From: a virus
Reading direction: 5' to 3' (one strand)
DNA: 64,000 bases
Virus record (IMG/VR): IMGVR_UViG_3300030385_002649
Location: 186,001-250,000 of that record
Positions 1 to 64,000 of the stretch are shown in pieces. The notes beneath the pieces were generated by a model that was not told the DNA's origin, made no database searches, and saw nothing but the letters and a program-made list of their open reading frames with translations. The number at the start of each line of letters is the position of its first letter. Position 1 is the first letter of the stretch. The position numbers and the translations under genes were made by a program.

Positions 1-25
1 ATCATGTTTCGTTTTTTCTTAGCCA

Positions 26-1261
26 TTAAACTATTTGCGCCTTAGCATTATAATCGTAACGATACAAATAAAGATCGGTGTACCAGCTGTCAGTTTCCAT
101 TCTATGGTTGAACCCATTGACTAGCCATTTTCCGCTTAAGAAAAAGTTTTCGTCGTCCAAGTCCTTCCATTCTAGATTTATATAGCCAACCCCTAACTTA
201 GTTGGATCATCAAACCGATGGTCTCCCAACACGCTAATTCTCATAGCCATAACCATAGGGAGCATATTCAAGTACATGTTTCTAGCTCGTCCGTCTATCC
301 ATTCATCATATTTCATGCCTATTTCACCAGCACTAAATTCAGGGATAGCAACTATAGATGTGGAGTATTCAGAATCAGACTTTGCAAACCCTCTTTTCTG
401 ATCGATGCCAACGTTCACTTTTTCGCTTGTGTTTAAGTCTTTTACAACCGTATTCTTAGGATCGGTCTTTTTGTCGATGAATTTACCAGATACGGTTGAA
501 ATGCCCTGCGTTACAACTTGATTTTGCAGAGCGGTAATATAAGTCGATGATAACATATTCCAGTCTTTAACATCGTTTTTCCCTTTCCCAAACGATGTTG
601 TATAACATGCTAATAGCTCTGGTTTTAGATCATGTTGCTGCTTGATGACCAATTTTCTGTCAACACTGAAAGTCATCCAGTTCGTTTTTTTCTGCCTAGA
701 CAGAGATGAGGACCATTCTAACAATGATTGGATAAAAGTTCTAGGATCCTGGCGCATCATGCCCCATTTCCCCTTATCATTATCATCAGTCTTCGTGATT
801 TCTAGCTTAATCTGGCCTCCAGTGTATTCTTTAACAACTTGAGTTATAACATCGCTAACATTACCGGTATAGACTTTCCCGCTACTGTCGCCAGCATTTA
901 AAAACCAAGTGGGCGGATCGATCGCAACGAACTCGAACATCCCCTCTGCTGGAGGGCCGAACACGTCCAAGTCGGTGATAAAGGCTACGCGCCTTTTGGC
1001 GACGCTCTTTGGGTTTCCAGCCCAAAATAGTTGAAATGTTACGGGGGTCGGTTCTTTCCGCGCGCTTTGTAGGAAGCTTCCGATTACTCCCGCTTTCTTT
1101 AAAATAGTGAAGTACGGGTCGTACATCCTAGCCTTTAAGACGTATCCGCCGTTTACAGTCGCTTTCCATTCCAATTGTTCAATCGATTTGATCCCTATTT
1201 CAGCGCTAGCTCCGATTGTCATCTTGCACGCTGGTGCCATTGAAATGGTGCGTTCGGACAT
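26..1261 (-). CDS. Putative baseplate hub / tail protein
   Basis: This 411-residue protein has the look of a contractile-tail hub or late-control (gpD/VgrG-like) protein: an N-terminal beta-rich stretch followed near residues 160-190 by a segment with QDPRTFIQSLLEW, reminiscent of the region where such proteins load a second domain. No signal peptide or membrane segment is visible. It lies at the end of a minus-strand virion run upstream of which sit baseplate and tail genes, and its ATG overlaps the stop of the next upstream gene by one base. The family call rests on residue pattern and context only; it could be another baseplate wedge or hub component. Confidence 0.5.
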   Translation of the reverse strand: MSERTISMAPACKMTIGASAEIGIKSIEQLEWKATVNGGYVLKARMYDPYFTILKKAGVIGSFLQSARKEPTPVTFQLFWAGNPKSVAKRRVAFITDLDVFGPPAEGMFEFVAIDPPTWFLNAGDSSGKVYTGNVSDVITQVVKEYTGGQIKLEITKTDDNDKGKWGMMRQDPRTFIQSLLEWSSSLSRQKKTNWMTFSVDRKLVIKQQHDLKPELLACYTTSFGKGKNDVKDWNMLSSTYITALQNQVVTQGISTVSGKFIDKKTDPKNTVVKDLNTSEKVNVGIDQKRGFAKSDSEYSTSIVAIPEFSAGEIGMKYDEWIDGRARNMYLNMLPMVMAMRISVLGDHRFDDPTKLGVGYINLEWKDLDDENFFLSGKWLVNGFNHRMETDSWYTDLYLYRYDYNAKAQIV

Positions 1262-1629
1262 TATTTATTCCATTTCAGTTCAAAAGATCCAGTGGCGGTA
1301 ACGTTTCTGTCTGGTCCCTCGGTTTTGCCAAGACCACTTATAACATTTTCAGAAATGAAAATTGGCCTAATTCCTGGGTATTGTTCTTTAAACCACTTGA
1401 CTCTCTCGTCAACGCCTCGGCTTTCCAGATCGGTAACGTGCCTTTGGACTTTGCTGGTGTCTTGGATTTTAGAGGAGTCGACGCCAACTCTACATTGTTC
1501 TCCAGCGTGGTTCTTTACTCCAAGATCTAAAAATGTGAGACTGCCCGCAGCCAGAGATTTCCAGCTCTGACCTTCGTCCTTGTATTTCTGAGCTTTTTTA
1601 ATTCTCAATTGTATAATTCGGAGTTTCAT
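1261..1629 (-). CDS. Hypothetical protein, virion-module neighbour
   Basis: A 122-residue basic protein with no recognised family. Its stop overlaps the start of the hub-like gene downstream, so the two are probably co-transcribed and translationally coupled. It starts back to back with the plus-strand primase-like gene, so the short interval around 1630-1680 must hold divergent signals. A small tail or hub-assembly protein is possible by position, but nothing in the sequence proves it. Confidence 0.55.
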   Translation of the reverse strand: MKLRIIQLRIKKAQKYKDEGQSWKSLAAGSLTFLDLGVKNHAGEQCRVGVDSSKIQDTSKVQRHVTDLESRGVDERVKWFKEQYPGIRPIFISENVISGLGKTEGPDRNVTATGSFELKWNK

Positions 1630-1678
1630 GTTTTATTTTTCATTTATTTATGGCTGGTATTTTACCATTGGTTTCTCT

Positions 1679-2773
1679 ATGAAAAAATTCAGACCAATAA
1701 AATTATCTCCCGAGCAAATCGAAGACTGGGTTGCCAGACATTTCGATTACAAAAAACGGCGAGGAGGCGAAGAGCTATTAATCAACAACCCTTTTATACC
1801 AGGAGATTCAGGGTTTAAGTTTAACATCTCAATGTACCCCAAAGAGAACAAGCACAAAACAACAGGACACTGGGTCCACGATTGGCGTCCTAGTGCCTCG
1901 ATGTACAACGGTAGTTTTATCAAGTTTGTGATGAATTATCGAGGTCTAGACTTCCGATCAGCCCTGAAAGAGGTTTGTGGAGACGACATCGATTTGAAGG
2001 CGTTATCTCGGCCTTACCGGAAAAAGAAAGAAGAGATCGAGGAAGAGGAAGAACCAGAAATCATCATGGAACTCCCAAAATTAGCAGTTCCAATCGACAA
2101 CGATAAATGGCCTAGACTGAGGAAAATTGCTCTCCATTATTTAGCCGGTCGAGGGATCACCGAAAAAGACGCCAAGGCTTACAAGCTGCATTATACCCCA
2201 ACAATGATCATATTTCCTTATTTAGAGTATGGAATGATCGTTTATTGGCAAGGGCGAACCTTCTCCAAGAGCGTGAAACAATTCGAGTTCCCGTCCTATT
2301 CTAACAAATCCGATTTCATCTATGGCTTCGATTATGCAGAACCTGGGCACCCAGTTTTTATTACCGAAGCTATCATTGACTCTATGACACTTGGCCCAGG
2401 CGGTCTAGGGACCGGTGGGGCTTCGATTATTGAAAATCAGAAACGGAAGATTAGAGCTATCGGCCCTTCTATAGTGGTTTTAGCCCCTGACAATGACCAA
2501 GAGGGCTATTCATCATTATACAAAAACTATCAACTGTTGAGGCCATATCACAAAGTTCATTATGTGTTGCCGCCAGATCCCTATAAGGATTGGAACCAAA
2601 TGGCCTGTGGTGATAAAGAGCTTGATGGGATCGGCATCCCAAAGGTTAGACAATATGCTCAGAGCAATTTTAAGCCAGTGACGACGTCTGTTGCTATCAA
2701 GTATCGTAAGATGGCTACTAAATTGAAAGGGATTAAGACGCCCGGTCTAATTGCCCCTGGAGATTTGTATTAG
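1679..2773 (+). CDS. DNA primase-like TOPRIM protein
   Basis: A 364-residue protein with a TOPRIM-type core at about residues 225-300: a conserved acidic residue in ITEAIIDSM, then a D-x-D motif in APDNDQEG, the arrangement that binds metal in primases and topoisomerases. The N-terminal part (NPF...HDWRP...FVMNYRG) resembles the DNA-binding region of DnaG/gp61-type primases but lacks a visible CHC2 cysteine set. I chose ATG 1679 over the in-frame ATG at 1628, because the latter overlaps the divergent gene's start and would leave no room for a promoter. Its role would be RNA-primer synthesis for lagging-strand replication. It is one of few plus-strand genes here. Confidence 0.75.
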   Translation: MKKFRPIKLSPEQIEDWVARHFDYKKRRGGEELLINNPFIPGDSGFKFNISMYPKENKHKTTGHWVHDWRPSASMYNGSFIKFVMNYRGLDFRSALKEVCGDDIDLKALSRPYRKKKEEIEEEEEPEIIMELPKLAVPIDNDKWPRLRKIALHYLAGRGITEKDAKAYKLHYTPTMIIFPYLEYGMIVYWQGRTFSKSVKQFEFPSYSNKSDFIYGFDYAEPGHPVFITEAIIDSMTLGPGGLGTGGASIIENQKRKIRAIGPSIVVLAPDNDQEGYSSLYKNYQLLRPYHKVHYVLPPDPYKDWNQMACGDKELDGIGIPKVRQYAQSNFKPVTTSVAIKYRKMATKLKGIKTPGLIAPGDLY

Positions 2774-2969
2774 GCCCTCGATCTGGGACGGAATATTGAA
2801 GGCTTTGCATCATAGCCCAGGATCGGTCTTTAGCGTCCTGTTCCTCTTTGTCGTCTTGTTCTTGATTCTTGCTTTTCTTAGATTTCGGTCTATCATCGGC
2901 TGAGACTTTTTCAAAAGCTTTCTTCTTCTTTTTGTCTTTTTGGTCCTGGTGCAGTTTACTCAGACGCAT
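2733..2969 (-). CDS. Small lysine-rich hypothetical protein
   Basis: A 78-residue, highly charged protein rich in Lys, Asp and Gln, with no family recognised. It overlaps the upstream acidic gene by 14 bases, which suggests coupling, and its 3' end runs convergently into the last 41 bases of the plus-strand primase-like gene. Low complexity makes the call uncertain, but the overlap style matches its neighbours. Confidence 0.45.
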   Translation of the reverse strand: MRLSKLHQDQKDKKKKKAFEKVSADDRPKSKKSKNQEQDDKEEQDAKDRSWAMMQSLQYSVPDRGPNTNLQGQLDRAS

Positions 2970-3477
2970 CTGGGTCTCCCATGCCTAGATCCTTCTTAAG
3001 CTTGTCTAGCTCATCTCCTTCAATGTCGTCGTCTTCTTCTTTCTCTTCTGTTTCGCCAGATGCCTGGTTGACGTCCAGCGCGCCTCGACGTCGAGACTGT
3101 TCTGTCTTTCCGCCCTCCTTTTTAGCTGCGTGTCCGATAACTGGGACTTTACTAACAGGGCTGGGGGCGCTGGGACCTTGGCCGAGAGCGCCCGCCCCTT
3201 TAGAATTGTCGTGAGGTTTAACATTCCTTTGTTTGAATGTTTCTAAGATTGCGCAGAGCCGGTCTTCTAGTCCTTCGGTTACAAATGGGTCGTCTTTAGT
3301 TTGGTCTCTGTGTCCGCTCCTGCCTGACATCGGCATGGCGTCAACTTCGTCGAGGTCTCCTCCAAATTCTGGTGTGTTCATATCTTCGGGTTTCTCTTCG
3401 ACTTCTTCGTCGTCCATTGCTTTGGACAATTTTTTGAAGACTGCTTTTCTTTTCTTTTGGCTCTCGTAGATCATCAT
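2956..3477 (-). CDS. Acidic low-complexity hypothetical protein
   Basis: A 173-residue protein with acidic clusters near both ends and a Gly/Pro/Ser-rich middle, so probably largely disordered. No enzyme motif is visible. Its start abuts the stop of the beta-rich structural-type gene upstream and its stop overlaps the next gene. An assembly or scaffold role within the tail module would fit the position, but this is inference. Confidence 0.55.
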   Translation of the reverse strand: MMIYESQKKRKAVFKKLSKAMDDEEVEEKPEDMNTPEFGGDLDEVDAMPMSGRSGHRDQTKDDPFVTEGLEDRLCAILETFKQRNVKPHDNSKGAGALGQGPSAPSPVSKVPVIGHAAKKEGGKTEQSRRRGALDVNQASGETEEKEEDDDIEGDELDKLKKDLGMGDPDASE

Positions 3478-4244
3478 TATTGCACCGTGAAACTAAATTC
3501 TTCGCTAATTACAACTGAGCCGTCAGAAAGAGGGACTTTAATTCGGTATCGATAAGTCCCTCTCAACAGCAATCTTGTATCAATAAGGCATTGTACAACG
3601 AAAGGCGAGTTAAGATGTGATCCTTGGCGGATACCAATATTGCATGGAGCGTCGACAAGACCGGCTATAAGTTCTTTGTGTGTTGTCGACACGGTAATTG
3701 TTGGGTTTAATTGAGCGATAGAAGGAGCGAACTTATTATAGTCGAAATCGTGTTTTGGAAGAGGATGGAGGGCTACTTCTATAGTCCTTATTTCTCCGCG
3801 TCTTAACTTCTTATCTAAAGGTTCAAAGCCAAGTCGTTTAGTATGCAGTAGGTCATCTACGATCCATGAATCATCTAGTACCCAGAATTGACCTTGTTGA
3901 GAAAGCCAGAGACTTTCGTCATCCGGGTCCCCTGTTCCTATGTCCTCTGGCAGGAAGCTCCACACGTCGACATATACGTCGTCCACAGCGAAGTCATCAG
4001 GAATAGCGAAAAGTGCTTCGAACTGCCCGGCCCCCGTGTCGTGAATGAGTGGAAAGGGATATAGCGGGTCGGACGGGGGAGGCACAATGATTTGGCTAAC
4101 CAGCTGGCCTGGCCTCACAAACCCCCTATAGACGTCAATTCGCCTTACTGCATATGGATCTTCCTTCAGTCCGTTATGCACAAAAGACATGTTGAGCCGT
4201 ACTGTTCTTCCGGCTCTTCCTGCAATTCTTGGGTAGGCACTCAC
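3477..4244 (-). CDS. Beta-rich virion-type protein
   Basis: A 255-residue protein with alternating hydrophobic beta-strand patterns in its second half (for example TYRYRIKVPLSDGSVV near the C-terminus), as in Ig-like or fibronectin-like virion domains. No family could be named. It sits between the gp26-like baseplate gene and the acidic protein, in a tightly packed minus-strand run, so a baseplate or tail role is likely. Confidence 0.5.
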   Translation of the reverse strand: MSAYPRIAGRAGRTVRLNMSFVHNGLKEDPYAVRRIDVYRGFVRPGQLVSQIIVPPPSDPLYPFPLIHDTGAGQFEALFAIPDDFAVDDVYVDVWSFLPEDIGTGDPDDESLWLSQQGQFWVLDDSWIVDDLLHTKRLGFEPLDKKLRRGEIRTIEVALHPLPKHDFDYNKFAPSIAQLNPTITVSTTHKELIAGLVDAPCNIGIRQGSHLNSPFVVQCLIDTRLLLRGTYRYRIKVPLSDGSVVISEEFSFTVQ

Positions 4245-4253
4245 AAATTATCT

Positions 4254-4502
4254 TTACATCTGGCGATGATTGAGCTTGCCGCTATTTTCGATGTCTTCGT
4301 TTTCTTTCTTGATTCGTTTAACCCACCACCGTCTTTCTTCAGCGGTCATACATGTTAGCTCGATATCGCTAAGTCCGTTACCACGTTTCAGAAGGTACCA
4401 TTCCTCCATGATGTGGTTCCATTCACTCTCTAGGTCGCTTGGGCTTCGTTGGACGAAAAAACGACTCCGTGACTGGGAGGCCCACAGAGAACTTAGCGCC
4501 AC
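4254..4502 (-). CDS. Overlapping-frame partner of gp26-like protein
   Basis: This open frame overlaps the 3' end of the gp26-like gene by 80 bases in another frame and continues about 170 bases beyond it. The part beyond the overlap reads as protein (HIMEEWYLLKRGNG...MTAEERRWWVKRIKKE). The arrangement recalls tail-assembly chaperone pairs made by programmed frameshift; a +1 or -2 shift would join the frames, and there is a T6 run in the overlap. Alternatively translation starts at an internal ATG such as the one in IMEEW. It probably makes a small baseplate/hub-assembly factor. Confidence 0.5.
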   Translation of the reverse strand: MALSSLWASQSRSRFFVQRSPSDLESEWNHIMEEWYLLKRGNGLSDIELTCMTAEERRWWVKRIKKENEDIENSGKLNHRQM

Positions 4503-5454
4503 AATCAGAGTAGGTGCACTTGGTGTCGATAGAAGTATCGATTCCTGGGGATTTATCGTTCAAGAAATCCATGATAGTGTGGATATCTCTAGAATGCATC
4601 CTTTCGACAACAGTTCTAATCTTGAAACGATCAGTCTCACCCATTACGTTGACGATAATTCTGTTAATATTCTTTTCTAGAGTGTCGTCAACAGATTCTC
4701 CACGCTCTTTAATCTCGTCACGAGCTTGTTGACGAGTTTTCTTCTTACTTTTCTTATTCTTAGCTCTAGCACGACCAACGCTATTAGCGGCTTGAGCGTC
4801 AGGGTTGAGAATATCAAGCATATCATATCCTCTAAGGAATCTGATCTTAACCCAAAATTCTGCGTTAGGATGCTTAATTTTAATGCGCTTTGTGGCTTCT
4901 GGAAGCACGATTCTAAATGGTTCTTCACCAAGCGAATGATCTGGCTCACTAACTGTTTCGTACAACTCTACCAAATCGTATTCGTGTTCGCTAGGACGTT
5001 CGCATTCTGGACAAGGAAGAATAAATTCATACTCATTCCCGTGAGTAATACCTCTTAGATAATAGAGGAGAAATACTCGGTCTTCAGCCAGCAAGTCAGC
5101 ATGCTCAAAACCATTAGGGAGTTTCACGTGTCTTTTGAAAAGTTGCTCAATAGCTTGGCCTGTCCTGACAAGTCTCTGAGTCGCCATAGCCTTATCAGCA
5201 TATAATCCCCACGGCTTTACCTCTACCAGACCTCCTGGGATCATACCTTCGTAGTAGAGGCCCTTACTTGGCAGAGTCGTCTGCTCCCATGGCCTAATTT
5301 CTTCGATTGGAGTGTTTAAGTAATCGTCCAACAGTGCGGATGGATCAACCAATTCGGCGTCTGCGCCTTCTTCGGTCGCAACTGGAGTTTCAACAGTATC
5401 GTTACGTTTAAAGTCTGCAGGAAGTTGGACTGGAATTTCGTGCTCGTCGGACAT
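4423..5454 (-). CDS. T4 gp26-like baseplate hub assembly protein
   Basis: A 343-residue protein with the features of the gp26-like baseplate family: an N-terminal region with LPSKGLYY and a C-terminal Cys pair (CTYSDCGAKF) followed by LPVTESFFRP, where family members end in a comparable FFxP block. Two more cysteines occur centrally (CPEC). It probably binds zinc and acts in assembly of the baseplate hub. It lies upstream of the tail-tube genes' distal end in the minus-strand tail operon, and an overlapping second frame follows its stop. Confidence 0.7.
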   Translation of the reverse strand: MSDEHEIPVQLPADFKRNDTVETPVATEEGADAELVDPSALLDDYLNTPIEEIRPWEQTTLPSKGLYYEGMIPGGLVEVKPWGLYADKAMATQRLVRTGQAIEQLFKRHVKLPNGFEHADLLAEDRVFLLYYLRGITHGNEYEFILPCPECERPSEHEYDLVELYETVSEPDHSLGEEPFRIVLPEATKRIKIKHPNAEFWVKIRFLRGYDMLDILNPDAQAANSVGRARAKNKKSKKKTRQQARDEIKERGESVDDTLEKNINRIIVNVMGETDRFKIRTVVERMHSRDIHTIMDFLNDKSPGIDTSIDTKCTYSDCGAKFSVGLPVTESFFRPTKPKRPRE

Positions 5455-5478
5455 GATTACACCTCGACTTATCTACAC

Positions 5479-6132
5479 TTAGAATCCTTGAGCCGCGCTG
5501 ATTATATCTTGCGCTGTTGGTACTGGTCCTGGGCCGGAACTAGTTGGCCTGTCCTTAATCTCGATCACAGCGTGAGAGAATACATAAGTTACAATCAACA
5601 ATTTTACGTCAGAAGAATCGTATGATAATTCCCCATGGTCGACGTTGATAGGATAGGAGTTCTTAAGCGTGAACTTTTGCTGTTCTTTTCCTTGTCCGTC
5701 TAACAATTTGAAAATTGGTTCGCCCATATAGGCGTCGACAATTTTCATGCCCTCGTCTGGAGTCCAGATCTTATCTTGCCAATCTCTGAAAATCTGATGG
5801 AGTCCGTAGACGTCATAAAATTCGACGACAACATTTTCCCATTTTGCTTTCTTTGGGAAGCTATAAGTGAGCGAACCGGCGTTTACCTTCACCTCTTCGA
5901 ATGATAAAGATGGGAGTTTCAGGCTCTTAGCATACAGTTTAAGGTCGCCCTTACTAGCCATACCAGAGGCATTGAAGCCGCCTCTGGTCTGAGTCCCACC
6001 TACGTTGTTGTTAGAGTTCGAAGACATTGGCACACCGATGTCTTCTATCATCCATCGGTGTGCTCTATGAAATTCTGCTTTGTAGTTAGGGTTTTGCCCT
6101 TTTTCTTTTCCAGAGATCGCAAAACCTGGCAT
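5479..6132 (-). CDS. T4 gp19-like tail tube protein (copy 1)
   Basis: A 217-residue protein starting MPGFAI and carrying the gp19-type core: FHRAHRW near residue 23, then a central strand pair with ENVVVEFYDVYG and the C-terminal LKNSYPINVDHGELSYDSSDVKLLIVTY. These proteins form hexameric rings stacked into the inner tail tube through which DNA passes. It is longer than its neighbour because of an Asn/Gly-rich insert at residues 35-55. It lies directly downstream of a second copy with the same N-terminus, a clear tandem duplication. Confidence 0.85.
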   Translation of the reverse strand: MPGFAISGKEKGQNPNYKAEFHRAHRWMIEDIGVPMSSNSNNNVGGTQTRGGFNASGMASKGDLKLYAKSLKLPSLSFEEVKVNAGSLTYSFPKKAKWENVVVEFYDVYGLHQIFRDWQDKIWTPDEGMKIVDAYMGEPIFKLLDGQGKEQQKFTLKNSYPINVDHGELSYDSSDVKLLIVTYVFSHAVIEIKDRPTSSGPGPVPTAQDIISAAQGF

Positions 6133-6147
6133 TATTTAGCCCTTCTA

Positions 6148-6690
6148 TTAACGGCCGCTAATTCTTTCTGCTCTGTCGAATTTGACGACAACCGAAACCA
6201 ATTGTACGTTGCTGTCGCCATAATCCAACTCGTTCCAGTTGGTATCTTGGCACCAGGCTCCAAAGACTCTCCAGATTTCGTCTACGCCACCCTGACCATC
6301 GGTCATTTGGACTTCGAATTCAACTTTATATTCAGAAGGCAAAGCGACTGTCGCGTTGCCGATCTGAGTACACTTGGTGACCCAAGCGTAAATTCTTGAA
6401 GACATCGAACCACGAAGGCTCTTGCCGCCGACAGCATCATAGAACTCTAGGTTTAGAGTATCCCATGATTGCTTACCGGCGAAGGATGCGACTTCCTGGT
6501 CGTGGTGTACTTCAGCAGGCTCTACCTTGAAACTTGGCCTTGCAGCTTTGCTTAGGTAGAGAAATTCCCTAGAGTTGATGACGAAAGCATCTTCAAAGTT
6601 GGTTAGACGCCAACGATGCTTACGACGGAACTCTGCCTTGAAGTCTTTACTTTGACTTTCTGGAGTGTTGTTAATTGCAAAACCAGGCAT
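6148..6690 (-). CDS. T4 gp19-like tail tube protein (copy 2)
   Basis: A 180-residue gp19-like protein beginning MPGFAIN, with EFRRKHRW, a central NLEFYDAVG and the C-terminal NELDYGDSNVQLVSVVVKFD, the same layout as the downstream paralogue. At this length it is closest to a standard tube protein, and it sits immediately after the sheath gene, as in T4. It is the best candidate for the main tube subunit, with the other copy perhaps a cap or specialised ring. Confidence 0.88.
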   Translation of the reverse strand: MPGFAINNTPESQSKDFKAEFRRKHRWRLTNFEDAFVINSREFLYLSKAARPSFKVEPAEVHHDQEVASFAGKQSWDTLNLEFYDAVGGKSLRGSMSSRIYAWVTKCTQIGNATVALPSEYKVEFEVQMTDGQGGVDEIWRVFGAWCQDTNWNELDYGDSNVQLVSVVVKFDRAERISGR

Positions 6691-6699
6691 TATTACCCC

Positions 6700-9561
6700 T
6701 TACTGTGGTGCGAATTCGTTTGTTACGTCGATCCCAGCGGCAGCCAGTACTTCATCAGCGGAGAAGCTCTGGTCTGTTCTGAGAACGGCTAGATTAAGAA
6801 CAACGAATTCTACTGTTCTCGTAGGTTTGATGAGCACGCTGACCCACAACTCGTTACGATCCCTGCGGATAGGCGTGTTGTTAGTTTCGTCGACAGTCAC
6901 TCGGAAGGCCGTCAAGCCTCTTCTAGCCTTAACATCGTTAAGGAATGGAGTGATCGTAGCGCTTACTTGGCCCCACAGGATGCTATCGTTAGGCTCGAAC
7001 AAGAAGTTCCTGAGAAGAGGGATTAGGCCCTTCTTCAAGAATATCAATAGCAATCTGACGTTTACGCGGTCAAGAGCAGAGTCTCGACGTTGTAGAGTCC
7101 TCTGACCGAAAACCGTAATCCCATCTTGTGGGAAGTTGACGATTGGGTTGACTGCGTTGTTGAATCCGTAAAGCAGATTGCGCTCACCTTGAGTTGGGTT
7201 GAATTCAACATCAAGTGCTGTGAGTAGACGACCTCTGTTGAGACCGGCTGGAGCGAACCAAGGCTCGGCAACTCTAGCTGTACGAGCATAAACTGCGGCG
7301 ACGTGTCCCGATGGTGGTACGAAGATTGTTCCGCCGTTGAATTGGTCGAAGATTTCGATCCAAGACCAGTAGAGCGCACCGTACGAACTGTTGAGAGCAG
7401 CACTAAGATCACTGAACAGCATTCCGTTGTGCCAATCAACCACTTGTTGTGGGCGTAATCCGAATGGTGGATCGATGATGGCAAGGCAATCACCACGACG
7501 TTCGCACATTTGAAGCGCTTCAGCAATCACGGCTCCGGAGTTGAATCCTGGGGTCATGAGAAGCGTAATGTTAAACGTTTCGCTATTCTGGAATGCGTTC
7601 ATTCCAGTGCTTCTGTCGCGGCTTCCGATTACGACTCTGTCAAGCTCTGAGCTATAGACAGCGTCGAGAGGAATCCCATTAGCCATTCCTTCGAATTCTC
7701 TACGAGCGATCTCGCCTGGGCTTCTAACTTCGAAGTTAGATGCGTCATTCAGATCGTTCATCAAGTAAACTGGACGCTCTTCCCAATTGAAGTATCCGTT
7801 ACCGTTAACGCCGCCCAGGGAACTCCCTGTGTTTACGACATTTGCGATATAGCGAGCATCTGTTGGGTCGAATGATACGTCGTCTACCTGACTATCAGGA
7901 ATTGTGAGGCCAGCAGGATCCAGCAACCTTACGGTATATCGTCCTGGTTGGTTGTTATAGTTCTCAAGAATCAGGACGTGATCAGCGAGCCATGTTCCAG
8001 CGGAAGGAGCGACAAACCAACCAACAACATTGTCGTAATAAGCAATATCTAGTGCGCACTGAGCGCTAGCTGGGTCTGTCTCACACGACAACGGAACTTC
8101 AGGAGTGATCACACCAGATTCTGGCAGCGAAACTCGTGGGTCGAAGAACGTTCTGAAATCACGAGTCGAAACGTTAAAGTTTAGCTCTTCCGAGAACCTT
8201 AGCGTCTTGATATTACTGAAGTTAGACAGCATGCGAAGCTTGCCGAACTGGTGGTCGACATCAGTGATGATATAGACTCTTTTATCGTCATCAGTTACTT
8301 GAATCGTAACTGCTTCGTAATACCTTGATCCGCTTGAGATTCCGCCGAGGTTGAGGGAATTTGCAACCGAGTCTGGAGTAGCAGATGTACTAACAGCGAC
8401 TGTGGCCGCCAGATTTGTTACTGTGTCTGATTCCACAACGTCAACGTTAACTCTGTTGTTGTTAGAGTTGATGTTATAAGGGCCAGTGTCGATTCCTACT
8501 AGGAAGCTTCTTGGAATGTCTAGAGCCCATTTCTGGACGCCAGCTTCCAATGCGAAAGCTTCAGTTCCAGTTAGTTGGATTCTTTCTCCAGCGACTACCG
8601 TCCTTAGGAAAAGGTCTGTGCCGTCGTATCCCGAAATGAAGTCTACCGAGGTTCCAACTAGGGCGTTGAAATCTGCGACGAAATCGTCTGGGTCTGTGTA
8701 TTCTGCTGTAGCAAAGGCGAAGGAACCAGGCACGCTGGCCGCACCTTCTACTTCGACTGAGAATGTTAGGTTGTCTGGTCTCACAGCGAACGTGAATGTA
8801 TCGTCTGCTTCGATTTGAGAAGAGCCGGTCACTTCAATTCTGAAGATTAGACCAGAGTCGTCGTCGCCTGAACCAACTGCCACTGGGGCCGAGATTCCGG
8901 TTGTCGATTCTACTAATTCTCCGGACGCAACAATTGCGCCATCGCTACCACGGGTTACAGTATATTCTGCGCCATCCAGAAGACCACTAGTTGGGTCTGA
9001 AGTGATTAGGACGGTGAATCCGTCGTCAACTGCTCCAACGTAAGCGTCTGAAAGATCAGATCCTACGAAGCTGAGTGTTGCTACTGTTGGTCCGTCGGTC
9101 GTCGAAACGTCGATATCGTTATAGTCGATATCTAGAACTGCGTCGGTGTGAAACGAAAGTGGTGCTTCGTCAGTTGGAACTCGCAGGTTGATTCGACCGA
9201 AGTCGATCCCACGGAATACTGACACTCTGCCCCAGCCTTGGATTCTAGTACCGCTTGTATCGATACAAATATCTGCCAGTTCATCTGGTTGGCCTTCGTC
9301 ACAGTTAACACCGACTCTTAGAACCCACGCTGAATTACCTTCTTCAAGATAGGCGAGAACTGCGTATCCGAGGTTAGCTTCAGGAAGTGGTGTTCCGAAC
9401 ATTTCAACGAATTGTTCAGGTGTTGTAATGAATGTAGGCTCATCCATCGGGCCTTTTTGTGCGGTCCCGACGATAGCTGGTATGATGGTAGAATCGTTAG
9501 CCGGAAGAACGCTTAAATCGATCTCCCTGGGGAAAACACCTGGTGATAAAAAGGTAGGCAT
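6700..9561 (-). CDS. Tail sheath protein (T4 gp18-like)
   Basis: A 953-residue contractile sheath protein. The start MPTFLSPGVFPREIDLS and the nearby IIPAIVGTAQKGP are typical, and the C-terminal domain (NVRLLLIFLKKGL ... LFEPNDSILW ... RRGLTAFRVTVDE) is the conserved core that packs around the tube. The middle 500 residues are beta-rich insertions, making it longer than T4 gp18 (about 660). A clear AGGAG ribosome site precedes the ATG, and an ATCAAATATA box lies just upstream, a likely late promoter. The tube genes follow directly. Confidence 0.93.
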   Translation of the reverse strand: MPTFLSPGVFPREIDLSVLPANDSTIIPAIVGTAQKGPMDEPTFITTPEQFVEMFGTPLPEANLGYAVLAYLEEGNSAWVLRVGVNCDEGQPDELADICIDTSGTRIQGWGRVSVFRGIDFGRINLRVPTDEAPLSFHTDAVLDIDYNDIDVSTTDGPTVATLSFVGSDLSDAYVGAVDDGFTVLITSDPTSGLLDGAEYTVTRGSDGAIVASGELVESTTGISAPVAVGSGDDDSGLIFRIEVTGSSQIEADDTFTFAVRPDNLTFSVEVEGAASVPGSFAFATAEYTDPDDFVADFNALVGTSVDFISGYDGTDLFLRTVVAGERIQLTGTEAFALEAGVQKWALDIPRSFLVGIDTGPYNINSNNNRVNVDVVESDTVTNLAATVAVSTSATPDSVANSLNLGGISSGSRYYEAVTIQVTDDDKRVYIITDVDHQFGKLRMLSNFSNIKTLRFSEELNFNVSTRDFRTFFDPRVSLPESGVITPEVPLSCETDPASAQCALDIAYYDNVVGWFVAPSAGTWLADHVLILENYNNQPGRYTVRLLDPAGLTIPDSQVDDVSFDPTDARYIANVVNTGSSLGGVNGNGYFNWEERPVYLMNDLNDASNFEVRSPGEIARREFEGMANGIPLDAVYSSELDRVVIGSRDRSTGMNAFQNSETFNITLLMTPGFNSGAVIAEALQMCERRGDCLAIIDPPFGLRPQQVVDWHNGMLFSDLSAALNSSYGALYWSWIEIFDQFNGGTIFVPPSGHVAAVYARTARVAEPWFAPAGLNRGRLLTALDVEFNPTQGERNLLYGFNNAVNPIVNFPQDGITVFGQRTLQRRDSALDRVNVRLLLIFLKKGLIPLLRNFLFEPNDSILWGQVSATITPFLNDVKARRGLTAFRVTVDETNNTPIRRDRNELWVSVLIKPTRTVEFVVLNLAVLRTDQSFSADEVLAAAGIDVTNEFAPQ

Positions 9562-9582
9562 TCAATTCTCCTTTGCTAAGAA

Positions 9583-9592
9583 TATATTTGAT
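9583..9592 (-). promoter_or_regulatory. Putative late promoter of sheath gene
   Basis: On the minus strand the sequence ATCAAATATA lies about 22 bases upstream of the sheath start. The same box, RTMAAATATA, recurs before several virion-type genes and resembles the single-box late promoters of T4 read by a gp55-type sigma. Found by eye; not tested statistically. Confidence 0.5.
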
Positions 9593-9595
9593 TAA

Positions 9596-9895
9596 TCATC
9601 TAGAAGACTTTAGGACTTGAATTCTTCCCTGCTTTTGCAAATTTGCAATCTGATCAGGGTATAGACGATGTTTCGGAAACTTCGACATCCTTTGTGGATA
9701 AAGCATTGCTGCTTGCTCTCCAACAAACCAGTCGACGCCTGCAGGCGATTTCAGCTGGATAGGAAGCGTCTGTTTCTTGCTTTTGTTAATAATCAACACG
9801 TATTCAACACTGTCGCGGGTCTTTTTGATCCGTCTAAGCTCGCGTTGGGTTAACGGTCTTTTTTGTGGTGTATTCATTCTTTTTTTATCCGTCAC
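9596..9895 (-). CDS. Small basic hypothetical protein
   Basis: A 99-residue protein with a very basic N-terminus (RRIKKTR) and a hydrophobic middle strand. The start could be GTG 9895, which touches the upstream stop, or the internal ATG at 9877. No family was recognised. It sits between the tail-completion gene and the sheath, where a small tail-assembly protein would be plausible. Confidence 0.55.
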   Translation of the reverse strand: MTDKKRMNTPQKRPLTQRELRRIKKTRDSVEYVLIINKSKKQTLPIQLKSPAGVDWFVGEQAAMLYPQRMSKFPKHRLYPDQIANLQKQGRIQVLKSSR

Positions 9896-10719
9896 TAGCC
9901 TCTTGGGCTAGTTTTGATTGCTCCAAAACTTTCACGAGTATCAAGATCTTCTAGAGAGGTAACGCGCCCCAAGACGGTCGGCGTTATCCTGCCAGGCAAT
10001 GGTATCCAGCCCTCTATTGTAATATTGATGTCATATCGCACTTTAGCCAATTGATTAGCGTCAATATCGATATCACTACTATCAGTAGCTCCTTCAAAAG
10101 AAGCGTGAATGTCTCCACACATATATTCGTCTTCAACAACCCACCTGGCTAGAGGATTAAACCTCGGGATGATCTGCCAAGCGATATATTCAACGTCTCT
10201 TTTTCTTTCTCCCCAGATCGACAAAGCATAATCTATCAGAAGTGGATACTCTCTTGGACTTTGGATCATCCTGGTTCCATCTTTATCCGCAAATCGGCGA
10301 TAGAAATAATGACCAGCTTCAGCTGGTGTACTTCTTTCCGGATTAAACCTCCATCCCGTTCGGTTGATGGATATTACAGGCAATTTTATTCTGCCCGACT
10401 GGAGGTCTTGTTCCCACACCAAAATGGACTTGTCACCCCCTGCTATCCTAACAGGCACTTTCGTACTTCTCGCACCATCCTTTGAAGGCACCACGATGTC
10501 AGAGAAGTACTTCTTAACACCCATATCCATCGTATCGGCTAAAGCAACGAAGTCTCTAACATCTTCAGTAGCGATATTAGTTTCTTGATCGAAAGATTCT
10601 GTATTGACACGATCCAAGTTAGGTTGGCCTACTTGGTCAACAGGAACAACAGGGTTGAGTTCGTTCTGAACTCCAGCGTCGTTGTTTTTAGGACTAAAAT
10701 CGAAATTATGAATCGGCAT
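9895..10719 (-). CDS. T4 gp15/gp3-like tail completion protein
   Basis: A 274-residue protein whose pattern follows T4 gp15: VPVRIAGGDK, RIKLPVISINRTGW, then PLLIDYALSIWGERKRDVEYIAWQI, PRFNPLARW and a C-terminal NITIEGWIPLPG. In T4 this protein caps the completed tail and stabilises the sheath, and binds the neck. The gene lies between the neck and sheath genes, as expected. The first 70 residues are polar and probably flexible. Its start overlaps the stop of the small acidic gene upstream by 14 bases. Confidence 0.75.
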   Translation of the reverse strand: MPIHNFDFSPKNNDAGVQNELNPVVPVDQVGQPNLDRVNTESFDQETNIATEDVRDFVALADTMDMGVKKYFSDIVVPSKDGARSTKVPVRIAGGDKSILVWEQDLQSGRIKLPVISINRTGWRFNPERSTPAEAGHYFYRRFADKDGTRMIQSPREYPLLIDYALSIWGERKRDVEYIAWQIIPRFNPLARWVVEDEYMCGDIHASFEGATDSSDIDIDANQLAKVRYDINITIEGWIPLPGRITPTVLGRVTSLEDLDTRESFGAIKTSPRG

Positions 10720-11041
10720 CTAGGTTACGTTTGATGCCTAGATCCTTAAAAACTCCGCTGCCATATAATTCATCATATCTTAACAAACGGTCGTCTTCAT
10801 CGGAAAGTTCAAGTGTGATTTTCTTGTCGTCTGACTTCATCGTATTCAAGATTTCAGCGGGGTTAGAAGTCACTCCGTCTAGTCCCGACTTAGTAAGCTT
10901 CACGTTTGCCGCTCTGGCCACTCTGGAAGCTTCATTAGACAATAAAATGCTTGTGATCTCTTTTTTTTTCTCTTCTAGAGCTTCTGCCCCAGCTTCTTCC
11001 ATCACAGAATCTAAAAAATCCAAAAGGTCTTTTTCAATCAT
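10706..11041 (-). CDS. Acidic hypothetical protein, neck region
   Basis: A 111-residue acidic protein, helical in its first half (DLLDFLDSVMEEAGAEALEEKKKEI). No family recognised. It overlaps both neighbours by a few bases, so it is part of one translational chain with the neck candidate and the tail-completion gene. Confidence 0.6.
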   Translation of the reverse strand: MIEKDLLDFLDSVMEEAGAEALEEKKKEITSILLSNEASRVARAANVKLTKSGLDGVTSNPAEILNTMKSDDKKITLELSDEDDRLLRYDELYGSGVFKDLGIKRNLDADS

Positions 11042-11649
11042 CTTGGGCCTGAATGTGGTAAGTGAGTGACTCTAGTAGCTTCGTCGCCGGTCATCAATTC
11101 GCAAGTTGCGGTATAATAGAGCCAACGATACTGAAACATCCCAGAATCATAAGCATTTAGAACTCTAAATCTGGCTGGACCTTGTAGTTTCGGAGCATTA
11201 TAAGGAACTTCGACGACATCATGGATGGATATTAGTTGGTCGAAACCGACGGCTTTACCCAAAATTGCTCTTGCGAAGACGACAGTGATCTGCAATGGAG
11301 AGTCAACACCCCATCGTGTCAGTTCAACATTAAGAGCATCGACCTTAAACCAAGCTTTCATGGTCATAGCTGGCCTATAGATCGGGTCCGCGTCCTCGTC
11401 CCATGGATTTTCTAGGTCGTCACGATCAATATATGGTTCTTTAATAAACAGTTTCACAAAAGCACCGGATATGTTAATCGTTTCCTCGGCTATTCTTTCC
11501 GCGAACGCTAAGTCTGGCTTAGCATGGTTATAGACAGCTAGAGGAGTATGAAGTTTATCAATATCAGATCTAAAATCGGGAATCTGATCGATAGTTTCAA
11601 ATCGCTCGTCGTCTTCGTTAAATGTTCTATGAAAGTCGTAGAAAGGAAT
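11038..11649 (-). CDS. Putative neck protein, non-canonical start
   Basis: The only standard in-frame start is GTG at 11457 (139 residues), but 64 further codons upstream are open and read as protein (FYDFHRTFNEDDERF ... PDLAFAERIAEETINISG), beginning right at the stop of the 1246-residue gene. No ATG, GTG or TTG occurs there; ATT at 11649 with AGAGAG just upstream, or ATC at 11652, are candidates, unless an indel is present. The middle (ELTRWGVDSPLQITVVFARAIL) and the position between head and tail genes suggest a gp14-like neck or head-tail joining protein. That family call is weak. Confidence 0.5.
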   Translation of the reverse strand: MPFYDFHRTFNEDDERFETIDQIPDFRSDIDKLHTPLAVYNHAKPDLAFAERIAEETINISGAFVKLFIKEPYIDRDDLENPWDEDADPIYRPAMTMKAWFKVDALNVELTRWGVDSPLQITVVFARAILGKAVGFDQLISIHDVVEVPYNAPKLQGPARFRVLNAYDSGMFQYRWLYYTATCELMTGDEATRVTHLPHSGPR

Positions 11650-11651
11650 GA

Positions 11652-14600
11652 TTAACTCTCTAGAGGGCTCCTAATATCGCAACCAGCGTCTGCCGGTGAA
11701 GCCTCTTTTTTATCTTTGAAGGCTTTATTAACAATCTCTAGTGCTTCATCCTCATACTTCGGATTTGTGTTTAATGCCTTCAAACCTTGCAATACTTTAT
11801 TAAGGTTGTCTGTATCCATTCCAGTACCAGGATAGACCAGCCCGTCTAAAGTGTCGTCAGGCCCGTAATTATTAAACTTGGCTGACCAATCGAAAACCGA
11901 GGGCGCAATTTCCCTAAGTGACTTATACACATTAGATTTCGACCATCTAGACTTAGAAGCCCCTCCTTCATGCTCCAACGTCGTTTTTACCATCTTCTGG
12001 ATTTCTAAGAAAATCAACGATTCTAAACACTTTTCGTCTTGCTGAACCTCTTCTTCCGAGATTTCCCCTGTCTTCATCTTCCAAATCGCCAAGGCGACAT
12101 GGTTCTTAATGTCGAAGCTTCTCTGGGCGATCAATTCTTCTGGTTTGTCGTATTTCTTGTAGCGATTTAGACGTTGTTTTTCTCTGTTAATCCGCTTCTT
12201 ATAAGCCGGATCTCTTAACTTGAACATGCTTTTATCAAGAATAACGACAACTTCGGTCAAAAACTCCTCAAGAAGAGCGACCATTTTTTGGTTCCCAGTA
12301 GATTTAGCAATCTTGATCAACGCTTTGAGTTCTTCAACAGTAATCTCTAAATAACGGATGGGTAGCCATTCTCCGGCGTAAGTGTCATCGCCAATAAGTG
12401 TTTTCAACTTAACATCAGCAACTTCCTTTTGGAGTTTTTCTTCTTTTGATTTCTCAGCCTCAAGACGATTCTGGTATTTGGCGGTTATAAAATCTGGTAC
12501 CATCCATCTGTAGCCCATAGAAAGCTTGAGCGCGAAATGCGGAGTAGCATCAGGAGAGTCTAAATCTCTCCAAATTTCCTCAATCGAGTTAGCCCTATTT
12601 AATAAACTTTCTCTCTTATAGAGCTTGGTGCTAAGTCTCTTCTTGTCGTTTATATGGTCTCCCCAGTCCTTTGGCATGCTAAAGATATGTGAATTGCGCA
12701 TGGTTTCGAGGCCGTCCATGATTTTGATATAATTTGTGATATATTTTGGCATACTCTCATGGTCAGTATAACCATTGTCTTTAAAGACCTTCAACACTCT
12801 TTCTAGCTCATTAATGATTTGGCCTTTTTGTTCGAAGTCTCCTTCTTGTTTTTTAATATTCTTCAAGCCTTCTGCGATCTTAGCCACAAAGCTTACGTCT
12901 TTTACCCATTTAGGAAGGCTCTGAAGAGTGTCCTTTGGGATTCTGTCATATTCACCAATTGCCATAGCCAAAAAGGGCTCGGGCATGTTAATTCTTTCTA
13001 AGTGCTGCACAATCCTAAAAACAGCGGCCCCTTCACGAACAGCAGAAAATGGTGGTTGGGAGGGGCTCAAAAGCTCACCCTCTAGCTCTTGTACTTCTTT
13101 TTCATCATCGCCAGAGGTCAGATTTTGTAAATAACCTGGTTCTACTACATAATCCCAAATCTTGGCATGTAAGTCTTTGCTACCTGTTTTTCCGAATCGT
13201 CCTTGATCGTCTGGGTCGGGCTCGTTTTCTTCTAAAGCCCAAGCATTAGGATCGATCCTCATGCCACTGCGAATGATCTTTTCTTTAATCTTCCGCATTA
13301 TTACTTCATAAACGCCAAAAGTCGAATCATTTTTATAAGCCGGGTCTGCGCCTATGGCGTCATAAACTTTATCGACATCAAGATCCAAGTTGTACGGATC
13401 AATAGTCGGCCATTCTGCTACCTTACTCAGCATCCCAGATCTGTACTTCTCTCCGGGCCAATCTAGCCTTGGAGTCCGAGTTTCAATCTTAATAACTGCC
13501 GTAGAAGAAGCAACATTAGCTGAGCCTTTAGCGAGTGGGCCTTTTGTTAGATGGTCTACTTTAGCTGGCACTGGATATTTTATCTCTTTAGCTGCTCCGC
13601 TCGATCCCCTGGTTTCCCCTTTTTCTGTTTTTAGGGTCCCAATTTTATCATATGATATCTCGCCACCATCAGTGACAAATTTTGGTTCTTCACGTTCAAA
13701 GCCATCATAGGCTTCAACGTTTTCAGGGCTGATCATCATAAGGTCTTCGAGGTCGTTTAACGCCTCCCAGACAGCCCTGAATATCTTATCAAAAGGCGTT
13801 AAGTTCTGTTGTTTCTTGTTAGAATCATGGCCAGGGTGAGCAGAATAACCTGACTCGTTAGCCCAATACCAGGCGTCAACATAACCGTTATCACATTCCG
13901 CGCATTTTTCGACGCCATCATAACCAACTCCTTGCTGGTCTGGGTCTCCGTGACAATGAGGACAGACTCCTAAAGCACGACCTTTAGCTGATTTACTAAG
14001 ATCTGGGGACACGCCAGTCATGTTAGCATCTTCCATGCCAGAAATCACTACCCAAAACCAATTAGGCTTTTGAGCGTTTTTATCTCCACGCAGATGTTTT
14101 TGATATTCAGCTTTTGCCTGCTCGGCCAAGTCTTTTGGAGTTGGCCTAACGTCCCCTTTTTCTCTTGGAAGGTCTAGAATGTTGCGTGGTTCTACGCCCT
14201 GTGTACCGGAGTCTACTTCCAAGCTTCTCACTTGAGCTTTACGGCGCGACAGGGATCGCTTCCTATCCATGTCGATTTGTGCTTTTGAGAGCTTGTCTAC
14301 AATTTCTCTGTGAACATTGAGATAATCATTGTTAGATTGGGAGGCAACAATGCCCAATTTTAAGAATAAGCTTTGAAAGTAAACCACTGATTCTTTCTGC
14401 TTAGATGCATTTTCGAACCATTCGATGAATTCTTTAGGACTAACAGAGTAATCTAGCCCGTCTCTAGCGGCGACTGGCATCAGAGCGCGCACAGCAACCA
14501 TCACTACGCTGTTCTTGTCGAACAGGAGGCTAATGTCCTGAAGCTTTCCTCCTACGACGTATTCCTCACCTTCGCCGACCTCATTATCGTAGTATTCATC

Positions 14601-15392
14601 AAGATTAGCGAAAATTTCTGCCACTAAGTTGACTGTTTCGTTAACAGTCTGGTCGATGTGTTCTTTTCTAAGAACGTTTACCACATATGCGTTGAGTTTT
14701 TTCCATTGAGCTTCGTCCCAATCATTTACCGCTTCACCAATTTCAGATGGATCTCCAATGCCTTCTACTCTAGAGACTTCTTGGAAAATAGCTCGTGCTG
14801 CAACATAAGCTGGATCATAATTGTCCGCTACAAATGGGTGCCATTCTTTTCGGTACTTGCCATATTCTGGGTCATTTGCATTGCGTTGTTCCCCAGTGCA
14901 TATCGCGTGGATTTTTTGCATGTTGGAACTACTAAGCTGAACTATTGACTCTAGTTCAGCGTCTGTGATAGCGGCATTGTTCCATCTCGCTTTAGCTACA
15001 ACAGAGAACTTTTCGAAATTAGCTTTATTCGTCTCGGTAGCGTTTTTCTTCTCTTCTCGTTCTACTTCAGATCTTATATCAACAAGTTCGCTACTCCATT
15101 TCGCCATGATCGCGCGAGGAATCTTGACGCCGAGCTGGTCAACGTGTGCTCTGATCGGCTGGTTTTTTCTTTCTCCTCCGAAGATGGAGTCCATTTGTCT
15201 TTCTGTTTTTGATGATTTCTGAGCATCCAACAGCATAGGGCGATCACTCTTTGGGTCGGCGATCCTGTATGCACTTTTAACGTCCACATCTTCGTATGGG
15301 GAGTAAATGTTGATGATTGCTAGAAGACGATCATTTTTGTCTTCTAGCAATAGCTTTCCTAGGTGTTTGCCTAGATGCTCAGAAAATTCCAT
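11652..15392 (-). CDS. Large hypothetical protein with zinc-finger motif
   Basis: A 1246-residue protein, one of the largest here and of unknown family. Around residues 470-505 it has CPHCHGDP...CAECDNG, two CxxC pairs spaced like a DnaJ-type or rubredoxin-like zinc site. Much of the rest is charged and probably helical (long Lys/Glu-rich stretches in the last 400 residues). It sits between the neck genes and small head-side genes, so a virion or head-assembly role is likely. It is far longer than a typical portal and shows no portal signature I can name. Confidence 0.6.
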   Translation of the reverse strand: MEFSEHLGKHLGKLLLEDKNDRLLAIINIYSPYEDVDVKSAYRIADPKSDRPMLLDAQKSSKTERQMDSIFGGERKNQPIRAHVDQLGVKIPRAIMAKWSSELVDIRSEVEREEKKNATETNKANFEKFSVVAKARWNNAAITDAELESIVQLSSSNMQKIHAICTGEQRNANDPEYGKYRKEWHPFVADNYDPAYVAARAIFQEVSRVEGIGDPSEIGEAVNDWDEAQWKKLNAYVVNVLRKEHIDQTVNETVNLVAEIFANLDEYYDNEVGEGEEYVVGGKLQDISLLFDKNSVVMVAVRALMPVAARDGLDYSVSPKEFIEWFENASKQKESVVYFQSLFLKLGIVASQSNNDYLNVHREIVDKLSKAQIDMDRKRSLSRRKAQVRSLEVDSGTQGVEPRNILDLPREKGDVRPTPKDLAEQAKAEYQKHLRGDKNAQKPNWFWVVISGMEDANMTGVSPDLSKSAKGRALGVCPHCHGDPDQQGVGYDGVEKCAECDNGYVDAWYWANESGYSAHPGHDSNKKQQNLTPFDKIFRAVWEALNDLEDLMMISPENVEAYDGFEREEPKFVTDGGEISYDKIGTLKTEKGETRGSSGAAKEIKYPVPAKVDHLTKGPLAKGSANVASSTAVIKIETRTPRLDWPGEKYRSGMLSKVAEWPTIDPYNLDLDVDKVYDAIGADPAYKNDSTFGVYEVIMRKIKEKIIRSGMRIDPNAWALEENEPDPDDQGRFGKTGSKDLHAKIWDYVVEPGYLQNLTSGDDEKEVQELEGELLSPSQPPFSAVREGAAVFRIVQHLERINMPEPFLAMAIGEYDRIPKDTLQSLPKWVKDVSFVAKIAEGLKNIKKQEGDFEQKGQIINELERVLKVFKDNGYTDHESMPKYITNYIKIMDGLETMRNSHIFSMPKDWGDHINDKKRLSTKLYKRESLLNRANSIEEIWRDLDSPDATPHFALKLSMGYRWMVPDFITAKYQNRLEAEKSKEEKLQKEVADVKLKTLIGDDTYAGEWLPIRYLEITVEELKALIKIAKSTGNQKMVALLEEFLTEVVVILDKSMFKLRDPAYKKRINREKQRLNRYKKYDKPEELIAQRSFDIKNHVALAIWKMKTGEISEEEVQQDEKCLESLIFLEIQKMVKTTLEHEGGASKSRWSKSNVYKSLREIAPSVFDWSAKFNNYGPDDTLDGLVYPGTGMDTDNLNKVLQGLKALNTNPKYEDEALEIVNKAFKDKKEASPADAGCDIRSPLES

Positions 15393-15797
15393 TTAGAAAA
15401 TGCCTTTTAGAGGAAATGCGCTGCAAATTTCCCCAACTGACCTCGGTTTGTCTAGTCTAGCGTTGTTGCAACTCAAGTTATCTACTCCAATCTCGCTTCC
15501 GATATCTCTGAGTTTCTGATACCAGTCTTCTCTTTTGCAACTAGACTGACCACAAATGTCTGGGGATGGAGGGGGCCCATCTGGTAGAACAAAGAATTTC
15601 CGCCTCGGGTTGCTCATATAAATTACAGTCGAGCCAGTTACGGCTTCAAGAGCGTCAGCTAAGTCTACTACAGTAGCGTTGCAGTCCCGATTCTCTGCTA
15701 AAGAGTTGCTTGTGAACGCGCTGACTGGTTCGCATCCTGGCACTAGGATTTTGTTCCCGGCTAGGACTTCGATCTTGTTTTTAATGCTAATGGTCAC
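15393..15797 (-). CDS. Cysteine-containing hypothetical protein
   Basis: A 134-residue protein with seven cysteines, including CGQSSCKREDW and LSCNNARL. No family recognised. It starts 10 bases inside the upstream gene and stops one base before the large zinc-finger gene, so it belongs to the same head/neck transcript. Confidence 0.55.
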   Translation of the reverse strand: MTISIKNKIEVLAGNKILVPGCEPVSAFTSNSLAENRDCNATVVDLADALEAVTGSTVIYMSNPRRKFFVLPDGPPPSPDICGQSSCKREDWYQKLRDIGSEIGVDNLSCNNARLDKPRSVGEICSAFPLKGIF

Positions 15798-16257
15798 TAA
15801 TAGTCCTAAATATTTTTCTTAAGTCGATTTTGAGATTTTTCAAAGCCGCAACGCCCTTATAGACGGTCCGAGATTCCATACTTAACAATTCGCTAATTTC
15901 TTCTGGAACTTCGATAGCCATCTTGTTATTGTCGAAAATCGACACCGACATTTTTATAGATTTTTCAAACACAGTGTTCTTAGGGTGAATATTTAAAATC
16001 GCCGCCCCACCTTCTTGAAAATCGCCCATATAACTTGGCGCAGTGTTGGCTTTATAATTGGTTTCTACGTGCCGTTTGAGACGATTCAGAAGAACGTTAA
16101 GGCGTTTGGCGATCTTAACGTTATATTCGGACGCCATTTTCTCTATTTCTCCGGTCATCCGAGGAGCCGGGTTCTTATCTAGAGGGCTAGATTTCTCTAT
16201 TAGAAAAGCGTCGCGAAACAGATCGAAATCGGAAACATTAAAATCATCAACAGGCAT
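15787..16257 (-). CDS. Hypothetical protein, head-neck region
   Basis: A 156-residue protein with a helical first half (EIEKMASEYNVKIAKRLNVLLNRL) and a beta-rich second half (IKMSVSIFDNNKMAIEVPEE). Family unknown. It is preceded by GTAAATATAC, a copy of the putative late-promoter box, consistent with late expression of a virion or assembly protein. Confidence 0.58.
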   Translation of the reverse strand: MPVDDFNVSDFDLFRDAFLIEKSSPLDKNPAPRMTGEIEKMASEYNVKIAKRLNVLLNRLKRHVETNYKANTAPSYMGDFQEGGAAILNIHPKNTVFEKSIKMSVSIFDNNKMAIEVPEEISELLSMESRTVYKGVAALKNLKIDLRKIFRTISDH

Positions 16258-16274
16258 ATTTTTCCACCTATTGT

Positions 16275-16284
16275 ATATTTACCA
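16275..16284 (-). promoter_or_regulatory. Putative late promoter box
   Basis: GTAAATATAC on the minus strand, about 18 bases upstream of the start at 16257. It matches the RTMAAATATA box before other virion-type genes. Confidence 0.45.
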
Positions 16285-17064
16285 AAGGATAATTGGCAAA
16301 GGTTCCCCAAGATTTAAGGCTTCTTGGACAATTTCTTTTTTCTCATCGCGGCCTTCAGTGACCAAATCACCGCCGTCAAGCTGGATAGAACCACCGTCAG
16401 GGCCTGGAATGCCGTTTAGTTTCCTTCTGGCGTGCCCAAGAGCGATTTTCATTTCTGCCAAGAATGCTCGATATGTGAGGTCTTGGGCCTGTGGTGATCT
16501 AAATGTCGTGACCGATGGCAGGTATTCTACAATCACCGGAAAGCTACCTTTAGGTACAGGAAACAACTTAATCGTCCCGCCGTAGTTCTGGCCGACACCA
16601 TTGTCACTATCAGCTTCTCCGTGGCCCACCTTGAATTCCCATTGGCCCTCATTACCAAGGATTCTCTGGCTAAATTTTCTATAAGACTGGAGCATATGGT
16701 AATCCAGAAGCATGTTCTGAACCCCACTGATGTTTCCAATGTTAAAAAGGAAAGACTCGGCTCCAAAAATGTCATCGAGTCTTGTGGTGCTTGGGTCCCA
16801 CGAGACTTTTCTGATCCAATAGGCGTCAGCTGGGATCGGATACTCAGACTGAAGCGGCTGAGTCATGAAAAAAGCGTATCTCTCCTCTAACGGGAAGTAA
16901 TGAGCAATGAAGTTGCCAGTCGTCTTTAAGACTTGCTCCATTTGTTGTTCCATCAATTCAACTAGAACCACCGGGTGCCCTAGCTGACTAAGAGCATGAA
17001 ACTTTAATGGATTAGAATTAATTTTAAGAACAATTGGTAGTTGTTCGTTAGAAAGTATAGCCAT
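16279..17064 (-). CDS. T4 gp13-like neck protein (putative)
   Basis: A 261-residue protein starting MAILSNEQ; the upstream in-frame start at 17097 is less likely because it would absorb the AT-rich promoter box. The pattern YPIPADAYWIRKVSW, then NIGNISGVQNMLLDYHMLQSYRKF and later KLFPVPKGSFPVIVEYLP is what neck/connector proteins of the gp13 type show: a strand, an alpha-helical middle and a beta C-terminus. Such proteins seal the portal after packaging and accept the tail. The family call is moderate. Confidence 0.55.
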   Translation of the reverse strand: MAILSNEQLPIVLKINSNPLKFHALSQLGHPVVLVELMEQQMEQVLKTTGNFIAHYFPLEERYAFFMTQPLQSEYPIPADAYWIRKVSWDPSTTRLDDIFGAESFLFNIGNISGVQNMLLDYHMLQSYRKFSQRILGNEGQWEFKVGHGEADSDNGVGQNYGGTIKLFPVPKGSFPVIVEYLPSVTTFRSPQAQDLTYRAFLAEMKIALGHARRKLNGIPGPDGGSIQLDGGDLVTEGRDEKKEIVQEALNLGEPLPIILW

Positions 17065-17068
17065 AAAC

Positions 17069-17077
17069 AATATTTGA
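17069..17077 (-). promoter_or_regulatory. Putative late promoter box of neck gene
   Basis: ATCAAATATT on the minus strand only about five bases upstream of the ATG at 17064. It is the same core as before the sheath and 19148 genes. Confidence 0.4.
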
Positions 17078-17125
17078 TTAAATATATCGTATACCAAGCT
17101 GGTATTTAATCATTAGGACTAAAAC

Positions 17126-18580
17126 ATGTATAAAAGAGAGGCCGTAAAATGCGGCGTTTGCAACACAATCAAAACATTAGCATGCAGAAGCATCAAAAAA
17201 GCGATCAAAAAACACGGCGTGTATATGTGTCAATCATGTGTTATGAAACAACCAAAGTTTTCAAAAGCAAATAGCGATCGAGTTAAAAAACGATTTGAAA
17301 CACAAGAGTCTAGAGAAGAACTTAGTAAAAAAATCAAAGAATATTATGAAGACCCAGCCGCCAGAAAAAAGGCGTCAGCAAATAGCAAGAAATTGTGGCA
17401 GAATAGTGATTATAGAGCAACTCAAATAGCTTCAACGCAACAAAGTTGGCAAGATGAAGCTTATAAGAACAAAGTAACTGAAGGCGTAAAAAAAAGCTGG
17501 ACTGACGAAAGGAAAAGAAAACAGTCAGACATCACAAAAAAATTGTGGGAAGACGTCGATTACCAATTGAAACGAGACGCTGGGATGCGCAAAAGCTATA
17601 CTCCTTATCGTCGAAAACAATTATCATTACAATCAAAGAAATTGTGGCAAAATCCGAAATACCGATCTAAATTAGCCTCGTCTATGGTTGGCGTAACCAC
17701 TAGCGTGTTAGACAATACGATAATAAGTTTGGCGAAAAGGCTAGGCTACGAGGCAGAACCAATTGCTATTGGGCCGTGGACATTTGATGCATTGATCGAG
17801 CATAATAATAAGAAATTGCTAGTAGAGTGTCAAGGTGATTATTATCACAACAAACCAGAAAGAATGATTAGAGACAAACAAAAGCGCACATATTATGACA
17901 ATCACTTGTCGGACCAATATGATTTACTAATAATATGGGAACATGAATTCTATTGCATAGGGAGAATATCCGATTTATTAAAAAACCAATTCTATGAAAA
18001 AGTCAAACCAGTCTGTTTCAATCTAAGAGATCTGGTTATTGAAATTGTTGATCATAACATAGCGAAAAAATTCTATAACCAGTTTCATTACTTAAAAAAA
18101 TATCGAAGCGGCCCATTAAATATTGCGGCTAAATTGGATGGCGCAATAGTCGCTGTAATATCCTTCAGCAGCCCGACAAGAAAAGAAAGCCAAACTAGGC
18201 TTGGATTAGAAAACGGCGAATTGTTAGAGTTAGTCAGAATGTGTGTCAACCCGCAATTTCAAAACAAAAACCTGTTAAGTTTTTTGTTGTCTAAAACCGT
18301 TAAGACGATAAGATCTAACACTAAGGTCAAAGCCATAATAACGTTCGCAGACACAACGCTAGGACATACCGGAGCCGCTTATAAAGCCTCCAATTTCAAA
18401 TTCGACGGCGAGGCCAAACCAACATATTGGTACATCGACCAAAACGGATATTATAGACACAAAAAAACTGTTTGGGATCAAGCGAACAGGCTTGGGAAAA
18501 AAGAGATAGAATATGCCAATTATTGTAAATTGACTAAAGTTAAAGGCAAAAAACTTTTAAGATTTATCTACAGACTATAG
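17126..18580 (+). CDS. Nuclease-Mom-like GNAT fusion, mobile gene
   Basis: A 484-residue, Lys-rich protein on the opposite strand to its virion neighbours. Residues 8-40 hold two CxxC pairs (CGVC, CQSC). Residues 50-190 contain five or more short KKLWQN..Y-type repeats, as in DNA-binding NUMOD-like modules of homing endonucleases. Residues 220-285 look like a DUF559/Vsr-type PD-(D/E)XK nuclease (FDALIEHNNKKLLVECQGDYYH). The C-terminal 180 residues match the phage Mu Mom acyltransferase pattern (LELVRMCVNPQFQNKNLL ... IITFADTTLGHTGAAYKASNF). AT-rich and inserted between two virion genes, it is probably a mobile nuclease gene. Confidence 0.72.
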   Translation: MYKREAVKCGVCNTIKTLACRSIKKAIKKHGVYMCQSCVMKQPKFSKANSDRVKKRFETQESREELSKKIKEYYEDPAARKKASANSKKLWQNSDYRATQIASTQQSWQDEAYKNKVTEGVKKSWTDERKRKQSDITKKLWEDVDYQLKRDAGMRKSYTPYRRKQLSLQSKKLWQNPKYRSKLASSMVGVTTSVLDNTIISLAKRLGYEAEPIAIGPWTFDALIEHNNKKLLVECQGDYYHNKPERMIRDKQKRTYYDNHLSDQYDLLIIWEHEFYCIGRISDLLKNQFYEKVKPVCFNLRDLVIEIVDHNIAKKFYNQFHYLKKYRSGPLNIAAKLDGAIVAVISFSSPTRKESQTRLGLENGELLELVRMCVNPQFQNKNLLSFLLSKTVKTIRSNTKVKAIITFADTTLGHTGAAYKASNFKFDGEAKPTYWYIDQNGYYRHKKTVWDQANRLGKKEIEYANYCKLTKVKGKKLLRFIYRL

Positions 18581-18584
18581 ATTA

Positions 18585-19148
18585 TTATCTTGGGAAACTC
18601 CTTGCGCCTTGTTTCTTCGTGCCGTACTTCACGCCATTATATTCAATAGCAATAACGTCTTGTTCGGAGAATTCGGTTGTACCAGCGGCAAGATCCATTC
18701 TCAGTTCTTTCACTTCCGCGTCTACAACCGAAGTTGTGTCTTGTCCAGAAGCGAGGGAACCGCCTTTGTTAACTTGGACCACCGAGGTCTTCTCGTCTGG
18801 GTCTGTTCCACTATGAATGACGCTGATGTCCGTAGTCGGAGCTTCGTTCGTTCTGAGATCAGCGTTCCTATATTTTGTTACGAATCCTACAATTGTAAGC
18901 CTAGCTTCATAATCGCCAATTTGAGGCGTGAATGCTAATGGGGTCGCAATATTGAAACCAGCAGTGATCAAATCGACCTCCGCTCTTAGAGCTTTTTTCT
19001 CAATATTGCGGATGATTTCAATCCGCTTGCCAGAGGTTCTGCTTGGAACAATTCTAATATGAGCCACGAACGGCACATGAATGGCATCTCTGGCGGCTGA
19101 TGGCGAAGACGACGAGGCCGCCGCGTGATTCATTGACAGTTTTGGCAT
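18585..19148 (-). CDS. Probable virion protein
   Basis: A 187-residue protein with a Ser/Ala-rich N-terminus and beta-strand-like stretches (YEARLTIVGFVTKYRN). No family assigned. GGAG precedes the ATG and an ATCAAATATA box lies just upstream, so strong late expression is likely. A head decoration or head-completion role would fit between neck and following structural-type gene. Confidence 0.55.
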   Translation of the reverse strand: MPKLSMNHAAASSSSPSAARDAIHVPFVAHIRIVPSRTSGKRIEIIRNIEKKALRAEVDLITAGFNIATPLAFTPQIGDYEARLTIVGFVTKYRNADLRTNEAPTTDISVIHSGTDPDEKTSVVQVNKGGSLASGQDTTSVVDAEVKELRMDLAAGTTEFSEQDVIAIEYNGVKYGTKKQGARSFPR

Positions 19149-19163
19149 GGTTTACTCCAATAA

Positions 19164-19173
19164 TATATTTGAT
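19164..19173 (-). promoter_or_regulatory. Putative late promoter box
   Basis: ATCAAATATA on the minus strand, 16 bases upstream of the start at 19148, identical to the box before the sheath gene. Confidence 0.5.
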
Positions 19174-19180
19174 ATAGATT

Positions 19181-19209
19181 GGCAGGCCGTCCAAAACGAA
19201 CGGCCTGCC
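19181..19209 (-). terminator. Perfect 10-bp hairpin, likely terminator
   Basis: GGCAGGCCGT and ACGGCCTGCC form a perfect 10-bp stem around a 9-base loop, just downstream of the 19242-19655 gene and upstream of the next late-type box. No long U-run follows on the minus strand, so termination may be partial; it could also be a processing hairpin. Confidence 0.6.
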
Positions 19210-19241
19210 GGGGAGGAGGTGGAGATGTGTGTTTTTTAGAC

Positions 19242-19655
19242 TTAAACGCCGGTTGTGCCGTCAGGCAACAGAGGCGTCAGAACGTCACGAGTGTCCTGGT
19301 GAAGGTCATCGTTAAGCGCACCATCTGCCTTGTTGAGGAAGCGGTCTTGTCCAATAACGACTGGGAAGTCGAGAGAACCAATACCGGCAACTGCCTCTGG
19401 CAAGGATACGACTGGCTTGAGCCCACGAACGATTGGAAGTCCTGTTCCACGTCCCTCTTGGAGGGCTGTGGTTACGACATCCGAATTGGCATCGACTGCT
19501 CTATAAGTAAGGTCTAGCGTCTCACGAGCTGGAATGCTCATTACTTGACCGCGTAGACGATTCACTAGTCCGTGAACGTTAGCGTGGCGCAAGTTTTGAC
19601 GGTAGGAACGCACGCGTCTCTTGACTAAAATGTCAACGTTTGCTGGTTGTGGCAT
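19242..19655 (-). CDS. Probable virion protein
   Basis: A 137-residue protein with a basic N-terminal third and a hydrophobic beta-rich remainder (LPIVRGLKPVVSLPEAVAGIGSLDFPVVIG). Family unknown. It is followed by a strong hairpin that separates it from the next late-type gene, so it may be an abundant late product. Confidence 0.55.
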   Translation of the reverse strand: MPQPANVDILVKRRVRSYRQNLRHANVHGLVNRLRGQVMSIPARETLDLTYRAVDANSDVVTTALQEGRGTGLPIVRGLKPVVSLPEAVAGIGSLDFPVVIGQDRFLNKADGALNDDLHQDTRDVLTPLLPDGTTGV

Positions 19656-19657
19656 GT

Positions 19658-19879
19658 TTATCTCCTAGGTGGTTTCGCACCACTATTTAAAGTATTTTTG
19701 CGAGAAATCGCAGTTTTGTTGAAATTCCTAGGTTCAGCAAGTACACCCTTGTGGACCACGATAGGCATTCCGTTCGAAACATTAACAGGGGTCAATGCAC
19801 TTCTTCCTACATTTACTGCATGGGGGCTCAGTCCGAAACCGGCACCAAATAAAGCAGTAGTTGTAGGAATGACGTTCAA
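19658..19879 (-). CDS. Small hypothetical protein
   Basis: A 73-residue protein, hydrophobic at the N-terminus and basic at the C-terminus (NSGAKPPRR). Family unknown. It ends three bases before the next gene and starts inside the previous one, so it is coupled to both. Confidence 0.5.
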   Translation of the reverse strand: MNVIPTTTALFGAGFGLSPHAVNVGRSALTPVNVSNGMPIVVHKGVLAEPRNFNKTAISRKNTLNSGAKPPRR

Positions 19880-20097
19880 AGCAACCCTTTCAATCTTCCA
19901 ATTCTAGTTTTGCTCCGATGTTTAACAATTAGATTACTTCCCTTCCGTGACTTTAATTTCTTCTTAGCGGACAATCTGGTAGAATTGGGTGTCAGAAGCT
20001 TCTTCATCTTCTGACGATCATCCAATTCTCGCATAAAGCGATGATAGTCCAGTTTAACATGTTTTCTAAACCATCTACTAAAGGGCTCAGTCGTCAA
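19876..20097 (-). CDS. Small basic hypothetical protein
   Basis: A 73-residue very basic protein (SAKKKLKSRKGSN...KHRSKTRIGRLKG), probably nucleic-acid binding. No family recognised. It shares four bases with the following gene. Confidence 0.5.
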   Translation of the reverse strand: MTTEPFSRWFRKHVKLDYHRFMRELDDRQKMKKLLTPNSTRLSAKKKLKSRKGSNLIVKHRSKTRIGRLKGLL

Positions 20098-20100
20098 TTA

Positions 20101-20586
20101 TCAACGCCTCCTATATGCAGCTTCCGCTAAAATTGTGAATTTCTTCACGTAAGAATCCATTTTATCATTGTAGAAAACATCATTTAACTCATGTAGGAGA
20201 TATTCAGTATGATGTTCGTCAAGAGCTAATGCGATTAAATCCATAGACTTAATCCTCGCCCCATATACATGATTTACAGTATGCGTTCCTTCACCGTGGC
20301 CAAACGGGTCTTCAGCGAAAACCGTCTCATCAAAGCCAAGATGTAAAATATTGAAAATATTAAGATTAGTCTCAGATTTTACGATCCGAGAGGCAGCGTC
20401 TTTAATTGATTCATTCTTTAACAATCTGCCGCCAGGAAACCAATATTGATCTTTAGCTGGTTCCTTGTCTCTTTTAATCAGTAATACTTTGTCTTCGACC
20501 ATAATGACGACATCGACGCAAACAATCGGCATTAACCGATGGATGGTTTCATACGTTTCGTCCTTTATGGGCGTGTGACCTTTCAC
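20101..20586 (-). CDS. NUDIX hydrolase, GDP-mannose hydrolase-like
   Basis: A 161-residue NUDIX protein. The box runs from WFPGGRLLKNESIKDAASRI to VKSETNL, i.e. the Gx5Ex7 part followed by R-I-V-K-S-E instead of the usual REUXEE. Loss of a glutamate in this position is typical of GDP-mannose mannosyl hydrolases, which also have the FPGGR opening seen here. It would hydrolyse a nucleotide sugar or related nucleotide in the cytoplasm; the exact substrate is not decided by sequence. It overlaps the small upstream gene by four bases. Confidence 0.8.
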   Translation of the reverse strand: MKGHTPIKDETYETIHRLMPIVCVDVVIMVEDKVLLIKRDKEPAKDQYWFPGGRLLKNESIKDAASRIVKSETNLNIFNILHLGFDETVFAEDPFGHGEGTHTVNHVYGARIKSMDLIALALDEHHTEYLLHELNDVFYNDKMDSYVKKFTILAEAAYRRR

Positions 20587-20792
20587 CCGAGCAGAAGTCT
20601 ACTATTCACACCGCGAACAGCTTGTTCGCAGATCCCGCGCTCTCTACTCTTAAAAACCGTGACCCAGGCTCCTCCTTCGAGGATTTTTATTTGATACTCA
20701 TTCACAGCAACCGAAGTGTTGCTAATTTTCTCTTCGGTAATTCTAACATTACCGCCTGCTTTTTTAATTCTATCTAGTGTCAGTGGACTCAT
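20583..20792 (-). CDS. Small hypothetical protein
   Basis: A 69-residue protein of alternating charged and hydrophobic residues, mixed alpha/beta in appearance (YQIKILEGGAWVTVFKSRERG). Unknown function; coupled to the NUDIX gene by a four-base overlap. Confidence 0.5.
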   Translation of the reverse strand: MSPLTLDRIKKAGGNVRITEEKISNTSVAVNEYQIKILEGGAWVTVFKSRERGICEQAVRGVNSRLLLG

Positions 20793-20804
20793 TGGATTCT
20801 CTCC

Positions 20805-21257
20805 TTAGTTTTGAGTTGTTTCGATGTCTAAATCTGAAAAATCGAAACAATCGTTTTCATCGATATGAACATATTTGATATCTACCAAAAACTGCACTCC
20901 ATTAACCGATTTTTTAGTATCGATCATGGCGATCATTTTAGCTAGATAGCCTAGAGGATTCTTGCTGAGCATGGCATTTAACAACCTGCCAGGCTTATTA
21001 TCCATCGTCTCGATTCTAAACATTATCTCATTTGTATCAGATATAAATGCATCGACAACGGTGTGGCTAATAAAGCTAGCTGGAATTTTCTTTAGACTTT
21101 TAAAACCAACAGTCCCGTAAACTTCACCTTCTACAACTTTCTCAATAAACGCATCAGAATTGAATAGCTTGCGTATGTTGGATCCTTTATAGATTGAAGC
21201 GGTCCACGGAGATGGAAAATCTAACGGAATATTAGTATGGATATCAAAAGTGCCCAC
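20805..21257 (-). CDS. Hypothetical protein, weak gp21-like pattern
   Basis: A 150-residue protein whose middle (ISHTVVDAFISDTNEIMFRIETMDN ... GRLLNAMLSKNPLG) resembles the N-terminal part of T4 gp21-type prohead proteases, where a strand pair is followed by a helix. No catalytic Ser/His pair is evident. A similar degenerate copy lies at 37944-38351. The relation is tentative. Confidence 0.5.
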   Translation of the reverse strand: MGTFDIHTNIPLDFPSPWTASIYKGSNIRKLFNSDAFIEKVVEGEVYGTVGFKSLKKIPASFISHTVVDAFISDTNEIMFRIETMDNKPGRLLNAMLSKNPLGYLAKMIAMIDTKKSVNGVQFLVDIKYVHIDENDCFDFSDLDIETTQN

Positions 21258-21279
21258 TAAGACCTCTAAAAGTTATGTA

Positions 21280-22074
21280 CTAATAGACTGGTGGATCCAT
21301 TTTCTCAAGGTTGAACTGCCATCGGCCACCGCTAAACTTCTTGATGCAATCGGCGTCACCAATCACTTCTTCTTTTAGCAATCCTTCTTTACTCCAACAC
21401 TTTGGATAACCTTCTACGTTCCATCTATACGTTTTCCCGCCGTTCAAGACTGATGGAGCTTGGCTCAATTCAGCTTTAGCGTCAACATTTTTCAGGAACG
21501 GTCCCTCACAAATCAAGCGAAATTTAGGCTTTATTTTGTATGCATAAGCAGCGTCAAGATCATGTTTCCCAGCGATCCTAGTACAAGCTTCAGCATCGGC
21601 CACAGCGCGGTGCCATCCAGCCAAATTGATCCCATAATCAACGCACAAGTGACCCAGTCTGCGAGAAAAGACTTTTCTAGGGAGAACTGCCTCGTGGTCT
21701 ACGTCACGTTGCGTGCATAGCCATTTCATCTTCAAAAAATCGGGCCAGGCTTTCACAACTTTAGGGTGATCATGAGGGGCGTTATGTGCCACCATATAGT
21801 CAGCCAAGTCTGCTCTAATCACTTCATAAGGATTTAAACATTCTTGATAAGTCGGCATATAAAGCGAGACTTCTCGTGGGATTTTATGCACATCAAATGC
21901 GCCTGGTGCTGATTCCCTCTCTGTTTTATAAATCATACCAAAAGTGGCTAAGACTAGCTCTCTTTCAGTATCGTAAAGAGTGAATCCGGCTTCAACGATT
22001 TCAGATTCGCCCTCTTCCCCTTCCCCTTCTTCAGTAATGCCAGTTGTTTCGGTGTCTACGCCTAGAATGATCAT
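21280..22074 (-). CDS. DnaQ-like DEDDh 3'-5' exonuclease
   Basis: A 264-residue exonuclease of the DnaQ family. Exo I is GVDTETTGI at residues 4-12, Exo II is in MVAHNAPHDH near residue 95, and Exo III is HRAVADAEA with the HxAxxD form near residue 155, so all four acidic residues are present. The C-terminal 80 residues are an accessory region not seen in the minimal fold. It would trim 3' ends of DNA or RNA in replication or nucleotide recycling. An AGTATTTAATATTCA stretch precedes the start, matching the putative early/middle box. Confidence 0.85.
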   Translation of the reverse strand: MIILGVDTETTGITEEGEGEEGESEIVEAGFTLYDTERELVLATFGMIYKTERESAPGAFDVHKIPREVSLYMPTYQECLNPYEVIRADLADYMVAHNAPHDHPKVVKAWPDFLKMKWLCTQRDVDHEAVLPRKVFSRRLGHLCVDYGINLAGWHRAVADAEACTRIAGKHDLDAAYAYKIKPKFRLICEGPFLKNVDAKAELSQAPSVLNGGKTYRWNVEGYPKCWSKEGLLKEEVIGDADCIKKFSGGRWQFNLEKMDPPVY

Positions 22075-22090
22075 TGAATATTAAATACTA

Positions 22091-22447
22091 TCAGGACATC
22101 ATGTCTTCAGGCAACTTTTTAACCCAATGTTCAGGCATCCATATGCTCCCATCCCAGAATTCTAAACGGTAATAGAGATGATCGCGACCAACGACATTAG
22201 CTGGTTGCAAGTGCCTATCATGTTCTTTATTGTCAATATACACAACAACGCCGTCTGACAACTCAGGAATGATGTCAGACGACGCTTCAAAAAAGTCTAG
22301 GTTGCCGAATTCTACATCGGCCCAGAGCGTCTGATCACAACGCTCACAAGAGACTGGAAACTTAGCGAACCCGTCCCAAAGCCTTCTGGTCTCTTCTGTT
22401 ATTTCTACATTCAGTTTTAAGTCTGCTTGACACTTTGGACATGTCAT
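22091..22447 (-). CDS. Zinc-ribbon hypothetical protein
   Basis: A 118-residue protein with CPKCQ at its N-terminus and CERCDQ about 35 residues later, a typical zinc ribbon. ATG 22447 is chosen because GAGGG lies just upstream; an earlier start at 22465 has none. It overlaps the end of the dCTP deaminase gene by 86 bases. The remainder is beta-rich. Function unknown. Confidence 0.6.
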   Translation of the reverse strand: MTCPKCQADLKLNVEITEETRRLWDGFAKFPVSCERCDQTLWADVEFGNLDFFEASSDIIPELSDGVVVYIDNKEHDRHLQPANVVGRDHLYYRLEFWDGSIWMPEHWVKKLPEDMMS

Positions 22448-23054
22448 AATCAACCCTCGATCCATATCTTTGGAGCATTTTATAATCCCATTTTACGTAT
22501 TGGCCAACCATGTTGTCAATGTCAATCCATGGGCCAGCAACCCACATTTTGCTGTTGTCCACCGTAGAAGATTCTTCCGTTTCTTCCCTAGCAGCAGTAA
22601 CATCAACTTGGCCGTGATAGCGCCCACCAATCCTATATGGCTTTTCTGTTGGATCTGGGAGCATATGGAAAACAATCTGCGCGATCCTCTGGCCTTCATA
22701 CAATCTAAACGGCAGGTGACCAGTGTTGTACAATTCCATAGTCACATTCCCACAGAAATCAGGATCAATCCAGCCTGCTAACATATGGTCGATCCCACAC
22801 CGGCCAATAGTCGATTTTAACAATAATTGGCCGGATAAATCACATGGAAATTTGAAATATTGTTGGCTGGTAAGAAGTATGAACTTACCTGGTTCCAGCA
22901 TAAATCCGTCTTCGCCTAGTTCTACTGCATCTTCTTCAAAAAGAGCGTTCTTACCTAGCGTTAGGTCATACGAACTTGGGTTCAACAGATCCCGATTGAA
23001 CGGGCTTATCATCCTTGGCCCGATCCTCAAGATTTCTTGGTAGTTTAAATGCAT
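22362..23054 (-). CDS. dcd: dCTP deaminase
   Basis: A 230-residue member of the Dcd/dUTPase trimer superfamily. Diagnostic segments are LNPSSYDLTLG near residue 25, KSTIGRCGID near residue 78, GWIDPDFCGNVTMELYN near residue 94 and GGRYHGQVDVTAAR near residue 143. Dcd deaminates dCTP to dUTP for thymidylate synthesis. The C-terminal 70 residues extend beyond the usual end and run into the next gene, so their role is unclear. It overlaps the DeoC-like gene by 89 bases. Confidence 0.88.
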   Translation of the reverse strand: MHLNYQEILRIGPRMISPFNRDLLNPSSYDLTLGKNALFEEDAVELGEDGFMLEPGKFILLTSQQYFKFPCDLSGQLLLKSTIGRCGIDHMLAGWIDPDFCGNVTMELYNTGHLPFRLYEGQRIAQIVFHMLPDPTEKPYRIGGRYHGQVDVTAAREETEESSTVDNSKMWVAGPWIDIDNMVGQYVKWDYKMLQRYGSRVDYDMSKVSSRLKTECRNNRRDQKALGRVR

Positions 23055-23736
23055 CTCGTCCCTTTTCCGAAACTTCTTTGTTAATCTCGCGAACTAGAGA
23101 CTCCGCTTGCTTAAGCGAAACATCGAATCTGCGGACGTTCTTGCTACCCTGCAAAGCCAACATCGTTTCGAGATTAACATTTCCACTCACCTTGATCGGG
23201 AATGGAACGTTATCGCTGACGATTTCTGCCAGCCTAGTTTGTTTCTCCAAGTCGATTTGTGGAGACGCAAGATTGCTATCAATTCTCAAGTGAGAAGGAG
23301 GAAAAACTTTCATGTTCTTCAAGATGCCTTCAAGCTCTTCTTCCGTAGTAGTAGCGCCGTTGACGCACCACCTCACTTCGAGGAGCGCGTTGTTCATCTT
23401 GATAAACTCATAAATAGTCTTCATCTCGTTACGAGTTTCGATCTGTGTTCTTCCAGGAGACAGCAAAATCTCAAAACCATCAGCCGCTGCAAAATCAACA
23501 TTGCTGCGATAGATCTTGTCCATGGCGAAATTTGCGCCTTTTGGGAAGTCAATCGCAGCGATGATCTTAAACTGGCCTGACCTAATCATTCTCCTAGTAA
23601 GCAACTGAGGAATGAACTCTGGTAAGGCTACAATGACTGGAATGCGATGCTTAATCGCAAAGTCGCAGACAAAATCCGCACTAGTGCGCTCGTTAAATAA
23701 GTTAAGCTCTAACTTGCTCGTTAATTGTGGCTTCAT
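22966..23736 (-). CDS. DeoC-like aldolase family protein
   Basis: A 256-residue protein with a TIM-barrel pattern like deoxyribose-phosphate aldolase: IIAAIDFPKGANFAMDKIYRS near residue 77 corresponds to the FPxG...K segment, and DFAAADGFEILLSPG to the strand that follows. The Schiff-base lysine is not certain by eye. It would act on deoxyribose phosphate or a related sugar. Its neighbours, a deoxyribosyltransferase-like gene and dcd, point to salvage of deoxynucleosides. Confidence 0.6.
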   Translation of the reverse strand: MKPQLTSKLELNLFNERTSADFVCDFAIKHRIPVIVALPEFIPQLLTRRMIRSGQFKIIAAIDFPKGANFAMDKIYRSNVDFAAADGFEILLSPGRTQIETRNEMKTIYEFIKMNNALLEVRWCVNGATTTEEELEGILKNMKVFPPSHLRIDSNLASPQIDLEKQTRLAEIVSDNVPFPIKVSGNVNLETMLALQGSKNVRRFDVSLKQAESLVREINKEVSEKGRDAFKLPRNLEDRAKDDKPVQSGSVEPKFV

Positions 23737-24328
23737 GCTGTTCCTTTACATCTGGATCTGAGTGATAGTTAGCGAAGATCCAACGAAAATTATTTACTTT
23801 CTCGTCTCCAGAATCAACTCGGGCCAAATAAGCGTACAACTCTTCCCAAGTTTGGAAAGCGTTTTTCGCAAAGTCCGCAGGGTCAATAGTGTATTGGACA
23901 GGAAGCCAAGTAGAGGCTAATCCGTCGGGAAGATGGAACAAGATTGGCTTCAACGCATCAACAGCAATCTTAATCTCTTCAAAGGTTCCAGTGGTGAACT
24001 TCTTTGGATGATGAACAATGACAAAATCTGCGGCGTTCACTTGGCGTTTGCAGAAATCCCGAATTTCACGCATCCCATTCCAAACATCGTGAGACAAATA
24101 GCCTTCAGTCACGAGAGCCTTCATGTCGTCCATATAGATCTTGGGATCAAGTTTTGCTCTCTTTGAGAGCCACGATGGCTTAACTAATGGGTTGTAGGCT
24201 TTGATGCCAAGGGGATCAAGCAAATCCTTGGTGATAACGCTACGCCAGCCGTTGGGGTTTTCAGCATGATCCACAGGACCAGCGAGGTAAGCTGAAGTGC
24301 CTCGCAATTTGTTTAAAGACTCGGACAT
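23702..24328 (-). CDS. Nucleoside 2-deoxyribosyltransferase-like protein
   Basis: A 208-residue protein opening with AYLAGPVDHAENPNGWR near residue 13, followed by AADFVIVHHPKKFTTGTFEEIKIA near residues 100-125. This is the pattern of the nucleoside 2-deoxyribosyltransferase fold, in which a glutamate of the GTxxE segment is catalytic. ATG 24328 is preceded by GGAGG; an upstream TTG is less likely. It overlaps the DeoC-like gene by 35 bases, forming a small salvage operon. Confidence 0.7.
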   Translation of the reverse strand: MSESLNKLRGTSAYLAGPVDHAENPNGWRSVITKDLLDPLGIKAYNPLVKPSWLSKRAKLDPKIYMDDMKALVTEGYLSHDVWNGMREIRDFCKRQVNAADFVIVHHPKKFTTGTFEEIKIAVDALKPILFHLPDGLASTWLPVQYTIDPADFAKNAFQTWEELYAYLARVDSGDEKVNNFRWIFANYHSDPDVKEQHEATINEQVRA

Positions 24329-24357
24329 GATATCCTCCAAGCCTTTAGATACTAGGT

Positions 24358-24687
24358 TTAGAAACCGTCGATGATCGATTCGCTAATGGTTTGGATCAAT
24401 TTTTCCTTAGAATTTTTGAAAACCTTTGGCGTCACAGTTTTTGGCTTAACTTCAGCTTTACCTGTTTGTTTGGCACCTTCATTATCGTCGAGAGACGACC
24501 TTTTCTTACGCTTTTTAGACGGATCGGCTGGACCGTCCTTGTCTTCTAGAGCGTCGTCAACATCGAACTCAGGATCGTCCATTTCATCCGCAACAGACTT
24601 AATCTTTGGACGCTTCTGCTTCTCGTTGAGAAGGTCTGGATCCTCAGTGACCATCTTGGCGATATAATCGACAAATTTGTTATTCAT
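24358..24687 (-). CDS. Charged hypothetical protein
   Basis: A 109-residue charged protein with acidic (DEMDDPEFDVDDALEDKD) and basic (KKRKKRSS) blocks, probably disordered. The start at 24687 has GGCGGAGA upstream; a longer frame to 24792 would overlap the upstream gene by 90 bases. Function unknown. Confidence 0.5.
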   Translation of the reverse strand: MNNKFVDYIAKMVTEDPDLLNEKQKRPKIKSVADEMDDPEFDVDDALEDKDGPADPSKKRKKRSSLDDNEGAKQTGKAEVKPKTVTPKVFKNSKEKLIQTISESIIDGF

Positions 24688-24701
24688 AGTGTTGTCTCCG
24701 C

Positions 24702-25745
24702 CTATTTTTGGCTTTTTTCGTCTGCCATTTTGATGATTTCTTCTACTGCAGTTTTGTGATCTAGCGTTTTGAAATATTCCATGAATGGCCATGGATTATA
24801 TGACGAACAAAACACGAATTTTTGTCTCTCTTGGGCGGTCATAGCTTTAGCGCCAGCAAGATAGAACTCAGCTTCTTTTTTGAACCTGGTTTCTCTAATC
24901 TTCGGATCCACATCCTGATTTCTTCCATAGAAGTGGAGTTTATCACTCCCAGGCGGCTTACACATATCGCACCCGAAAATGAAGATCTTATCATAGTTCA
25001 TCCAAAACGCAGTTTGCATGTTGGCGAATGTGGTAGACCTTCCGATGAAGTATCCTTTAAGGAGATCTTTAGAGAACCCCTTACCTGATTTGTTGCGTAC
25101 AAGAACTTGATTTTGGTGCCGCGCTCGTACCGACCAAGCATTAATTACCGTGCCGGTATACTGCTTAAAAATCTCCTGATTTCTAGCGAACTGGGACTGG
25201 TCGCAGAAGGCCCAATACTTAGTTGGGTGCAATCTGGGGTCTGGTTTGTTGATCGACATAAAATCGACCAAAGCATGTTGATGAAGCTTTGGCAGATCTA
25301 CCTCTAGAATAGAAGGTCCGCAAGCAACCATCACTAAAAATCTTCCTACGCCACACCCTTTTAGGCTCTGGACCTTTTCCTTATACCTGCTAAGTTCGAC
25401 TTCCTTGCTCTTCCTAACAGGCGAGGCTTTAACCCCGCGCCTGTTTTTGAGAGTGCGTTGTTGCGATTCGTTAAGTTTAACCCGGGGTTTGTTCGGTCGG
25501 ATGATGCGAACTGGCTGCACCCTTTGGTTCTTCGGTATGTTACGGTTTATAGGCTGCACGTTGGGGGTGCGGGGAGTAGGAACCTGCGGCGTCATCTTTT
25601 CGGGAGTTTTCCTAATTGATTGCCTATTTGTCTTCACGCGAACAACGTTCGGTTTGACAATTACAGGTTGAACTCCACGAGTCCCAACAAACCGTCCCGC
25701 TCTGGCTAGGCCCGGTTTTGCGGATAATCTATACTTCGATGCCAT
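24702..25745 (-). CDS. DUF115/sialyltransferase-like protein
   Basis: About 347 residues. The first 130 are rich in Arg, Pro and Asn and probably disordered. From about residue 135 the chain reads VMVACGPSILEVDL, then DFMSINKP, KYWAFCDQSQ and, near residue 250, GRSTTFANMQTAFWMNYDKIFIFGCDM. That order is seen in DUF115/MAF_flag10 and CST-I-like glycosyltransferases, which bind nucleotide sugars. An upstream GTG at 25805 is an alternative start. It may modify host or virion glycans; substrate unknown. Confidence 0.6.
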   Translation of the reverse strand: MASKYRLSAKPGLARAGRFVGTRGVQPVIVKPNVVRVKTNRQSIRKTPEKMTPQVPTPRTPNVQPINRNIPKNQRVQPVRIIRPNKPRVKLNESQQRTLKNRRGVKASPVRKSKEVELSRYKEKVQSLKGCGVGRFLVMVACGPSILEVDLPKLHQHALVDFMSINKPDPRLHPTKYWAFCDQSQFARNQEIFKQYTGTVINAWSVRARHQNQVLVRNKSGKGFSKDLLKGYFIGRSTTFANMQTAFWMNYDKIFIFGCDMCKPPGSDKLHFYGRNQDVDPKIRETRFKKEAEFYLAGAKAMTAQERQKFVFCSSYNPWPFMEYFKTLDHKTAVEEIIKMADEKSQK

Positions 25746-25822
25746 TCGAAGTATCTTTGGCCCGCCGTATTTAACCCGGTTGTGCAGCGTATCTTGTCGC
25801 CCCACATCCGCCGTGTTCTAAT

Positions 25823-26377
25823 TTAAACCGAGGCGGAGGGTTTCTTGACTGATTTTTTGAGTTTTGGCTTCGACAAAGCCGCCGTGTCGTCCAACAACTG
25901 GGGAAGCAAGGTTGACAGAATGCGACTCGACTCCGGGTGCTTATACGTTCCGCCGCCCACATCTGAGACACAGACCAAACTGTCCAAAACTCCGGGCTTG
26001 CACAAGTACTTGGTCATCAACAATTTCTTGCGTCGGTTTTTCTTGTTCATTAAAGAATATAAATGTCTAAAAATTGTTGTCGTCAAGAAGTTGAACACTG
26101 GCGCTCTACCTGGTTCGAAAACAAGTCGCTTGTCCTTAATTTTTTCGACCGTAAGGACGTATGTTTCGTGCGACAGTTCCAACCGCTCTTCTTCGTCCCG
26201 TGGGTTGAAATGGACCGCAACGCCTTGGCAGATCTTGTACACATCACTTTGGAGTCGTTCCCAAGCTAATGGACAGTCGGTTTCGAGCCATGTCGCCCAG
26301 GTCTTCTCTAATTCGTTAGAATCCACATAATGTTTTTTTGGTTTTTTCATGGTTTTAGGTTTATTAGAAATTGACAT
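25823..26377 (-). CDS. T4 gp55-like late sigma factor
   Basis: A 184-residue protein aligned by eye with T4 gp55: KKHYVDSNEL near residue 14, a helical middle with EERLELSHETYVLTVEKI, and a region-2-like block APVFNFLTTTIFRHLYSLMNKKNRRKK where gp55 has its core-polymerase and promoter-melting helix. The C-terminal 50 residues are variable. gp55-type sigmas direct host RNA polymerase to short late promoters, together with a sliding clamp. A divergent second sigma-like gene starts 116 bases away. An AT-rich GTATTTTA...ATTTGATAAGGG leader lies before its ATG. Confidence 0.7.
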   Translation of the reverse strand: MSISNKPKTMKKPKKHYVDSNELEKTWATWLETDCPLAWERLQSDVYKICQGVAVHFNPRDEEERLELSHETYVLTVEKIKDKRLVFEPGRAPVFNFLTTTIFRHLYSLMNKKNRRKKLLMTKYLCKPGVLDSLVCVSDVGGGTYKHPESSRILSTLLPQLLDDTAALSKPKLKKSVKKPSASV

Positions 26378-26387
26378 ACTTAATCCC

Positions 26388-26400
26388 TTATCAAATATAA
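26388..26400 (+). promoter_or_regulatory. Divergent AT-rich box between sigma genes
   Basis: ATCAAATATAAAA lies between the two divergent sigma-like genes. It matches the late-box core on the plus strand, about 95 bases before the gene at 26493, and could allow autoregulation. Weak evidence. Confidence 0.3.
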
Positions 26401-26492
26401 AATACGTTTACACGTACAATAATCAAAAAGCAAAAACACTAGCTTAACAGCATCTCAAGTTCACAGCAACAAAATAAGAAAGCAGCTAAACA

Positions 26493-27488
26493 ATGAGCCA
26501 AATTGCAAGAATGTTTCTCCGTGGTAGCCTCGTCAAAGTCACCGCCAAAAACCTCACGGAGAAACAGAAAAAAGAAGTGACTGAATTGATGATCGAGGTT
26601 TGGAACGACTCCCGATTAGACAACGCAAAACATGAGTTCTGCCAAGCACTCGGACGAACAATTGGCGGCGAATATTCCAACAAAGAGTTCGCCATGCAAG
26701 AAGTCTGGCTGACCCTGTGGCGAACAGCCACCGACGTCCTGTTCCATAACCCAAAACAACAAGTTATCAACAACCACATCATCCGCAAGAAACACTTCCA
26801 AACGTGTATCTTCAATTATCTTCGCCAGATCCTGACCGAAAACAAGATCCCAAAGACTAACGTAGAGCGTGAAATTGCTGGCCCAGCCAGCTACGTCGCC
26901 CAAGAAATGATTTCCTTCTTTCTTGCTAACAGCAACAGCAAGCTAGATTACGAATTTGCAGAAGACACCCAAGCCTTCTCAATCGAAACGGGTCTCATCC
27001 CCCTAGACGTTATTAAGAAGATTTGGAAGCTACAGAAGGAGTCCGCTCAGTTCGTCACTATCACCTTAGAAGACGAGAAAATTTCCATCATAACCCATGA
27101 AGACGAGAAGTATCTTACAAAGACGGTAAAGGAAAAGGTTCGCATCAAGCAAAGTTCCTTCACGGGAACAGACGAGGAAGACAATAACGGCTTCCAGCAA
27201 TATTGCGAATATCAATCCGTCAAGAAAAGAGAACGCGAAGTGGATCAAATGGTCATCGAAGACACAGTCACCGTCCTAAGAGACAGACTCCCCATCGACA
27301 CCCAGAAGGTGTTCGATATCCTCATTCACCAGCCAAAAGCCTTCCTAGAGGCTTACTACCCCCGTCGTCGCAAAGAAGTGCGGCCCAAGGAGATTCACAT
27401 CGCCGAATGGCTTGGTCTTTCCAAGGAAGATGTGGTCGACCACATCAAAGTCATTCAAGACCAAGCCGTCGCTCTCGACATTGGCTAA
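26493..27488 (+). CDS. Second sigma-factor-like protein
   Basis: A 331-residue protein with two blocks suggesting a sigma factor. Residues 70-120 (KEFAMQEVWLTLWRTATDVLF ... KHFQTCIFNYLRQILTENK) resemble region 2. The last 45 residues (PKEIHIAEWLGLSKEDVVDHI) form a helix-turn-helix like region 4. The middle 150 residues are charged and unassigned. It is divergent from the gp55-like gene and followed by two overlapping small genes. It might serve a different promoter class than gp55. The assignment is by pattern only. Confidence 0.5.
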   Translation: MSQIARMFLRGSLVKVTAKNLTEKQKKEVTELMIEVWNDSRLDNAKHEFCQALGRTIGGEYSNKEFAMQEVWLTLWRTATDVLFHNPKQQVINNHIIRKKHFQTCIFNYLRQILTENKIPKTNVEREIAGPASYVAQEMISFFLANSNSKLDYEFAEDTQAFSIETGLIPLDVIKKIWKLQKESAQFVTITLEDEKISIITHEDEKYLTKTVKEKVRIKQSSFTGTDEEDNNGFQQYCEYQSVKKREREVDQMVIEDTVTVLRDRLPIDTQKVFDILIHQPKAFLEAYYPRRRKEVRPKEIHIAEWLGLSKEDVVDHIKVIQDQAVALDIG

Positions 27489-27696
27489 GCCGGAAGACTT
27501 CCGCTCAGACGATTTAAACTGGTTCTCATCGAGTATTCGTTTTGAGAACCACGGGGGATTTTGGAGCAGGCTGAATCACAAAAGCAGCTTAACAAGCCTT
27601 TCATTGCTACGCCAATATCATACAACTTATTTTAAATGTGAATTGCGTGATGACGGAAGGATAGACACTTGGCACGCAAGTTCAGCGATTTATTAA
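27481..27696 (+). CDS. Small hypothetical protein, TTG start
   Basis: A 71-residue frame that begins with TTG overlapping the stop of the sigma-like gene and ends by overlapping the next ATG (TAATG). It reads as protein (DDLNWFSSSIRFENHGGFWSRL ... ELRDDGRIDTW). Start codon and overlaps suggest translational coupling. Function unknown. Confidence 0.45.
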   Translation: MAKPEDFRSDDLNWFSSSIRFENHGGFWSRLNHKSSLTSLSLLRQYHTTYFKCELRDDGRIDTWHASSAIY

Positions 27697-27842
27697 TGGA
27701 AGGTCCCGTATGCAGATGTGGGCACCAATCATTCGCTCATCTGTTAAGCCAATGTGACTATTGCGAATGCGCTTACCACGGAGTCTGGCATAGCAAATCG
27801 ATCATGCTAATCCGAAAATGGGAAGAAGATCAACGCGCGTAA
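27696..27842 (+). CDS. Cys-rich mini-protein
   Basis: A 48-residue protein with CRCGH near the start and CDYCEC plus His residues later, so a likely small zinc-binding fold. Its ATG overlaps the previous stop as TAATG, and its end converges on the minus-strand gene at 27830. Function unknown; the layout with the sigma-like gene suggests a transcription-related accessory. Confidence 0.5.
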   Translation: MEGPVCRCGHQSFAHLLSQCDYCECAYHGVWHSKSIMLIRKWEEDQRA

Positions 27843-28357
27843 TGTTGCCCAGTATTCGATGGGCCAACCCTAGGATTAGGACCGCCAGACACCGGAAGTT
27901 CCGCCGCACCAAGCGGGATCTGGTAATCTGGCGGTAGCGCTGTATACCCAGTCTTAGAACTGTCCAAAACATCGAGCACAAAGTCAATCACTTCGTGCGG
28001 AGTAGTTTGGAATTCTACAGGTAATTCGCTTCTAGCCTCGCCCATCGCGCATCTCTGAACGTCCGCAGCGTTAGTGTGTGTCGTATATCCCAGGGAGAGT
28101 CTGTTGGTCCCTAGTACGAATAAATTCCAGCCAATTTTTACAACGCCAGTATTAACGTCTGCGTCCTCAGAGAACGGGACGATTTCTGTCTTATTGAAAA
28201 GGTCTTTCACCTTTACTGCCAGGTCCCAACAAGTGGGTGGATACAACGGGCGGTTGAAGTTATCATAGCCCTTAGTTGTAAAAAATGCGATCATTTGTCT
28301 ACGAACCAGTTCTCTTTGTAACTGGCTCCTGATCTTATTAGCTAGTGATACGTCCAT
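27830..28357 (-). CDS. Late-type hypothetical protein
   Basis: A 175-residue protein, helical at the start and Gly/Pro-rich at the end. The family is unknown. A GTAAATATAA box lies directly upstream, the same as before several virion-type genes, so a late structural or assembly role is likely. Confidence 0.55.
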   Translation of the reverse strand: MDVSLANKIRSQLQRELVRRQMIAFFTTKGYDNFNRPLYPPTCWDLAVKVKDLFNKTEIVPFSEDADVNTGVVKIGWNLFVLGTNRLSLGYTTHTNAADVQRCAMGEARSELPVEFQTTPHEVIDFVLDVLDSSKTGYTALPPDYQIPLGAAELPVSGGPNPRVGPSNTGQHYAR

Positions 28358-28360
28358 GAC

Positions 28361-28370
28361 TTATATTTAC
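28361..28370 (-). promoter_or_regulatory. Putative late promoter box
   Basis: GTAAATATAA on the minus strand four bases before the ATG at 28357. Confidence 0.45.
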
Positions 28371-28495
28371 TGGAACAGATGTTCAACAAACTATGTATTC
28401 TTGAGCGGTTAAAAACTCATTTAGGCTCTAAGGGCCCGACGACACCAAGAATCATATTTCGGTATTTTCAAGTCGTACGAACGGCCAGAAAAATG

Positions 28496-28702
28496 CTATT
28501 TCGTAGCTTTTCGGAGTCTGGATCGCTGCAAGTTTTGTTTTTTGCGCTCCTGAATTTTCCGACGACGTCTTCGGCCAGTGATCTTAGCTTTTTCTTTCTT
28601 ATCGCACTGACTGCATGGAGTAATGCCATAATAATTGAACCGATACATCGCACAAATGTCACAACGATCTCGAAAAGACCGAGCTTTCAACAACATTGGC
28701 AT
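28496..28702 (-). CDS. Basic zinc-finger mini-protein
   Basis: A 68-residue protein with CDIC and CSQC 13 residues apart, then a very basic tail (RRRRKIQERKKQ). It probably binds nucleic acid through a small zinc finger. It starts two bases after the stop of the gp46-like gene. Confidence 0.5.
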   Translation of the reverse strand: MPMLLKARSFRDRCDICAMYRFNYYGITPCSQCDKKEKAKITGRRRRRKIQERKKQNLQRSRLRKATK

Positions 28703-28703
28703 G

Positions 28704-30863
28704 CTAACATCCAGACTCGTCGATTGTCGAAAACTCGTTTTGTTTCTTGATCATCAGCTGCGTGGGAAAAACATTTCTCAATTCGCCTTTGTGAGAAATT
28801 ACAAAAATGGTGTCAGGACACGGTCGATCAGAATTGTCTGTATTCATGTCATTGACCAAATCGGCGAAAGCTTGCACGCCCTTCTGGTCTAGACGCCCAT
28901 CAACTTCATCCAAAATCATAATATTGCACTGTTGGCCATAAATCGACATATAAAGGTCATAGAGAGCGAACATTATGGACAAGTCGATTCTTTTTCTCTC
29001 CCCACCAGAGCAGAAATCATAACCCCATTTATCCGTTTCAACTGTCAGAGTGGACGTAAAGGCGATGTTAATGTTGATATCGAACGACTCCAGATAATAA
29101 TGGATCCTACTGTTCAAATAAGGGATCAGTTCCGATAGAAGCCATTTCTTGATTTTGCGTCTATCGGAATAAGACCTATAGACGTAATTGTAATGAGCAA
29201 ACAAAATGTCTAGGTGCGAAATCGATTCTTCCAATTTTGTATGCTCATCGATTCTCGCTTTTAATTGCCCTTCAACTTTTTGTATAACATCGACATATGG
29301 GTTAGGCTCTTCTCTAACTTCTTCGAGTTTTTGTTTGTGCTCTTCAATTTTCTGGCCGCAAGAATCGAATTTGCGATTTAGATCACGAGCTTCGTTTGTA
29401 GTAATCTCAGGAATAACGTCATCTAACTTAGCCTTTATGCTTTTAATGATCGCTTTCTTTTTCTCATTCTCTTCCAAGAGATCGTCAATTTCGATTTTCT
29501 TATCGTCGATAGAACCTTGAAGTCTTGCTTGGTCGTTTTTCAGGCGCAAGTTAAGCTTAATAATCCTTTCCGCTTGTTCTACAGTTGTCGACGGTCGAAC
29601 AGCAACGTTTTTAGTTAGCCATCCTGCGTGCTTTTCAAGATCGCCGGTCAACTTATCGCGATATTGTTCGTACTGCCCAATTTTGTCTTTGTGATCGCCA
29701 ATCTTAGAAAAAACATGATCTTGCGACACAATTTGGTCACATGACGTGCATTTTGAGTCTCCTTTGGATTCCCATTCTAAGATCGTAGATTGAAGTCTTT
29801 CGCAACCCTCAATCAGAGTTTGTCTTTTCTGCTTTAGAGCAGAAATCGTTTCTTGCTTGTCTTCTCTAGCAGCTAGAGTTACCTCACATTCTTGCTCATC
29901 CGCTCTTATTCGGCCCAGGTCTGGCTCGTCTAGTGGTTCATCATTTAGACGTTTTTCGTCAGTTTCAATGGCCTTTTTTAAAAACCGAATAGCCCTAAGA
30001 TTGGACTCGATCTTGTTGTGATAATCTTCTAGCTTGGACCTGATAGCTTGGACGGTAATCCACTTATGCTCGATGACCGGCAATTCTGGCGGGACTTCCA
30101 TCTTATAAAGCATGTCTTCATAGTACTCGATGGCTTCTTCAATTTGCTTTAATTTCTCTTGTTTTTTAGCAGCGTGTTGCTGAGAAGAATCTTCTAGATC
30201 ACAAACGCTGGCTTCGCTAGATTTAATGCCAATTTCAGAATGGCTAATCTGAATTCTAACTGCAGCTTGTTCTCCTTCTATCTCTTTCAGCTTCAACTTA
30301 GCCGAGTCAGCGTATTGATTCAATTTGTTAAGACCGAGAATCCGTTCAAGAGCTTCCTTCCTCTTGACAACCGACATTTCGAGGAAGCTCTTGCCAAGCT
30401 GTCCACAAAATACGCTAGATATGAAAATCTCATAATCTAGCCCGAATAGCTTGTTAATCTCTTCTTGGACGTTCTTAGTCGTAGAATGAGTGCCTGTAGC
30501 GTCCCCATCCTTTTTTAAGATCAGCTCAGAGTGACCGTCAATGTTGCGCGTCCGAACGATCTCGTAACCGTCCGTCGTCTTAATCTTGACATAACAGTCT
30601 TTGTCAGTGAAATAATTAATCACTTTGTCGCCAGGGCTTGGATTGGTGATTGTCCTGCCAAATAGGCACCAAATAAAGGCCGTTATCAAACTACTCTTAC
30701 CGGCACCATTAGATGCCGATTTTTCACCCAGGTCGACCTCACCAAGAATGAGGACTGGCCCTAAACCTGCGCCGTTCTTCTTGATGTCCAATTTTGTCGT
30801 GTAATCACCATACGACAAAAAATTCTTTAGCTCTAGCGATTCAATATCAAGTTTAGTCGGCAT
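28704..30863 (-). CDS. T4 gp46-like recombination ATPase (Rad50/SbcC)
   Basis: A 719-residue SMC-like ATPase. Walker A is NGAGKSSL near residue 53, with a hinge zinc hook at SKCTSCDQIV near residue 357 between two long coiled coils. The C-terminal lobe holds the signature CSGGERKRIDLSI and Walker B NIMILDEVDGRL. With the gp47-like nuclease it forms the complex that resects DNA ends for recombination-dependent replication and host DNA breakdown. AGTATTTCAGG precedes its ATG, the putative early/middle box. The gp47 gene lies 1.5 kb upstream, separated by tRNAs and small genes rather than adjacent as in T4. Confidence 0.93.
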   Translation of the reverse strand: MPTKLDIESLELKNFLSYGDYTTKLDIKKNGAGLGPVLILGEVDLGEKSASNGAGKSSLITAFIWCLFGRTITNPSPGDKVINYFTDKDCYVKIKTTDGYEIVRTRNIDGHSELILKKDGDATGTHSTTKNVQEEINKLFGLDYEIFISSVFCGQLGKSFLEMSVVKRKEALERILGLNKLNQYADSAKLKLKEIEGEQAAVRIQISHSEIGIKSSEASVCDLEDSSQQHAAKKQEKLKQIEEAIEYYEDMLYKMEVPPELPVIEHKWITVQAIRSKLEDYHNKIESNLRAIRFLKKAIETDEKRLNDEPLDEPDLGRIRADEQECEVTLAAREDKQETISALKQKRQTLIEGCERLQSTILEWESKGDSKCTSCDQIVSQDHVFSKIGDHKDKIGQYEQYRDKLTGDLEKHAGWLTKNVAVRPSTTVEQAERIIKLNLRLKNDQARLQGSIDDKKIEIDDLLEENEKKKAIIKSIKAKLDDVIPEITTNEARDLNRKFDSCGQKIEEHKQKLEEVREEPNPYVDVIQKVEGQLKARIDEHTKLEESISHLDILFAHYNYVYRSYSDRRKIKKWLLSELIPYLNSRIHYYLESFDININIAFTSTLTVETDKWGYDFCSGGERKRIDLSIMFALYDLYMSIYGQQCNIMILDEVDGRLDQKGVQAFADLVNDMNTDNSDRPCPDTIFVISHKGELRNVFPTQLMIKKQNEFSTIDESGC

Positions 30864-30974
30864 ATGCCTGAAATACTTCTAAATAGAACTGTGGTAATTT
30901 AAGTGGCAGTTAGCCATATCCAATATGAATGCCAATCTCGTTCCATCATCCCACCAAACTTAAGTTTCAACATT

Positions 30975-31049
30975 GCACTTGACAGGAATCGAACCCGCAG
31001 CCTCCAGAATCCTTACATCATGGCGCTCTACCATTTGAGCTACAAGTGC
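30975..31049 (-). tRNA. tRNA-like, oversized anticodon arm
   Basis: Acceptor GCACTTG/CAAGTGC, D-arm GCTC..GAGC and T-arm GCGGG-TTCGATT-CCTGT are intact. The stretch between D-arm and T-arm is about three bases too long and no regular 5+7+5 anticodon arm forms, so the anticodon is uncertain. Confidence 0.6.
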
Positions 31050-31053
31050 TTAT

Positions 31054-31122
31054 GCGGTTTCCTGGTCTTGCACCAAGTGATAAACCTTCCTGCATTTCGA
31101 ATGCAAGTGCTCACTAAACCGC
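31054..31122 (-). tRNA. tRNA-like without D-arm
   Basis: A perfect acceptor GCGGTTT/AAACCGC, an anticodon arm TTGCA-TTCGAAA-TGCAG (anticodon CGA) and a T-arm CTTGG-TGCAAGA-CCAGG are visible, but only about ten bases lie between acceptor and anticodon arm, too few for a D-arm. Confidence 0.45.
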
Positions 31123-31127
31123 TTATT

Positions 31128-31281
31128 CGGAGGGTAGGATTCGAACCTACACCCCCCAGTTTATAATAACTGGTACCCCGACAGCTGCGCGCGCCGTCAC
31201 AGTAAGATTCAATCGTTACTCGCTACTGTGGCCACAGTGCTTTCTCTAAATGAACCATCCTGCTCCGTTGAGCTTCCTCCG
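31128..31281 (-). tRNA. Interrupted tRNA-like gene with ~90-base insert
   Basis: The 5' part has CGGAGG followed by a short D-arm GCTC-AACG-GAGC. The 3' part has a T-arm GTAGG-TTCGAAT-CCTAC and CCTCCG, which pairs with the 5' acceptor. In between lies a much longer region than normal, with a palindrome ACTGTGGCCACAGT and a hairpin CCAGT...ACTGG. It could be an intron-like insertion or a fusion of tRNA remnants. Confidence 0.4.
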
Positions 31282-31283
31282 AT

Positions 31284-31396
31284 GCGCGGGGCTGGAGTTT
31301 AACCAACGACCTCTGCTCCTCGCCCGCTCGTGGTGCGGGCGCCTGGGATCTCGCCAGGAACGGTAAACACAGCGCTCTACACTGAGCTACCCGCGC
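31284..31396 (-). tRNA. tRNA-like with ~40-base insert
   Basis: Acceptor GCGCGGG/CCCGCGC is perfect, the D-arm is GCTC..GAGC and the T-arm GTTGG-TTAAACT-CCAGC. Between D-arm and T-arm two extra hairpins occur, CCTGG-CGAGATC-CCAGG and GCCCGC-ACCACGA-GCGGGC. If they are an insert, the remaining loop suggests anticodon TAC (Val), which is uncertain. Confidence 0.45.
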
Positions 31397-31401
31397 TAAA
31401 T

Positions 31402-31493
31402 GGATCGGGCTGGATTCGCACCAACAATCTGCCATTATTTAAAATGACATGCCGCACTAATGGGAGGCAGAGCCTCCTCTTGGCTTCCGATCC
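31402..31493 (-). tRNA. tRNA-like with hairpin in D-loop
   Basis: Acceptor GGATCGG/CCGATCC and T-arm GTTGG-TGCGAAT-CCAGC are intact. A perfect hairpin GGAGGC-TCT-GCCTCC sits inside what would be the D-loop, and an anticodon-like arm GTCAT...ATGGC with an eight-base loop follows. Anticodon not assigned. Confidence 0.45.
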
Positions 31494-31499
31494 TTTGTT

Positions 31500-31820
31500 T
31501 TATTCAGATACCATAAATTCAGCCATTTCTGGTTTCACCCATTCCTTAAGATCGGCCTCGTCCAAACTTTTCGGTCTAGGCCAGAAGTTTTTAACATCAG
31601 TGTTGGGAGAAAAATGTTGTTTTCTAGTAATGATAGACCTCAAGACGCACAACCTTGTGAATCGCGCAGAGGCGCTCCACCATTCAGCCTTAGCCTGCCA
31701 ATACTCTTTCCTCTTAGAAGGAACATTGTAATGCTTATCCCTTGTTTTACTCTTAGAAGCTCTAATCTGAATGATCAGGCTCTTCATCTCTTCTCTCAGT
31801 TTTTTCCAATTCAAGCTCAT
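31500..31820 (-). CDS. Basic hypothetical protein
   Basis: A 106-residue, Lys/Arg- and Trp-rich, mostly helical protein starting MSLNWKKLREEM. No family recognised. It follows the PTH2-like region by nine bases, probably in one transcript. Confidence 0.5.
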   Translation of the reverse strand: MSLNWKKLREEMKSLIIQIRASKSKTRDKHYNVPSKRKEYWQAKAEWWSASARFTRLCVLRSIITRKQHFSPNTDVKNFWPRPKSLDEADLKEWVKPEMAEFMVSE

Positions 31821-31829
31821 AGTTATCTC

Positions 31830-32171
31830 CTATCGAATCAACTTAAGATTCGAAAAATGCTTGCGAAGCTGCGATTTAGGAGCCGGAACTATGCCGATAG
31901 ACATTAGCGCATTGTCCCACGGCAGATCCGGTTCACGGATAGCAATATGAGGTATCCTATGCGCAATCAGGCGCTGTTCAACGCGGAGAAGTTCTATTTC
32001 ATCCTTAGCGGAGAGCGCTACTGCGATAGTTCCTGTTGGGAGATTTCCGGGGCTTGATTCACCGGCTGCGTGTAGAAGTTGTGCGGCTAGAACGCCTAAT
32101 GGAACATCGTTCCTGACAATACAATAATGAGCGAGGGGATCCCTTTCGGGCTTACTGCCAAGGTCGCTCGG
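31830..32171 (-). CDS. PTH2-like peptidyl-tRNA hydrolase, no standard start
   Basis: The last 99 codons read as a peptidyl-tRNA hydrolase 2 domain: YCIVRNDVPLGVLAAQLLHAAGE corresponds to the family's IVR.DL..GK.AAQ.sHA core, and HIAIREPDLP...LMSIGIVPAP to its C-terminal half. PTH2 frees tRNAs stuck on abortive peptides. The open frame starts after TAG at 32172-32174 and contains no ATG, GTG or TTG. An ATT at 32120, a +1 or -2 shift from the preceding 46-residue gene, or an indel are possible. The link to the dense tRNA arrays is suggestive. Confidence 0.6.
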   Translation of the reverse strand, partial: PSDLGSKPERDPLAHYCIVRNDVPLGVLAAQLLHAAGESSPGNLPTGTIAVALSAKDEIELLRVEQRLIAHRIPHIAIREPDLPWDNALMSIGIVPAPKSQLRKHFSNLKLIR

Positions 32172-32292
32172 CTAGGCGAATACCAGTTGGAGAGGTCTTC
32201 CGACCGTCGTCGACTCCTAGCGAACCGCCGCTCTGATTAGAAGCATTCTTGCTAATCGATCCGCCACTTTGGTTACTTGCGTTTTTCTTCAT
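32152..32292 (-). CDS. Small repeat protein KNASNQSGGS
   Basis: A 46-residue frame with a ten-residue tandem repeat KNASNQSGGS near its N-terminus. It overlaps the open PTH2-like frame by 20 bases in another frame. It could be a leader that feeds translation into the PTH2 domain by frameshift, or an independent small protein. Confidence 0.4.
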   Translation of the reverse strand: MKKNASNQSGGSISKNASNQSGGSLGVDDGRKTSPTGIRLAERPWQ

Positions 32293-32312
32293 GTCTTCTT
32301 ATATACGTTTGC

Positions 32313-33362
32313 TTAAGTGCCGACTATTTCAATATTCAATTTCTTCAAAAGATCGAAGTCCAACTTCTTAGGTTGGTCGTGGTTAAGCCACTTCTCAAAC
32401 AGATCTACTGGAGAAACGAGAGAGACGTCCGACTTAGTATCAACAGCCAAGTCGATCTTCTCCTCCCTAACCATTTGTAGTTTGACGTTTAGTGCACCTT
32501 GTTCTAGAAGATTAGTCCTAATCCGCATCAACTCATCTTTAGTATAATCACGGTTTAATCTGACCCGAACATTATCACCTTTCACATATAGCTTGTCTTC
32601 AAGCATATCGTCAATGAGTGTGACATAATCGGCGGGGCGAGGGCCAGGAACTAAATTCAACCCAAAGATTTCGACAAAATCAACTTTCCTAGTTTCAGTG
32701 TCGTATTCGATAAATCCGTGAGGCACCATTCCTTCGTCAAACCGGAATGGAATAGGGCTGCCAGGATACCAAACGTTCCCTCTCCCTTCAACTTTCTGGT
32801 GACAATGAAAGTGTCCAGTGAAAACTCGGTCGAATTTAGAAGCATCAAAGTTGACCACACTCCAATTCTTGATGAGGAAACACTCGTTCAATGTGGCGTT
32901 GTGCACTCCGACATGCGTGAGAAGCACGTCTCCATCTTGATATTGTTCTTCTATTTTCTTCAAAACCTTCATATAGACGGTCTCATAATGAACAAACGGA
33001 AGAACCCAAAAGCGCTGCCCGTGCAATTTTAAAAGTTTCACATCTTCTATGACTGTTATGACCTTACTTAAAGAATGTAAAGAATTTATCCTCCATGAGT
33101 GTCGTAGATAAAGATCATGATTGCCAGGAAAGCAGATCCAAGTCTGCCCTTGTTTTTTAACTTCTTCAAAAAAATTATATGCGGCGTTATATACTTCAAT
33201 ATTAAGATTAACTCGGTCATGAAATAGGTCGCCCATAACTACGATAATGTCTATGTCATTATTAGAGGCATATTTACTAATTGTGTTTAGAGACCATAAA
33301 ATGTCGCGTAGTTTTTGAGGATAGCCAAAATGGACGTCAGCAGTCAATAAAACCTTAGCCAT
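32313..33362 (-). CDS. T4 gp47-like recombination nuclease (Mre11/SbcD)
   Basis: A 349-residue calcineurin-like phosphoesterase. Metal-binding motifs are in order: TADVHFGYP near residue 7, VVMGDLFHDR near residue 43, FPGNHDLYLRHS near residue 78, a histidine in LLTHVGVH near residue 147 and GHFHCHQK near residue 182. It is the nuclease partner of the gp46-like ATPase. ATG 33362 is preferred over an upstream frame start because it follows a GAGG site inside the end of the HNH gene. The C-terminal 130 residues are the capping/partner-binding part. Confidence 0.93.
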   Translation of the reverse strand: MAKVLLTADVHFGYPQKLRDILWSLNTISKYASNNDIDIIVVMGDLFHDRVNLNIEVYNAAYNFFEEVKKQGQTWICFPGNHDLYLRHSWRINSLHSLSKVITVIEDVKLLKLHGQRFWVLPFVHYETVYMKVLKKIEEQYQDGDVLLTHVGVHNATLNECFLIKNWSVVNFDASKFDRVFTGHFHCHQKVEGRGNVWYPGSPIPFRFDEGMVPHGFIEYDTETRKVDFVEIFGLNLVPGPRPADYVTLIDDMLEDKLYVKGDNVRVRLNRDYTKDELMRIRTNLLEQGALNVKLQMVREEKIDLAVDTKSDVSLVSPVDLFEKWLNHDQPKKLDFDLLKKLNIEIVGT

Positions 33363-33921
33363 TTTCAACAACCTCACAAATAAAACTCTTCATGTCTTGA
33401 TTTGAAAAGTTTTGCTTCCCCAAATTGATAGCCCTACAAACTAACTGCACATTGTTTTTGATATAACCTTTAGACGAGTCTATCCTATCAATAGAAATAC
33501 ATTTTAGATCATAATACGAATGCGTCATCGGCACCATCGATATATTACATTTCCCGCATTGTTTTTCATATAACTGTAATAAATATTTTAAGTCTATGTT
33601 GGTTTCCCATTTCTTACGTGCTTTCACATGTGAAAGCTTATATTTAAGAAATTGCTCCACAGACATGGTTTTAATTTTTCTATTGTGGTTTTTACCATGC
33701 TCGGATCTATAATAGGACTTATTTATTCTATTGTGAATCTCGCAGCCACGGTCAGAACTAAGATATTTCTTATTCGCAGCATAATTCGTTTTCTTATGGT
33801 ATGCTGCGACTTTAGCGCATCTACACACTTTACACTGGGAAAGGTGTCCGTCTTTAGCACTTCTGTTCTTATGAAAATCGTTTAACGGCTTCTCTTTTTC
33901 GCATTTAGAACAATTTTTCAT
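33355..33921 (-). CDS. HNH endonuclease with zinc finger
   Basis: A 188-residue Lys/Asn-rich protein. N-terminal CSKCEKEKPLNDFHKN and CKVC form a zinc-finger often joined to phage HNH enzymes; a second CGKCNISM pair and SIDRIDSSKGYIKNNVQLVCRAINLGK near residues 135-170 are the HNH region (DRID...N..N). It overlaps the gp47 start by eight bases, so it is inserted directly upstream of that gene. AGTATTTAAGG precedes its ATG. A likely free-standing homing endonuclease. Confidence 0.75.
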   Translation of the reverse strand: MKNCSKCEKEKPLNDFHKNRSAKDGHLSQCKVCRCAKVAAYHKKTNYAANKKYLSSDRGCEIHNRINKSYYRSEHGKNHNRKIKTMSVEQFLKYKLSHVKARKKWETNIDLKYLLQLYEKQCGKCNISMVPMTHSYYDLKCISIDRIDSSKGYIKNNVQLVCRAINLGKQNFSNQDMKSFICEVVENG

Positions 33922-33933
33922 AAACCTTAAATA

Positions 33934-34788
33934 CTAGGCGACGATGGGTTCTTCCATAGGACCATTCACCGCAACAGTGCCGTATACCTTATGACTTTTA
34001 TAAGAGAAAGTAGCTGTTACAACGCTAATGTCAGCCTTACAATAATCGAAATCAATCTTAGACATATCAACTTCGGCGAGTTTAACTTTATTGAGTTCGA
34101 CGTAGGAAGTCATTTCTCCAGATCCATTGGTAAAGACGACCCTAGCCTGCCTAGTTTTTGGTTTTCTGGCCAAAAAATCAATCGTCTTAGGCGTCAAGTA
34201 GAGATCGAGATCAAGAGTTCCAGGCTTTAAAAACGATGGCTTTGACGCAAATCGTAGATTCCGAGAATATAAGAGGGCGTTATTTTCTTCCTCAGATCCG
34301 AATTCAAGTTTCCACCTGTGAGAACGAAGAAAATCTTGTTCAATCTCTTCTTTTTTAACGCTTTTAGCGACTTTAGTGTGTTTGATAGGATCTTCGGCAT
34401 ATTCATAATAGTCCGCAATAATTTCGACAACATTACGGCATTTCTCATCTTGGCGGTGGTTCCTTTTATAAAACCAATCCTTTAGTTCTTCATGTGGAGT
34501 AGAAAAGAAAGGAGAGACCTCGATTGGTGTCTTTTCCTCTGGCTTAGGGTAACCAGAAAAAATCAAAGGTTTGTGAGCAAAATAATCCTTTACTTTGATG
34601 ATGCCGAGATGAGCAGCCTGACGCGTGTTGGCCACACCATCTCGTAAAAATCCAAATATTGCCTTAGTGACAATGATTGAAGATAAAACCAAAGAACCTA
34701 TAGAGTAGATCGTCCAATATGCTAATCGCTGGATGACAGAGAATAGTGTCACAAATGGCCACGCTAAAATATTGATGATCGTTTTCAT
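33934..34788 (-). CDS. Membrane-anchored protein with tube-like domain
   Basis: A 284-residue protein. The first 45 residues are two hydrophobic stretches, probably membrane-spanning. After a charged linker with EQDFLRSHRWKLEFG near residue 150, the C-terminal 130 residues follow the gp19 tail-tube layout (HRW motif, a central strand pair, and FDYCKADISVVTATFSY near the end). A tube-like fold joined to membrane anchors is unusual. It might act in the ejection channel or be a tape-proximal cap. TAAATAAAG lies upstream, close to the late box. Confidence 0.5.
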   Translation of the reverse strand: MKTIINILAWPFVTLFSVIQRLAYWTIYSIGSLVLSSIIVTKAIFGFLRDGVANTRQAAHLGIIKVKDYFAHKPLIFSGYPKPEEKTPIEVSPFFSTPHEELKDWFYKRNHRQDEKCRNVVEIIADYYEYAEDPIKHTKVAKSVKKEEIEQDFLRSHRWKLEFGSEEENNALLYSRNLRFASKPSFLKPGTLDLDLYLTPKTIDFLARKPKTRQARVVFTNGSGEMTSYVELNKVKLAEVDMSKIDFDYCKADISVVTATFSYKSHKVYGTVAVNGPMEEPIVA

Positions 34789-34827
34789 AGATGAACCTGT
34801 CGTGCTCTTTATTTATCTATGAGTAAC

Positions 34828-34914
34828 GGAAAGCGGGAGACTTGAACTCCATCCAACTAATGTTGAACCATCTGCTTAGCAGGCAGTGCCAGAGCCCTCC
34901 CTGGTTCACTTTCC
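34828..34914 (-). tRNA. tRNA-Ser(GCT)
   Basis: Class II tRNA: acceptor GGAAAGT/GCTTTCC, anticodon loop CTGCTAA, long variable arm, T-arm with TTCAAGT. Confidence 0.85.
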
Positions 34915-34923
34915 AAAATGTAC

Positions 34924-35007
34924 GGATCATAGAGGACTCGAACCCCAACCACTGATGGCTTAATTGCTTTCGAAACAATACCAGCCCGCCTGTCTGGTTT
35001 ATAATCC
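34924..35007 (-). tRNA. tRNA-Ser(CGA)
   Basis: Class II tRNA: acceptor GGATTAT/ATGATCC, anticodon arm ATTGT-TTCGAAA-GCAAT, long variable arm, T-loop TTCGAGT. Confidence 0.85.
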
Positions 35008-35012
35008 TTGAA

Positions 35013-35098
35013 GGAGAACGGGGGACTTGAACCCCAACCCCTTTCGAGGTCTAGCTGCTTTCCAAGCAGTACCGGCACGCCTGTCCGGATCATTCTCC
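35013..35098 (-). tRNA. tRNA-Ser(GGA)
   Basis: Class II tRNA: acceptor GGAGAAT/GTTCTCC, anticodon loop TTGGAAA, long variable arm, T-loop TTCAAGT. Confidence 0.87.
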
Positions 35099-35109
35099 AT
35101 TAATGTCGC

Positions 35110-35466
35110 TCAACAAACTCTCCGACCGCCACCGGGACCACCGGGAAATCTGCTCCAATTTTGGACGTTCTTAGGAGGACCGAATGTCGCCTTCGTCCCA
35201 ATCACCTTTTTAGTCTTTTTCACAAATTCAGACTCTAATTTCTCGTGCATCAACTCAAAAAACTTCGGCTTGATATCATCTGGGCTAGCCATTATAGCCT
35301 GGAGAACGCCAATCAACCAAGATGTGAAATTATCCTCGCAGCCAGAATTCTCCCTAGCAAGTTCAGCATGTTCTAAAAGCATCTCGACTTGATCTGGTTC
35401 GAAATCAACGCCACCCGTTAACTCGTAATATCCTTTAATCCAATACCTGAATTCTACATGATTCAT
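35110..35466 (-). CDS. Hypothetical protein
   Basis: A 118-residue protein: helical for 85 residues (EFRYWIKGYYELTGG...EMLLEHAEL), then a basic linker and a Gly-rich tail (FPGGPGGGRR). Family unknown; similar small proteins occur in many phages beside accessory genes. Coupled to the next upstream gene by a four-base overlap. Confidence 0.55.
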   Translation of the reverse strand: MNHVEFRYWIKGYYELTGGVDFEPDQVEMLLEHAELARENSGCEDNFTSWLIGVLQAIMASPDDIKPKFFELMHEKLESEFVKKTKKVIGTKATFGPPKNVQNWSRFPGGPGGGRRVC

Positions 35467-35660
35467 TGTGCTGCCTTGTCAATTTCGTCTTGTTCATCCA
35501 TCTTACATTCGATCAACCATAAATCCTCTTCTCCAGTTATCCATTTTCGAAATGGAAATCTATCACAAGGCTTGCAATAATCTGAAATCCAATATCCGCC
35601 GAGCTTGTTTTTGCACTTTGGGCAGACCTTTTTAAATCTATAATATAGGTTCTTTAACAC
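35463..35660 (-). CDS. Zinc-ribbon mini-protein
   Basis: A 65-residue protein with CPKCKNKLGG and CKPC 18 residues apart, a likely zinc ribbon, followed by an acidic tail. It overlaps both neighbours. Confidence 0.55.
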   Translation of the reverse strand: MLKNLYYRFKKVCPKCKNKLGGYWISDYCKPCDRFPFRKWITGEEDLWLIECKMDEQDEIDKAAQ

Positions 35661-35865
35661 TATCGTACCATCCAGATTCCTTCAGATACTTAGTTATCCT
35701 TTCTTGATGCATGTTTGCCATCCCATCTCCTTGGCCGCCGCGACAAGAAGACCAGACTTTAGCTTTGCAATATGGACAACTTGCTAAAATAGCTGTTGAA
35801 ATCCCGATTCTTCTGCACCTTTCAATGTCTTGATCGTTTGAGGTCCTCTCTTCGGACCCGCTCAT
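35638..35865 (-). CDS. Small zinc-binding-type protein
   Basis: A 75-residue protein with CPYCKAKVWSSC, a half zinc-ribbon pattern also common in phage proteins beginning after a polar N-terminus. Overlaps its neighbours. Function unknown. Confidence 0.5.
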   Translation of the reverse strand: MSGSEERTSNDQDIERCRRIGISTAILASCPYCKAKVWSSCRGGQGDGMANMHQERITKYLKESGWYDSVKEPIL

Positions 35866-36233
35866 TTGATCTTTTCCATTAACAATTTTAGTGACTTATC
35901 AAAACCGTCGTCTAGTTGGAGTCGCGAACAATTTCCAGGCCATCGCGCCTCAATCTCTTTATCCTCCAGTGAAAACTCGACTTGTGTCCCCTGGGAGTTT
36001 TTAATTCGGACCATTAAATATTCTTCTGTGTAGGTCTGATGCTTCGGTTGGCTAAACAATCGTTCTAATGGCGAATCCGGACTATGGCGTTCATACCCTA
36101 ACGACTCAAGCCCGGGTATGAGCCTCTGTCTAAAGACTTGATCAGGTCTTAGTCGCCTATTCTTCCCTCGCGTTGGGTTAATTTTTCCATTATAGCCCCA
36201 AAGGGCTCCAGTATCTTTATTATAAGAAATCAT
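35862..36233 (-). CDS. Hypothetical protein
   Basis: A 123-residue protein starting MISYNKDTGALWGYNG. The start at 36233 is chosen because the longer frame to 36410 runs through the tRNA-Ser(TGA) gene. It is basic in the first half. Function unknown. Confidence 0.5.
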   Translation of the reverse strand: MISYNKDTGALWGYNGKINPTRGKNRRLRPDQVFRQRLIPGLESLGYERHSPDSPLERLFSQPKHQTYTEEYLMVRIKNSQGTQVEFSLEDKEIEARWPGNCSRLQLDDGFDKSLKLLMEKIK

Positions 36234-36256
36234 CTTTTTGTTCCCTTGGGTTTTAC

Positions 36257-36342
36257 GGATAACAGAGGAATCGAACCCCATCCCCTTGCGGGGACGATTC
36301 GCTTTCAAAGCGGTCCCGCTGCACCTGCCCGGTTTGCCATCC
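36257..36342 (-). tRNA. tRNA-Ser(TGA)
   Basis: Class II tRNA: acceptor GGATGGC/GTTATCC, anticodon loop TTTGAAA, long variable arm CGTCCCCGCAAGGGGATG, T-loop TTCGATT. Confidence 0.85.
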
Positions 36343-36423
36343 TTATTTTTAGCTAATCTCATAACTGTCTCCAGCTGCCATGCTATCAATTCTGGGGCGA
36401 CTGTCCCCATCGAGATTCGTCAT

Positions 36424-36496
36424 TAGTGCTAGATGGTAACGCTCCATCGTTTCTATCTTATCAGAATAGCGTGATTACTTTTCTACTATAGCACTA
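36424..36496 (-). tRNA. Degenerate tRNA-Ile(GAT)
   Basis: Acceptor TAGTGCT/AGCACTA and anticodon arm CTATT-CTGATAA-GATAG are good, and the T-stem GATGG/CCATC pairs, but the T-loop is AGCGTTA rather than TTCRANY and the D-arm is poorly formed. It may be decayed or unusual. Confidence 0.45.
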
Positions 36497-36498
36497 TA

Positions 36499-36744
36499 TT
36501 AAATAGGCCAACCGCGTGGCCCGCGCTTCAACTCTTTCGTCTTCTCATTTTTAGGACGGGGGGAGCGGGTTAGGCTGTCACGACTAATCTCAGTCGCCTT
36601 CAGGTCCTTCTGAGAGCGCTTATACTTCTTAACTAGTTTGGCATATTCTTTTTGAACACGCGCAAGCTCCTTAATATAGAACCTATTATCCTTCTCAAGC
36701 TTTGCTATCTGTAATTTGGGATCCACCGATAGTCTCTCTTTCAA
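36499..36744 (-). CDS. Coiled-coil mini-protein
   Basis: An 81-residue protein with a heptad-like helix (LQIAKLEKDNRFYIKELARVQKEY) and a basic Pro/Lys-rich tail. Overlaps the cupin gene by 50 bases. Function unknown. Confidence 0.5.
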   Translation of the reverse strand: MKERLSVDPKLQIAKLEKDNRFYIKELARVQKEYAKLVKKYKRSQKDLKATEISRDSLTRSPRPKNEKTKELKRGPRGWPI

Positions 36745-37066
36745 TATCGTCAGGGTCTAGCTCTACCCAATATATTTCATAACATACACAATCTTCTAAC
36801 ACTTCAAATTGGTGGAAGTCTCCAGGAGAAACTGTAGTTTGGTCGCCAGGACCTAGAATAGTAACATCGTCCAAGATGCCAGACCCATAATCTTTACTGA
36901 CTGTAATTTTCAGACGCCCGCTTTCAACAAAAAAGCGATTAAATTTAGCATAATGTCGATGTCTAGAACAAAAACCACCTTTCTTTCCTTCTAAGCGGTG
37001 AATCTCAACATTATTCTTAAGAAATAATAGAGAAGTTTGGCCCCAAACTTTACCTTTAATGTTCAT
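36695..37066 (-). CDS. Cupin-fold protein
   Basis: A 123-residue single-domain cupin: CSRHRHYAKFNRFFVESGRLKI is motif 1 with the two metal-binding histidines, and LGPGDQTTVSPGDFHQFEVLED contains the Pro-Gly turn and third histidine of motif 2. Such phage cupins often resemble sugar epimerases/isomerases or small-molecule binders. Overlaps the next upstream gene by four bases. Confidence 0.7.
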   Translation of the reverse strand: MNIKGKVWGQTSLLFLKNNVEIHRLEGKKGGFCSRHRHYAKFNRFFVESGRLKITVSKDYGSGILDDVTILGPGDQTTVSPGDFHQFEVLEDCVCYEIYWVELDPDDIERETIGGSQITDSKA

Positions 37067-37572
37067 ATTGCCTCTTTGTTTTTATTTAGAGGTAGGTCTT
37101 TCATTTTATGCAATCTGTGGGTCCGCACAATATAAAAGTTTTCATATCCCCCGCTAGCCTCCTCCCACAAATCGGGCGCTTCTTTAGCATAAATCCAGCC
37201 TGCGAATTTAGCTAGAATCCCACCTGAGACTTTGCTTAGTTTACAAAAAATGTAAGGGGTCTCTGGAAAGCGACTAACATCGTCTTCTTTCATCACCAGG
37301 TTTCCGTTATATCGGAATGTGGCGCGGACTTCTAGGCCCTCGACGTCGTTCCCACGCTCTTTCCAAGCGTCTCCCTCATAGTATTTTCCTTCCCACGGAA
37401 GCCCAAAAAATACCGAAACAGCTAATTCACCTAACGCGCCAACTCGATGAGCTTCCATCAAACGGTCAAGCTTTTCTTTAGATCTCCCCGATGAAATGTT
37501 TTCTATTGATCTAGCCTTAGCAACATCTAAGGCTAAGGCCAACATTTCATCATCCAGCAATATTCGATCCAT
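37063..37572 (-). CDS. PD-(D/E)XK nuclease-like protein
   Basis: A 169-residue protein. HRVGALGELAVSVFFGL near residue 42 resembles the helix with the first conserved glutamate, and GNDVEGLEVRAT near residue 77 gives the D...ExR core of a PD-(D/E)XK fold. The later YIFCKLSKV and IYAKEAPDLW strands fit. Weak similarity by eye; a restriction- or repair-type nuclease is possible. Confidence 0.5.
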   Translation of the reverse strand: MDRILLDDEMLALALDVAKARSIENISSGRSKEKLDRLMEAHRVGALGELAVSVFFGLPWEGKYYEGDAWKERGNDVEGLEVRATFRYNGNLVMKEDDVSRFPETPYIFCKLSKVSGGILAKFAGWIYAKEAPDLWEEASGGYENFYIVRTHRLHKMKDLPLNKNKEAI

Positions 37573-37573
37573 A

Positions 37574-37645
<72 letters not shown>

Positions 37646-37648
37646 AAT

Positions 37649-37719
37649 AACGATGGCGGGGCTCGAACCCGCGACCACTTCCGTATGAGAGAAGTGCTCT
37701 TCCTTTGAGCTACATCGTT
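37649..37719 (-). tRNA. tRNA-Met(CAT) (or Ile-lysidine type)
   Basis: Acceptor AACGATG/CATCGTT, anticodon arm CTTCT-CTCATAC-GGAAG, T-loop TTCGAGC. Elongator Met or Ile2 cannot be separated by eye. Confidence 0.88.
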
Positions 37720-37723
37720 TTAT

Positions 37724-37957
37724 TTAAGCAATATAACGTTCTCTAAACGCTGATAAGAAGACCCTAGTGAAGAAAATAAGATCATCGTTTGGGCCCACGC
37801 TATCACGGCACATGTCATTATAGTTTTCTTCTAATATTTTGGCCATCCAAACGCACCCCTCACATTTGAATTTTTTCAAAACCGGATCCCAGCGTCTGGC
37901 GTTCTTCCCTCTTACGATTTCAGAGTACCAAGACCAGCCACCCTTATTGCGCATCAC
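37724..37957 (-). CDS. Hypothetical protein
   Basis: A 77-residue protein, aromatic at the N-terminus (GGWSWYSEIV) with a single CEGC pair. Overlaps the gp21-like gene by 14 bases. Function unknown. Confidence 0.5.
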   Translation of the reverse strand: MMRNKGGWSWYSEIVRGKNARRWDPVLKKFKCEGCVWMAKILEENYNDMCRDSVGPNDDLIFFTRVFLSAFRERYIA

Positions 37958-38351
37958 CCAAAGCTTCCTTCATATGACAAATATCAGCAGAGATCAATTT
38001 CACATCTTCGATGACGGTACCATCAAAACTGTTATTGGTCATAAACAACGGGTGAAGAGTAAGATCATCGTCCTTCTCCAGCATGAGCTTTAGCAGATTT
38101 CCTCTCGGAGTTTCTAAAACCTCGACATCAGCTGAAAGACAACCGTTTTTAAGTTCAAGCTTAGTAATAAGATGAGAGACGTCTTTGAGATCAATTTTTG
38201 AAGGGTTACCGTATCCAAGTCGCCCCATCAACGCTTTGCTCTCAATTTTCTCTTGAGCGCCGTCGACCATTTCCTTCAGAATTTCTTCTGAATAGACGTG
38301 ACCGTTTATTGTTGGGATACCAGCTTCGATTAATTTACATCGCACTTTCAT
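37944..38351 (-). CDS. Degenerate gp21-like (prohead protease fold) protein
   Basis: A 135-residue protein resembling the first half of T4 gp21: NGHVYSEEILKEMVDG matches the NxRxYP-helix, SKALMGRLGYGNPSKIDLKDVSHLITKLEL the following block, and VEVLETPRGNLLKLML the strand-helix unit. Family proteases have a catalytic His in the block GELNHP, which here reads GRLGYG, and no serine motif is present. It is probably a non-catalytic relative used as a scaffold or binding protein. Confidence 0.55.
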   Translation of the reverse strand: MKVRCKLIEAGIPTINGHVYSEEILKEMVDGAQEKIESKALMGRLGYGNPSKIDLKDVSHLITKLELKNGCLSADVEVLETPRGNLLKLMLEKDDDLTLHPLFMTNNSFDGTVIEDVKLISADICHMKEALGDAQ

Positions 38352-38959
38352 AGAGAACCTATTCTTTTGCGAAGAAGCTTATCCTTGTTAGACAATTCGC
38401 CCTTGGGGTCTTCAGTCGCAAATTTCTCTTTAAGATACTTTTCTTGTTTAATCATGATCTCTACGACTTCATCAGCAGAGATTGGACGCCAGTCGTGGCA
38501 GTCAGACCCAACATCCATAGCTAGACTGTCTTCGAGGCATTTGCGGCCATACTTTACTGTCAACGTTCCGTGAACGTGCCCGAATAAGTGCCAAGATCCT
38601 TTGTGGGAACCGTTCCAGTTTCTAATTGGATAATGAAATAGAACGATTTTCTTTTTGTAATACTTAACTTCAAGATAATCTTGAACGGTTTCGAAGCCTT
38701 GGCCTTTAACGACTGGATCATGGTTACCACGGATTAGATGGATTCTGCCATTCAACCTTGGGACCCAGTTTCCTGGAACGCTTTTACGTCCCATACAGAA
38801 ATCACCTAAGTGGTAGACGTCATCGCGAGGGCCAACAACGTTATTCCAACGCGCGATTAGCTCTTCGTTCATTTCTTCGACAGAGTTCCATGGTCTGTCA
38901 CAATAAGTAATAATGTTGCGATGCCCAAAGTGGGTATCGCTAGTAAAAAATATAGCCAT
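38348..38959 (-). CDS. Metallophosphoesterase
   Basis: A 203-residue calcineurin-like phosphoesterase: TSDTHFGHRN (residues 6-15), HLGDFCMG (near 50), LIRGNHDP (near 74), LFHYPI (near 107) and LFGHVHG (near 124) supply all metal ligands. Such small phage enzymes usually act on cyclic or linear phosphodiesters or nucleic acid ends. Its stop overlaps the start of the gp21-like gene. Confidence 0.85.
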   Translation of the reverse strand: MAIFFTSDTHFGHRNIITYCDRPWNSVEEMNEELIARWNNVVGPRDDVYHLGDFCMGRKSVPGNWVPRLNGRIHLIRGNHDPVVKGQGFETVQDYLEVKYYKKKIVLFHYPIRNWNGSHKGSWHLFGHVHGTLTVKYGRKCLEDSLAMDVGSDCHDWRPISADEVVEIMIKQEKYLKEKFATEDPKGELSNKDKLLRKRIGSL

Positions 38960-39013
38960 TTGATTTTCCTAACAGGATTTTTCTTTATCCTGCGTTCTTT
39001 CTTTTTATTAGAT

Positions 39014-39085
39014 CCTAGAACCGGGGGTCGAACCCGACCTTCAACATCCACAATGTTGCGTGCTGCCAATTACACTTTTCTAGGC
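39014..39085 (-). tRNA. tRNA-His(GTG)
   Basis: Acceptor CCTAGAA/TTCTAGG with an extra 5' G encoded at 39085 as expected for His, anticodon arm CAACA-TTGTGGA-TGTTG, T-loop TTCGACC. Confidence 0.88.
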
Positions 39086-39088
39086 TAT

Positions 39089-39159
39089 AAGCGCGGAGGG
39101 ACTTGAACCCACAATCGCCTGATTCGTAGTCAGGTGCTCTATCCATTAAGCCACGCGCT
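39089..39159 (-). tRNA. tRNA-Arg(ACG)
   Basis: Acceptor AGCGCGT/CGCGCTT, anticodon arm CCTGA-CTACGAA-TCAGG, T-loop TTCAAGT. Confidence 0.9.
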
Positions 39160-39199
39160 CTTATACCATATTGACGGCGGGAGCGCCCCGGCCTGTCAT

Positions 39200-39571
39200 T
39201 CAGTCTTTGAGAAGCCAAAGCAAGGAGACTAGATGCGCAGGTTCGATTTCGGCATCGCCAAGATCTTCTAATGAAATTTGTTCAATATCCAAAGAAACTT
39301 CAAACCCTAACAATTCGGCATATTCTGCATTAAATTTAGCGACATCTTCAAAAACATACTGATTTTCTATGATGACTGGTTCGTCGTCTTCCCCTTTTAT
39401 AGCGTGCTTAAGTTGCAAGCTCTTTAAAGCGGTCTTATAATCTGTCAGTTCTTCTTCTACGATCCGCACAATTTTTGCGAGCTTGAAAGATGCTTTGATA
39501 GGCATTTTCAGTCCAATTAAGTTCTTAAATGCTTCAGCAGACCCTACAAGTTGTCTGTTGGTAACTTTCAC
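39200..39571 (-). CDS. DUF1617-like hypothetical protein
   Basis: A 123-residue helical protein. VTNRQLVGSAEAFKNLIGLKMPIKASFKLAKIVRIVEEEL follows the pattern of DUF1617-type phage proteins, often found near virion genes, of unknown role. It precedes the fibre genes in the same direction. Confidence 0.5.
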   Translation of the reverse strand: MKVTNRQLVGSAEAFKNLIGLKMPIKASFKLAKIVRIVEEELTDYKTALKSLQLKHAIKGEDDEPVIIENQYVFEDVAKFNAEYAELLGFEVSLDIEQISLEDLGDAEIEPAHLVSLLWLLKD

Positions 39572-39595
39572 CGTAATCTCCGACTTTTCGCCTAT

Positions 39596-40240
39596 TTACT
39601 CAGGAGTAATTGTACCATTCTCATAAACGGCCATCCAGTCGCCCTGCGTATTGCAGACTAGCTTTATACACGAACCAACCGCGCCTAACTCAATATAATT
39701 ATCATCCACCTGCTTACCAGCAGCAACAATGATCGCGTTAGACTCCGACGCGGTTGGTTGAACCCTCAGGATCTGATTATCCACGCGGTAGATCGTGAAA
39801 TTCTGCCCCTCGCTGGGGCCGCTAGGCAGTGTGATCGTTACTGTTCCAGCTGCACCGATGTTCGTCAGGACGGCGCCTGTGTCTTGCACATTAACTGTGC
39901 CGTCTGCGGTGAAATTAGTCGTGTTCAGTCTGAAGTTGTCGATTCGTCGAGTCTGGAAGTTCGTACCGTTTGCCGTGAAATAGGCAATCAAGGTGTTGTT
40001 GTTTTTGATCTCTACTTGCGCGAACGTGACATCCATTCCAATACCGGACCGCTCCCCGGCGTTTGTGCCACTAGCGAATCCATAAAATGCAATATCAGTA
40101 TAAACCAGACAACCGGTATCAACGTCGACGTCTCTAAATGTCACGCCCTGCCCGAGCGCAGGAGTCGACGTTGAGGCGATGATGCCATCGGGTGTCGTAG
40201 GCGAGCCACCGATATCAATTCGCGAAGTTTTAACTGTCAT
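39596..40240 (-). CDS. Putative fibre or capsid-surface protein
   Basis: A 214-residue protein rich in Thr, Asn, Gly and beta strands (NNNTLIAYFTANGTNFQTRR; TVTITLPSGPSEGQNFTIYRVDNQ), typical of the distal parts of phage fibre proteins. It lies directly downstream of the collagen-like fibre gene and is probably part of the same appendage. Confidence 0.55.
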   Translation of the reverse strand: MTVKTSRIDIGGSPTTPDGIIASTSTPALGQGVTFRDVDVDTGCLVYTDIAFYGFASGTNAGERSGIGMDVTFAQVEIKNNNTLIAYFTANGTNFQTRRIDNFRLNTTNFTADGTVNVQDTGAVLTNIGAAGTVTITLPSGPSEGQNFTIYRVDNQILRVQPTASESNAIIVAAGKQVDDNYIELGAVGSCIKLVCNTQGDWMAVYENGTITPE

Positions 40241-40248
40241 GTGACCTC

Positions 40249-41481
40249 CTAAGTGGTCGGAGCGGTAAGGCTCATATAAGTGACGACGACGCGGATAGCG
40301 CCAGCCGTGAAATTGGATCCATTGGCCGTCAACACGACGTCGCCCGCAGCAGATCCCTGCCAGACCACCGTGTTATCGGTGTAGTCAGCAGGCTGGACGA
40401 GGGTTGCAGCCGTGAGGACAATGGCCGTACCCCAACGGTCAACGTCGGCTCCGTCACCCACGTCGAAGGTCGTAGCTCCAGTGATCGTAGTCGTGACCCT
40501 GGCGCTGACCCCGAGGACGAGGGCTCCTGCGGGGATCAAACTGGTTGCGGTCACCGTTGCGCCTGTGAGGCCCGAGAGGAGCGTCTCAGTGTGCTGGATT
40601 GTGCCGATTGCGGTATTCGTCGAAGTGACGCTTACTGCGCCCTGAACGTCGAGCCCTGCGGCGTTCACGGTCGCCTTGACCACACCAGCGTGCTCCATGA
40701 CAACCGAGCCATCGGCGCCTGATCCAGAAGCGGTACCTGGTTGAAGACAAATATTACCCGCATCTCCCGACGTTGCACCACCGTTGCCAGAGATCAAAAT
40801 GAGTTCTCCCGCAGATCCAGTCGTTCCTGCATTACCGGCAGTGAGTAAGAGTCCTCCTCCGCCCCCTGCGCCTATTCCACTGCCGCAGTCAATGTTGATC
40901 TCGCCGCCATTTCCGCCAGCACCAACGCCGTTAGCCGCGCTGAGATTGATAAAGCCGCCGTCACCTACGACCGGAACTCCGCCAGCAAGATCAACATTCC
41001 CTCCGTTCCCGGAAGTGGCGCCACCTGCACCACCGATAACGTTTACAGCCCCACCTTCGCCGGTCGCACCGCCCGCACCTGCGGTAAGTGCTAGGAGTCC
41101 TCCAGCACCTGAAGTGTTACCAGCGCCGGTGATAATTGATATAGCGGCACCAGCGGAGGTTGCAGTCGTAGCAGCGACACCGGTCAGGTAAAACGTTGTA
41201 GCTTCGAGGCCCGCGAGAATATCGAGGGCGCCGGTAGCGTTGCCAGCAATCAGGACTGAGGCGAGGTCAGAAGCTGCTGCGTCGCCTGGAGACCAAACAG
41301 ACCCTCCCCAAATAAGAACATCCCCAGGAGAAGGAACCTGCGTGCCGTCCGTATCGACGTCAGTGAGATCGTTTATACTCCCAACAGCAGAGCCAGTGGC
41401 TCCGGTCGGGCCGGAAGAACCAGTCGACCCGGTAGGTCCTGTGCCTCCAACCGGGACATAGTTTTCAATGTTCAAAGCCAT
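40249..41481 (-). CDS. Collagen-like, glycine-rich fibre protein
   Basis: A 410-residue protein with GPTGSTGSSGPTGATGS near the N-terminus, a collagen-like segment, then about 150 residues of GxGG-rich repeats that suggest a glycine-rich triple-stranded shaft. The last 120 residues are a beta-rich tip. Its DNA is visibly more GC-rich than its neighbours, hinting at lateral acquisition. Probably a receptor-binding or decoration fibre. Confidence 0.7.
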   Translation of the reverse strand: MALNIENYVPVGGTGPTGSTGSSGPTGATGSAVGSINDLTDVDTDGTQVPSPGDVLIWGGSVWSPGDAAASDLASVLIAGNATGALDILAGLEATTFYLTGVAATTATSAGAAISIITGAGNTSGAGGLLALTAGAGGATGEGGAVNVIGGAGGATSGNGGNVDLAGGVPVVGDGGFINLSAANGVGAGGNGGEINIDCGSGIGAGGGGGLLLTAGNAGTTGSAGELILISGNGGATSGDAGNICLQPGTASGSGADGSVVMEHAGVVKATVNAAGLDVQGAVSVTSTNTAIGTIQHTETLLSGLTGATVTATSLIPAGALVLGVSARVTTTITGATTFDVGDGADVDRWGTAIVLTAATLVQPADYTDNTVVWQGSAAGDVVLTANGSNFTAGAIRVVVTYMSLTAPTT

Positions 41482-41539
41482 AGTTTAACCCTACGGCCTA
41501 TCTTTGATGTCTAATTAAAAATTAGTCAAGCTCCTGCTT

Positions 41540-41782
41540 TTATAAAGACCTTAAGAGCACATCTAAACCAATTTCCCTAAAAATCTTCCCAGACACAGTA
41601 GGATGCTTCGGACCATAACTCTTGAAAGTGATTATAGCCTTATCAGGTACATTATTAACCAACCATTTAGCACAAACGCCAAGGTCATCATAACAAGCTA
41701 ATGGTCCATCAACATATATGCTATGCTTAGTGTCGAACGGACAATTATGACGATCCGGATGCGTGATCACAACTTTAGACAT
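41540..41782 (-). CDS. Hypothetical protein
   Basis: An 80-residue protein with CPFDTKHSIYVD near the start. It may belong to one of the small phage families with alpha/beta folds, but I cannot name it. Confidence 0.5.
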   Translation of the reverse strand: MSKVVITHPDRHNCPFDTKHSIYVDGPLACYDDLGVCAKWLVNNVPDKAIITFKSYGPKHPTVSGKIFREIGLDVLLRSL

Positions 41783-41794
41783 ATATTTTCTTGC

Positions 41795-41944
41795 TTAATG
41801 GCATTTTGGCCATTCTATATCCTTAAAAAAATCGTAATTGCAAAATTTGCCGACATAAAAAATGGTTTGCGGTTTATCATCTATCTTAGGCGGGGATGTC
41901 GCACACCCTACCAAGAAAACCGAAAAAATCAAAAGCCACTTCAC
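41795..41944 (-). CDS. Small lipoprotein, possible o-spanin
   Basis: A 49-residue protein from GTG 41944. Its signal is KWLLIFSVFLVGC with an LVGC lipobox, leaving a short periplasmic tail with proline (ATSPP). Size and lipobox fit outer-membrane spanin subunits, but no inner-membrane partner is evident nearby. The gene starts right after the 3' end of a tRNA-Lys gene. Confidence 0.5.
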   Translation of the reverse strand: MKWLLIFSVFLVGCATSPPKIDDKPQTIFYVGKFCNYDFFKDIEWPKCH

Positions 41945-41946
41945 AT

Positions 41947-42018
41947 AGGCGCGATGGGAATTGAACCCACAACCCCTCGAGTAAGAATCGAGTGCTCTGC
42001 CAATTGAGCTACGCACCT
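41947..42018 (-). tRNA. tRNA-Lys(CTT)
   Basis: Acceptor AGGTGCG/CGCGCCT, anticodon arm CTCGA-TTCTTAC-TCGAG, T-loop TTCAATT. Confidence 0.9.
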
Positions 42019-42033
42019 AAAACAAAAACAAAT

Positions 42034-42106
42034 ACTCCTGGCGGGACTCGAACCCACAACCTGCGGCTTAGAAGGCCGACGCTCTATCCAATTGAGCTAC
42101 AAGAGC
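42034..42106 (-). tRNA. tRNA-Arg(TCT)
   Basis: Acceptor GCTCTTG/CAGGAGT, anticodon arm TCGGC-CTTCTAA-GCCGC, T-loop TTCGAGT. Confidence 0.9.
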
Positions 42107-42110
42107 AAAA

Positions 42111-42120
42111 TATATTTACC
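42111..42120 (-). promoter_or_regulatory. Putative promoter box between tRNAs
   Basis: GGTAAATATA on the minus strand a few bases upstream of the tRNA-Arg(TCT) gene, the same core as before virion-type genes. Confidence 0.35.
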
Positions 42121-42133
42121 AATCTCCTTGAAT

Positions 42134-42205
42134 GACCCCGATTGGACTTGAACCAATGGCCTGAACTTTAGGAAAGTTCTGCTCTATCCGCTGAGCTACG
42201 GGGCC
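42134..42205 (-). tRNA. tRNA-Arg(CCT)
   Basis: Acceptor GGCCCCG/CGGGGTC, anticodon arm GAACT-TTCCTAA-AGTTC, T-loop TTCAAGT. Confidence 0.9.
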
Positions 42206-42438
42206 GAGTTGTCTTCTTCCAACATTTTGGCTTCGAGCTTCCAAAGCCTCTTGTAAGAATTTAAAATACAAAGGCCGCCGTAAACACCAACTATCGAGAA
42301 CACAATAAAAAATTTCGGGTCCAAATAGTAACCGGCGAAGAACAAACCGGCGAGAACACAATAAAAGAACCATTCATCGAAAAATGTGAAAAGCCTTTGA
42401 ACCAAAATGTATACCAATAGTCCACTTAGCTTTAGCAT
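42196..42438 (-). CDS. Small membrane protein, possible holin
   Basis: An 80-residue protein with two hydrophobic segments (FYCVLAGLFFAGYYL and FFIVFSIVGVYGGLCIL) and a charged tail (KRLWKLEAKMLEEDN). Two TM segments and a short length fit a class-II-type holin, but no lysin is adjacent. Its 3' end overlaps the tRNA-Arg(CCT) by ten bases. Confidence 0.5.
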   Translation of the reverse strand: MLKLSGLLVYILVQRLFTFFDEWFFYCVLAGLFFAGYYLDPKFFIVFSIVGVYGGLCILNSYKRLWKLEAKMLEEDNSAP

Positions 42439-42461
42439 TTTTCATTTACTCACAATACAAT

Positions 42462-42534
42462 AGCTCGAATGGGAGTCGAACCCATAACATTTACGCCCTA
42501 AACGTAACGCCTCTGCCAATTGGGCTATCGAGCC
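42462..42534 (-). tRNA. tRNA with anticodon TAG (Leu), class I
   Basis: Acceptor GGCTCGA/TCGAGCT, anticodon arm TTACG-TTTAGGG-CGTAA, T-loop TTCGACT. The variable loop is only five bases, unlike normal bacterial Leu tRNAs, so its charging is uncertain. Confidence 0.75.
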
Positions 42535-42610
42535 TTATGGACACATTTATGGCAGTATCCAGTTTTTGACCTCTTATAAATTTTAATTTCGCAAATTTTA
42601 CAAAGTCTTT

Positions 42611-42949
42611 CTATTTAAAAGAAGGTCTCTTCAATTGTCTAGTGGGCCACTCACTAGGAGGAAGTTCTTCATCGGGCTGAAGAGAAGGACCTTGTCCTAA
42701 CTCGCCAGGCATTTGAGCGTGTCCGATAGTCTCGGCCTGTTCGCTCTTCTCAAGCTTAGACGCAAATTGAAGGGTCAGTTGCATTAGATCCTTCAATGCA
42801 ACTTTAAGTTGAATCTTGTCATGCATTGAGTTTCCAAGATTCTCCATTGCATCTTGAAGATCGTGCCACAAAAAAGAAATGTCGTTATCATTGACGTTTA
42901 CGTCTTCTTCAGATAATAAACGTCGCCTTTGTACTGAGGAAAGTTTCAT
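42611..42949 (-). CDS. Helical hypothetical protein
   Basis: A 112-residue protein, helical in the middle (HDLQDAMENLGNSMHDKIQLKVALKDLMQL) with a Pro-rich acidic tail. No family recognised. Confidence 0.5.
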   Translation of the reverse strand: MKLSSVQRRRLLSEEDVNVNDNDISFLWHDLQDAMENLGNSMHDKIQLKVALKDLMQLTLQFASKLEKSEQAETIGHAQMPGELGQGPSLQPDEELPPSEWPTRQLKRPSFK

Positions 42950-42969
42950 GTTCTATCTTTAATCGGAGT

Positions 42970-43052
42970 ATCCAGGATGGGAGTCGAACCCACACTTCCA
43001 AAAGGAAAACAGCCCCTCAAGCTGTCGCGTCTACCGATTCCGCCACCTGGAT
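42970..43052 (-). tRNA. tRNA-Leu(GAG)
   Basis: Class II tRNA: acceptor ATCCAGG/CCTGGAT, anticodon arm ACAGC-TTGAGGG-GCTGT, long variable arm, T-loop TTCGACT. Confidence 0.87.
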
Positions 43053-43055
43053 AAG

Positions 43056-43298
43056 TTATTTTGTTCGTCTTTGTGGCGATGACATTTTCTCTGCTTCACC
43101 ACTAGCCATAAGCTTTGGCGAAAAAATGTCAAGCTTGCCTTTGATAATTTTCAAGTTCCTCAAAAGTCGTTCGCCTCTTCTCGGCTCTATCACTCTATTG
43201 ACCGGAGTGCGAGACATTTGCAAAAGTGACTCGACTTCTTCGATGGTTGTCACCAATAATTCGCGCATTTCGCGTAAGTCTCTGAGAAGATTGATCAT
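43056..43298 (-). CDS. Basic helical mini-protein
   Basis: An 80-residue protein, helical at the start (LRDLREMRELLVTTIEEVESLLQ) and basic in the middle. Family unknown. The 53-residue gene just upstream shares its transcript. Confidence 0.5.
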   Translation of the reverse strand: MINLLRDLREMRELLVTTIEEVESLLQMSRTPVNRVIEPRRGERLLRNLKIIKGKLDIFSPKLMASGEAEKMSSPQRRTK

Positions 43299-43301
43299 GT
43301 T

Positions 43302-43463
43302 CTATGTTTTCGCAACATTCATGACATGATCTCGTAGAACTCGGAAAGTGTGACAATATTCTTTTGTTGAGTTTGCCTTTTGTAACAATTGGTACGATGA
43401 GTGTTTGATAACATATAACGTCGCAACTTTTTTAGCAATCTCGAAAGAAAACCATTTTCTCAT
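43302..43463 (-). CDS. Small hypothetical protein
   Basis: A 53-residue frame starting MRKWFSFEIAKKVATLYVIK, basic and mixed helical. It ends four bases before the next gene starts, which argues for a real coupled gene although it is short. Function unknown. Confidence 0.45.
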   Translation of the reverse strand: MRKWFSFEIAKKVATLYVIKHSSYQLLQKANSTKEYCHTFRVLRDHVMNVAKT

Positions 43464-43465
43464 AC

Positions 43466-43535
43466 TGCCCCACGAGGTTTCGATCCCCGGTCTTCTAGTC
43501 CAAAGCCAGACGTAATCCCATTATACTATGGGGCA
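43466..43535 (-). tRNA. tRNA-Gln(TTG)
   Basis: Acceptor TGCCCCA/TGGGGCA, anticodon arm TCTGG-CTTTGGA-CTAGA, T-arm CGGGG-ATCGAAA-CCTCG. Confidence 0.82.
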
Positions 43536-43637
43536 TTATTGAAAATAAAGGGCCTTTGCGTAAGACCCTAGATCCCTCCATTTTAGAAGGATCCTTTTGC
43601 TGTACCATAGACGATATTTCACGAATTAGATACAAGT

Positions 43638-43720
43638 GGAAGTGGAGGGATTCGAACCCCCTAAGCCATACGGCGCTAGATTTACAGTCTAGAGTAGCTC
43701 TCCAACTCTACAGCACGTCC
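43638..43720 (-). tRNA. tRNA-Tyr(GTA)
   Basis: Class II tRNA: acceptor GGACGTG/CACTTCC (one mismatch), anticodon loop CTGTAAA, variable arm, T-loop TTCGAAT. Confidence 0.85.
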
Positions 43721-43724
43721 ATAA

Positions 43725-43796
43725 TCGAGAGAAAAACAAGGTGAGTGTGTTGTCAAATTGCATAAATGTGAAGTAACTCATCTTTTCACTTCTCGA
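43725..43796 (-). ncRNA. P1-P2-pseudoknot element, copy a (no tRNA)
   Basis: The shortest copy (72 bases) of a repeated structured RNA. On the minus strand: outer stem TCGAGA/TCTCGA, hairpin GAAGTGA-AAAGATGAG-TTACTTC, then about 25 bases without a tRNA, a CTCACC tract that can pair with GATGAG of the loop (one mismatch nearby), a U-rich run and the closing strand. It shows that the scaffold exists without tRNA cargo. Confidence 0.6.
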
Positions 43797-43799
43797 AAC

Positions 43800-43871
43800 C
43801 CCCACGACCGGACTTGAACCGGCAACCTTTCGCGTGACAGGCGAGTGCTCCTCCAATTGAGCTACGTGGGG
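43800..43871 (-). tRNA. tRNA-Asp(GTC)
   Basis: Acceptor CCCCACG/CGTGGGG, anticodon arm CTCGC-CTGTCAC-GCGAA, T-loop TTCAAGT. Confidence 0.88.
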
Positions 43872-43936
43872 TTAATAGTGATGCTTTATTCTTTCAGTCC
43901 TACGGAAGCATCGCCCAAACCAAGGACTAATAAGAC

Positions 43937-44010
43937 AGGGGCGACAGGACTCGAACCTGCAAATTCTTCGGCTTTGGAAACCGCTGCCCTACCAATTGAG
44001 CTACACCCCT
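43937..44010 (-). tRNA. tRNA-Trp(CCA)
   Basis: Acceptor AGGGGTG/CGCCCCT, anticodon arm GCGGT-TTCCAAA-GCCGA, T-loop TTCGAGT. Confidence 0.9.
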
Positions 44011-44014
44011 AAAA

Positions 44015-44155
44015 TGTGAGAGAAAAACGAGAAAAGGTGTTTTTCTAAAAAAACTCGCCCATGTAGTGGACGAGGTTGGATTCGAACCAACATAAATAGA
44101 TTATTAGTCTAGTGTGTTACCATTTGGAAGTATCTCTTCTCAATCACTTCTCACA
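44015..44155 (-). ncRNA. P1-P2-pseudoknot element, copy b (permuted tRNA)
   Basis: Outer stem TGTGAGA/TCTCACA, hairpin GAAGTGATTGAG...ATACTTC whose loop GAGAAGAG pairs fully with CTTTTCTC near the 3' end, then the U-run TTTTTCTC. Between hairpin and tract lies a tRNA in permuted order (next entry). Confidence 0.6.
44054..44126 (-). tRNA. Circularly permuted tRNA in copy b
   Basis: On the minus strand the 3' part comes first: a D-loop-like AAATGGTAACAC, an anticodon arm TAGA-CTAATAA-TCTA, the T-arm GTTGG-TTCGAAT-CCAAC and the acceptor strand CTCGTCC. After a seven-base linker follows GGGCGAG, which pairs with that acceptor strand at all seven positions (one G-T). No pairing partner lies upstream, where the 5' strand should be. 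The breakpoint would be in the D-loop; the D-stem is not well formed. Confidence 0.5.
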
Positions 44156-44159
44156 TAAC

Positions 44160-44230
44160 GGGCAGAGAGGGATTTGAACCCCCGACTCTTGGTTCTTCAA
44201 ACCAATGTTCTTCCGCTGAACTACCTGCCC
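44160..44230 (-). tRNA. tRNA-Phe(GAA)
   Basis: Acceptor GGGCAGG/CTGCCC, anticodon arm TTGGT-TTGAAGA-ACCAA, T-loop TTCAAAT. Confidence 0.87.
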
Positions 44231-44287
44231 AAATCAAATTGTCAATACACTAAAGACGGAGAAACCGGGCATGCCTGTCACTTTCTT

Positions 44288-44599
44288 CTAAGAGCTTTCT
44301 GGCGTCTTCTTCATCAAAGTGCTTCTCATTTTCCCAACTTCATCGACCAAACCGGAAAGGCCGCTCTTTTCAAGCTCTTTCGGCGCAGAAGACCCAGACT
44401 TAGCCGAATTGATAATGACCCAAGCCAACCGGCAATCATCATTTTTCAACTGCGCTCTTCCGAGTCGTTCGCCTTCCTCTTCTAACCAATTCAAAGCTTT
44501 TGACCAGTGAGCGTCAGTGTTTTCTAAGGCTTTCCAAACAAGCATTCTAACTTTTTGAACGTGCTTGGTAATATCATCGTGTAAGACATCTAGTTTCAT
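44288..44599 (-). CDS. Helical hypothetical protein
   Basis: A 103-residue helical protein (KVRMLVWKALENTDAHWSKALNWLEEEGERL). Family unknown. It stops just upstream of a run of tRNAs and starts one base after the next gene's stop. Confidence 0.55.
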   Translation of the reverse strand: MKLDVLHDDITKHVQKVRMLVWKALENTDAHWSKALNWLEEEGERLGRAQLKNDDCRLAWVIINSAKSGSSAPKELEKSGLSGLVDEVGKMRSTLMKKTPESS

Positions 44600-44600
44600 A

Positions 44601-44996
44601 CTATACCTTTACTTCTTTCCTACCATGAGTTAAAACAATCATAGGGCGACCTACAAACGTCTCAGTCCAAGTCTTAGCCCAAGGGCCCCTAATAGTAAAG
44701 CACCAACTATCCCTATGTGCTAAGACCCTGTGATTTTTACTCTTCTTAGTCAGCTTTGGAATTAAAGAACGACGATACCAATGCATCTCGCCAGAAACGT
44801 CTTCTTCTATAATAGCACCAAACAAGAACCAAGTTAAGGCGTTGAAAGCATGGGTGTGAAAAGCTTCTCTTCCGCCCTTATTAAACTTGAGCAACATAAC
44901 GCTACACAGCCATTTAATTTCAAAAAGCACGTATGCGTCAACTGGCGATTCTGGCCCGCCGTCTTTAACCTTACAAAAAAATCTCATTATTCCCAT
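44601..44996 (-). CDS. Cupin-like protein
   Basis: A 131-residue protein with FHTHAFNALTWFLFGAIIEE, the HxH-type motif 1 found in many phage cupin-like proteins, and RVLAHRDSWCFTIRGP downstream. Function unknown. Its start overlaps the end of the GMP synthetase gene by ten bases. Confidence 0.6.
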   Translation of the reverse strand: MGIMRFFCKVKDGGPESPVDAYVLFEIKWLCSVMLLKFNKGGREAFHTHAFNALTWFLFGAIIEEDVSGEMHWYRRSLIPKLTKKSKNHRVLAHRDSWCFTIRGPWAKTWTETFVGRPMIVLTHGRKEVKV

Positions 44997-46504
44997 TCAA
45001 TCGTAGCTGGTGGTTTTGAAGAAATGTCATAACAAACTCTGTTTATGCCACGTACTTCGTTACAAATCTGACTAGAGATCCTACCTAAAAGTTCGTAATC
45101 GAGCTTAGACCAATCGGCGGTCATACCGTCCGTAGCATCAACTGCTCTAACGACGCAAGTATATTCATAAGTCCTACCATCTCCCATCACTCCGACTGAT
45201 TTAGTAGGAAGAAGAACGCAGAAATACTGCCATGGTCTGGTTTCTTTTGGGATGGCGTCGATCTCTTTACGAACAATTTTGTCCGCAGCCCTAAGAATCT
45301 CAAGCTTCTTTTCACTTATAGCGCCTAAAACGCGAATCGACAATCCTGGGCCTGGAAAAGGCTGTCTCTCAACAAGATGATCTGGAAGACCTAATTTCCT
45401 ACCGATTTCTCTAGCTTCATCTTTAAAGAGACTCCTCAAAGGCTCGATCAATTCGAATCCAAGGTCTTCCGGGAGACCGCCAACATTATGGTGACTTTTA
45501 ATTGTTTTGCTCAGCCCATCGTCTGACGAACTCTCGATTACGTCTGGATAAAGCGTTCCTTGTGCCAAAAATTTGGCCCCATCAATCTTCAGAGCCTCTT
45601 CCTTAAAGACGTCAATAAAGGCGGCGCCTATGATCTTTCTTTTTGTTTCGGGGTCTTCTACACCGTCTAATTTGGTGAGGAAGCGGTCTCTTGCGTCAGC
45701 AACAATGAATCGGTCCCCAAAGATGGGTTTGAAAGCCGCAGTCACTTCCTCGACTTCTTCAGCCCGGAGCAAGCCATTGTCGACCATAATGCAGACCAAC
45801 TGATCTCCAACAGCCTCATTAACCATTAAGGCAGTAACTGCAGAATCAACTCCTCCAGAAAGCCCACAGATGACCTTGCTGTCGCCAACTCTTTCTTTAA
45901 TCTTAGCAATCTCTTGCTCGACGAAAGTCCCTTCAAATTTTAACTCCTCACAATCACATATACCAGCAAAATTAGCAAGAATTTGCCTACCGAACTGGGT
46001 GTGAGCCACTTCCGGATGGAACTGAATTCCATAAATGTCTTTTCTCTCATGTTTAATAGCTGCATAATGAGTCGATTCTGTCATGGCGATCATGTCGAAG
46101 CCTACAGGAGGCAATTCAACGCTGTCGCCATGAGACATCCAAACTTGAGAGGTTTCCGTCAGTCCGTTCCATAATGGAACTTTCGAAACCAATTGTAATT
46201 TAGCCTTGCCGTATTCTCTTTTGTCGGATTGGTCGACATAACCGCCAATCGTCTTACACAATACTTGCATTCCATAACAAATGCCGAGGATCGGAGTTCC
46301 AAGATTGAGAATTCCGTAATCAAACTCTGGAGCGTTCTCATCATAAACAGAAGATGGGCTTCCTGACAATACTATACCGTCGTAAGCACGCAGGTCTTCA
46401 ACTTTTATCGCATTAGAAACAATTTCGCATAGAACATTTAGCTCGCCAAATCGTCTCGCGATCAATTTTGTAAATTGTGAACCGTAATCAATAATCGCGA
46501 TCAT
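44987..46504 (-). CDS. guaA: GMP synthetase (glutamine-hydrolysing)
   Basis: A 505-residue full-length GuaA. Amidotransferase motifs are GICYGMQ (catalytic Cys near residue 79) and FHPEV; the synthetase part has the P-loop GLSGGVDSAV near residue 213, and the C-terminal dimerisation domain ends PPATIEWE, as in cellular enzymes. It converts XMP to GMP. ATG 46504 follows GGAGG; an in-frame extension to 46564 is unlikely. With the IMP dehydrogenase gene at 61.6 kb the phage encodes both last steps of de novo GMP synthesis. Confidence 0.95.
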   Translation of the reverse strand: MIAIIDYGSQFTKLIARRFGELNVLCEIVSNAIKVEDLRAYDGIVLSGSPSSVYDENAPEFDYGILNLGTPILGICYGMQVLCKTIGGYVDQSDKREYGKAKLQLVSKVPLWNGLTETSQVWMSHGDSVELPPVGFDMIAMTESTHYAAIKHERKDIYGIQFHPEVAHTQFGRQILANFAGICDCEELKFEGTFVEQEIAKIKERVGDSKVICGLSGGVDSAVTALMVNEAVGDQLVCIMVDNGLLRAEEVEEVTAAFKPIFGDRFIVADARDRFLTKLDGVEDPETKRKIIGAAFIDVFKEEALKIDGAKFLAQGTLYPDVIESSSDDGLSKTIKSHHNVGGLPEDLGFELIEPLRSLFKDEAREIGRKLGLPDHLVERQPFPGPGLSIRVLGAISEKKLEILRAADKIVRKEIDAIPKETRPWQYFCVLLPTKSVGVMGDGRTYEYTCVVRAVDATDGMTADWSKLDYELLGRISSQICNEVRGINRVCYDISSKPPATIEWE

Positions 46505-46520
46505 GCCGCCTCCAAAGGGG

Positions 46521-46595
46521 CTATCTACAAGTTGAAAGGATATATCCGATTGCTGCAAATCCAATAATTGCCACCATGACCATGACCATGACCAT
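46521..46595 (-). CDS. Putative membrane micro-peptide
   Basis: A 24-residue frame with MVMVMVMV from four tandem ATGGTC-type repeats, then one hydrophobic helix (AIIGFAAIGYIL). It lies just upstream of guaA. The repeat may also be only a regulatory or slippage tract. Confidence 0.25.
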   Translation of the reverse strand: MVMVMVMVAIIGFAAIGYILSTCR

Positions 46596-46614
46596 GATTA
46601 TTTGTATTTGCAAT

Positions 46615-46812
46615 TTACTCGCTGCTTTCTTTAGACCATTTATCTAAAGTTGTTGAAAATTCTTTTTTATCGCCAAGAGTTTTTGTTATGAACTCGGCGG
46701 CGCCTTCAAGGCGTCGGTTATAAACTGAACACATCCCGCCATGATGAATAGCGAAATAAAGGTCTGCACGAGCTATTTCTAATGCTCGTATAACATCTTG
46801 TTCTTCTGTCAT
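46615..46812 (-). CDS. Small helical hypothetical protein
   Basis: A 65-residue protein starting MTEEQDVIRALEIARADLYFAI; ATG 46812 is chosen because the longer frame runs into tRNA-Lys. Family unknown. Confidence 0.5.
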   Translation of the reverse strand: MTEEQDVIRALEIARADLYFAIHHGGMCSVYNRRLEGAAEFITKTLGDKKEFSTTLDKWSKESSE

Positions 46813-46817
46813 AATAT

Positions 46818-46888
46818 AGACCGGGAGGGACTCGAACCCACAACCCACGGCTTAAAAGGCCATTGCGCTACCATTGCGCCACCGATCC
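46818..46888 (-). tRNA. tRNA-Lys(TTT)
   Basis: Acceptor GGATCGG/CCGGTCT, D-arm GCGC..GCGC, anticodon arm ATGGC-CTTTTAA-GCCGT, T-loop TTCGAGT. Confidence 0.87.
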
Positions 46889-46892
46889 AAAA

Positions 46893-47032
46893 TATACAAG
46901 AGAAAAAGCAAAAGAGAAATGTTTCCTGCTCTACCGCTGAGCTATTTCGCCACGGATGGCGAAAGTAGGATTTGAACCCACGACCTGGCACTTAAATGAT
47001 GTGAAGTAACTCTTTCTATCACTTCTTGTATA
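46893..47032 (-). ncRNA. P1-P2-pseudoknot element, copy c (permuted tRNA)
   Basis: Outer stem TATACAAGA/TCTTGTATA (nine pairs), hairpin GAAGTGA-TAGAAAGAG-TTACTTC, loop GAAAGAG able to pair with CTCTTTT or CTTTTTC in the 3' pyrimidine region, and TTTTTCTC before the closing strand. The cargo is the clearest permuted tRNA of the window. Confidence 0.65.
46925..47003 (-). tRNA. Circularly permuted tRNA in copy c
   Basis: Read on the minus strand, 47003 to 46958 is a 3' half: anticodon-arm remainder ...AAGTGCC, variable loop, T-arm GTGGG-TTCAAAT-CCTAC and acceptor TTTCGCC. After ATCCGT, 46951 to 46925 is a 5' half: GGCGAAA (seven perfect pairs with TTTCGCC), TA, D-arm GCTCAGCGGTAGAGC, A, GG. Joining GG to CAC gives a perfect stem GGCAC/GTGCC around a loop with CAT (nine bases, two too many). 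Anticodon CAU is likely but not certain. Confidence 0.6.
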
Positions 47033-47033
47033 C

Positions 47034-47090
47034 TGCCGTTGGAAGAGTCGAACTCCCCACTAGGTATCCCCAGTGCCCACTTTAACGGCA
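47034..47090 (-). tRNA. 57-base mini tRNA-like structure
   Basis: Acceptor TGCCGTT/AACGGCA is perfect and the T-arm is GGGAG-TTCGACT-CTTCC. Between them only one hairpin fits (ACTGGG-GATA-CCTAGT) with no normal D- or anticodon arm. Either a tRNA remnant or a tRNA mimic. Confidence 0.4.
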
Positions 47091-47117
47091 AACCAAGTCC
47101 TCACTCGGTTAAAAATT

Positions 47118-47170
47118 GCGATAACTCATCATAAAAGGGGTGATCAACCAGCTTTTGCAACTTTTATCGC
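47118..47170 (-). other. 53-base hairpin region
   Basis: GCGATAA and TTATCGC form a perfect seven-base stem enclosing about 39 bases, in the 120-base gap between the mini tRNA-like structure and the next gene. No protein frame is supported here. It may be a processing or regulatory hairpin. Confidence 0.35.
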
Positions 47171-47209
47171 ATACTATTCTATTTTCTTCCAACTTCTTCG
47201 AACCAAACC

Positions 47210-47410
47210 CTATTCTTCTTCGTGAAACTCCATCATCATTTTGATGAAATTAAGACAATCTGCGAAACTCTTGTTTCTTGCGGCCTCGGAGTCATTCCCA
47301 TGAGCTGCATATGTGTGATGCTCTGCCAAAACTCGATGGCGTTGTCTTTCGAACCACGTTCTCATTTTCTTTTTATCACCCACAAGAAGCTTCGGAAACT
47401 TTATTATCAT
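47210..47410 (-). CDS. Small hypothetical protein
   Basis: A 66-residue protein starting MIIKFPKLL, basic then helical (FADCLNFIKMMMEFHEE). The longer frame to 47467 overlaps a tRNA-like gene. Function unknown. Confidence 0.5.
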   Translation of the reverse strand: MIIKFPKLLVGDKKKMRTWFERQRHRVLAEHHTYAAHGNDSEAARNKSFADCLNFIKMMMEFHEEE

Positions 47411-47422
47411 TCTGATAAAATA

Positions 47423-47516
47423 CAATCGCAGCGGGATTTTCACCCGCATCTCAAGATTCATAATCAAGGATGTTCGCCCGCCCTGATCAAGGGCGGAATA
47501 TTACACCATACGATTG
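47423..47516 (-). tRNA. tRNA-like with hairpin in D-loop
   Basis: Acceptor CAATCGT/GCGATTG and T-arm GCGGG-TGAAAAT-CCCGC are good. The D-stem GGTGT/ACATC encloses a large loop with a perfect hairpin CCGCCC-TTGATCA-GGGCGG. The anticodon arm is irregular, so identity is unassigned. Confidence 0.45.
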
Positions 47517-47558
47517 CTGAATTCCTAGACCTTAATCGATGCGGCCTAGTTCATCACT

Positions 47559-47627
47559 CACCCCCCCGGACTTGCACCGAGAACCTTGACGTTAACAACG
47601 TCCTGCTCTACTATTGAGCTAGAGGCG
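47559..47627 (-). tRNA. tRNA-Asn(GTT), weak acceptor
   Basis: D-arm GCTC..GAGC, anticodon arm GACG-TTGTTAA-CGTC and T-arm CTCGG-TGCAAGT-CCGGG are clear. The acceptor pairs CGCCTCT with GGGGGTG only through several G-T pairs. Confidence 0.6.
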
Positions 47628-47645
47628 AATATCTTTATTGGGTTC

Positions 47646-47855
47646 TCAGTCATTAATTTCATCTACCCAACACCAACTTCGTTGGATTTTAACGTATTTG
47701 CCTATCCTTGGTGTTCCCTCAGGAGGAACGTGTTCAGGACAGAATTCTTGTTTTTGCTTTATTTTGCGATTGTAAATTGACCAAGCTGCAGCGTTACGAC
47801 ATTTATGCGTTTCACATTTTCTAGGAAGTCTTTCCATTTCCATACAGTCGAACAT
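47646..47855 (-). CDS. Zinc-finger-type small protein
   Basis: A 69-residue protein with CETHKC and, 25 residues later, CPEH, likely a small zinc site, followed by a basic stretch (RIGKYVKIQRSWCW). The start at 47855 avoids the tRNA-Asn gene. Function unknown. Confidence 0.5.
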   Translation of the reverse strand: MFDCMEMERLPRKCETHKCRNAAAWSIYNRKIKQKQEFCPEHVPPEGTPRIGKYVKIQRSWCWVDEIND

Positions 47856-47859
47856 AAAC

Positions 47860-47930
47860 TCCGACGGCTGGACTCGAACCAGCAACACTTCGCTTAACAG
47901 GCGAACACTCTACCATTGAGCTACGTCGGA
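47860..47930 (-). tRNA. tRNA-Asn(GTT)
   Basis: Acceptor TCCGACG/CGTCGGA, anticodon arm TTCGC-CTGTTAA-GCGAA, T-loop TTCGAGT. Confidence 0.88.
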
Positions 47931-47933
47931 AAA

Positions 47934-48063
47934 TCGTGAGGAGAAAAGTGAAAAAGTGTTTGCAAAGTCTGCGGTTTTGACGCCACAACCTTCAGTTTTT
48001 CAGACTGACGCTCTACATTGAGCTAAAATTTTGGAAGTAACTCTTTCGGTCACTTCCTCACGA
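47934..48063 (-). ncRNA. P1-P2-pseudoknot element, copy d (tRNA-Phe cargo)
   Basis: Outer stem TCGTGAGG/CCTCACGA, hairpin GAAGTGA-CCGAAAGAG-TTACTTC, loop GAAAGAG pairing with CTTTTTC near the 3' end, then a pyrimidine run. The cargo is an intact, non-permuted tRNA. Confidence 0.6.
47963..48033 (-). tRNA. tRNA-Phe(GAA) inside element d
   Basis: D-arm GCTC..GAGC, anticodon arm TCAGT-CTGAAAA-ACTGA and a T-stem TGTGG/CCGCA with an eight-base loop. The acceptor CAAAATT/GACTTTG has one mismatch and a G-T pair. A second Phe tRNA besides 44160-44230. Confidence 0.65.
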
Positions 48064-48065
48064 AT

Positions 48066-48145
48066 CGAGAAGGTAGGATTCGAACCCACAAAGCTTAAAG
48101 CACCCGCTGTACAACCGGGCCGGTTACCAAAACCGAAACTTCTCG
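48066..48145 (-). tRNA. Class II tRNA, Tyr-like
   Basis: Acceptor CGAGAAG/CTTCTCG, T-arm GTGGG-TTCGAAT-CCTAC and a variable arm GCT-TTA-AGC. The anticodon arm CCCGG...GCGGG with TTGTACA has a mismatch; anticodon GTA is likely but unsure. Confidence 0.6.
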
Positions 48146-48168
48146 TTAAAACTGAAATACGTAACAAA

Positions 48169-48286
48169 TGAGCAAAAGGGGGTGGGACAGACTTGATGTT
48201 CTCCTAGCCGAAGCGTGGGACAGACTTGATGTTCTCCTTGGCAAACCGTGGGACAGACTTGATGTTCTCCTACCCCCTTTTGCTCA
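48169..48286. repeat. 15-bp inverted repeat enclosing three 33-bp repeats
   Basis: TGAGCAAAAGGGGGT at 48169-48183 and its exact reverse complement at 48272-48286 enclose three copies, period 33, starting at 48183, 48216 and 48249. Each has a constant part of about 23 bases (GGGACAGACTTGATG then TTCTCCT) and a nine-base variable part. It lies just after the stop of the minus-strand fibre gene. On the plus strand the period equals 11 codons (WDRLDVLL repeated). Confidence 0.8.
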
Positions 48287-48290
48287 CTCA

Positions 48291-48857
48291 TTACACAATA
48301 TGCGGATGAAGCAGAATCCTAATAGACTCCCTAATCCCAGCCGCAACATACTCAAAATTGACCGCCGTAGCAATCGTGATCGTAGTTAGAGGGCTTCTTT
48401 CGCCAGTGTCAGGATCCCTAACACCAAGCTTAAAATAATTCCTCAAATTCGTATTACTCCCGACCCTACTAATAGGGTTGATCCACCTATCTTCAACAGT
48501 CCAACTAGTCGAGCCATTAGCCAACTGTCTCAATGGACGGTACCGTTTACCCTTCCTGTCACTATAAACAGTGCCGCGAGAAGAATGAACGCCGCGAGCC
48601 TTCTTAATAAACTTATAAATCTCAACTTGTAAGCCAGCCGGATTGTCAAAATAAACGATGCCAGTCGTCCCATTGATTCCAATAATTACTGGAGGAAGAA
48701 GACCTCCACCGCTAACCCCATCAGCACCGGTTGGACCAGTTGGCCCCGTAGCACCAAAACCTCCGCCATCAACCCCTTGGATGATAACTCTTTCGATTGG
48801 GCCATTAACAAAAGGCTCATCTCTTACAATTTGCAAGTTTCTGATTTTATTGCTCAT
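48291..48857 (-). CDS. Collagen-like fibre protein
   Basis: A 188-residue protein with GATGPTGPTGADG at residues 34-46, a short collagen-like triple-helix segment, after a beta-strand N-terminus and before a beta-rich, Arg-containing C-terminal domain. Probably a minor fibre or head decoration. TAAATAAATT lies immediately upstream. Its 3' end meets the large inverted repeat. Confidence 0.6.
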   Translation of the reverse strand: MSNKIRNLQIVRDEPFVNGPIERVIIQGVDGGGFGATGPTGPTGADGVSGGGLLPPVIIGINGTTGIVYFDNPAGLQVEIYKFIKKARGVHSSRGTVYSDRKGKRYRPLRQLANGSTSWTVEDRWINPISRVGSNTNLRNYFKLGVRDPDTGERSPLTTITIATAVNFEYVAAGIRESIRILLHPHIV

Positions 48858-48864
48858 AATTTAT

Positions 48865-48999
48865 TTATGCTTGGCCCGGCGGATCTGGATCGTGGGATTT
48901 GTGCCATAATTTCCAAGCGAGGACTTGGTAGCTGTGCCAACATTTGTGGAAACCAGACCCATAAACCTTGTCACACCGACAATTTTTATAGACACCCAA
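48865..48999 (-). CDS. Cys/His/Trp-rich mini-protein (tentative)
   Basis: A 44-residue frame from TTG with CRCDKVY, FHKCWH and several Trp/His residues, similar in flavour to the mini-protein at 27696. The start codon and ribosome site are weak. Another short frame (MGLVSTNVGT...) overlaps it, so the true frame is not settled. Confidence 0.35.
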   Translation of the reverse strand: MGVYKNCRCDKVYGSGFHKCWHSYQVLAWKLWHKSHDPDPPGQA

Positions 49000-49041
49000 A
49001 GTGTTAGTCTTTCTCTAATTTTGAAAACTTATTTTGTAGGA

Positions 49042-49168
49042 TGATGAGAGAACTCTTGAAAAACCGTTAGTGTCAATTATGGGACTTGAACCCACAACAT
49101 GCAGCTTTGAAGGCTATTACTCTACCATTGAGTTAAATTGAAGTAAGTCTTTCTATCACTTCTCATCA
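49042..49168 (-). ncRNA. P1-P2-pseudoknot element, copy e (tRNA-UCA cargo)
   Basis: Outer stem TGATGAGA/TCTCATCA, hairpin GAAGTGA-TAGAAAGAC-TTACTTC, loop GAAAGAC pairing with GTTTTTC near the 3' end (the terminal pair changed to C-G relative to other copies). The cargo is an intact tRNA with anticodon UCA. Confidence 0.6.
49072..49142 (-). tRNA. tRNA with anticodon TCA (opal suppressor or Trp-UGA)
   Basis: D-arm ACTC-AATGGTA-GAGT, anticodon arm ATAGC-CTTCAAA-GCTGC (first pair mismatched), T-arm GTGGG-TTCAAGT-CCCAT. The acceptor TTCAATT pairs with AATTGAC except at the first position and overlaps the scaffold hairpin. Anticodon UCA would read UGA. Confidence 0.65.
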
Positions 49169-49170
49169 AT

Positions 49171-49263
49171 GAATGGCAAAGGGATCGCACCTCTGTCCGA
49201 CAACCCGGGAAACATGAACAAGCTCCGCTGCGTTGGGTTGTCGTCCCCCTATGGGGCCCATTC
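49171..49263 (-). tRNA. tRNA-like with extended central arm
   Basis: Acceptor GAATGG/CCATTC and T-arm AGAGG-TGCGATC-CCTTT frame a short hairpin CCCC-ATA-GGGG and a nine-base stem CGACAACCC/GGGTTGTCG with a long loop. No normal D- or anticodon arm; identity unknown. Confidence 0.4.
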
Positions 49264-49266
49264 TAA

Positions 49267-49830
49267 TCATTTTCTTGAAAACGTTTTGGTCTGAGAATGG
49301 CAATTAGGGCATAACCACCTCAAGTTTTCTAACCTATTATCGTTATTCTTCCCATTAATATGATCAATTTGAAGAATTAATGGTTTCCCATTATGAACAT
49401 CATCGCATTGACATGTCGAACAATGCGATGATCTTTGTTTCTTTTTAAATCTTCGTCTTAATGTAATCTGTGCTACTTTGCTATTTTCGCAAAACACTTG
49501 CCCGTCGGATTTTTTATTATCACGATTAAGAGCTTCGATAGCAACAATGTCGCCTGCAAAGTGATCGATATCAAGCTTAAGTCTTTTTATGTGTTTTTTG
49601 ATGCTTGTCCAATTATTCCCTCTTGCAGATAATCCCAATTTTGTAAGCAATTCAGTATAACATCGGCTTCCTTTAACGTTAATCTTTAACTGTTCATCTG
49701 TCCAAGTTCGATTGAATAGACCATAAGGGGAACAATCAAAACAATATCTGCGACTAGTAGCCGATTTCCATTTTCCATCAATTTTTATATGAGTTTTAAA
49801 TTCTTGCTTACAACCTTTACAAATCTTCAT
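49267..49830 (-). CDS. HNH endonuclease
   Basis: A 187-residue protein. An N-terminal CKGCKQEF pair and CFDC precede a helical DNA-binding part; the C-terminal HNH has CSTCQCDD, LQIDHINGKNNDNRLENLRWLCPNCHSQTKT with the D-H-N core and zinc cysteines intact. Start 49830 avoids the tRNA-Pro gene. It sits between tRNA genes, a common site for free-standing homing endonucleases. Confidence 0.82.
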   Translation of the reverse strand: MKICKGCKQEFKTHIKIDGKWKSATSRRYCFDCSPYGLFNRTWTDEQLKINVKGSRCYTELLTKLGLSARGNNWTSIKKHIKRLKLDIDHFAGDIVAIEALNRDNKKSDGQVFCENSKVAQITLRRRFKKKQRSSHCSTCQCDDVHNGKPLILQIDHINGKNNDNRLENLRWLCPNCHSQTKTFSRK

Positions 49831-49832
49831 AT

Positions 49833-49906
49833 CAGAGCGGTGAGATTCGAACTCACGATCTCGACATCCCAAATGTCGCGCCTTGGCCAGACTAGGCTAC
49901 GCTCTG
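49833..49906 (-). tRNA. tRNA-Pro(TGG)
   Basis: Acceptor CAGAGCG/CGCTCTG, anticodon arm CGACA-TTTGGGA-TGTCG, T-loop TTCGAAT. Confidence 0.87.
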
Positions 49907-49971
49907 TTATTGTGTCATGATGATATGCCAGCTAAGTATACTTTACTTTGTGCCACGTCATTTCTTTTTAC

Positions 49972-50053
49972 GCTCGTTGTTGGAGTCGAACCAACGCGAA
50001 CCGCCCCTCCGTGTCCACAAAAGGCACACAGCGCAAAGATCTACCCTACGAGC
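49972..50053 (-). tRNA. Class II tRNA-like, anticodon unclear
   Basis: Acceptor GCTCGT/ACGAGC and T-arm GTTGG-TTCGACT-CCAAC are good and a variable arm GGGGCGGTTCGC is present. The anticodon arm GTGTGCC...GGACAC has a short or bulged loop, so identity (Leu/Ser/other) is not assigned. Confidence 0.55.
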
Positions 50054-50060
50054 TTGACCA

Positions 50061-50261
50061 TCATACTATTATAACTTCCATCTCGCCATTACCAATCGTT
50101 GTGGTGCCAGACTTCAAAGAACAAAATGGAATCCATCCTGCACGACGAGCAACAAAATCAATCAACTTCTTACCACCAAGAACCATCAACGGGCTACTAC
50201 TAGCACCATCTTTGTTGATCATCCTGAACCGGTCACCAGGCTTCAATTTCTTCAACTTCAT
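50061..50261 (-). CDS. Small hypothetical protein
   Basis: A 66-residue protein starting MKLKKLKPGDRFRMIN with AAGGAG upstream. The frame is open to GTG 50423, and 50262-50440 is otherwise a gap without a supported gene, so a longer 120-residue product is possible. KPGDRFRM is a motif seen in small phage SH3-like proteins. Confidence 0.5.
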   Translation of the reverse strand: MKLKKLKPGDRFRMINKDGASSSPLMVLGGKKLIDFVARRAGWIPFCSLKSGTTTIGNGEMEVIIV

Positions 50262-50551
50262 CTTCGTCTCCTTAAGCAATGCTCCGGTACTGCCCCGGTC
50301 ATACGGGGTTGCAACCCGTCGCCTCTCTATTCTGGCCCGCAATGCAAGCGTAGCCGCCTCACTAATACCTAACGTGGTAATCGTGAAATAACCCCGGGCG
50401 ACCAACCCGAGTTTCACCTTCACTTTCGGATGGTCAATCCTCAGAATCGGTAGCGTCTACTGTTTTGGTAATTTGTCCGCGTCGAGCTTGATGGCCCGAA
50501 ATTAACAAGTGACTAGCCTGTCTTTCAAAATAGTCAGTTTTCGCGAACGAT

Positions 50552-50622
50552 GAGCAATGAGGGATTCGAACCCACAACCTTGAGCATGTAACACTCCTGC
50601 GCTGCCGTTGCGCCAATCGCCC
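50552..50622 (-). tRNA. tRNA-Val(TAC)
   Basis: Acceptor GGGCGAT/ATTGCTC with G-T pairs, anticodon stem GAGT/GCTC with loop GTTACAT, T-loop TTCGAAT. Confidence 0.78.
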
Positions 50623-51051
50623 TTACTTATGAAGAAATTTATACCAACTTTGATCTTTAGCCGTTTTCCTACTATGACAATTGGCACATCTGACTTCACA
50701 TTTTTCAATCTCTTCTAATAACTTGTCTATCCTTGAATAACGTATGAGTTTAGAAATAGGAGCTTTTTTATCTCTAAGATGGTCGAATTCGAGAACTGTC
50801 GGATCCGATTCTCCACAATCAACACAGGGGTGTTTTAACAAATGCTCTAATATGAATTTCCTATTTTCCAATCTTCTATTTGTGTTATAAATTCTTACTC
50901 TGTCTTTTGTTTTCCCTTCATCATTTTGGTATATCTTTTTTCTATAAATCTTAAAACATGATCGACACATCGATTGTAAGGAAACGTTTGTCTTCTTCCA
51001 ATTAAATTCCGATTTTAATTTTTCCTTCTTACATCGGTTACAAATCTTCAT
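50623..51051 (-). CDS. HNH endonuclease
   Basis: A 142-residue protein with CNRCKKEKLKSEF and CRSC at the N-terminus, then CVDCGESDPTVLEFDHLRDKKAPISKLI and CANCHSRKT at the C-terminus, a complete HNH with structural zinc cysteines. It ends exactly at the tRNA-Val gene, as expected for an intergenic mobile nuclease. Confidence 0.8.
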   Translation of the reverse strand: MKICNRCKKEKLKSEFNWKKTNVSLQSMCRSCFKIYRKKIYQNDEGKTKDRVRIYNTNRRLENRKFILEHLLKHPCVDCGESDPTVLEFDHLRDKKAPISKLIRYSRIDKLLEEIEKCEVRCANCHSRKTAKDQSWYKFLHK

Positions 51052-51055
51052 GAGA

Positions 51056-51253
51056 TTATGTACGCTTTTTTGTCCTCCTGAAATACCCAGAAGAATGAAC
51101 TGGATGAATTCCAGATTGTTGATCCAGCATTGAAACTGTCCCTCGCGGTTTAACAGTAAAAATGGACCTAAAAGCCCAAATGTTCCAAGAAAGCCACTTT
51201 CTAGGTTTATCCAACCCGTAAAGCTCGTTGAAGTTCCTCAAATCTCTTCTCAT
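51056..51253 (-). CDS. Small hypothetical protein
   Basis: A 65-residue basic protein starting MRRDLRNFNELYG; its ATG overlaps the preceding stop (AAATGA) and a GGGG site lies upstream. Function unknown. Confidence 0.45.
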   Translation of the reverse strand: MRRDLRNFNELYGLDKPRKWLSWNIWAFRSIFTVKPRGTVSMLDQQSGIHPVHSSGYFRRTKKRT

Positions 51254-51408
51254 TTATTCCCCTTCTTAGATCCGTATTTTGGTCTGTAAAACTCGATTAA
51301 AGATGGGACTCGGTTCTCACCTGGGATGATACCGAATTTATTGAAAACCCATATGCTGTAAGACTTCCAAGCCCTGGTTCGCATTTCGTTATCTCTTTCA
51401 AGTTGCAT
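51250..51408 (-). CDS. Small hypothetical protein
   Basis: A 52-residue protein starting MQLERDNEMRTRAW; a GTG at 51441 is an alternative start. Coupled to the next gene by a four-base overlap. The Trp-rich start resembles its neighbour, perhaps a diverged duplicate. Confidence 0.4.
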   Translation of the reverse strand: MQLERDNEMRTRAWKSYSIWVFNKFGIIPGENRVPSLIEFYRPKYGSKKGNK

Positions 51409-51522
51409 TTTTGGAGCGCACCCAAGGGAATCTCTCCGCACGGATTAAGGTTTCGACGTATCAACCTTTTGGAATACCAATATCTCATTTTACAATTCCT
51501 AATCGATAGAATACTGCTTAAT

Positions 51523-51595
51523 GGAGCTAATGGGATTCGAACCCACGCGTGACCCGGCGTGCAAAACCAGCGCTCTCCCACTGAGCTATAGCCCC
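51523..51595 (-). tRNA. tRNA-Ala(TGC)
   Basis: Acceptor GGGGCTA/TAGCTCC, anticodon arm CTGGT-TTTGCAC-GCCGG, T-loop TTCGAAT. Confidence 0.9.
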
Positions 51596-51599
51596 TGGC

Positions 51600-51660
51600 G
51601 TCTGGGTTAACTCCAAAATTAGTTATCTCCAAGTTAATCGCTTAATAGGCGACGCTCAAG
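51600..51660 (-). pseudogene. Decayed tRNA-like remnant
   Basis: A possible anticodon arm GTCGC-CTATTAA-GCGAT and a T-stem TTTGG/CCAGA remain, but no paired acceptor or D-arm is found. Confidence 0.3.
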
Positions 51661-51756
51661 GCATTCACTTCTTCTGGCCAGACATGTTTAGAGGGCAGTC
51701 GCCGCCTGCATACTGGACCATGTCTCCAGCGCTTGGACAGCTAAACATACCGCAAT

Positions 51757-51829
51757 GACCCTGACGAGACTCGAACTCGCAACGTCCAGCTTGAAAGGCT
51801 GGCGATCTAACCGATTGATCTACAGGGCC
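51757..51829 (-). tRNA. tRNA-Glu(TTC)
   Basis: Acceptor GGCCCTG/CAGGGTC, anticodon arm CCAGC-CTTTCAA-GCTGG, T-loop TTCGAGT. Confidence 0.9.
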
Positions 51830-51894
51830 AAACGAGAAGTGACACCAGCGTTCCCGACTATCACGCCGGGTGCATACAATGCCAAATCTCTCAT

Positions 51895-51967
51895 GACCCC
51901 TACCGGATTTGAACCGGTGTTTCAAGCGTGAGAGGCTTGCGTCCTAACCAGACTAGACGAAGGGGCC
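51895..51967 (-). tRNA. tRNA-Glu(CTC)
   Basis: Acceptor GGCCCCT/AGGGGTC, anticodon arm CAAGC-CTCTCAC-GCTTG, T-loop TTCAAAT. Confidence 0.88.
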
Positions 51968-52020
51968 ACATGGCAAACTAAATTGTTAATGATCGTCAAG
52001 AACAAAAAGTTCTATCGAAA

Positions 52021-52092
52021 GCTGGGGAAGGGACTTGAACCCATAACCTGCGACTTACAAAATCGCTGCTCTACCAATTGAGCTACCCCAGC
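52021..52092 (-). tRNA. tRNA-Thr(TGT)
   Basis: Acceptor GCTGGGG/CCCCAGC, anticodon arm GCGAT-TTTGTAA-GTCGC, T-loop TTCAAGT. Confidence 0.9.
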
Positions 52093-52105
52093 AAAAAGGG
52101 AGCAG

Positions 52106-52366
52106 TCAATTCGCAGTGACTGCCGCCTCGGGTTTTGGTTCAAAGAAATTGACGAACGCTTCAACAACTTGGTCTGGGGTTTGATGCCTAAGAAGCATCT
52201 CCCTGTCCATGTATTCTGGTTGTAAAGCGAAGGCTCTCATGCGAAGCAATCCATCATGTTCTACAACAAATTTGAATGTGACATTAGGTAGCGTTTCCTC
52301 AAGTCTAGCGCAGAGAACTTTCGTCTCTTCAGAATGAGGCGCGTATCTGTAATCTTCCATCTTCAT
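52106..52366 (-). CDS. Hypothetical protein
   Basis: An 86-residue acidic alpha/beta protein (TFKFVVEHDGLLRMRAFALQPE) with an Ala-rich tail. No family recognised. Confidence 0.52.
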   Translation of the reverse strand: MKMEDYRYAPHSEETKVLCARLEETLPNVTFKFVVEHDGLLRMRAFALQPEYMDREMLLRHQTPDQVVEAFVNFFEPKPEAAVTAN

Positions 52367-52488
52367 TGTAATACCTTAGACGAGAACAAGCTGCATGCCT
52401 GTCATTTTCTCTTTGATGACTCTTACATACAACGCGTTGAAAATTGACCACTAAACATTTGTCCTACAATACAACACAAAAATTAAGT

Positions 52489-53106
52489 ATGAATCTAATC
52501 CAAACAGTCCAAAAAGGTGCCCCAAAAAAGTCTCATAATCAATATGTCCAATCAATCATAGACATATTGAGCAAATGCCCATTCCCAGGACTAATTATAG
52601 AATTGGGGGTTGCACACGGAAGAAACGCAATAATAATCGGGAACACAATCAAAGCTTTAAAACTAGACACGAAATATGTTGGTTTCGACACATTTGTTGG
52701 CTATGCTCAAGAAGATATGGACAACAAAGCTTTGAAAGATATCCAACGCCGAAAAGTTTGGCATACAACAAAAGAAAAAGTAGAAGACACAATTTCTAAA
52801 GCCGGACTATCAGACATTTGTACTCTGATAGAAGGAGATTTAAAAGAAACTCTCCCACAATTCTTAATAGAACACAATCCGGAAATTGCTCTGCTTTATA
52901 TCGACTGCAACGCATATCTACCATCAATTACCGGGATGACAGCTACAATAGGACATGTCAAAAGGGGTAGCATCATATGTATAGACGAACATCGAATAGG
53001 AGGAGAAACAAAAGCCCTAGAAGAATTCAGCAAAACGATGAAACACCGAATAACTAAAACAGGAGACACAATTGGCATCCCAGCCTATATCAAGGTTGGT
53101 GGTTAA
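52489..53106 (+). CDS. TylF-like SAM methyltransferase
   Basis: A 205-residue Rossmann methyltransferase: LIIELGVAHGRNAI is motif I, KYVGFDTFVGY carries the D of the DTF motif typical of macrocin/TylF-type enzymes, and ALLYIDCNAYLPS matches their metal-binding DxxxY segment. An earlier TTG start at 52444 is possible. Such enzymes O-methylate sugars or small molecules. It is convergent with a dioxygenase gene. Confidence 0.75.
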   Translation: MNLIQTVQKGAPKKSHNQYVQSIIDILSKCPFPGLIIELGVAHGRNAIIIGNTIKALKLDTKYVGFDTFVGYAQEDMDNKALKDIQRRKVWHTTKEKVEDTISKAGLSDICTLIEGDLKETLPQFLIEHNPEIALLYIDCNAYLPSITGMTATIGHVKRGSIICIDEHRIGGETKALEEFSKTMKHRITKTGDTIGIPAYIKVGG

Positions 53107-53720
53107 GGGCGACAATGGCCTCTAATAACCATACGTTCTCCTCCATTGATACGACCACCTTTATGTATCACGTCAGTAGAGAAAATCATCAACGTTCCAG
53201 CCTTTGCTAAGACTGTCTCTTCTTTATTAACGAGTTTTAATAAATCAGGATGATCACGAAGTTGGTGTTTACGACTCAGTCTCAACTTCGCCCCTATATT
53301 CGCTGAATTAGGGATATATGAGAACGGACCGTCATGTGGGCCGACATCTTTCAAATAAATCATAAATTTAAAAGCATGGTCGCGGTCTGAATGCCAATAG
53401 CCGTTTGGCGCGTCTCCTGGTATCCCAAATTCGTGCGACAAAAAAACAGCAGTATTAAACTTAAACGGTGTCCGCCCATAAAAATGCCTAGCGGCGACGA
53501 GCATTTCTTTTGAATTGAATATTTCTTTTATGGCGACCAAATCGTCTGGAATACCATATAATCTGACTGCTCTGCCAAAGCCGTATGGCTTAGCTCTATC
53601 TTCTAGAATGGCTTCATATTCCGATCTAACACTATTGATTTCTTCTTCGTTTAGGAAATCGGGGATCACTACTATTTTATTTTTTTTGAGTGATTTTAGA
53701 TAGGGGTCGATGTTTAACAT
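53103..53720 (-). CDS. PhyH-type Fe(II)/2-oxoglutarate dioxygenase
   Basis: A 205-residue phytanoyl-CoA-dioxygenase-like protein. GYWHSDRDH gives the HxD metal pair near residue 110, DVIHKGG the distal histidine near residue 186, and RMVIRGHCR the arginine that would bind 2-oxoglutarate. Substrate unknown; with the convergent methyltransferase it may modify a phage or host molecule. Confidence 0.8.
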   Translation of the reverse strand: MLNIDPYLKSLKKNKIVVIPDFLNEEEINSVRSEYEAILEDRAKPYGFGRAVRLYGIPDDLVAIKEIFNSKEMLVAARHFYGRTPFKFNTAVFLSHEFGIPGDAPNGYWHSDRDHAFKFMIYLKDVGPHDGPFSYIPNSANIGAKLRLSRKHQLRDHPDLLKLVNKEETVLAKAGTLMIFSTDVIHKGGRINGGERMVIRGHCRP

Positions 53721-53737
53721 GCCCTATATTTTCGGAA

Positions 53738-53808
53738 GCGGCCAGTGGGATTCGAACCCACGACATCGAGCTTGGAAGGCTCGCGTTCTCCCGCTGAACT
53801 ATGGCCGC
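53738..53808 (-). tRNA. tRNA-Gly(TCC)
   Basis: Acceptor GCGGCCA/TGGCCGC, anticodon arm CGAGC-CTTCCAA-GCTCG, T-loop TTCGAAT. Confidence 0.9.
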
Positions 53809-53851
53809 ATTACCCCATAGACGAATCTATGAGGCTTGACTGTCACCAGTC

Positions 53852-54025
53852 TCAGTCGGCAGTCGTAGTAGGAGCTACTCCGCTGGTAACTGGAGCAACT
53901 TCACTCGTTACCGGAGCAACCCCAAGGGCACCACGGAACGCGTCAACTGCATCACCACCGAAAAAATATCCGGCAACAGCGAGAACTACTACAGCAACAA
54001 TACCAACAACACGCTTGTCCTTCAT
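53852..54025 (-). CDS. Small membrane-anchored repeat protein
   Basis: A 57-residue protein with a perfect AGGAGG site. KDKRVVGIVAVVVLAVAGYFFGG is a basic start plus one TM or signal segment; the tail has a seven-residue tandem repeat VAPVTSE, VAPVTSG, VAPTTTA. AGTATTTCAG lies upstream. Probably an exported or inner-membrane protein; function unknown. Confidence 0.65.
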   Translation of the reverse strand: MKDKRVVGIVAVVVLAVAGYFFGGDAVDAFRGALGVAPVTSEVAPVTSGVAPTTTAD

Positions 54026-54057
54026 ATAAACCTCCTAATGGTTCAAAATCTGAAATA

Positions 54058-54270
54058 CTAAATGGGACGCCTTCTGCCGCGTCCAACTGGAATTTTGCCC
54101 CAACGAAGCTCCGCATAACATTCTCTACAATGCGCAGCGTATTTTGGTATCCCACTGTGGTGAACAACCTTGACCGGGTCTCCACAAGCAGCGCAAGATG
54201 GCCTGGTTTCCTCGGGATCTACATTTCTGTAGGCGTAAGGGCCATAACCCTCATGATCGTCATTATTCAT
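54058..54270 (-). CDS. Zinc-finger mini-protein
   Basis: A 70-residue protein with CAACGDP and, 20 residues later, HCRECYAELRWG, a two-CxxC zinc finger, with a basic tail. Function unknown. Confidence 0.58.
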   Translation of the reverse strand: MNNDDHEGYGPYAYRNVDPEETRPSCAACGDPVKVVHHSGIPKYAAHCRECYAELRWGKIPVGRGRRRPI

Positions 54271-54313
54271 ATAATTATATACACTTTCCTATGCTAAATT
54301 ATGTGAATCTAAA

Positions 54314-54384
54314 GCGGCAGATGGGATTTGAACCCACGACTTCAACCTTGGCAAGGTTGCGCTCTACCACTGAGCTACTGCCGC
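54314..54384 (-). tRNA. tRNA-Gly(GCC)
   Basis: Acceptor GCGGCAG/CTGCCGC, anticodon arm CAACC-TTGCCAA-GGTTG, T-loop TTCAAAT. Confidence 0.9.
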
Positions 54385-54471
54385 ATTACTCTTTAGACGC
54401 TAACGAACATCCTCGGTGTCAATTACCCATAAGAAAAGCCGCTCATTGCTGAACGGCTCACCTTTACTGTT

Positions 54472-54544
54472 AGCGCAGAAGGGATTCGAACCCCTGACTT
54501 CCAGGTTATGAGCCTGGCGAGCTACCTGACTGCTCCACTGCGCG
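54472..54544 (-). tRNA. Initiator tRNA-fMet(CAT)
   Basis: GTGGAGCAG..GGTAGCTC D-arm, anticodon arm CCAGG-CTCATAA-CCTGG and a mismatched first acceptor pair (C opposite T), as in initiator tRNAs. T-loop TTCGAAT. Confidence 0.85.
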
Positions 54545-54882
54545 TCGTATTGTTATTTTTGTTCCAGTGGTGCTTCCTATGACAATTAGCACAAAGAACA
54601 TCGCATTTATCAATTTCATCTGAAATACGTTTCTTCCCCCACCCTTGTTGTCTAGCCTCGAAAATGTTAAATTCTTTTTCGTCTTCGTTGCGATGGTGAA
54701 ATTTCTAAACATGAAAAGTGCGATTCTTCACAAATTACACATTTTGAATTGCTTTTTATGTCATCAACATGCTTTTTGATCTTAACTTCACGTTTTCTAG
54801 CTTTATCAACATAATAGGATTTCTTACGTTGATAATGTCTACGTTGGGCGGCTAATTGATCTTCACGATTTTTATAAGGCAT
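54522..54882 (-). pseudogene. Frameshifted HNH endonuclease
   Basis: The first part reads MPYKNREDQLAAQRRHYQ ... CVICEESHFSCLE, then the frame breaks. One base further the HNH continues: FHHRNEDEKEFNIFEARQQG ... CDVLCANCHRKHH. An extra A in GAAATTTC explains the shift. The second part then runs into the tRNA-fMet gene. Either a decayed homing endonuclease, a sequencing indel, or a frameshift site. Confidence 0.65.
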
Positions 54883-54887
54883 TATTA

Positions 54888-55568
54888 TCAAACACTTCCA
54901 CATAAAGCTGCATCTTCAGTTTCTTCCTTTTTCATAACATCCAATCGAAGGAGCAAATCACTCTCGTCATAATTCTCCATCATGATAGTGGCGGCTTCTT
55001 GGCAATCTGTACAATCAACTGCGCTAATATCCAGGGTTATCCTCTCCTCATCGAAGTAATCACAATTGAACCATCCACCAGCGTAATGAGTGTGCGTTAC
55101 ACCACCAGGAATTCCATACGCCGGATCCAAGGCTGTCTGGTCGTTCGCTTCTCCGTTATAGTTAATCGTGATTTCTTCGCCATATTCGATGTTCTTAATT
55201 GCAAAAAGTCGGATCGCAGCCTCGCCTTGGTCTGACATAACGATTTCATAGTCGGCGTTCGGACTAAAAGAGTGGTTATACAAAGAGGAATTACCAAGAC
55301 CGATCAGCCCAAAAGTAGAAATCTCCTGATCGCCAAAACTTAAAACAGCCTCATATCTGTATGTGGTCAACAATGTGTTATCTAGATGTTCACAGTCTTC
55401 TTCTGGGATACTGATCATGGGGGAAAACTCGAAGTTTTCCCTTTCCGCTATATCATCTGTGGCGAACACCCCCCTACCCATTTCAACATGCTTAACGCAG
55501 ATATTGTCCTGATAATAAGGCATTGGTGTTAGAGTTTCGGTTGTTTTAAACGGAGTTTGTTCAATCAT
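54888..55568 (-). CDS. SET-domain protein methyltransferase
   Basis: A 226-residue protein with SET motifs in order: GRGVFATDDI near residue 32, GLGNSSLYNHSFSPNADYEIV near residues 90-110 (the NHSxxPN signature), and FAIKNIEYGEEITINYNGE near residues 122-140 (the GEE(I)TxxY signature). Late cysteines (NCDYF, CTDC) may be the post-SET zinc site. Such enzymes methylate protein lysines. AGTATTTCAGG precedes its ATG, the accessory-gene box. Confidence 0.82.
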   Translation of the reverse strand: MIEQTPFKTTETLTPMPYYQDNICVKHVEMGRGVFATDDIAERENFEFSPMISIPEEDCEHLDNTLLTTYRYEAVLSFGDQEISTFGLIGLGNSSLYNHSFSPNADYEIVMSDQGEAAIRLFAIKNIEYGEEITINYNGEANDQTALDPAYGIPGGVTHTHYAGGWFNCDYFDEERITLDISAVDCTDCQEAATIMMENYDESDLLLRLDVMKKEETEDAALCGSV

Positions 55569-55604
55569 GAAACCTGAAATACTAAAACTTGGTATTTAAA
55601 ATTC

Positions 55605-57269
55605 ATGATTAACAAAGACCTGATTGATGAGTGTTTCCCGTTTGACGAATTTCGTCCAGGACAAAGAGCGTGTATCGAATCGATTTGTGACGCCTTCAAT
55701 GACGGAAAGAAATTCGTCATCCTAGAAGCCCCCACCGGATCCGGCAAATCAGTAATTGGGATGACACTCGCCAATATGGTGAAAAACTCCTATTATCTGA
55801 CAATCCAAAAAATTCTTCAAGACCAACTCATCAAAGACTTCGAAAGCGAAGCAACCAAAGCCCTCAAAGGAAGAAACGCTTACCCCTGCGACTACTGGCC
55901 TCGTTGGGAAAAGAAGCATGCGGACAACCCCGGCATGCTCGGTCTGATGGAGAAGGCCCGGAAAGACCCGACTTTAGGAAGGACTCTCCTCCCAACCGTC
56001 AATTGCGCAACCGGTTATTGTTTAACAGCAGACGGAAAAGGAAAGACCGCATTCTGTTTTCCCAAGGGCTTTGAAAAAGAGAAACTCAAAGATTCGCTCT
56101 GCCCATATTGGCAAGCGGTCAGCGGTGCTAAAGAGTCTAAGACTTGCATCATGAATTTCCACTCGTTCCTCTATCAGACTCAAGTCTCAGAACGATTTGG
56201 GCCGAGAGAATTATTGATCATTGACGAGGCCCACAACGCTGAACCGCAACTGATGGACTTCGTAGCCCTCAAATTGAGTGACAAGAGATTTAGAAAGCAA
56301 GGTATCACTTTCCCGAAACTTCACACCGCTGAAGCTTACGCTGACTTCTTTAGGGAGAATGAACTACAAGACCGGATCGCTGACGTCGTTAGGGTTGCTA
56401 ATTACACTAAAGATTTCAAAAGCTCCGAGGAATGGAAAAAAGTCCTACTCCAATACAACATCTTCATGGGCAGCGTATCATCTGGCGAGTGGATCCCTAA
56501 ATGGGAAGATGGTCGTGGTTATAGCACCATCACGCTGAAGCCCATTTATGTGGACAAGCATGCGCACCGTTACTTGTTCGGACATGGCGAACAAACTCTC
56601 ATGATGAGTGCTACTATTCTAAAGGCTAAGGTCATTTATGATTCGCTAGGAATCGATCCGAAAAATGCTTACGCTTATCGCATGAAAAACAGGTTCCCCC
56701 TTAAAAACAGGCCAATCTATTTCCAACCTTCGGGAAGCATGAGTTACAAAAACAAGGATACTACTCTTCCTAAATTGTTGAAGGATATTGAAAAAATCGC
56801 TAGCGAATATCCTGGTAAAAAAGGAATTATCCACACCCACAACTTCTCAATTTGCAATTACATCCTAGAAAATGGAAGCCAAGAATTGAAAGAACGGATC
56901 TTGTTCCAAAAGGAGTTCAACAATAAAGATGAAATGCTGAAAACGCACGCCGATTCGGACGATACAATTATTATGGCTCCAGCCATGCATGAGGGGCTAG
57001 ATCTCAAGGGTGACCTAGGACGGTTCCAAATCATCTGTAAAGTTCCTTATCCTTCATTCCAAGAAAACGAACAACTAAGAATTAGGATGGATGTTAACAA
57101 AGACTATTATCCTTGGTTGACCGCTCTTAAACTAGTCCAAAGTTATGGACGTTGCATTCGCAGTGAAACTGATTGGGCTGACACATTTGTTTTAGATGCC
57201 GATTTTGAAGATTTCCAGCGTCGCAGTCACAAACTCCTGCCAAAATGGTTCAGAGAAGCTGTGGTTTAG
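55605..57269 (+). CDS. DinG/XPD-like superfamily 2 helicase
   Basis: A 554-residue helicase. Walker A LEAPTGSGKS (residues 42-51), motif II IDEAH near residue 206, later MMSATIL (motif III), GIIHTHNFS (motif IV) and QSYGRCIRSETDW (motif VI) follow the DinG/XPD order. A cysteine group (CDYW, NCATGYC, CFPK, CPYW) at residues 100-170 sits where the family has an iron-sulphur cluster. It would unwind DNA in repair or replication. GTATTTAA lies just upstream. Confidence 0.88.
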   Translation: MINKDLIDECFPFDEFRPGQRACIESICDAFNDGKKFVILEAPTGSGKSVIGMTLANMVKNSYYLTIQKILQDQLIKDFESEATKALKGRNAYPCDYWPRWEKKHADNPGMLGLMEKARKDPTLGRTLLPTVNCATGYCLTADGKGKTAFCFPKGFEKEKLKDSLCPYWQAVSGAKESKTCIMNFHSFLYQTQVSERFGPRELLIIDEAHNAEPQLMDFVALKLSDKRFRKQGITFPKLHTAEAYADFFRENELQDRIADVVRVANYTKDFKSSEEWKKVLLQYNIFMGSVSSGEWIPKWEDGRGYSTITLKPIYVDKHAHRYLFGHGEQTLMMSATILKAKVIYDSLGIDPKNAYAYRMKNRFPLKNRPIYFQPSGSMSYKNKDTTLPKLLKDIEKIASEYPGKKGIIHTHNFSICNYILENGSQELKERILFQKEFNNKDEMLKTHADSDDTIIMAPAMHEGLDLKGDLGRFQIICKVPYPSFQENEQLRIRMDVNKDYYPWLTALKLVQSYGRCIRSETDWADTFVLDADFEDFQRRSHKLLPKWFREAVV

Positions 57270-57278
57270 ATAAATATA
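57269..57278 (+). promoter_or_regulatory. Putative late promoter box
   Basis: GATAAATATA on the plus strand, four bases before the ATG at 57283, directly after the helicase stop. Confidence 0.45.
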
Positions 57279-57282
57279 ATGT

Positions 57283-58119
57283 ATGAATCCAAGGCCAAAA
57301 CAGCTAAGCAGCAGAGATAACGACGGAATTATAACAGAAGGAAAATTCCTAAAAGCTAACGCTGATGGAACTTCCGATTATGACGTCCTGCTAGAATCAG
57401 ACTTATCACAAAAGTTTGTAAAACGAGGGCCGTATACTTTTGTCACAATCGACGCATTACTGGGGAGTATCCGCTGCGACGGCATGGATTTAGGATATAG
57501 TCTTCGTCATGACGGCACCACAACTGGCCCAGGAGTCGCGTCTGCCGCGCCATACGCCGGGCCTAGCGCTTTTGGAACATTCCTACCTTGTAGTACGACG
57601 TCGGTCGCTAGCAATGCTGCCGGTTGGGTTAGAACCGGCAGCTTAGCACATAGAGTCGACGGAGACTTAAGAGCGTTTGCGAAATTCTTTATTGGCGGGT
57701 CCATAACTGATATGAATTTCGGCCTAGGCTTAACATTAGACAGCGTGTTGACCGACGTGTTATTATCCGATATGTCTACCAAAAATTTTGTTGGTATACA
57801 ATATGTCGATTCTAGAGATAGCGGGACAGGAACACTTCGATTTGTCACATCTAACACCAGCACTGCGACAGAAGTTGACACTGGAGCAGCAACACTCTCA
57901 GCCGGAGTTTATTACTTAGAAATGGACATATCGGTAAATGGATCGTTTGTCAGATTCATCCTAAGAGATGAAGATTTTGTCGTGTTGAGCGACGAAACAA
58001 TAACAACGTCTATCCCAGGAACAACAACCTCCTTAGCTCCAATCGGGGCCATACAAACAGACACGACAAACTCCAAAACCCTATACACGTCATTCTTTTT
58101 GTTAGATTCTGTTATCTAG
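57283..58119 (+). CDS. Putative virion/fibre protein
   Basis: A 278-residue protein rich in Thr, Ser and Gly with a laminin-G- or lectin-like beta pattern in the last 180 residues (GVYYLEMDISVNGSFVRFILRDEDF). The late-type box and composition suggest a fibre or decoration protein. Confidence 0.55.
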   Translation: MNPRPKQLSSRDNDGIITEGKFLKANADGTSDYDVLLESDLSQKFVKRGPYTFVTIDALLGSIRCDGMDLGYSLRHDGTTTGPGVASAAPYAGPSAFGTFLPCSTTSVASNAAGWVRTGSLAHRVDGDLRAFAKFFIGGSITDMNFGLGLTLDSVLTDVLLSDMSTKNFVGIQYVDSRDSGTGTLRFVTSNTSTATEVDTGAATLSAGVYYLEMDISVNGSFVRFILRDEDFVVLSDETITTSIPGTTTSLAPIGAIQTDTTNSKTLYTSFFLLDSVI

Positions 58120-58229
58120 ATCGAATTGGCCAATCTAACCAAAAGTTTAGTCAAACCGTCTAAGATGTCCATAGTCTCAAGAGCTTCAAAAGCATGATGA
58201 ATTCTTATGCTTGCATATGTTGCAACAAT
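58116..58229 (-). CDS. Short coding-like frame without standard start
   Basis: An open frame of 47 codons (58116-58259) that reads as helical protein (IVATYASIRIHHAFEALETMDILDGLTKLL) after the big fibre gene. The only ATG would leave 18 residues. ATT at 58229 is a possible start; a -1 shift from the upstream gene or an indel are alternatives. Confidence 0.3.
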   Translation of the reverse strand: MVATYASIRIHHAFEALETMDILDGLTKLLVRLANSI

Positions 58230-58234
58230 TTCGT

Positions 58235-61200
58235 CTAAATCCCTATGGTTGGATAAATCTCACTAATATCCCTAGTGACGTAGGACAAGCTGACTGTGCT
58301 TGCTACACCGAATGTAATGCCACCATCTGCGATAACACTCATCGGGTCTTCGGTTAATATAGATTCAATAATAAAGACTCCCTCGCCGATTTCAGAATCC
58401 GCAAGGCTCATAGCAAAAACACTAGACCCATTTCCGGATAACGAACTACTAGAAAGCCTTGCGTACATTATGAATCTGAAGTCTTCATCTTCAGATTCGG
58501 GCTCGCTAAAGAACCCAATAACGTCCGTCCAAACGTCTGTTCTAACCTGTTCATCAGGAATTCTACTCTTCCACGCTGTAGTGAAGTCAGAGCCGAGGAT
58601 ATAAGTCCCTCTACCAAACGGGCCGTCCGCGTCGAAACCAGCATCATTCTTGTTAAGAGAAACTGTAGAAGCGTCGAGAACGACATTGTTCTGAAGGTTG
58701 TCAGACAGAATCGGGACCTGCGAATTAGACGGAGTGTTCAAAATCTCGCCAATTCTTAACTCAGCCAAATTCAAGAAAATCGAAGGATCACCGGTTCCAG
58801 AAATGCTAAACTGAGGCATCTCAAAACCAAGAGCATAATCTGACGTCGTGACAATTTCTTCCCCTAGGATTCCGTCAGTTACAATCTGAGCATCCGGAGC
58901 GAAAGAACTAACCGGCACAAACGGAGGCGGCGGAATTACTACCTCCTCTTCCTCAACAACGTCCTCATAGAACTCGTCATGTTCGTGCTCACTACCGATT
59001 TCAGTAATGTCGGAGCCCTCAGTTAATTCTAGTTCCTTAACCGGAATCACACTAGACCCTGGGTCCGTAATGATGAAAGTCCTCTCCTTAAAACATGTGT
59101 CCTTATCGCTTCTGGCCGAAATCGTAAGACGATAACCTCTACAATAATTGACCTCATTCGTATTGACAAATGCGCTCAATTTAAAGACTGTAGGCGCATA
59201 TTCTGCAGTGCAGAAGTTTGGATTCTCAACCCCTTCAGGAACGCATCCTTCCTCAACAGGAACGGCTACCAAACCTGGCTCCACAGTAGGCGGAACATCA
59301 GGAAGAACAACTTCATTAGTGCTAGCAGTAAAAACAGTGACGACAGGAATGACTTTAGATTCCAACATCGCTGTGCTAGTTATTTGGGCTGTGCCATCGC
59401 TCTCTAGAAGAAACGAAGCAGTTACAGCGTTAGAATCGACAAATGCGCAGTCTTCACGTTCGAAGACTTCACCACCGCAGATGTCAGAATCGAAATCAAC
59501 TGCAACTCTAATCTCAACGTTACCACACGCCGTGATCTCATTAATAAATTTCTGTATGGTTCCATCTAGAACAGACTCTACTGTCCTCAAGGATGCCGAA
59601 CGCACGCTGTCGTCTTGAAGTTGGTTGTCTTCCCCGCCCTCACCGATGAGAACGAAACTGTCCTCTTCTGGAGAAATCCCATCAACGATATTTCTAGGGT
59701 CTGTCAGATCGATAGGATCAACAACATAACCGTCACCAAAAAACTGGTCTCCAATTGGGTTCTCACAGTCACAATTGCATGGAGTCGGAATAGGAACAGG
59801 AGGAGCGGGCTCACCCTCAATCTCGCAAGCGTCTCCAACATTCGGACAGAAGAAGAAATCTTCCTGACAGCAGTTTTCGTCAGGTTTAGGGTTCAATAAT
59901 ACCCTAAACAAATAGTTAGGATCTACTCTATTAAACCAATCGAACTTATATAAAGACCATCTTCTACTCTGTACACAATCGCTAGTCGGAGTCCATAATG
60001 GGAGGTCCAAATCAGGGGTGGGACATGGAGTAGGATTGAACTTGAAATAACCAACGCTCTTATTATCAGAAATGGTTACCTGAGCCGCTGCAAAGAAATC
60101 CTCTTCTACATTCCTGATAGTGTCACCATCTAATCCGCCCAAATTGGAAGTTGGAACTTCATTAAACAAATCATTGTCTAGAATTATGAGGTCGTCAGAG
60201 ATAGTAGATTTTCTAATAGAAGTAAGAGCCTTGGTTCCCCTCAACGAAGGATCGTCAAGGATACTAGTATTAATCTCTAGATAAGATAACCCATTTTGGC
60301 CGTCCGCTCCCTTAGCTCCACGTTGCCTAGTCTTATAACGCCAAGAAGCACTTTCTTCCCCGCCTTCAAGAATGACAAGTGACCCCCTAAAAATTCTTGA
60401 AGTAGAGTCGTAAGAAATGTCGACATTAGTTTGTTCAATAGAAATGTCATCATCATTGATCGCAATCATCACATCTTCGTCGTCAGAAATAGGATAAAGC
60501 ACTTCAAGGAGGACTAGATCACTGTCGCTAGCAAAAATCCTCAACGAAATCGGAGTATCAATAGGAGCGTTAACAAAAGCCTCCCAATTAAACACCCCAC
60601 TCGTAGGACTCAAAGGAAGTTGGAAAACCTCACCAGAATCTTCTGTGCCCGCAGCGCCAGCTGCTCCTTGGTTACCGTCAATCCCCTTTGGGCCTACACA
60701 ACAATTCCTAAGCAGTTTCTGATAAAGTCGGCCTCTATCAACTTCAAGCCTTAACTGGTTTTTCCTCTCCTCAACCTTTACAACTTTAATGCTATCGCCG
60801 ACCCTAAGGTTCGTGTTAGCGCCCGTGATCGTAATGGTTCTGATCTTGTTAGTGATAATACTGAAACGACCAAAAGACGTTTCTAAAACTAAACCGTCAT
60901 ATTCCCCAGGCGTGAAGCCGCCAGTAGTAACAACAATATCCGTAGTACCAGCCGCTTCATTGGGAGCTAAGACTGAAATCACGTCAATAGCCAAAACCTC
61001 TTTAGGAGTGACAGATTGCTCCGGCGAGAACTTTATAAGATCATCGCTTGAATGGAAATAATAGTAATAAGGGTTTTCTACAGGCGAGTCTAATTTAAAC
61101 GCCGAGAAATCAATCCCACGAGCTATCAAGGTCTGAATCAACAATAACTTGCTGTGAATACTAGGAGAAACTAACCCATCGGCCTCTTCCGTGACGACGT

Positions 61201-61339
61201 CAGGATCCGGGATTTGACCCTTAAAAATCCATTCTTTCGTTTCGACGTTGAACTCATAAACGCTTCCGTTTGTATCGAGTACCTGATCTCCATCAGAAGC
61301 CGTGTTGGGCAATTTTGGTTTAAAAACTGGATCTACCAC
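58235..61339 (-). CDS. Large fibre/structural protein
   Basis: A 1034-residue beta-rich protein starting at GTG. Collagen-like triplets GPKGIDGNQGAAGAAG near residue 215 and GAKGADGQNG near residue 340 separate globular domains, and a Cys-rich block (CNCDCENP) lies in the middle. It is probably a long tail fibre or head fibre. A GTAAATATAC box lies upstream. Confidence 0.65.
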   Translation of the reverse strand: MVDPVFKPKLPNTASDGDQVLDTNGSVYEFNVETKEWIFKGQIPDPDVVTEEADGLVSPSIHSKLLLIQTLIARGIDFSAFKLDSPVENPYYYYFHSSDDLIKFSPEQSVTPKEVLAIDVISVLAPNEAAGTTDIVVTTGGFTPGEYDGLVLETSFGRFSIITNKIRTITITGANTNLRVGDSIKVVKVEERKNQLRLEVDRGRLYQKLLRNCCVGPKGIDGNQGAAGAAGTEDSGEVFQLPLSPTSGVFNWEAFVNAPIDTPISLRIFASDSDLVLLEVLYPISDDEDVMIAINDDDISIEQTNVDISYDSTSRIFRGSLVILEGGEESASWRYKTRQRGAKGADGQNGLSYLEINTSILDDPSLRGTKALTSIRKSTISDDLIILDNDLFNEVPTSNLGGLDGDTIRNVEEDFFAAAQVTISDNKSVGYFKFNPTPCPTPDLDLPLWTPTSDCVQSRRWSLYKFDWFNRVDPNYLFRVLLNPKPDENCCQEDFFFCPNVGDACEIEGEPAPPVPIPTPCNCDCENPIGDQFFGDGYVVDPIDLTDPRNIVDGISPEEDSFVLIGEGGEDNQLQDDSVRSASLRTVESVLDGTIQKFINEITACGNVEIRVAVDFDSDICGGEVFEREDCAFVDSNAVTASFLLESDGTAQITSTAMLESKVIPVVTVFTASTNEVVLPDVPPTVEPGLVAVPVEEGCVPEGVENPNFCTAEYAPTVFKLSAFVNTNEVNYCRGYRLTISARSDKDTCFKERTFIITDPGSSVIPVKELELTEGSDITEIGSEHEHDEFYEDVVEEEEVVIPPPPFVPVSSFAPDAQIVTDGILGEEIVTTSDYALGFEMPQFSISGTGDPSIFLNLAELRIGEILNTPSNSQVPILSDNLQNNVVLDASTVSLNKNDAGFDADGPFGRGTYILGSDFTTAWKSRIPDEQVRTDVWTDVIGFFSEPESEDEDFRFIMYARLSSSSLSGNGSSVFAMSLADSEIGEGVFIIESILTEDPMSVIADGGITFGVASTVSLSYVTRDISEIYPTIGI

Positions 61340-61342
61340 AAC

Positions 61343-61352
61343 GTATATTTAC
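61343..61352 (-). promoter_or_regulatory. Putative late promoter box
   Basis: GTAAATATAC on the minus strand just upstream of the GTG at 61339. Confidence 0.45.
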
Positions 61353-61396
61353 ATTACAGTGCTTTCCACTTTTAACAGCCCCCCATCGCTGAGAAA

Positions 61397-61522
61397 TTAA
61401 GTCATCAACTTCCAAATCCGAGAGCTAAACCAACAGCTGGTCCCCAACACAGAATAATAAGAATAACCATGTTGGAAATTGCGAATACTTACACCACATC
61501 TGCAAGGGTAAGTGTTCTCCAT
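61397..61522 (-). CDS. Small hypothetical protein (tentative)
   Basis: A 41-residue frame MENTYPCRCGVSIRNF with a CxCG pair, in the 210-base gap after guaB. A second frame (61405-61470) would encode a 21-residue hydrophobic peptide. Neither is well supported. Confidence 0.3.
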   Translation of the reverse strand: MENTYPCRCGVSIRNFQHGYSYYSVLGTSCWFSSRIWKLMT

Positions 61523-61553
61523 TTTGAGTTCAATTTTAGTCCTGCGAACCCGA

Positions 61554-62723
61554 TCATCGATCAATGTGCGCGCCGCCTTCAATTTGGGCAGCAGGGCTCC
61601 TGAGTTCAATTTTAACGTGACCATCACCAACCCTCCGATGCAACCTGCTCAACTTTTGAACGCCAATATCCTGAAAAGCATGTCTAAGGCCCTTATCAAA
61701 ATAAGCAAGAATCTCACTAACAGGCTTAGCATCGTCCCCCTGGGTCACATTCTTAGAAGTGACACCCTGAGTCACAACCGTCCTAAGTTCTTCATTCACC
61801 TCAGAGGGCGTCATATGTTGGTAACGCTTAGCCCCACCTGCCTTCCAAGCCTCAAGAGAAGCCATGCCACGATACTGCTTCGTTTTATAACCAGACCCAC
61901 ATTCCCATCCGCAACTCTCCTCTGCGTGAGAGAACAACTTACCACACATTACGGCACTAGCTCCAAGAGCGAGGGCCTTGATGATATCGCCTACAGACCT
62001 AATACCACCATCGGCTATGACAGGAATCTTTTTCCACCTAGCATATTGGCTAACCCTATAAATCGCAGTAGCTTGAGACCTACCACAAGCCATAACTTCC
62101 TGAGTGGTGCAAATAGATCCAGGGCCCATCCCGACACGCAACATGTCAGCCCCAGCTTCACACAAAACATTAGCTTGCTGTTGAGTGACCACATTACCAG
62201 CTATCACCCCGATACCACCATGTACATCCTTGATATACTTAATCATATCAACTTGATACTTAGAACAGCCCTGCGCAGAATCAATTAAAATGATGTTGAC
62301 ACCCGCCTTAATCAATTCAACGACACGAAGCTTATCCTCTTCGCGAGTAGAAACAGCACAAATAGCCTTAGCTCCAATCTTACGAACTTTATGAACATCA
62401 GCACACTGGTCGCTGACGCTCATCGACCCATGGATAACACCGGCAGCCCCGGCTGCAGCCATAGCAGCGGCCATTCTACCATCAGTCACCGTATCCATAG
62501 GGCTAGATATAATAGGAAGGCTCATTCCTGCGATGGGTCCGCTAAGATTAACATCGTCAACAGAAAAATGAGTATAGCCAGGCAAGAAGTTAAAGTCGTC
62601 AAAAGACCTGCCAACCGCCAACCTATCTCCAAAGACCTCTTCTATCCTTAACCCGTCATAATTCACCTTGTTCCAAGACGAGTCGAACGGAAAATCAGGT
62701 CTCGTGCGAACTGGATTATTCAT
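61554..62723 (-). CDS. guaB: IMP dehydrogenase lacking CBS domains
   Basis: A 389-residue IMPDH/GMP-reductase-type barrel. The catalytic-cysteine loop is GPGSICTTQEV near residue 198, with IADGGIRSVGDIIKALALGA and the mobile-flap entry YRGMASLEA downstream. Cellular IMPDHs are about 490 residues with a CBS pair after the first third; here the chain passes directly from one barrel part to the next, so allosteric CBS control is absent. GMP reductase is an alternative, but the YRGMAS flap and GuaA partner favour IMPDH. Confidence 0.87.
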   Translation of the reverse strand: MNNPVRTRPDFPFDSSWNKVNYDGLRIEEVFGDRLAVGRSFDDFNFLPGYTHFSVDDVNLSGPIAGMSLPIISSPMDTVTDGRMAAAMAAAGAAGVIHGSMSVSDQCADVHKVRKIGAKAICAVSTREEDKLRVVELIKAGVNIILIDSAQGCSKYQVDMIKYIKDVHGGIGVIAGNVVTQQQANVLCEAGADMLRVGMGPGSICTTQEVMACGRSQATAIYRVSQYARWKKIPVIADGGIRSVGDIIKALALGASAVMCGKLFSHAEESCGWECGSGYKTKQYRGMASLEAWKAGGAKRYQHMTPSEVNEELRTVVTQGVTSKNVTQGDDAKPVSEILAYFDKGLRHAFQDIGVQKLSRLHRRVGDGHVKIELRSPAAQIEGGAHIDR

Positions 62724-63031
62724 GTCATTTCCTTAGTCAATACTGTGACGACGTGGCCGTCCTTAATCTGAACCCTGTGAGAAATCTCTCCATCAGGACC
62801 ATTAACCGGATAAGAACCAGGATTGGTCCCCATCTTACGAATAAAATCCTGAGTCTCCTCAGGAAGAATGATCTTCCTCAAAGCAGGAACGTCAATTTCA
62901 GAAATCCTCTCAAGGTACCGAGCGATAGCGTGATCTGTAACAGGAATGCCACGAGTCTTACCCTCAACAGCCAAAATTTGTCTTTCTAGTTCCTTATCCT
63001 CATCGATTAGATCATTAATCCTCTTCGACAT
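62720..63031 (-). CDS. Hypothetical protein
   Basis: A 103-residue protein: a helical start (KRINDLIDEDKELERQIL) then TDHAIARYLERISEIDVPALRKIIL and GHVVTVLT. Unknown family; the HAxxRxxER pattern recalls small toxin- or nuclease-like phage proteins. ATG 63031 overlaps the previous gene by 17 bases; a longer start is possible. Confidence 0.5.
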   Translation of the reverse strand: MSKRINDLIDEDKELERQILAVEGKTRGIPVTDHAIARYLERISEIDVPALRKIILPEETQDFIRKMGTNPGSYPVNGPDGEISHRVQIKDGHVVTVLTKEMT

Positions 63032-63689
63032 GGCCTTCTGCTCGGTCTTCAACGCCGTCAACTCCCTCTTTAGAATTATCCTGTTCTTTATTAGCGCTCT
63101 CGTTTTTGAGCTTTTTCTTTTTTCCTTGCTCACTTTTAGAGCCTTTCTTAAGATTAATCTTGTGAATTGTGAACGGAGCCGAAACCGTTTGGGAATAATA
63201 AGCGGCAGCTTCAAGAGCCTTCTTAACCCTACCGTAGGAATCTTTATCATCCTTAGTAGCGTGGAGAGAGCCGAGCGCAAATTCAACGCCGGACCCAATA
63301 GCGATCATTCCATCAGAGACTTCGGTCACGCTATAACTCTCATCAATTTCAAACAACCTCCCCAAAAAGCTGATTAGAAAACGGTTTTCTTGTTGCACGT
63401 CGCCTTCGGTTTTTAGGGGGCCAGCTAGGTTAAGACAGTTGCGCATTGAATTGGCGAAGTTAATGACCATGTACTCGTGAAGGTCTTTTTTGCGGAAACC
63501 TGGAGGAATCTTCAACCCATACTGGATCACCTGTCCCACCCTAAGTGAACCACAATAACCAATGGTAAATTGCCCTTTTTTAAAAACCTTGGGTTGTAAC
63601 ATTAGGTGAATTCTTTCGCCATCGTTTATGGCATGATCTCCACCGATGATAATCTCACTTTCGGTTTTGAGTCCAACTATACAGGTCAT
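63015..63689 (-). CDS. Proteasome/HslV-like Ntn hydrolase
   Basis: A 224-residue protein starting MTCIVGLKTESEIIIGGDHAIND: after Met removal Thr2 would be the N-terminal nucleophile, with the aspartate in GGDHA and a lysine in QPKVFKKG at the positions used by proteasome beta subunits and HslV. DGMIAIGSGVEFALGSL near residue 128 is the SGxxxA-type segment. The last 50 residues are a charged Lys/Glu-rich tail. GTATTTAAGGAG precedes the ATG. No ATPase partner is in this window. Confidence 0.78.
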   Translation of the reverse strand: MTCIVGLKTESEIIIGGDHAINDGERIHLMLQPKVFKKGQFTIGYCGSLRVGQVIQYGLKIPPGFRKKDLHEYMVINFANSMRNCLNLAGPLKTEGDVQQENRFLISFLGRLFEIDESYSVTEVSDGMIAIGSGVEFALGSLHATKDDKDSYGRVKKALEAAAYYSQTVSAPFTIHKINLKKGSKSEQGKKKKLKNESANKEQDNSKEGVDGVEDRAEGHVEED

Positions 63690-64000
63690 TGCTCCTTAAA
63701 TACGACGGTACTAATATTATCCAGTGCTACATTGGCTGTATTTAACGGTGGCTGCCCCTCTATGTTGGCAGTCCGAGGGCCCGAAAAACCCTCGGCAGAT
63801 ATTGGATCTCGACCTTTCCAGTTATAGGAAGAGCATGATAAGAGGAATCGTGAAGTTGTCTGTAACAAACTATTCAACGAGAACCCAGGACAATAAACGC
63901 CTGGACTCCCCGTTAAAACTGGACGAAGGGGCGAAGCCCCCCGTAAAAAACCCAAGTAGGAGAGAGTGCCCCCAGAGGATTTATAGGTTTTGAATCTGGC
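63690..64000. other. Region without a supported gene, with hairpins
   Basis: No frame here reads convincingly as protein. Hairpins are present: CCGAGGG/CCCTCGG at 63773-63795 and GGGGC-GAA-GCCCC at 63928-63940. The region could hold a leader or structured RNA continuing past the window. Confidence 0.4.

Follow-up and report, generated by a model that had tools for sequence, protein, structure and literature searches.

A putative YrlA-like Y RNA with a tRNA-like module attached through the D-loop in a Ro60-encoding giant phage

Organization of the locus

The 64-kb window analysed here, that is, the whole stretch of DNA under study, is part of a 370,804-bp viral record and contains a tRNA array, within which lie five copies of a common scaffold, all on the minus strand (GAAGTGA at 49162, 48056, 47025, 44150, and 43792). 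The element of main interest, copy b, and its four sister elements are listed below. Read along the minus strand from 44156 to 44014, the parts of copy b follow each other in the order given; ATACTTC is followed by CAAATGGTAACACA, after which comes the anticodon-like arm, and GTTTTTC separates the 3′ strands of the inner helix (P2) and the basal helix (P1).

Copy b
44014–44156, minus strand: whole Y RNA-like element (descriptor match with P1 6/6 and P2 7/7, P1 extending to 8 bp; RNAfold)
44149–44156, minus strand: P1, 5′ strand, ATGTGAGA (8/8 pairing with 44021–44014)
44145–44148, minus strand: AGTG, the conserved WGYG motif following P1 (common to Y RNAs of phage G, Atuin, Kradal, and L057)
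44134–44141, minus strand: P2, 5′ strand, GAGAAGAG (8/8 pairing with 44036–44029 by direct reading, 7/7 core in the descriptor)
44127–44133, minus strand: ATACTTC, the conserved WUACUUC Y RNA signature (TACTTC is invariant in 25 aligned phage Y RNAs, an alignment that had been selected for TACTTC)
44117–44125, minus strand: D-loop-like AAATGGTAA, where the tRNA-like module opens (direct reading; L278 is arranged alike)
44096–44112, minus strand: anticodon-arm-like hairpin CTAGA-CTAATAA-TCTAT, triplet AAT, 4/5 pairs (cmscan alignment, RNAfold)
44075–44091, minus strand: T-arm GTTGG-TTCGAAT-CCAAC (cmscan, RNAfold)
44054–44074, minus strand: acceptor-like hairpin CTCGTCC-ACTACAT-GGGCGAG (7/7 pairs, chance 0.5%; also a terminator-like score)
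44037–44053, minus strand: TTTTTTTAGAAAAACAC, a U-A hairpin at the place of the canonical YrlA D-arm (RNAfold; a different hairpin stands there in L278)
44029–44036, minus strand: P2, 3′ strand, CTTTTCTC (descriptor and direct reading)
44014–44021, minus strand: P1, 3′ strand, TCTCACAT (pairing with the P1 5′ strand)

Sister elements
49042–49168, minus strand: Y RNA-like element with a colinear tRNA module (called tRNA-SeC TCA, 49070–49142; scaffold descriptor, ARAGORN call)
47934–48063, minus strand: element with a colinear Phe(GAA)-like module (47963–48032; RF00005, 48.3 bits; scaffold descriptor)
46891–47034, minus strand: copy c, with a permuted module in canonical YrlA order (RF02553, 31.6 bits, full length 1–114)
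43725–43796, minus strand: element with a short insert and no tRNA-like module (scaffold descriptor)

The array has several further peculiarities. The first three bases of the predicted tRNA-SeC(TCA) are the conserved UUC of the surrounding scaffold, and this segment may mimic a tRNA instead of being a suppressor or selenocysteine tRNA. The Phe(GAA)-like module at 47963–48032, located within a Y RNA scaffold, is a second tRNA of this kind and has an abnormal T-loop (GUCAAAA); an ordinary tRNA-Phe is found at 44158–44231. The segment 48065–48145, which directly precedes the Y RNA at 48063, scores slightly under the tRNA threshold (28.9 bits) and is possibly a divergent tRNA or a further mimic. 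At 30974–31500, one tRNA has an anticodon loop of 8 bases (taag), and ARAGORN leaves several tRNA-like stretches of this region uncalled.

The tRNA-like module of copy b

The original prediction described copy b as a permuted tRNA opened in the D-loop, with the T-arm and CTCGTCC placed first and followed by a seven-base linker and GGGCGAG. This order was confirmed on the minus strand, where CTCGTCC (44074–44068) and GGGCGAG (44060–44054) flank the linker ACTACAT (44067–44061) and pair at all seven positions, including one G-T pair. Of random stretches of the window, 0.54% contain a 7/7 partner for CTCGTCC with a loop of 3–20. We likewise place the opening in the D-loop, because the D-loop-like stretch and the anticodon-like arm stand 5′ of the T-arm. 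The D-stem, which had been regarded as weak, is absent altogether: TTTT is found where GTGT is required. The acceptor hairpin is followed by U7-AG-A5 and not by a D-arm. The Rfam tRNA model aligns with copy b over model positions 8–63 at 23.8 bits (gathering score 29), and ARAGORN calls no tRNA at copy b. The RNAfold structure (−33.9 kcal/mol, z = −2.28) recovers the basal stem, the T-arm, and the acceptor hairpin.

If copy b were a functional permuted tRNA (Ile-like, with anticodon AAT), it would be cut at the scaffold, ligated in the D-loop, and freed of the 7-base linker by RNases P and Z. The complete acceptor stem over a short linker, the good T-arm, and the anticodon-like arm are in line with such a pathway, which is contradicted by the D-stem that cannot form, the anticodon stem with one pair missing, the AAT anticodon itself, and the scaffold, which also occurs on elements without any tRNA and tracks Ro60. 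Moreover, RtcB and RNA_ligase-family (Rnl2-type) genes were not detected in the 370,804-bp record, a result to be read with the reservation that the host could supply the machinery; a search of the record for Rnl1 was uninformative, as its control failed too. We consider this explanation extremely improbable.

The acceptor-like hairpin together with TTTTTTT ranks with the strongest terminator-like sites in this region. A G+C-rich hairpin followed by a U-tract is the pattern of an intrinsic terminator, whose occurrence in copy b may be fortuitous, and it could stop transcription within the element. One could thus imagine a terminator behind a decayed colinear tRNA, with the 3′ acceptor strand doubling as the first arm of the terminator hairpin; the best colinear 5′ partner of CTCGTCC upstream, AGAAGAG, would then be the degraded 5′ acceptor strand, although it forms only 5/7 pairs. 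This scenario leaves P1, P2, and UACUUC on both sides unexplained, and the same hairpin occurs in L278 without a U-tract and, in YrlA order, in dozens of phages. It appears highly unlikely.

A common scaffold in five copies

The original prediction assumed that the permuted tRNAs of the window are carried by a common scaffold; the common scaffold itself is confirmed. The scaffold was described as P1(6/6)-WGYG-P2(6/7 or better)-TACTTC-insert-P2′-P1′, a descriptor refined on the window copies and their relatives. It has exactly five matches in the 64-kb window, compared with 0.13 expected per 64 kb from dinucleotide shuffles, and none in the remaining ~307 kb of the record. The sequences of P1 (6–11 bp) and P2 differ from copy to copy with pairing kept, so that the basal helices covary among the five copies. 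The scaffold also accepts modules opened at different positions, as had been proposed: the module is opened in the anticodon stem in copy c and in the D-loop in copy b, and two copies carry a colinear tRNA joined at the acceptor end.

Relation to YrlA and to the Ro60 of the phage

A pattern derived from the window copies alone found one true relative, present in three contigs (L056, L057, and L061), with P1 and P2 paired and different in sequence. This element is located directly upstream of a TROVE/Ro60-like ORF, beside an Rfam YrlA match. The record under study has a Ro60 of its own: a TROVE match at 151582–152184 (E = 4e-10, Pfam E = 2.7e-13) falls in an ORF of 549 aa at about 150.9–152.5 kb of the record, ~78 kb from copy b and not adjacent to it. 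The protein matches solved TROVE-domain proteins (9l5y/9kop) in sequence; of the homologues found, gp540 of Bacillus phage G is the nearest (37.7% identity). A tblastn search with this protein matched 92 INPHARED records, and the same query gave no match in the viral contig collection.

Within the record, copy c gives the best YrlA match (RF02553, 31.6 bits, E = 2e-5 to 6e-4, positions 1–114, gathering score 69). In this alignment, the scaffold helices coincide with the two basal helices of YrlA, and the module has the order T-arm, acceptor hairpin, D-arm. RF02553 gives no match on copy b, and its gathering score of 69 was reached by no Y RNA of the Ro60 phages tested. Copy b nevertheless shares with YrlA a basal stem and an inner helix (both 8/8), AGTG followed by ATACTTC, a T-arm followed by a closed acceptor hairpin, and a Ro60 gene in the same genome; we regard it as a Y RNA variant rather than a canonical YrlA because no D-arm follows the acceptor hairpin.

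The scaffold is the putative Ro60-binding stem of a YrlA-type bacterial Y RNA, and copy b is very probably one of five YrlA-like Y RNA genes of a Ro60-encoding giant phage and not a tRNA gene. Since the module of YrlA is normally arranged in this permuted order, neither splicing nor circularization is needed to account for it. Of the permuted-tRNA prediction, the tRNA-like parts in permuted order stand; their interpretation as a tRNA gene is incorrect or lacks support.

Two other structures were considered for the scaffold and dropped, namely a pseudoknot, in which the loop of a GAAGUGA/UUACUUC hairpin pairs downstream, and a self-splicing ribozyme or intron of a new kind. The YrlA alignment gives a simple nested stem with the same helices, and a Ro60 was found.

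Copy b could also be a degenerating Y RNA module, in which Ro60 binding may persist while the effector end has lost the D-arm and its function as a tRNA mimic. The missing D-stem, the U-A-rich stretch in its stead, and the low tRNA score fit this possibility, and copy b may be partially degenerate. However, the module still has its D-loop, anticodon-like arm, T-arm, and acceptor hairpin, and L278 has the same layout, which makes decay a possible but rather unlikely explanation.

Occurrence among Ro60 phages

Phage G, Atuin, Kradal, and metagenomic phages have the signature WGYG ... P2 ... UUACUUC beside their Ro60 genes. UUACUUC with a T-loop after it is found close to Ro60 in phage G, Atuin, Kradal, Neville, CcrColossus, HGTV-1, and L057, frequently in more than one copy and with or without a tRNA-like insert; multiple copies of the scaffold stand beside Ro60 in phage G, Atuin, Kradal, and L057. 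Y RNAs with a short insert are common in Ro60 phages, and dozens of phages have the acceptor hairpin in canonical YrlA order. After the last scan, the descriptor had 136 distinct matches in 48 loci, 34 of which contain at least two. The scaffold elements comprise 86 distinct P1 and 118 distinct P2 helices, and the positions just outside the required six of P1 are paired in 84%, 69%, and 53% of the elements, compared to ~37.5% by chance.

TROVE/Ro60 was found in 22 of 24 contigs selected by the signature and in none of 18 other viral contigs; the two signature contigs without TROVE measure 7.8 and 40.7 kb. The negative control originally planned consisted of 24 contigs matching UUACUUC plus a colinear tRNA, 13 of which carry TROVE. 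This set was unusable as a control because many of its members turned out to have colinear tRNAs in genuine Y scaffolds. A mechanical scaffold criterion separated these 24 contigs only weakly by TROVE (8/10 vs. 5/14, p = 0.047), and the 18 other contigs were therefore taken as the control. MAFFT alignments of the Y RNAs were poor on the 3′ side.

Searches with the neighbouring proteins of copy b (131 aa, 103 aa, and GMP synthase) found no near relatives of the phage in the collections, and the exact copy b sequence has no match in the viral contig collection. A scan of the genome contig collection yielded 52 stretches, none with the scaffold on reading by eye.

The UACUUC scaffold is absent from Listeria phage P100. 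Three tandem CAGCAA(T/A)TACTA elements are located on the minus strand of this phage (33180–33440), just upstream of gp165 (DUF2828/DUF7788), with basal stems GGAATC/GATTCC, GAGAGC/GCTCTC, and GGAAGC/GCTTCC. They are candidate Y-like RNAs and perhaps kin to the three abundant non-coding RNAs of phage CKA15 (PMC12282133). The tRNA region of P100 (34072–34623, minus strand) contains a ROOL RNA match of 86 bits (gathering score 99.1).

Ways of attaching the tRNA-like module

In the canonical YrlA modules of phages, P2 is joined via the anticodon-stem side. Joining at the acceptor end, with a colinear tRNA in the Y stem, is seen in the window at 49168–49042 and 48063–47934, in L182, and, on reading, in L169, L183, L187, L208, L214, L215, and others; the number of contigs with colinear modules is provisional, as the mechanical scaffold test discriminates weakly. 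In several acceptor-joined cases, the ARAGORN tRNA call starts where TTACTTC ends. Such calls, all in TROVE phages, are L208:4774–4849, L183:1356–1428, L214:5889–5961, and L169:5447–5521, and these calls probably represent Y RNA modules that have been annotated as tRNA genes.

Joining through the D-loop was found in copy b and at one other locus only, L278, a 115,610-bp contig with TROVE present. The module of copy b runs from the D-loop through the anticodon-like arm and the T-arm to the closed acceptor hairpin; that of L278 consists of GGTAAACAC, an anticodon-like arm, a T-arm, and TCGGCTG-GCAA-CAGCCGG, followed by one more hairpin. The acceptor hairpin is of the same type in both, and a GUG/CAC D-stem is possible in L278, whereas none is possible in copy b.

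While phage Y RNAs as such are already known, the differing attachment points of the tRNA look-alike among copies seem to be undescribed. These differing opening points are the interesting part of the locus, and in this respect the structural insight of the original prediction was correct.

Possible roles of the elements

The sequence of copy b shows ends that pair as P1, a WGYG internal loop and P2 leading to UACUUC, and a tRNA-like insert held by P2. We propose that the P1/P2/UACUUC stem binds the Ro60 ring of the phage and that the tRNA-like module forms an effector end, tethering or gating a further partner, which in Deinococcus is PNPase. No splicing would be needed; the folded mimic would be attached to the Y stem via the D-loop and not via the usual anticodon side. 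Alternatively, the module could be a decoy for tRNA-handling enzymes, such as anticodon nucleases during infection, a use by the phage that is suggested by analogy with a proposal for Salmonella YrlA (PMC7790460). A more speculative and rather improbable scenario is that Ro60 carries tRNA modules grafted on one Y stem at the anticodon side, the acceptor end, or the D-loop, the colinear ones being complete tRNAs for Ro60 to hold or deliver, which would provide the phage with tRNAs tethered to Ro60 or with decoys that match anticodon nucleases of the host.

The signature P1-WGYG-P2-UUACUUC ... P2′-P1′ detects phage Y RNAs that Rfam misses, and it shows that Ro60 phages possess sets of Y RNAs. 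Given at least three modes of attachment of tRNA-mimic modules to the Ro60 stem, some phage “tRNA genes” may in reality be Y RNA modules, among them the UCA “selenocysteine” tRNA of the window. The role of phage Ro60 and its Y RNAs thus becomes a directly testable question.

Comparison with known systems

The permuted tRNA genes of red and green algae and some archaea give rise to real tRNAs via a splicing endonuclease, a ligase, and a circular intermediate. Copy b resembles them in that the 3′ part precedes the 5′ part and a short linker lies between the acceptor strands.

YrlA combines a basal stem for Rsr (Ro60) with tRNA-like D, T, and acceptor arms, is modified by DusA and TruB, and tethers PNPase (PMC8394870); the Salmonella YrlA structure is given as PDB 6CU1 in a passage of the same article. 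Copy b is similar to YrlA (RF02553) in its basal stem formed from paired ends, its inner helix, its permuted T-arm and closed acceptor hairpin, and a Ro60/Rsr in the same genome. It differs in that the D-loop and the anticodon-like arm come before the T-arm and no D-arm comes after the acceptor hairpin, and also in scoring below what Rfam detects, in its large distance from the Ro60 gene, and in being one of five copies.

Among phages, TROVE has been reported in some jumbo phages (PMC7824862), and mycobacteriophage Y RNAs are cited in a passage of PMC12282133. The same article proposes that very abundant RNAs of Listeria phage CKA15 are Y RNAs; the related phage P100 is the one without the UACUUC scaffold. 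The Y RNAs near Ro-like genes of phage G, Atuin, Kradal, and CcrColossus share with copy b the multiple copies, UUACUUC, tRNA clusters nearby, and a Ro60 in the genome, but their modules are mostly missing or in YrlA order, whereas the module of copy b appears to be a D-loop graft.
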